Shown: positions 1 to 10,784 of the stretch, one piece after another | How the letters are laid out: each line of letters starts with the position of its first letter | Position numbering within the stretch: position 1 is the stretch's first letter | DNA from: Victivallales bacterium | GTDB taxonomy: Bacteria; Verrucomicrobiota; Lentisphaeria; Victivallales; UBA1829 | Direction of reading: 5' to 3' | Assembly (NCBI GenBank): GCA_016285335.1 | Contig: JAEEQO010000090.1 | Coordinates: 1-10,784, forward strand | Length of the DNA stretch: 10,784 nt | Notes under the pieces: generated by a model | The model's input: only the letters and a program-made list of their open reading frames with translations | The model's database searches: none | What the model was told of the DNA's origin: nothing | Position numbers and translations under genes: made by a program

Positions 1-516
1 GTCCTTGCCGACCTTGTCCATGGCGTTGGCGATGATCTTGCCGATCTCGGAATCGCCGTTGGCGGAGATGGTGGCGACCTGAGCGACCTGTTCGCTCTCG
101 CTGACGTCCTTCTTGATGGTGTCGAGCTTGGCGACGATGGCTTCGACGGCCTTGTCGATGCCGCGCTTCAGGCTCATCGGGTTCGCGCCGGCGGTGACGT
201 TCTTCAGGCCCTGCTTGAAGATGGCCTCGGCGAGGACGGTGGCGGTGGTGGTGCCGTCGCCGGCGATGTCGCTGGTCTTGCTGGCGACTTCACGGACCAT
301 CTGGGCGCCCATGTTCTGGAAGGGGTTCTGGAGCTCGATCTCCTTGGCGACGCTGACGCCGTCCTTGGTGATCAGCGGGGAGCCGAATTTCTTGTCGAGG
401 ACGACGTTGCGGCCACGGGGGCCGAGGGTGGCTTTGACGGCGGCGGAGAGCTGTTCGACGCCGGAAAGGAGCTGACGACGTGCTTCGTCGTTGAAAAGCA
501 GTTGTTTAGCAGCCAT
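1..516 (-). CDS. groEL: Chaperonin GroEL (60 kDa), N-terminal part, cut by window edge
   Basis: This encodes the N-terminal 172 residues of the ATP-driven cytosolic folding chamber that works with GroES; the family is about 540 residues long, and the rest lies left of position 1. The sequence shows the family's N-terminal landmarks: [12 protein letters not shown] at the start, [12 protein letters not shown] (residues 30-41), the [12 protein letters not shown] strand (49-60) and the nucleotide-binding [13 protein letters not shown] (86-98) with the catalytic Asp at residue 87, as in E. coli. The ATG at 516-514 follows an AGGAG Shine-Dalgarno motif at about 10 nt. It lies 45 nt downstream of groES on the same strand, the usual groESL arrangement, so the two are almost certainly co-transcribed. 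Identification is essentially certain; nothing can be said about the missing apical domain or C-terminus. Confidence 0.98.
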
Positions 517-561
517 GATATGTGATCTCCTGTGATAAATCGGTTTGGTTTGGGGTTTGCG

Positions 562-861
562 TCAGCCGATGATGGCGAGGATGTCGCTGGAGCTGAGAAT
601 TTTGTATTCCTTGTCGTTGAACTTGATCTCGGTTCCGCCGTATTTGCTGGTCAGGACGATGTCGCCGACCTTCACATCGAACGGGGCGCGGGAGCCGTCG
701 TCGTTGAGCTTTCCGGTGCCGATGGCGATGACCTTCGCGGACATGGGTTTTTCCTTGGCCGTATCGGGGATGTAGATGCCGCCCTTGATCTGTTCGACTT
801 CTTCGACGGGTTCCACGAGGACGCGGTCGCCCAGGGGCTTGATTTTCTGCGTGTTTGCCAT
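562..861 (-). CDS. groES: Co-chaperonin GroES (10 kDa)
   Basis: This is the lid of the GroEL chamber, 99 residues and of normal length. The opening [15 protein letters not shown] is the classic GroES strand, [13 protein letters not shown] (about 29-41) is the mobile loop that contacts GroEL, and [17 protein letters not shown] near the C-terminus is the conserved closing strand. A GTG at 867 and an ATG at 861 are both in frame. The AAAGGAG motif lies about 10 nt from the ATG but only about 4 nt from the GTG, so the ATG at 861 is preferred, giving [12 protein letters not shown]. groEL follows after 45 nt. dnaK ends 129 nt upstream on the same strand, and that gap holds a 9-bp inverted repeat (893-925), a candidate heat-shock control site. 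Confidence 0.98.
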
Positions 862-892
862 GATCACATGACTCCTTTGTTGGTTGTGCGGA

Positions 893-925
893 TGCCTCTG
901 TCGTTTGTTTCGGTTAACAGAGGCA
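893..925 (-). promoter_or_regulatory. Inverted repeat in the groES leader (CIRCE-like position, longer spacer)
   Basis: The perfect 9-bp arms TGCCTCTGT (893-901) and ACAGAGGCA (917-925) are separated by 15 nt. The repeat ends about 17 nt upstream of the groES Shine-Dalgarno motif. It is not followed by a T-run on the minus strand, so it is unlikely to terminate dnaK. Its position is where HrcA-controlled groESL operons carry CIRCE, but CIRCE has a TTAGCACTC/GAGTGCTAA sequence and a 9-nt spacer, and this element has neither. It could be a different repressor operator or an mRNA hairpin near the ribosome-binding site. Function is inferred from position only. Confidence 0.5.
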
Positions 926-990
926 CCCTTGAGGATTGGTTGTTATGGGTTATTGATTCAGGATTGTCGTACCTGGGTTCAATCTTCGGA

Positions 991-2898
991 TCAGTCGTCC
1001 ACGACTTCGGCATCGACCACGCCGTCGTCCTTCTTGCCCTGTGCGGAAGCGTCGGGACCGGGCTGCGCGCCCGCCGCGCCGCCGGCCTGCTGTTGCTGCT
1101 GGTAGACGGCCTGTCCGATTTCCATGAGCTTTTCTTCGAGGGCCTTGGAGTCGGCCTTCATGGCCTCGGTGTCGTCGCGCTCGATGCTCTTTTTGAGCTT
1201 TTCGATGGCTTCCTCGACGGGGGCCTTGACGTTGGCCGGGACCTTGTCGCCGAGGTCCTTCAGCTGTTTTTCGGTCTGGTAGACCAGGGAATCGGCGTGG
1301 TTCTTGACCTCGATCTTGTCCTTGGCGGCCTTGTCTTCGGCCTCGTGCGCCTTGGCGTCGTTGACCATACGCTGGATATCCTGTTCGGAGAGTCCGCTGC
1401 TGGCGGTGATCGTGATCTTCTGTTCCTTGCCGGTGCCGAGGTCCTTCGCGGTCACGTTCAGGATGCCGTTCGCGTCGATGTCGAAGGAGACTTCGATCTG
1501 CGGGACGCCGCGCGGCGCGGGAGCGATGCCGTCGAGGCGGAACCGGCCGATGGTTTTGTTGTCCTTCGCCATGTCGCGTTCGCCCTGGAGCACGTGGATG
1601 TCAACGGAGGGCTGGTTGTCGGCGGCCGTGGAGAAGATCTGGCTCTTGCGGGTCGGGATCGTGGTGTTGCGGTCGATCAGGCGGGTGGTGACGCCGCCGA
1701 GGGTCTCAATGCCGAGGGACAGCGGGGTCACGTCGAGCAGGACCACGTCGCCGAGGCTGGCGTTGCCGCTGAGCACGCCGCCCTGGATGGCAGCGCCGGC
1801 CGCCACGACTTCGTCGGGGTTCACGCCCTTGTGCGGATCCTTGTTGAAGATGTTCTTGGCGGTTTCCTGGACGCGGGGCATACGGGTCATGCCGCCGACG
1901 AGGATGACTTCATTGATCTCGGAGGATGCCAGACCGGAGTCCTTCAGGCAGTTGTTGCACGGGATCTTGGAGCGTTCAAGCAGCGGATCCGTGAGCTTTT
2001 CGAGCTGGGCGCGGGTCAGGGTCATCTGCAGGTGCACCGGGCCGTTGGCGTTCATGCTGATGAACGGCAGGTTGATGTCGGAGCTCATGCTGGAGGAAAG
2101 CTCGATCTTCGCCTTTTCGGCGGCCTCTTTCAGGCGCTGGAGTGCCTGCGGGTCGCTGCGGAGGTCGACGCCGTTTTCCTTCTTGAACTCATCGGCGATC
2201 CAGTCCATGACGACCTTGTCGAAGTCGTCGCCGCCCAGGTGGGTGTCGCCGTTGGTGGCCTTCACTTCGAAGACGCCGTCGCCGATCTCGAGGATGGAGA
2301 TATCGAACGTGCCGCCGCCGAGGTCGTACACCGCGATGCGCTCGTCCTTTTTCTGCTTGTCCATGCCGTATGCCAGCGCGGCCGCGGTCGGCTCGTTGAT
2401 GATGCGCTTCACGTCAAGGCCGGCGATGCGGCCGGCGTCCTTGGTAGCCTGGCGCTGCGTGTCGTTGAAGTAGGCCGGGACGGTGATGACGGCTTCCGTG
2501 ATCTTCTCGCCGAGGTACGCTTCCGCGTCCTGTTTGAGCTTCTGGAGGATCATGGCGGAGATCTCAGGCGGCGTGTAGGTCTTGCCGTTCGCCTCGATGC
2601 AGGCATCGCCGTTGCTGTTCGCGACGACGTTGTAAGGCACGCGGGAGATCTCTTCCTGGACTTCGTTGAACTTGCGGCCCATGAAGCGCTTCACGGAGAA
2701 GATGGTGTTCTTCGGGTTCGTGACGGCCTGGCGTTTGGCGGTCTGGCCGACGAGGCGTTCGCCGTTCTTGGTGAAAGCGACGACGGACGGAGTCGTGTTG
2801 GCGCCTTCCGCGTTGGGGATGATCTTGAAGGTGTTGCCGTCCATGACGGCCATGCAGCTGTTGGTGGTGCCGAGGTCAATACCGAGAATCTTGCTCAT
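991..2898 (-). CDS. dnaK: Chaperone DnaK (Hsp70)
   Basis: This is the cytosolic ATP-dependent Hsp70 chaperone, 635 residues, a normal length. The N-terminal ATPase domain shows phosphate-1 [12 protein letters not shown] (residues 4-15), [11 protein letters not shown] (about 167-177), phosphate-2 [12 protein letters not shown] (about 190-201) and [11 protein letters not shown] (about 333-343). The interdomain linker [19 protein letters not shown] (about 383-401) leads into the beta substrate-binding domain, then the helical lid, a Gln/Gly/Ala-rich tail and the acidic DnaK-type terminus VVDAEVVDD. The frame stays open 26 codons further upstream, but the ATG at 2898 gives the family-standard [10 protein letters not shown] start and has AAAGGA 8-9 nt upstream. 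It precedes groES-groEL on the same strand. grpE, dnaJ and hrcA are not in the window. Confidence 0.98.
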
Positions 2899-2959
2899 AG
2901 TGACTGTCCTTTCTTTGGAAAAGGGTTTGATGTTTTGTTCGAGTGATCGCCTTTGGATA

Positions 2960-2987
2960 AGCATACTTGATGCCAAGTTTTCGGCAA
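2960..2987 (-). promoter_or_regulatory. Candidate dnaK promoter (sigma70-like, overlapping a sigma54-like -24/-12)
   Basis: On the minus strand TTGCCG (2987-2982) and TATGCT (2965-2960) are separated by 16 nt, a plausible sigma70 promoter about 60 nt upstream of the dnaK start. The same segment reads TTGGCATCAAGTATGCT, which keeps the GG-N10-GC spacing of sigma54 promoters, although the rest of the consensus matches only partly. No sigma32-type CCCCAT element or CIRCE was found. Which of the two, if either, is used cannot be decided from sequence alone. Confidence 0.35.
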
Positions 2988-3208
2988 TCTCAAAAACAAC
3001 TCATCTTGCAGTCAGTTGCAAATCTGCGCTTTTATCCCCCTGCCCTTTTTTGCGCGTTCTTCCATGCGTCACTGTGTCAAAATGTCGCGTCAATCTGTCG
3101 CATTGGCACATCCATGTCCCATTTTCCTGTGCGCCTCGCACGCGATGAATTGATGAAAAAGGGCAAACGAATTCCGCCCGGAGTTTCTACCTGAAGTATA
3201 AAATACAC

Positions 3209-3246
3209 CCCCGCCGCCGGGGCGTCTCCTGAGAAATTTGGAGACG
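3209..3246 (-). terminator. Probable terminator downstream of xylB
   Basis: Two adjacent hairpins: CGTCTCC/GGAGACG (3223-3229 with 3240-3246, 10-nt loop) and CCCCG/CGGGG (3209-3213 with 3218-3222, 4-nt loop). On the minus strand the second is followed by a T-rich but interrupted tail (TGTATTTTATACTT). This fits termination of the xylB transcript before dnaK, though the tail is weaker than a canonical U-run. Confidence 0.45.
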
Positions 3247-3278
3247 GTCAAAAGGCGATGCGAGGGTGTTTTTTGCCC

Positions 3279-3426
3279 GTGCCCGAGCGTAGCCGGGCAC
3301 TGTTTCAGCACACTCCGTGTGTGCCCGAGCGTAGCCGGGCACTGTTTCAGCACACTCCGTGTGTGCCCGAGCGTAGCCGGGCACTGTTTCAGCACACTCC
3401 GTGTGTGCCCGAGCGTAGCCGGGCAC
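3279..3426. repeat. 42-bp tandem hairpin array, 3 full units plus a partial fourth
   Basis: Units begin at 3279, 3321, 3363 and 3405, with an exact 42-bp period and, by eye, identical sequence over the three full units. Each unit contains two hairpins: GTGCCCG-N8-CGGGCAC (for example 3279-3300) and CACAC-TCC-GTGTG (for example 3309-3321). The fourth copy has only the first hairpin and then diverges into another small hairpin (3424-3436). The array starts about 30 bp after the xylB stop. It lies in the 3' region of the xylB transcript, so it may stabilise the mRNA 3' end, aid termination or bind a protein. It resembles REP/BIME-type arrays in layout, but I do not recognise the family. Confidence 0.9.
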
Positions 3427-3453
3427 TGCCGCAGTGCAGGTATTTGCCTGCGG

Positions 3454-4980
3454 TCAGCTGCGGCTCTTCTCGAGCGCCGCGTATTGTTCCAGCATGCCGT
3501 CGTAGAGGCCGCGGAGTGCGGGATCGGGGTCGATGACGGACACGGAGGAGCAGAACTGTGCATAGAGATCGTCGAACGGGATGCCGTCGACCGCGTTGGC
3601 CGCGCGGATGGCCGCGCCGAGGGAAGCGGAGTTCGCGACGGAGACGGTCTCGATCTGCGCCTGGAAGACGTCGGCGAGGATCTGGCGGAACGTGGCGCTC
3701 TTGGAAGCGCCGCCGGTCACGCGGATGCGCTTGAAATCGCAGCCCTGCCATGCGGAATGGCGGCGCATGGTAAGAGCCTGGGATTCGAGGAGGCAGCGTA
3801 CACGTTCGGCTTTGTTCGCCGTGGCGACATCGAAATTATAGACGACGCCGGCGGGGACCGCGGGCGTGTTTTCGGCTTCGTAGTACGGGAGCATCAGGCG
3901 ACCGTCGTTGCCGGGCTTCGTCTCGGCGCACGCGGTGACGTCGAAGAAATGCCAGTCCACGCAAAGTTCGTCGCGGAGATGCTCGCGGGCGAAGGAGCCG
4001 TTGGTGAAGCAGATCAGGCTCATGAAGCCGCCCGCCGGATTGCCGAACACATGGCCGCAACCGTCCGGGTCCGTCACGAAGTCCTGCATGGTGGCGAAGA
4101 ACGTGTCGCTGGTGCCGAGGCTGATGACCGCGGTGCCGAAGGAGCCGCCGCCGACGCCGATCAGGCTGCACGGATTGTCGCCGGACCAGATCACGACCGG
4201 GATCCCGGCGGTCAGGCCGTATTTCGCGAAGTAGGCGGAGAGCTTGCCCGCGACGGTCTGCGAGGATTTCACGGGCGGGAGCTTGCTCATGAGGTCGGGA
4301 GCAGTCGCCGCGGTGAATTCGGGATCCCATTCGAGCGTGTGCAGGTTCAGCAGGTTCATGCCCGCGCCGTCGCCGTAGTCGATCGGGCAGTCATGGCCGC
4401 AGAGCACGGAGCAGAGGAACGAGCTCACGAGATGCACGGTCTTCGTCTTCGCCCAGGCTTCCGGCTCGTCGACCGCGAACTTGCGGATCTGCGGGCCCGT
4501 GAAGCGCACGATCGCCGGACTGCCGGTGTCGCTGCGCATTCTGCCGCCGAACTTTTCGGTCAGCCAGGCGCATTCCGCTTCGGTGGACTTGTCCATCCAG
4601 ATCGGGGCGACCATGCGGGAAAGGATCGGCGTGAGCTGGTCGGCAAGGGTCTGCGCGGGGTTCCAGTCGGGGATCGCGGCGCTCAGGTAAACGGAGCCGT
4701 GCTGCTGGCCGGAACCGGAGATGCCGGCGATCTTTGCCATCGGGAAATCCGCCTTTTTCATGCGGTCGAACAACATGTCCAGGGCGGCGACCCACATCCG
4801 CGGATCGGCCTGGCGGACGCTTTCGTCATCGTTCGGGAGATATCCGCTCGGAGAGTTGTACTCCGGCAGATCGTTTTTGAAGTTGACCGCGAAAGAGCCG
4901 ACGACTTTGCCGGCGGCAGTGTCGATGACCTCGGCTTTGAGGCCCTGCGTGCTGGAATCCAGCCCCAGATAGTAACTCAT
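3454..4980 (-). CDS. xylB: Xylulokinase (FGGY carbohydrate kinase), resembling the eukaryotic XYLB type
   Basis: The predicted reaction is phosphorylation of D-xylulose to xylulose 5-phosphate, feeding the pentose phosphate pathway; the protein is cytosolic, 508 residues. The N-terminal FGGY lobe shows LGLDSSTQGLKAEVID (residues 5-20) and GISGSGQQHGSVYL (about 85-98). The C-terminal lobe shows SGDNPCSL with the expected catalytic Asp at residue 268, SLGTSDTFF, and the adenine-side motif VTGGASKSATFRQILADVF. Segments such as VWMD/IWMDKST, VSSF, PIDYGDGAGMNLL and GDNPCSL recall human XYLB more than the E. coli enzyme; this comparison is from memory. The ATG at 4980 follows AAGGGGA by about 4 nt. 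It lies 111 bp after folK with its own promoter candidate. Another FGGY substrate is possible, but QQHGS favours xylulose. Confidence 0.88.
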   Translation of the reverse strand: MSYYLGLDSSTQGLKAEVIDTAAGKVVGSFAVNFKNDLPEYNSPSGYLPNDDESVRQADPRMWVAALDMLFDRMKKADFPMAKIAGISGSGQQHGSVYLSAAIPDWNPAQTLADQLTPILSRMVAPIWMDKSTEAECAWLTEKFGGRMRSDTGSPAIVRFTGPQIRKFAVDEPEAWAKTKTVHLVSSFLCSVLCGHDCPIDYGDGAGMNLLNLHTLEWDPEFTAATAPDLMSKLPPVKSSQTVAGKLSAYFAKYGLTAGIPVVIWSGDNPCSLIGVGGGSFGTAVISLGTSDTFFATMQDFVTDPDGCGHVFGNPAGGFMSLICFTNGSFAREHLRDELCVDWHFFDVTACAETKPGNDGRLMLPYYEAENTPAVPAGVVYNFDVATANKAERVRCLLESQALTMRRHSAWQGCDFKRIRVTGGASKSATFRQILADVFQAQIETVSVANSASLGAAIRAANAVDGIPFDDLYAQFCSSVSVIDPDPALRGLYDGMLEQYAALEKSRS

Positions 4981-5032
4981 GGTTTCCCCTTGGTTTGAGG
5001 CGTTGTTTGTTTTCTTGAAGTTTTATACTATA

Positions 5033-5060
5033 ACAATAGCGCGGAAAGTCCGTTTTTCAA
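5033..5060 (-). promoter_or_regulatory. Candidate xylB promoter
   Basis: On the minus strand TTGAAA (5060-5055), 16 nt, TATTGT (5038-5033), placing the start about 45 nt upstream of the xylB ATG. The -35 matches 5 of 6 and the -10 matches 4 of 6 consensus bases. An overlapping TATAGT/TATAAA stretch (about 5022-5032) could provide an alternative -10. It implies xylB can be transcribed separately from serA-folK. Confidence 0.45.
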
Positions 5061-5091
5061 GAGAGCGCCTTGGATTTTTCCCTGATTTCTT

Positions 5092-5535
5092 TCAGCTAAG
5101 GGATTGCAGAAGCCGGTCCGCGAGCTCCGGTTCGATCTCACGCACGGGGATCATCACGAAATCGCGCCGCGCCGCTTCGGGATGAGGGACCCTCAAATCC
5201 GGCAGGTCGACGGTTTCCTGTCCGAACAGGATGATGTCGAGGTCGAGCGTGCGCGACACGTGGTAGGCGTGGTCGTTCGGACGGCCGTTATCCGCCTCGA
5301 TCTTCTGGCAGAGGCGGAGCAATTCGAGCGGCGTGCCGCTCCAGAAACCGGAGACGGCGGCGTTCACGAACTCCGGCGCACCGGGTTCGCAGCCGACCGG
5401 AGCGGTTTTAAGCAGAGACGAAAAACGCCGGATACGGAATCCGGCGTTGGAAAGCGCTTCACAGGCCCGACGGAAAGCGGCAGGGACGTCCCCGAGGTTT
5501 CCGCCGAGCGCAATGACGCAGAGGGTATCGGGCAT
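5092..5535 (-). CDS. folK: 2-amino-4-hydroxy-6-hydroxymethyldihydropteridine pyrophosphokinase (HPPK)
   Basis: This enzyme transfers pyrophosphate from ATP to 6-hydroxymethyl-7,8-dihydropterin, the step before dihydropteroate synthase in folate biosynthesis; cytosolic, 147 residues, slightly short but normal for HPPK. Family features are ALGGNLGDVPAAF (9-21), FVNAAV (56-61), the ATP/Mg2+ site RTLDLDIILFG (95-105) with the two magnesium-binding Asp at 98 and 100, and the closing VPHPEAARRDFVMIPVREIEP (116-136). The ATG at 5535-5533 overlaps the serA stop by one base (TGATG), so translation is probably coupled to serA, and no separate strong ribosome-binding site is needed. No other folate gene is in the window, so the pairing with serA may reflect shared expression, perhaps because serine supplies one-carbon units to folate. 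Confidence 0.95.
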   Translation of the reverse strand: MPDTLCVIALGGNLGDVPAAFRRACEALSNAGFRIRRFSSLLKTAPVGCEPGAPEFVNAAVSGFWSGTPLELLRLCQKIEADNGRPNDHAYHVSRTLDLDIILFGQETVDLPDLRVPHPEAARRDFVMIPVREIEPELADRLLQSLS

Positions 5536-7091
5536 CAGCAGTCGAACGCGAAGGCGTTGAACGCGTTGACGGCCTTGGCGATCTCCTTGACAAGATCGGC
5601 GGGGATGGGGCTTTCGGCATTGACCGCGAGCATCGAATGGGTGTTTTCGAGGCTGTGCGGGGCGCGGACATCGGTGATGTTGATGTTGTTCTGGCCGAAA
5701 AGTCCGGTGATCTTGCCGATGATGCCGGGGGCGTCTTCGTACTCGACGAAGAGGTAGTTGCCCGCCGGATGGATGTAGATGCCGTCGAACGAATTGATGC
5801 GGGAGACCATGAGGCGGCCTTCGGCGATTGTGCCGCGGATGGAGATGCGGTCGGAGCCGGCGATGAAGTCGAGCGTGATGGCCTCGCCGTAGTGCTTGCT
5901 CTCGTCGACCTCGCGCACGGTGAACTTGATGCCGCGGGATTCGAGGATCTTCAGCGCCTCGTCCGCGCCGCTGAACGCGTCGAACTGCGGGCAGATGGCG
6001 GCGGTGACCGGAGCGATCATCCACTTGGAGAACTGGTGGAGCTTGCCGTAGCAGCTGAGCTCGATCTGGGAGATGGCGCGGCCGTTCAGGGCGGCGGCGC
6101 CGAGACCGGCGAGCACGGAGGCGAGCTTCTGGTAGTTGGCGTCAAGCCCGTCCGGAACGCCCTTGTTCACGACGCAGGCGGTCACACCGTCTTCGAAGTA
6201 CGCCACGGTCTGGTCGGCGGCGCGCTTGGCGGCGAGGAAGTTGGCTTCCTTCGTGCTTGCGCCGAGGTGCGGGAGCATGATGTCGGCGATGTCGGCCACG
6301 GACTTGTCGCCCGCCGCGTCCTTCGCGTAGACGTCGTTGCAGAAGATGAGGTCCTTTTCCTGCTTGGCGGCGCGGATGGCGTCCTCGTCGACGATGCCGG
6401 CGCGGGCGCAGTTCACGAGCATGGCGCCCTTCTTCATAAGGCCGAGCAGCTTGGCGTTGACCATGCCGCGGGTCTTGTCATTTTCCGGGATGTGCAGGGA
6501 CACGATGTCGGACTGCGCGAAGACTTCCTCGACCGAGCAGAGCGTGGCGCCGAGGCGGTCGGCCAGTTCGGCGGAAAGGACGGGGTCGTAGGCGAGGATC
6601 TTCACGTCGAAACCGGAGAGGCGCTTGATGAGCAGGCGGCCGATGTTGCCGAGGCCGAGGATGCCGACGGTCTTACCGGTCAGCTCGCGGCCCATGAAGC
6701 TCTTCTTCTCCCACTTGCCGGCGCGGGTGGACTGGTCGGCGGGGACGAGCTTGCGGTAGGCGGCCAGGATCAGCGCGATCACTTCTTCGGCGACCGCGTT
6801 GGAGTTCGCGCCGGGGGTGTTCATGACGTCGATGCCGAGCTTGCGGGCGTGGCGGATGTCGATGTTGTCGAATCCGGCGCCGGCGCGGACGACGAGCTTC
6901 AGGTCCTTCAGTCCGTCCATGATCTCGGGCGTGACTTTCTCGCTGCGGACGATGATCGCGGACGCGTCGGAGTTTTCAGCGGCCAGGTCGGCCAGCTGGA
7001 CGTCCGGGTTCTGGACCACGGTGAAGCCGTGTTCGCTTAAAATCTTTTCAACGACCTTGTCAAGTTTGGTAGGAATGAGGACTTTTCTCAT
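5535..7091 (-). CDS. serA: D-3-phosphoglycerate dehydrogenase, long form with ACT domain
   Basis: First step of phosphorylated serine synthesis: NAD-dependent oxidation of 3-phosphoglycerate to 3-phosphohydroxypyruvate. It has 518 residues, the length of the long PGDH form with an intervening domain and a C-terminal ACT domain. Visible features are VRAGAGFDNID (68-78), the Rossmann motif VGILGLGNIGRLL (142-154), NCARAGIVDEDAI with the catalytic Arg 230, LPHLGAST with His 275, and the ACT domain (about 446-518) containing DAPGIIGKITGLFGQNNINI. The usual catalytic Glu of the 'DVFEKEP' segment appears to be Asp 258 in NDVYAKDA, and the loop before His is shorter than usual. The frame is open far upstream, but ATG 7091 gives a normal N-terminus and has AAGGAG 6 nt upstream. 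folK follows with a one-base overlap. The ACT domain suggests feedback control, typically by serine. Confidence 0.95.
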   Translation of the reverse strand: MRKVLIPTKLDKVVEKILSEHGFTVVQNPDVQLADLAAENSDASAIIVRSEKVTPEIMDGLKDLKLVVRAGAGFDNIDIRHARKLGIDVMNTPGANSNAVAEEVIALILAAYRKLVPADQSTRAGKWEKKSFMGRELTGKTVGILGLGNIGRLLIKRLSGFDVKILAYDPVLSAELADRLGATLCSVEEVFAQSDIVSLHIPENDKTRGMVNAKLLGLMKKGAMLVNCARAGIVDEDAIRAAKQEKDLIFCNDVYAKDAAGDKSVADIADIMLPHLGASTKEANFLAAKRAADQTVAYFEDGVTACVVNKGVPDGLDANYQKLASVLAGLGAAALNGRAISQIELSCYGKLHQFSKWMIAPVTAAICPQFDAFSGADEALKILESRGIKFTVREVDESKHYGEAITLDFIAGSDRISIRGTIAEGRLMVSRINSFDGIYIHPAGNYLFVEYEDAPGIIGKITGLFGQNNINITDVRAPHSLENTHSMLAVNAESPIPADLVKEIAKAVNAFNAFAFDC

Positions 7092-7103
7092 GCTTGTCTC
7101 CTT

Positions 7104-7119
7104 GTGCGTTCTCACGCAC
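7104..7119 (-). promoter_or_regulatory. serA 5' UTR hairpin abutting the Shine-Dalgarno site
   Basis: On the minus-strand RNA, GUGCGU and ACGCAC pair around a GAGA tetraloop of the stable GNRA type. The AAGGAG of serA begins at the very next base. A hairpin touching the ribosome-binding site suggests translational control or mRNA stabilisation; which of these cannot be told from sequence. Confidence 0.5.
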
Positions 7120-7129
7120 GGTTGCGGTT

Positions 7130-7150
7130 GCTCCAAAAAAATTTTGGAGC
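7130..7150 (-). promoter_or_regulatory. 9-bp inverted repeat at the serA promoter/leader
   Basis: The arms GCTCCAAAA and TTTTGGAGC are separated by 3 nt. The dyad directly follows a minus-strand AT-rich segment (TATATTATAT, about 7150-7160) that is the best -10 candidate for serA. It therefore covers the expected transcription start and early leader. It may be an operator or a leader hairpin. Its T-rich centre is within the loop rather than after the stem, so I do not call it a terminator. Confidence 0.5.
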
Positions 7151-7212
7151 ATATAATATACACCATAAAGCCAAAACTTTCCACCCGGTTTCGACAAATA
7201 ATGCTTTTTTGT

Positions 7213-7287
7213 GCCTGAAACGACAGATATTTGGTTTTCTTTTTGTCTGTTTTTCGAAAAAAGGGATGTCCGTGGCCTGAAACGACA
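7213..7287 (-). repeat. 13-bp direct repeat upstream of serA
   Basis: GCCTGAAACGACA occurs at 7213-7225 and again at 7275-7287, exactly 62 bp apart, about six helical turns. A degenerate relative (TTTCGACA) lies at about 7189-7196. The spacing and location upstream of the serA promoter zone would suit a pair of regulator-binding sites, but they may equally be part of repetitive intergenic DNA. No known binding motif is recognised. Confidence 0.5.
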
Positions 7288-7333
7288 ACAGACTGTCCTC
7301 TGCGAAGCGCCCGAACGCGCTGTGCCGCCAACG

Positions 7334-7394
7334 TGCGCGCCTCGCAGAAAAAAGTGCGAGCATAAGCGAGCTTACCAAGGCCCCCCTGACTTCC
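7334..7394 (+). repeat. Composite palindromic repeat, copy 1 (lacks central hairpin)
   Basis: This copy reads GCGCGCCTCGC, an A-rich spacer, TGCGAG, then the 23-bp core GAGCATAAGCGAGCTTACCAAGG (7358-7380). It jumps directly to CCCCC and ACTTCC (ending 7394), without the central hairpin module present in the other copies. CTCGCA (7341-7346) can pair with TGCGAG (7355-7360), and the core itself contains the TAAGC-GA-GCTTA palindrome. It lies in the same orientation as copy 2, about 80 bp away. Confidence 0.8.
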
Positions 7395-7409
7395 TTTCAG
7401 AATACTGCC

Positions 7410-7512
7410 TGCGCGTCTCGCGATCAAGAAAAGATATCGAGCGTAAGCGAGCTTACCAAGGCGGCGCAGCCGCCCCCAGCAAAGCGGGGACGCGAAAGCG
7501 TCCATCACTTCC
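7410..7512 (+). repeat. Composite palindromic repeat, copy 2 (full)
   Basis: The modules in order are: GCGCGTCTCGCGATCAAG, spacer, the 23-bp core GAGCGTAAGCGAGCTTACCAAGG (7439-7461), a GGCGGC-GCA-GCCGCC hairpin (7460-7474), CCCCCAGCAAAGCGG (7473-7487), a GGACGC-GAAA-GCGTCC hairpin (7488-7503), and a final ACTTCC. The core differs from copy 1 at a single base. It borders the AT-rich segment that carries the structured RNA and the Sel1-repeat gene. Confidence 0.85.
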
Positions 7513-7562
7513 GTTTTTTTGCCTCAAAACTAAAATTATTCGTAAAAAAACGAGAAGGCGGC

Positions 7563-7590
7563 TTGATTTTCATCAAAGAAAGGGTATAGT
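7563..7590 (+). promoter_or_regulatory. Sigma70-type promoter of the structured RNA / Sel1-gene leader
   Basis: TTGATT (7563-7568), 16-nt spacer, TATAGT (7585-7590); the predicted start is near 7597. The -35 matches 4 of 6 and the -10 matches 5 of 6 consensus bases. It lies immediately upstream of the first hairpin of the structured RNA, which supports a transcript beginning there on the plus strand. Confidence 0.6.
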
Positions 7591-7596
7591 GTTGAT

Positions 7597-7832
7597 TGGA
7601 ATTGATTTCCGCATAGCCGGAAACTCAATTTCATGCTCATTTCATCGGTTATTTCAGCAAAAGATGATGAAAACCGGCCAAGTTTGATATTAGCTCTTTT
7701 GCTCTTAGGATTGAAATACCAGCACAGGAAGATTGTGTCTTCGTGTCTTGCTGGGCGTTTTTCTGTCGTCCTAAGAGCAGGTTCTTGGCCGGACCTTCAT
7801 CATCGCGTATGGGGAAGCGTCCGGCTTTTTTT
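7597..7832 (+). ncRNA. Structured RNA of unknown class: ncRNA or attenuator-type leader
   Basis: A 5' hairpin comes first: AATTGA-TTTCCG (7600-7611) pairs with CGGAAA-C-TCAATT (7618-7630). Then nested helices enclose 7663-7804: P1 GATGATGAA (7663-7671) with TTCATCATC (7796-7804); P2 CCGGCCAAG (7674-7682) with CTTGGCCGG (7784-7792); P3 GCTCTTAGGA (7701-7710) with TCCTAAGAGC (7769-7778); and an apical hairpin, CCAGCA (7719-7724) with TGCTGG (7749-7754) plus GAAGA/TCTTC (7728-7742). Between P2 and P3 is an asymmetric bubble of 18 nt against 5 nt. Almost 30 perfect long-range pairs are hard to explain by chance. The terminator at 7788-7832 reuses the 3' strands of P1 and P2, so the two folds exclude one another. 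The outline, a long rod with a central bubble, distantly recalls 6S RNA, but I do not recognise 6S or any riboswitch core. The Sel1-repeat gene starts 133 nt after the U-run. Confidence 0.7.
7788..7832 (+). terminator. Intrinsic terminator that competes with the upstream RNA fold
   Basis: GCCGGAC-CTTC (7788-7798) pairs with GAAG-C-GTCCGGC (7814-7825), an 11-bp stem with one bulged C and a 15-nt loop, directly followed by seven Ts (7826-7832). Its 5' arm is the same DNA that forms the 3' strands of helices P2 (7784-7792) and P1 (7796-7804). Folding of P1/P2 should block termination, and termination should require their opening. This is typical of transcription attenuators and riboswitch expression platforms, but a simple 3' end of an ncRNA gene is also possible. 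Confidence 0.75.
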
Positions 7833-7866
7833 GTGCCCAGATGGCGAGCCTTAACGCTTTTTCCAC

Positions 7867-7890
7867 TATTCAAATCCTCTATTTTGAATA
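7867..7890 (+). promoter_or_regulatory. 8-bp dyad upstream of the Sel1-repeat gene
   Basis: TATTCAAA (7867-7874) and TTTGAATA (7883-7890) form perfect arms around an 8-nt spacer. The dyad lies 75 nt upstream of the start codon, after the terminator. A weak second promoter (TTCAAA, 18 nt, TAATAT at 7893-7898) overlaps it, so it could be an operator for independent expression of the gene. There is no T-run, so it is not a terminator. Confidence 0.4.
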
Positions 7891-7965
7891 TGTAATATCA
7901 AGCTTAAACAATATCAGATTTTTTATTTCAATCTAACGAACCAAACCATATTTGGAGGAAACAGT

Positions 7966-9537
7966 ATGAAGAAATATCTTTTCGGAAAAACTCTGGCAGT
8001 CATGCTTTGCTTCCTGACTCTGTTAATGGGAATGCCGATGCAGTTTTTTGCACAGACTTCCACGCTGCAAACGCGAAAGGATACTGCCACCGATTTTAAC
8101 AATTTTATCTCGTCCTGCACTCTAGAAGAGCGTATCCTTTTGATGCAAGCATTAGGGGGATTGGACGATGAGGATTTGGAAGACAGTTACTTCGGTTCTC
8201 TCAAGGGACTTGATCCTCTTAGCAGCTATGCAAAAAAGAAGAAAGATGCAAGTGCGACAAAACCGTTAAAGCCGGAAACTTTTAATGATGTTGCACCGGA
8301 AACAGTTATAGATGCGATTGCAAAGGATTATTTGAAAACGGACATTGTTTCAAGAGAAAAAATATGTAAAGAGTTAAGAGGCAAAATACATTTTTCCGGA
8401 ATCCATTTGTTCTACAGCTCGGATAATATAGACTACCATGAAGATGTCGTTCAATGGGTAGCAGGAAAACACGATATAGAAAAAACCCAAATAAAAACAC
8501 TCAGCACATTCGAACTGGAACGTAAAATCGTTGAAATGTACTTTGCGGAGATTTGGGATCAATTAACGGAAGAACAAAGAAAAGAACTTCTTTCAAAAAT
8601 AGAAAGCGAAACAAACTCTATTTTTACCAATAAAGCTGCAATAGCTGGAATGACTGGGGCAGCAGCCATTGGTGCGTTGAGTACCACTGTAGCGTTTACA
8701 GGTTTTGCTTTTTATACTACAATGTCAACCGTTATTGCGACGGTAGGTGCCTGGGTGGGCGTAACCCTTCCTTTTGTCGTTTATACGACATCTTCCTCAG
8801 CTGTGTCTGCTTTGGCCGGACCTCCCGGCTGGATCATTGCGGGTGTCCTCTTGGCTGCAGGAACCGGAGTCGCTTTGTGCTGGCCGGAATCTGACCCGGT
8901 AACAAAGTTTGTCATGGTCGTTCATTCCATAAAAGTATCCCGTTTGAAATCATTCGATTTGGAAAAAAGCTCGTCTGGGCAAAACAACCAGTACAATCAG
9001 AGCAGTTCAAGCTCATATGGGCAAAACAATCAGTACGGGCAGAACATGTACGGGCAACCATATATGCAAAACTATCCGAACTATATGCAACCGCAGTTCC
9101 AGTTCAACATGGGAAATGGATATAATGCCGCAAGGAATGAGGCAGCAGCATTGACCCGGGCCGCAACACAAGGCAATGTGGAAGCTATGCTCAATCTCGG
9201 ATATTGTTATTATTACGGTCAAGGCGTAGCACAAAGTTATTCTAACGCCATCACATGTTGGGCTCAGGCGGCACAACGAGGCAGCACGGAAGCACAATAT
9301 ATCCTCGGGAAATGCTATTATAATGGGGATGCAGTGAGCCGGAATTATACCGAAGCAGTACGTTATTTCCAAATGGCCGCCAATCAGGGACACACGGAAG
9401 CGCAGTCCGCTCTGGGCGTCTGCTACTACTATGGCCAAGGAGTGACCAGAAACATGTATGAAGCAAGACGGTGGCTCAGCATGGCGGCGAACAAAGGAGA
9501 TGCGATTGCACGTCAATACCTGAACAGTATTCGCTAA
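7966..9537 (+). CDS. Exported YaaW/UPF0174-like protein with C-terminal Sel1 repeats
   Basis: 523 residues. Residues 1-29 look like a Sec signal peptide (MKK, hydrophobic core, FFA/Q cleavage site). Residues about 41-300 resemble UPF0174/YaaW (DUF3944-type) proteins: a short helical start (NFISSCTLEERILLMQAL), KICKELRGKIHFSGI, and LAGPPGWIIAGVLL (283-296). Hydrophobic, Gly/Ala-rich segments at about 222-306 could be transmembrane. Then follows a Q/N/Y/S-rich low-complexity linker (about 334-385). Three and a half Sel1 repeats of 36 residues start at 399, 435, 471 and 507, with the pattern A-x-x-G-x-x-E-A-x-x-x-L-G-x-x-Y-Y-x-G. The ATG has GGAGG 7 nt upstream. The gene is clearly AT-rich (30-37% GC in two sampled 60-base lines of the first half). 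Sel1 repeats usually mediate protein binding. The YaaW assignment is from remembered motifs and less certain than the Sel1 part; the function is unknown. Confidence 0.75.
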   Translation: MKKYLFGKTLAVMLCFLTLLMGMPMQFFAQTSTLQTRKDTATDFNNFISSCTLEERILLMQALGGLDDEDLEDSYFGSLKGLDPLSSYAKKKKDASATKPLKPETFNDVAPETVIDAIAKDYLKTDIVSREKICKELRGKIHFSGIHLFYSSDNIDYHEDVVQWVAGKHDIEKTQIKTLSTFELERKIVEMYFAEIWDQLTEEQRKELLSKIESETNSIFTNKAAIAGMTGAAAIGALSTTVAFTGFAFYTTMSTVIATVGAWVGVTLPFVVYTTSSSAVSALAGPPGWIIAGVLLAAGTGVALCWPESDPVTKFVMVVHSIKVSRLKSFDLEKSSSGQNNQYNQSSSSSYGQNNQYGQNMYGQPYMQNYPNYMQPQFQFNMGNGYNAARNEAAALTRAATQGNVEAMLNLGYCYYYGQGVAQSYSNAITCWAQAAQRGSTEAQYILGKCYYNGDAVSRNYTEAVRYFQMAANQGHTEAQSALGVCYYYGQGVTRNMYEARRWLSMAANKGDAIARQYLNSIR

Positions 9538-9547
9538 TGAAAAAAGC

Positions 9548-9568
9548 GTTCGGACAATAAGTCTGAAC
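9548..9568 (+). other. Small hairpin after the Sel1-repeat gene
   Basis: GTTCGGAC and GTCTGAAC pair around an AATAA loop, 8 bp with one G-U pair, starting 10 nt after the stop codon. There is no U-run after it. It may help mRNA 3' stability upstream of the true terminator at 9593. Confidence 0.4.
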
Positions 9569-9592
9569 AATAAGACAACAGGCTATGAAAAA

Positions 9593-9630
9593 ACACCTCC
9601 GGCCTGAAAAAGTCGGAGGTGTGTTGTTTA
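9593..9630. terminator. Bidirectional terminator between convergent genes
   Basis: ACACCTCCG (9593-9601) and CGGAGGTGT (9614-9622) form a perfect 9-bp stem with a 12-nt loop. On the plus strand it is followed by GTTGTTTATT. On the minus strand the stem is followed by a run of T, from the A-run at about 9588-9592, which makes it the stronger direction. It serves both the Sel1-repeat gene and the convergent kinase-like/repeat-protein unit. Confidence 0.85.
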
Positions 9631-9649
9631 TTCTTGGGGAAAGAGCTTG

Positions 9650-9730
9650 CCGCTTCGCTGGGGGCGCACTTTCGTGCGCCTCGGTAAGCTCGCTTGTGCT
9701 CGACTGATTAATTGACCGCGAGGCGCGTTA
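9650..9730 (-). repeat. Composite palindromic repeat, copy 3 (opposite orientation)
   Basis: On the minus strand the module order is the same as in copy 2: GCGCCTCGCGGTCAA, spacer, core GAGCACAAGCGAGCTTACCGAG (about 9701-9680), hairpin GGCGCAC-GAAA-GTGCGCC (9680-9663), then CCCCCAGCGAAGCGG (9664-9650). Relative to copy 2 the central hairpin has a different sequence in both arms but keeps perfect pairing. It lies in the 3' region of the minus-strand repeat-protein gene and faces copies 1 and 2 across the AT-rich segment. Confidence 0.85.
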
Positions 9731-9785
9731 GGCAAAGGGAAAATGCGAGTGAATGTCCTGGCGGGTCGTCCGGGCGGGTTTGAGC

Positions 9786-10256
9786 TCAGTGCGGGATATA
9801 CAGGTAAAAGACCCACTCGATGACGTCGCGGACATCGCTCACGTCGTCGAACGAGTAGATCGGGAACCCGTTGCCGTTTCCGTTCGGGTAGAACAGGACC
9901 ATCCGGCCGCGCTTCTCGAAATACCATTCCGGCATGCCGTTGCCGTTGCCGTTCGGATAGACTTCGACGGCGTTCGAGCCGCGGAACTTGAAGTAGAAGG
10001 TCGGCATGCCGTTGCCGTTCCCGTTCGGGTAAAACTCGACGCCCCGGCTGCCGTATTTGAAGTAGTTGTACGGCATGCCGTTCAGCCCTGGCTGGGCGTA
10101 GACTTCGGTGCAGCGGTCCGTCTTCCGCATGGACCACTCGTGGATGCCGTTGCAGTTCCCGTTGTTGTACATCTTGCGCATGGTGCCGCTGATCTCCATG
10201 CTGGCGAACGGGAAGCCGTTGCAGTTTCCGTTTTTGTAAGCTTTGATGTAAGCCAT
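9786..10256 (-). CDS. Small protein of six 23-24-residue Y-x-N-G-N-x-N-G repeats, unknown function
   Basis: 156 residues with no signal peptide or membrane segment. Six repeats begin at Tyr 7, 30, 53, 76, 100 and 123, each patterned Y-x-N-G-N-x-N-G-(M/F)-P-x-x-Y-F-x-x-x-G-x-x-V-E-F. The three copies from residue 76 on are the most regular (YPNGNGNG). Alternating aromatics with NG turns suggests a stack of beta hairpins. The 23-residue period and N-G/G spacing recall MORN-type repeats, but the sequence is not a clear MORN match. The Asn in place of Asp argues against calcium-binding TSP3-like repeats. The ATG at 10256 has AAGGAG 8 nt upstream, inside the end of the upstream kinase-like gene, whose stop is only 5 nt away, so the two form an operon. 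I do not recognise the family. Confidence 0.8.
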   Translation of the reverse strand: MAYIKAYKNGNCNGFPFASMEISGTMRKMYNNGNCNGIHEWSMRKTDRCTEVYAQPGLNGMPYNYFKYGSRGVEFYPNGNGNGMPTFYFKFRGSNAVEVYPNGNGNGMPEWYFEKRGRMVLFYPNGNGNGFPIYSFDDVSDVRDVIEWVFYLYIPH

Positions 10257-10261
10257 GTCGA

Positions 10262-10784
10262 TTACTCCTTCATCCTGTTTTCGATCCGTTTTTCGACCGT
10301 TTCGAAGAGCTCGTCCAGGTTTGTCCGGCGTATTTTCGCCGCGTCCAGATACCAGGCTTCCAGCGCGCGGCGGTTTTCCGGCGTAGTCCGCAAGTAGCGG
10401 AAGAGATGGAAAAACTCCGTGGCGACCTGTGGCGTTGAGATCGCGGAACGCCGGCAGTCGGCGACGTCGATCCAGAGGAACTTCATGCCGTCGGCGTCCT
10501 TCCTGTAAAGCAGGTTGGCGGGCGTGAACCCGCGGTGGACGATCCCGAGGTCATGAAGCCGCGCCAGCAGGGTCAGGTTGCCGCGGCAGAACTCCAGAAA
10601 CAGCGGTTCGTTGCCGACGTGAGCGCCGTCGCGGAAGAAATCCAGCCCGGTGCGGTAGTCGTCGGCAAACCGGGAGATCAGGAACGAGTTTCTCAGCACG
10701 AATCCGCAGCGCGTCTCGCCGACGGCGAGCAGGTCGGGCAGCGGGAAGCCGAGCTCGGCCAGCATCACGTAGTTCGAGGCTTCG
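10262..10784 (-). CDS. LPS-kinase-like (Kdo/WaaP/InaA family) protein, 5' end outside window
   Basis: 174 codons plus the stop are visible and the frame stays open to the right edge. A GTG-ATG pair at 10768-10763 lies inside the domain, so the true start is probably outside. EASNYVMLAELGFPLPDLLAVGE resembles the N-lobe of Kdo/WaaP-type lipopolysaccharide kinases ('GIPVP..VA.GE'), and NSFLISRF the following strand. The C-lobe has LARLHDLGIVHRGFTPANLLYR, where kinases have H-R-D or H-G-D, and FLWIDVADCR with the metal-binding-type Asp kept. The catalytic Asp of the loop appears to be absent (HRGF), so it may be a pseudokinase or a divergent enzyme. Intact relatives phosphorylate Kdo or heptose of the LPS core at the inner membrane. 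The repeat-protein gene follows after 5 nt, with its ribosome-binding site in this gene's last codons. Confidence 0.7.
   Translation of the reverse strand, partial: EASNYVMLAELGFPLPDLLAVGETRCGFVLRNSFLISRFADDYRTGLDFFRDGAHVGNEPLFLEFCRGNLTLLARLHDLGIVHRGFTPANLLYRKDADGMKFLWIDVADCRRSAISTPQVATEFFHLFRYLRTTPENRRALEAWYLDAAKIRRTNLDELFETVEKRIENRMKE

Follow-up and report, generated by a model that had tools for sequence, protein, structure and literature searches.

A 10,784-nucleotide stretch of DNA (the window) was found to contain, at positions 7597 to 7832, a structured RNA of a family that recurs ahead of unrelated accessory genes. This RNA is probably (at a rough probability of 0.68) a cis-acting leader that controls whether transcription proceeds into the gene behind it and is common to a regulon of accessory genes. 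Such a reading, drawn from sequence comparison, accounts best for the linkage of the RNA to the strand of the downstream gene, the promoter-like sites, the terminators, and the overlapping helices. The computed support comprises the structure, the family and its distribution, strand linkage, the diversity of the cargo, and the enrichment of promoter- and terminator-like sites. The features of the window copy are listed in Table 1.

Table 1. Features of the RNA in the window and of the gene behind it.
Feature	Position	Strand	Basis or remark
Sigma70-like promoter, TTGATT-16-TATAGT	7563..7590	+	9/12 matches to consensus
5' hairpin P0	7597..7633	+	Fold
Conserved strand, 3' end TTTCAGCAAAA	7641..7662	+	Contains, in its 3' part (7656-7663), the first arm of candidate helix A:A'
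P1, 5' strand	7663..7671	+	Partner 7796-7804
P2, 5' strand	7674..7682	+	Partner 7784-7792
A:A', second arm	7696..7703	+	Shares 7701-7703 with P3; covariation in 49 copies
P3 (7701-7710/7769-7778), enclosing the apical domain	7701..7778	+	
Apical helix P4 (7719-7724/7749-7754) and loop	7719..7754	+	
P2 3' strand (7784-7792) and P1 3' strand (7796-7804)	7784..7804	+	Covariation
Terminator T1, hairpin at about 7786-7825, then seven T (7826-7832)	7786..7832	+	Constrained folding
Downstream gene, 523-aa protein with Sel1 repeats	7966..9537	+	ORF; Pfam Sel1, E = 8e-31

A preliminary description of the window had proposed a promoter, a 5' hairpin, three nested long-range helices with an apical hairpin, and a strong terminator competing with the core. 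A promoter-like site was found at 7563-7590. The predicted fold of 7597-7832 (-87 kcal/mol, z = -5.5) was matched in stability by none of 200 shuffled sequences, and contained the 5' hairpin, nested P1, P2 and P3, and the apical hairpin. The 5' hairpin P0 was likewise strong in the window's group of copies, in which 50 of 51 reached -6 kcal/mol or lower, but not clearly above shuffled sequences in the divergent copies (35/61 versus 28/61). Within the conserved strand that precedes P1, TTTCAGCAA was conserved at 90% or more over 111 copies. The core's TTAGGATTGAAATA (7697-7718) is complementary to TATTTCAATCTAA (7924-7945), immediately 5' of the Sel1 ribosome-binding site, at 77% over 22 nt, possibly by chance.

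Covariation was analyzed in two alignments. Sixty regions were fetched, in which BLAST found 57 copies besides the window, giving 58 copies; three regions (L168 to L170) gave no BLAST match, the RNA in one of them being obtained later by model as L187. Alignment A1 retained 49 of the 58 copies after omission of truncated or degenerate copies (L149, L154, L159, L163, and L166) and of near-copies (L127 of L126, L150 of L148), and transfer of L165 and L167 to alignment A2. The latter comprised 63 more diverse copies (60 further copies, the window, L165, and L167). The structure tested consisted of 34 pairs in P1 to P4. In A1, 95.5% of the cells were paired versus 77.0% in shuffled alignments, both partners had changed in 22 of the 34 pairs, and the score for covariation was 0.518 versus 0.164. 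When the partner strand was displaced by one to three columns, pairing fell to 30-45%, although the structure had been drawn with the A1 sequences in view and was hence favoured over the slid versions. In A2, which was fitted to the structure, 97.0% of the cells were paired (70.8% if shuffled), with both-side changes in 25 of the 34 pairs and a score of 0.701 versus 0.184. Among individual helices of the 49 copies, P1 had both-side changes in all nine pairs, P2 in four of nine with 98.6% of the cells paired, and P3 in 8 of 10, rising to 10 of 10 in the 63 copies; pairing in P4 was 98.0% and 98.9% in the two sets, respectively. The last pair of P3 (7710/7769) was formed in just 21 of the 49 copies. 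Compensatory changes in homologues, which the preliminary description had named as a test, are thus present in helices P1 to P4. These results indicate that the fold is a genuine, conserved RNA structure.

Several helices that would compete with the core were considered. The 5' arm of T1 overlaps the 3' strands of P2 and P1, and in constrained folding of 7641-7828, P1/P2 was more stable than T1, by a mean of 11.9 kcal/mol over the copies and by 4.6 kcal/mol in the window copy. A candidate early helix, A:A' (7656-7663/7696-7703), was paired in 95.9% of the cells of the 49 copies versus 90.7% after shuffling, with a covariation score of 0.154 versus 0.058. The bases at 7657, 7702 and 7777 were G, C and G, respectively, in 35 of the 49 copies, U, A and U in nine more, and G, U and A in another four, patterns that fit the expectation if 7702 swaps partner between A:A' and P3. 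In A2, 7657 is invariant and the central pairs alone hold, and inspection by eye showed the helix to be disrupted in some copies of the subgroup L242 to L260. A:A' was therefore treated as a lead only, and its absence from part of the family counts against the gate. A second competition proposed earlier, between TTTCATC and GATGAAA, was not conserved: all six of the pairs tested, out of seven, were formed in 2 of the 49 copies. A pseudoknot of TATTTC with GAAATA was also dropped, pairing being about one third at three of its six positions in the divergent set.

The strong terminator of the preliminary description was supported in the window by constrained folding of the hairpin and by the run of T, but it was not listed by a simple consensus terminator scan of the window. 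In the window's group, the T1 hairpin was more stable than in shuffled sequences (mean -13.9 versus -8.6 kcal/mol), and 49 of 51 copies were at -8 kcal/mol or lower, versus 58% of shuffles. Divergent copies had no stronger hairpin than their shuffles (mean -8.7 versus -8.2 kcal/mol; 34/61 at -8 or lower versus 54%), these energies covering 61 of 62 copies, with one omitted as having no recognisable T run. The U tract was similar in both sets, with a mean of 7.0 (window's group) and 6.8 (divergent) T in the first eight bases. Covariation of the T1 stem was weak at most (82.6% versus 81.8% paired in shuffles; score of 0.090 versus 0.078), and mismatches occurred at 7790/7823 in 23 of 49 copies and at 7792/7821 in 10. 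The reason is that the 5' arm follows P2, whereas the 3' arm, GUCCGGC, hardly varies within the window's group. For the proposed competition between terminator and core, the overlap of strands and the energies fit in the window's group; the at most weak covariation of the T1 stem and the shuffle-like T1 hairpins of the divergent copies count against the gate.

A second terminator-like hairpin was present at most 330 nt beyond T1 in 45 of 110 copies, whereas 12 of 105 stretches within genes and 6 of 110 shuffled sequences had one. In some of these 45 copies the hairpin lies within the downstream gene. This is the case for the window, whose sole listed hairpin is inside the Sel1 ORF; the lack of a second terminator ahead of the gene is a further point against gating in this copy. 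In 32 copies, pairing between the stretch that follows T1 and the 5' arm of the second terminator had a mean of -12.1, versus -9.1 (sd 0.4) for shuffles, none of 200 being as good, and -9.8 for an upstream control. Divergent loci such as L187, L192, L194, L198, and L227 have a common stretch near GCTGGATTTCGCAG 3' of T1, which is able to base-pair with the 5' arm of that terminator and is an antiterminator candidate.

The twelve nearest relatives of the SerA protein encoded in the window are 93-96% identical and come from rumen assemblies. Homology of their loci to the window stops at about 7211 (7222 in one), directly upstream of serA; the RNA therefore has no fixed place beside serA, and its assignment to a conserved serA neighbourhood was rejected. 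When 21 genomes harboring the SerA loci were searched with the DNA, each of the 13 close genomes was strongly matched, most of them several times, and the matches covered the RNA and not the Sel1 gene. The genome of Victivallis vadensis was also matched (E = 1.6e-7); the other seven gave chance-level matches only. In the nearest genus, model R1 detected the RNA in every one of the 13 genomes, which contain the copies used to train it, with two to eight matches per genome in 12 and one in the remaining genome. Copies within one genome were diverged from each other. Across the class, presumably Lentisphaeria, 74 of 197 genomes were positive with R1 (E ≤ 0.01) and 85 with R2, a model built from A2 (E ≤ 0.001). 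Of 387 genomes sampled across the phylum, 53 were positive with R1 and 60 with R2, and the sole genome with a hit that was not on the class list (G333) gave a weak match (32 bits, E = 5e-4). In the subgroup L242 to L260, the RNA is about 190-200 nt long, and in many copies ACGGCAAAT replaces CAGCAAAA and another common stretch, CTATTCACTGAAGAC...TTGTCCTTTGAATTTCTTTGC, lies 3' of T1; unrelated genes again follow.

Linkage of the RNA to the gene behind it was assessed by taking the longest ORF starting at most 700 nt downstream in 113 copies with flanks. This ORF was on the same strand in 95 copies and on the opposite strand in 7 (none in 2, flank too short in 9), i.e. 95/102 on the same strand, with a nominal p of 8e-21 for copies that are related and not independent. 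Two of the seven opposite-strand cases (L137 and L160) have a long adhesin-type ORF there on the strand of the RNA. The upstream neighbour was on the same strand in 57 copies and on the opposite strand in 43 (none in 6, too short in 7), with a nominal p of 0.19 for 57/100 copies, again not independent. In a further set of 20 copies, the downstream ORF was on the same strand in 15 and on the opposite strand in 1 (15/16); 2 copies had no such ORF, and the flank was too short in the other 2. Promoter-like sites, defined as at least 9 of 12 matches and searched from 130 to 20 nt before the core, were found in 22 of 51 copies of the window's group versus 3 of 49 control stretches, and in 43 of 61 divergent copies versus 3 of 59.

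The genes behind the RNA had no common family and no single metabolic theme in a Pfam scan of 48 selected proteins, some of which are not encoded by the first gene behind the RNA; 10 were also scanned with a defence library. Twelve of the 48 had no match of any kind and others sub-threshold matches only. The cargo includes an AIDA-type adhesin (L116, in a similarity cluster covering 11 loci) and Sel1, TM2/zinc-ribbon, PD40/PEGA, T2SSG-like, trypsin-like, and caspase/LRR proteins. Polysaccharide genes encode a NusG-like protein and an epimerase (L114), MBOAT (L111), EamA and GNAT (L133), glycosyltransferases (L201 and L218), and a UDP-GlcNAc epimerase (L218). Restriction-type proteins (Eco57I and ResIII in L142, GmrSD in L190, PD-(D/E)XK in L118) and a sigma-70 region 2 protein (L230) were also found. 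The lack of a common function that would name a signal counts against the gate. Downstream DNA was poorer in GC than the 1.5 kb upstream, both in the window's group (45.5% versus 57.3%; lower in 41/46) and in the divergent set (44.1% versus 50.9%; lower in 37/44). Occurrence of the same RNA ahead of many unrelated AT-rich accessory genes would define a regulon.

Other repeats and ORFs were noted in the flanking DNA. A (GCAA)n repeat of 5 to 23 copies lies about 150-220 nt 3' of the core in 6 of 116 loci (L167, L178, L191, L193, L195, and L202), within or close to a small ORF that is similar among them (MRMITATTAF...), and several contigs stop there; this ORF looks phase-variable. Repeats of 4-7 nt with at least four copies were absent from 887 kb of other flanking DNA. 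In the window, a perfect tandem array (3279-3428; period 42, 3.6 copies) separates dnaK from a carbohydrate-kinase gene, and a minus-strand ORF at 9786-10256 encodes a protein of 156 aa that lacks a Pfam match and contains repeats of the motifs NGNGNGMP/NGNCNG; it is possibly MORN-like.

A gate of the following kind would be consistent with these data. Transcription would start near 7597 and produce P0, then a core of about 190 nt. P1/P2, which is favoured, would be expected to form first; with the core closed in this way, the 5' arm of T1 would be consumed and the polymerase would read into the Sel1 gene. If something recognised by the conserved loops, a ligand or a protein, kept P1/P2 open or opened it, T1 would form and transcription would stop near 7832. 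Since P1/P2 is very stable, the default should be ON, and the trigger of the OFF state is a postulate. The ON/OFF logic is our inference.

The main rival to a gating leader is processive antitermination, in which the RNA would bind its own RNA polymerase, which would then ignore T1, T2, and later terminators. Folded RNAs act in this way on their polymerase in the case of the lambdoid put RNAs and the EAR element, and accessory, AT-rich, surface, and polysaccharide genes are typical targets of processive antitermination systems. The cargo found here is of that description, tandem terminators occur in some copies, the conserved fold is large and close to the promoter, and one operon (L114) starts with a NusG-like gene. 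However, T1 is built from strands of the core, which points to local attenuation, many operons appear short, and a literature search on EAR showed no close parallel. A NusG paralogue was rejected as a general partner: more than one PF02357 match was found in 2 of 13 genomes of the genus (three in G010, two in G012), one in nine, and none in two (G001 and G007, perhaps through assembly loss), in a count that highly divergent paralogues may escape and that incomplete assemblies may lower. We regard processive antitermination as unlikely, if the most serious competitor of the gate.

The promoter-like and terminator-like sites that flank the RNA, and its highly conserved loops, would also suit a separate trans-acting regulatory RNA of about 235 nt, for which the genes behind would be mere neighbours. 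This is rather less likely still, given the strand linkage to the downstream gene (95/102) and the presence of several diverged copies per genome. Least probable, in our judgement, is a mobile or exchangeable cassette in which promoter, RNA, and cargo travel together, the RNA serving as its end or as a recombination anchor. Some loci have upstream genes in common and different downstream genes (L126/L127; L114/L122/L157), and, in scans run without a control, inverted repeats bracketed RNA and cargo in 12 of 51 loci, including the window, and direct repeats were found in 6 of 51. However, the compensatory changes in P1 to P3 need selection on RNA pairing, and phage and plasmid records gave no match. 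A phage or plasmid origin was thus discarded; four viral contigs that matched the motif had no model hit. The inverted repeat of the window (7437-7463/9677-9703) is 27 nt long and 89% complementary, and brackets the promoter, the RNA, and the Sel1 gene.

No Rfam family matched the RNA in the comparison that had been suggested at the outset: at E up to 10, the window had chance-level matches only in Rfam 15, all of them outside the RNA, and at E up to 1, ten other RNA-bearing loci had tRNAs and one sub-threshold hit only. We found no description of this RNA in the literature; a 2017 list of 224 candidate RNAs was outside the scope of the search, and a search of PMC8040213 for Lentisphaerae, Victivallis, or rumen gave nothing. 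The preliminary description had left open a riboswitch, an attenuator, or a non-coding RNA. Covariation, the Rfam result, and the same-strand genes bear out a new structured leader, for which attenuator is the label that fits best; the RNA may also be a riboswitch. An attenuating leader is a known kind of device, and it is the RNA itself that is absent from Rfam 15. We know of no RNA of this identity, size, and spread over unrelated accessory genes.

Such size, strong covariation, multiple copies, and class-wide range are rare for an RNA not yet in Rfam. Given the unrelated accessory cargo, one signal or one polymerase-modifying RNA could jointly control adhesion, capsule, and defence in little-studied bacteria of the gut and rumen. 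The analysis provides a search model and a cultured carrier, Victivallis vadensis.

Several known RNAs resemble this one in part. 6S RNA, the nearest generic alternative named in the preliminary description, is about 200 nt long and has long-range helices around a bubble, as here; unlike 6S RNA, the present family has several copies per genome, linked to downstream genes, and no Rfam match, so a 6S-like identity is disfavoured. The put RNAs are lambdoid and EAR comes from Bacillus eps operons; like the present RNA, they are structured elements that lie close to the promoter in accessory or polysaccharide operons and are followed by terminators, whereas here Rfam gave no match and T1 takes strands from the core. 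Acido-Lenti-1 RNA (RF01687), a structured RNA of Acidobacteria and Lentisphaerae and hence of the same bacterial group, is classed as not cis-regulatory in PMC2864571, and was absent from the Rfam matches of the window and of the ten other RNA loci. Similar in architecture are the crcB and pfl motifs, leaders whose predicted terminator overlaps a conserved core (PMC2864571). Both there and here, a conserved 5'-leader fold is overlapped by a predicted terminator, so that a stabilised fold should raise expression; unlike these leaders, the RNA of the window had no sequence or model match and its cargo has no metabolic theme.

A further analogy is provided by regulons of NusG paralogues. RfaH/LoaP/UpxY-type proteins act through one signal common to AT-rich surface and polysaccharide operons. 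The present family would likewise place one regulatory signal over such operons, but the common element is a large RNA, and 9 of the 13 genomes have one NusG match. We tentatively raise the possibility, which we do not regard as the likelier outcome, that a single type of large RNA gate presides over many accessory surface, polysaccharide, and defence genes of one class, sensing one cell-wide signal or making the polymerase ignore terminators; such an arrangement would correspond to the RfaH regulon at the RNA level, the leader being conserved while the cargo behind it is exchanged.
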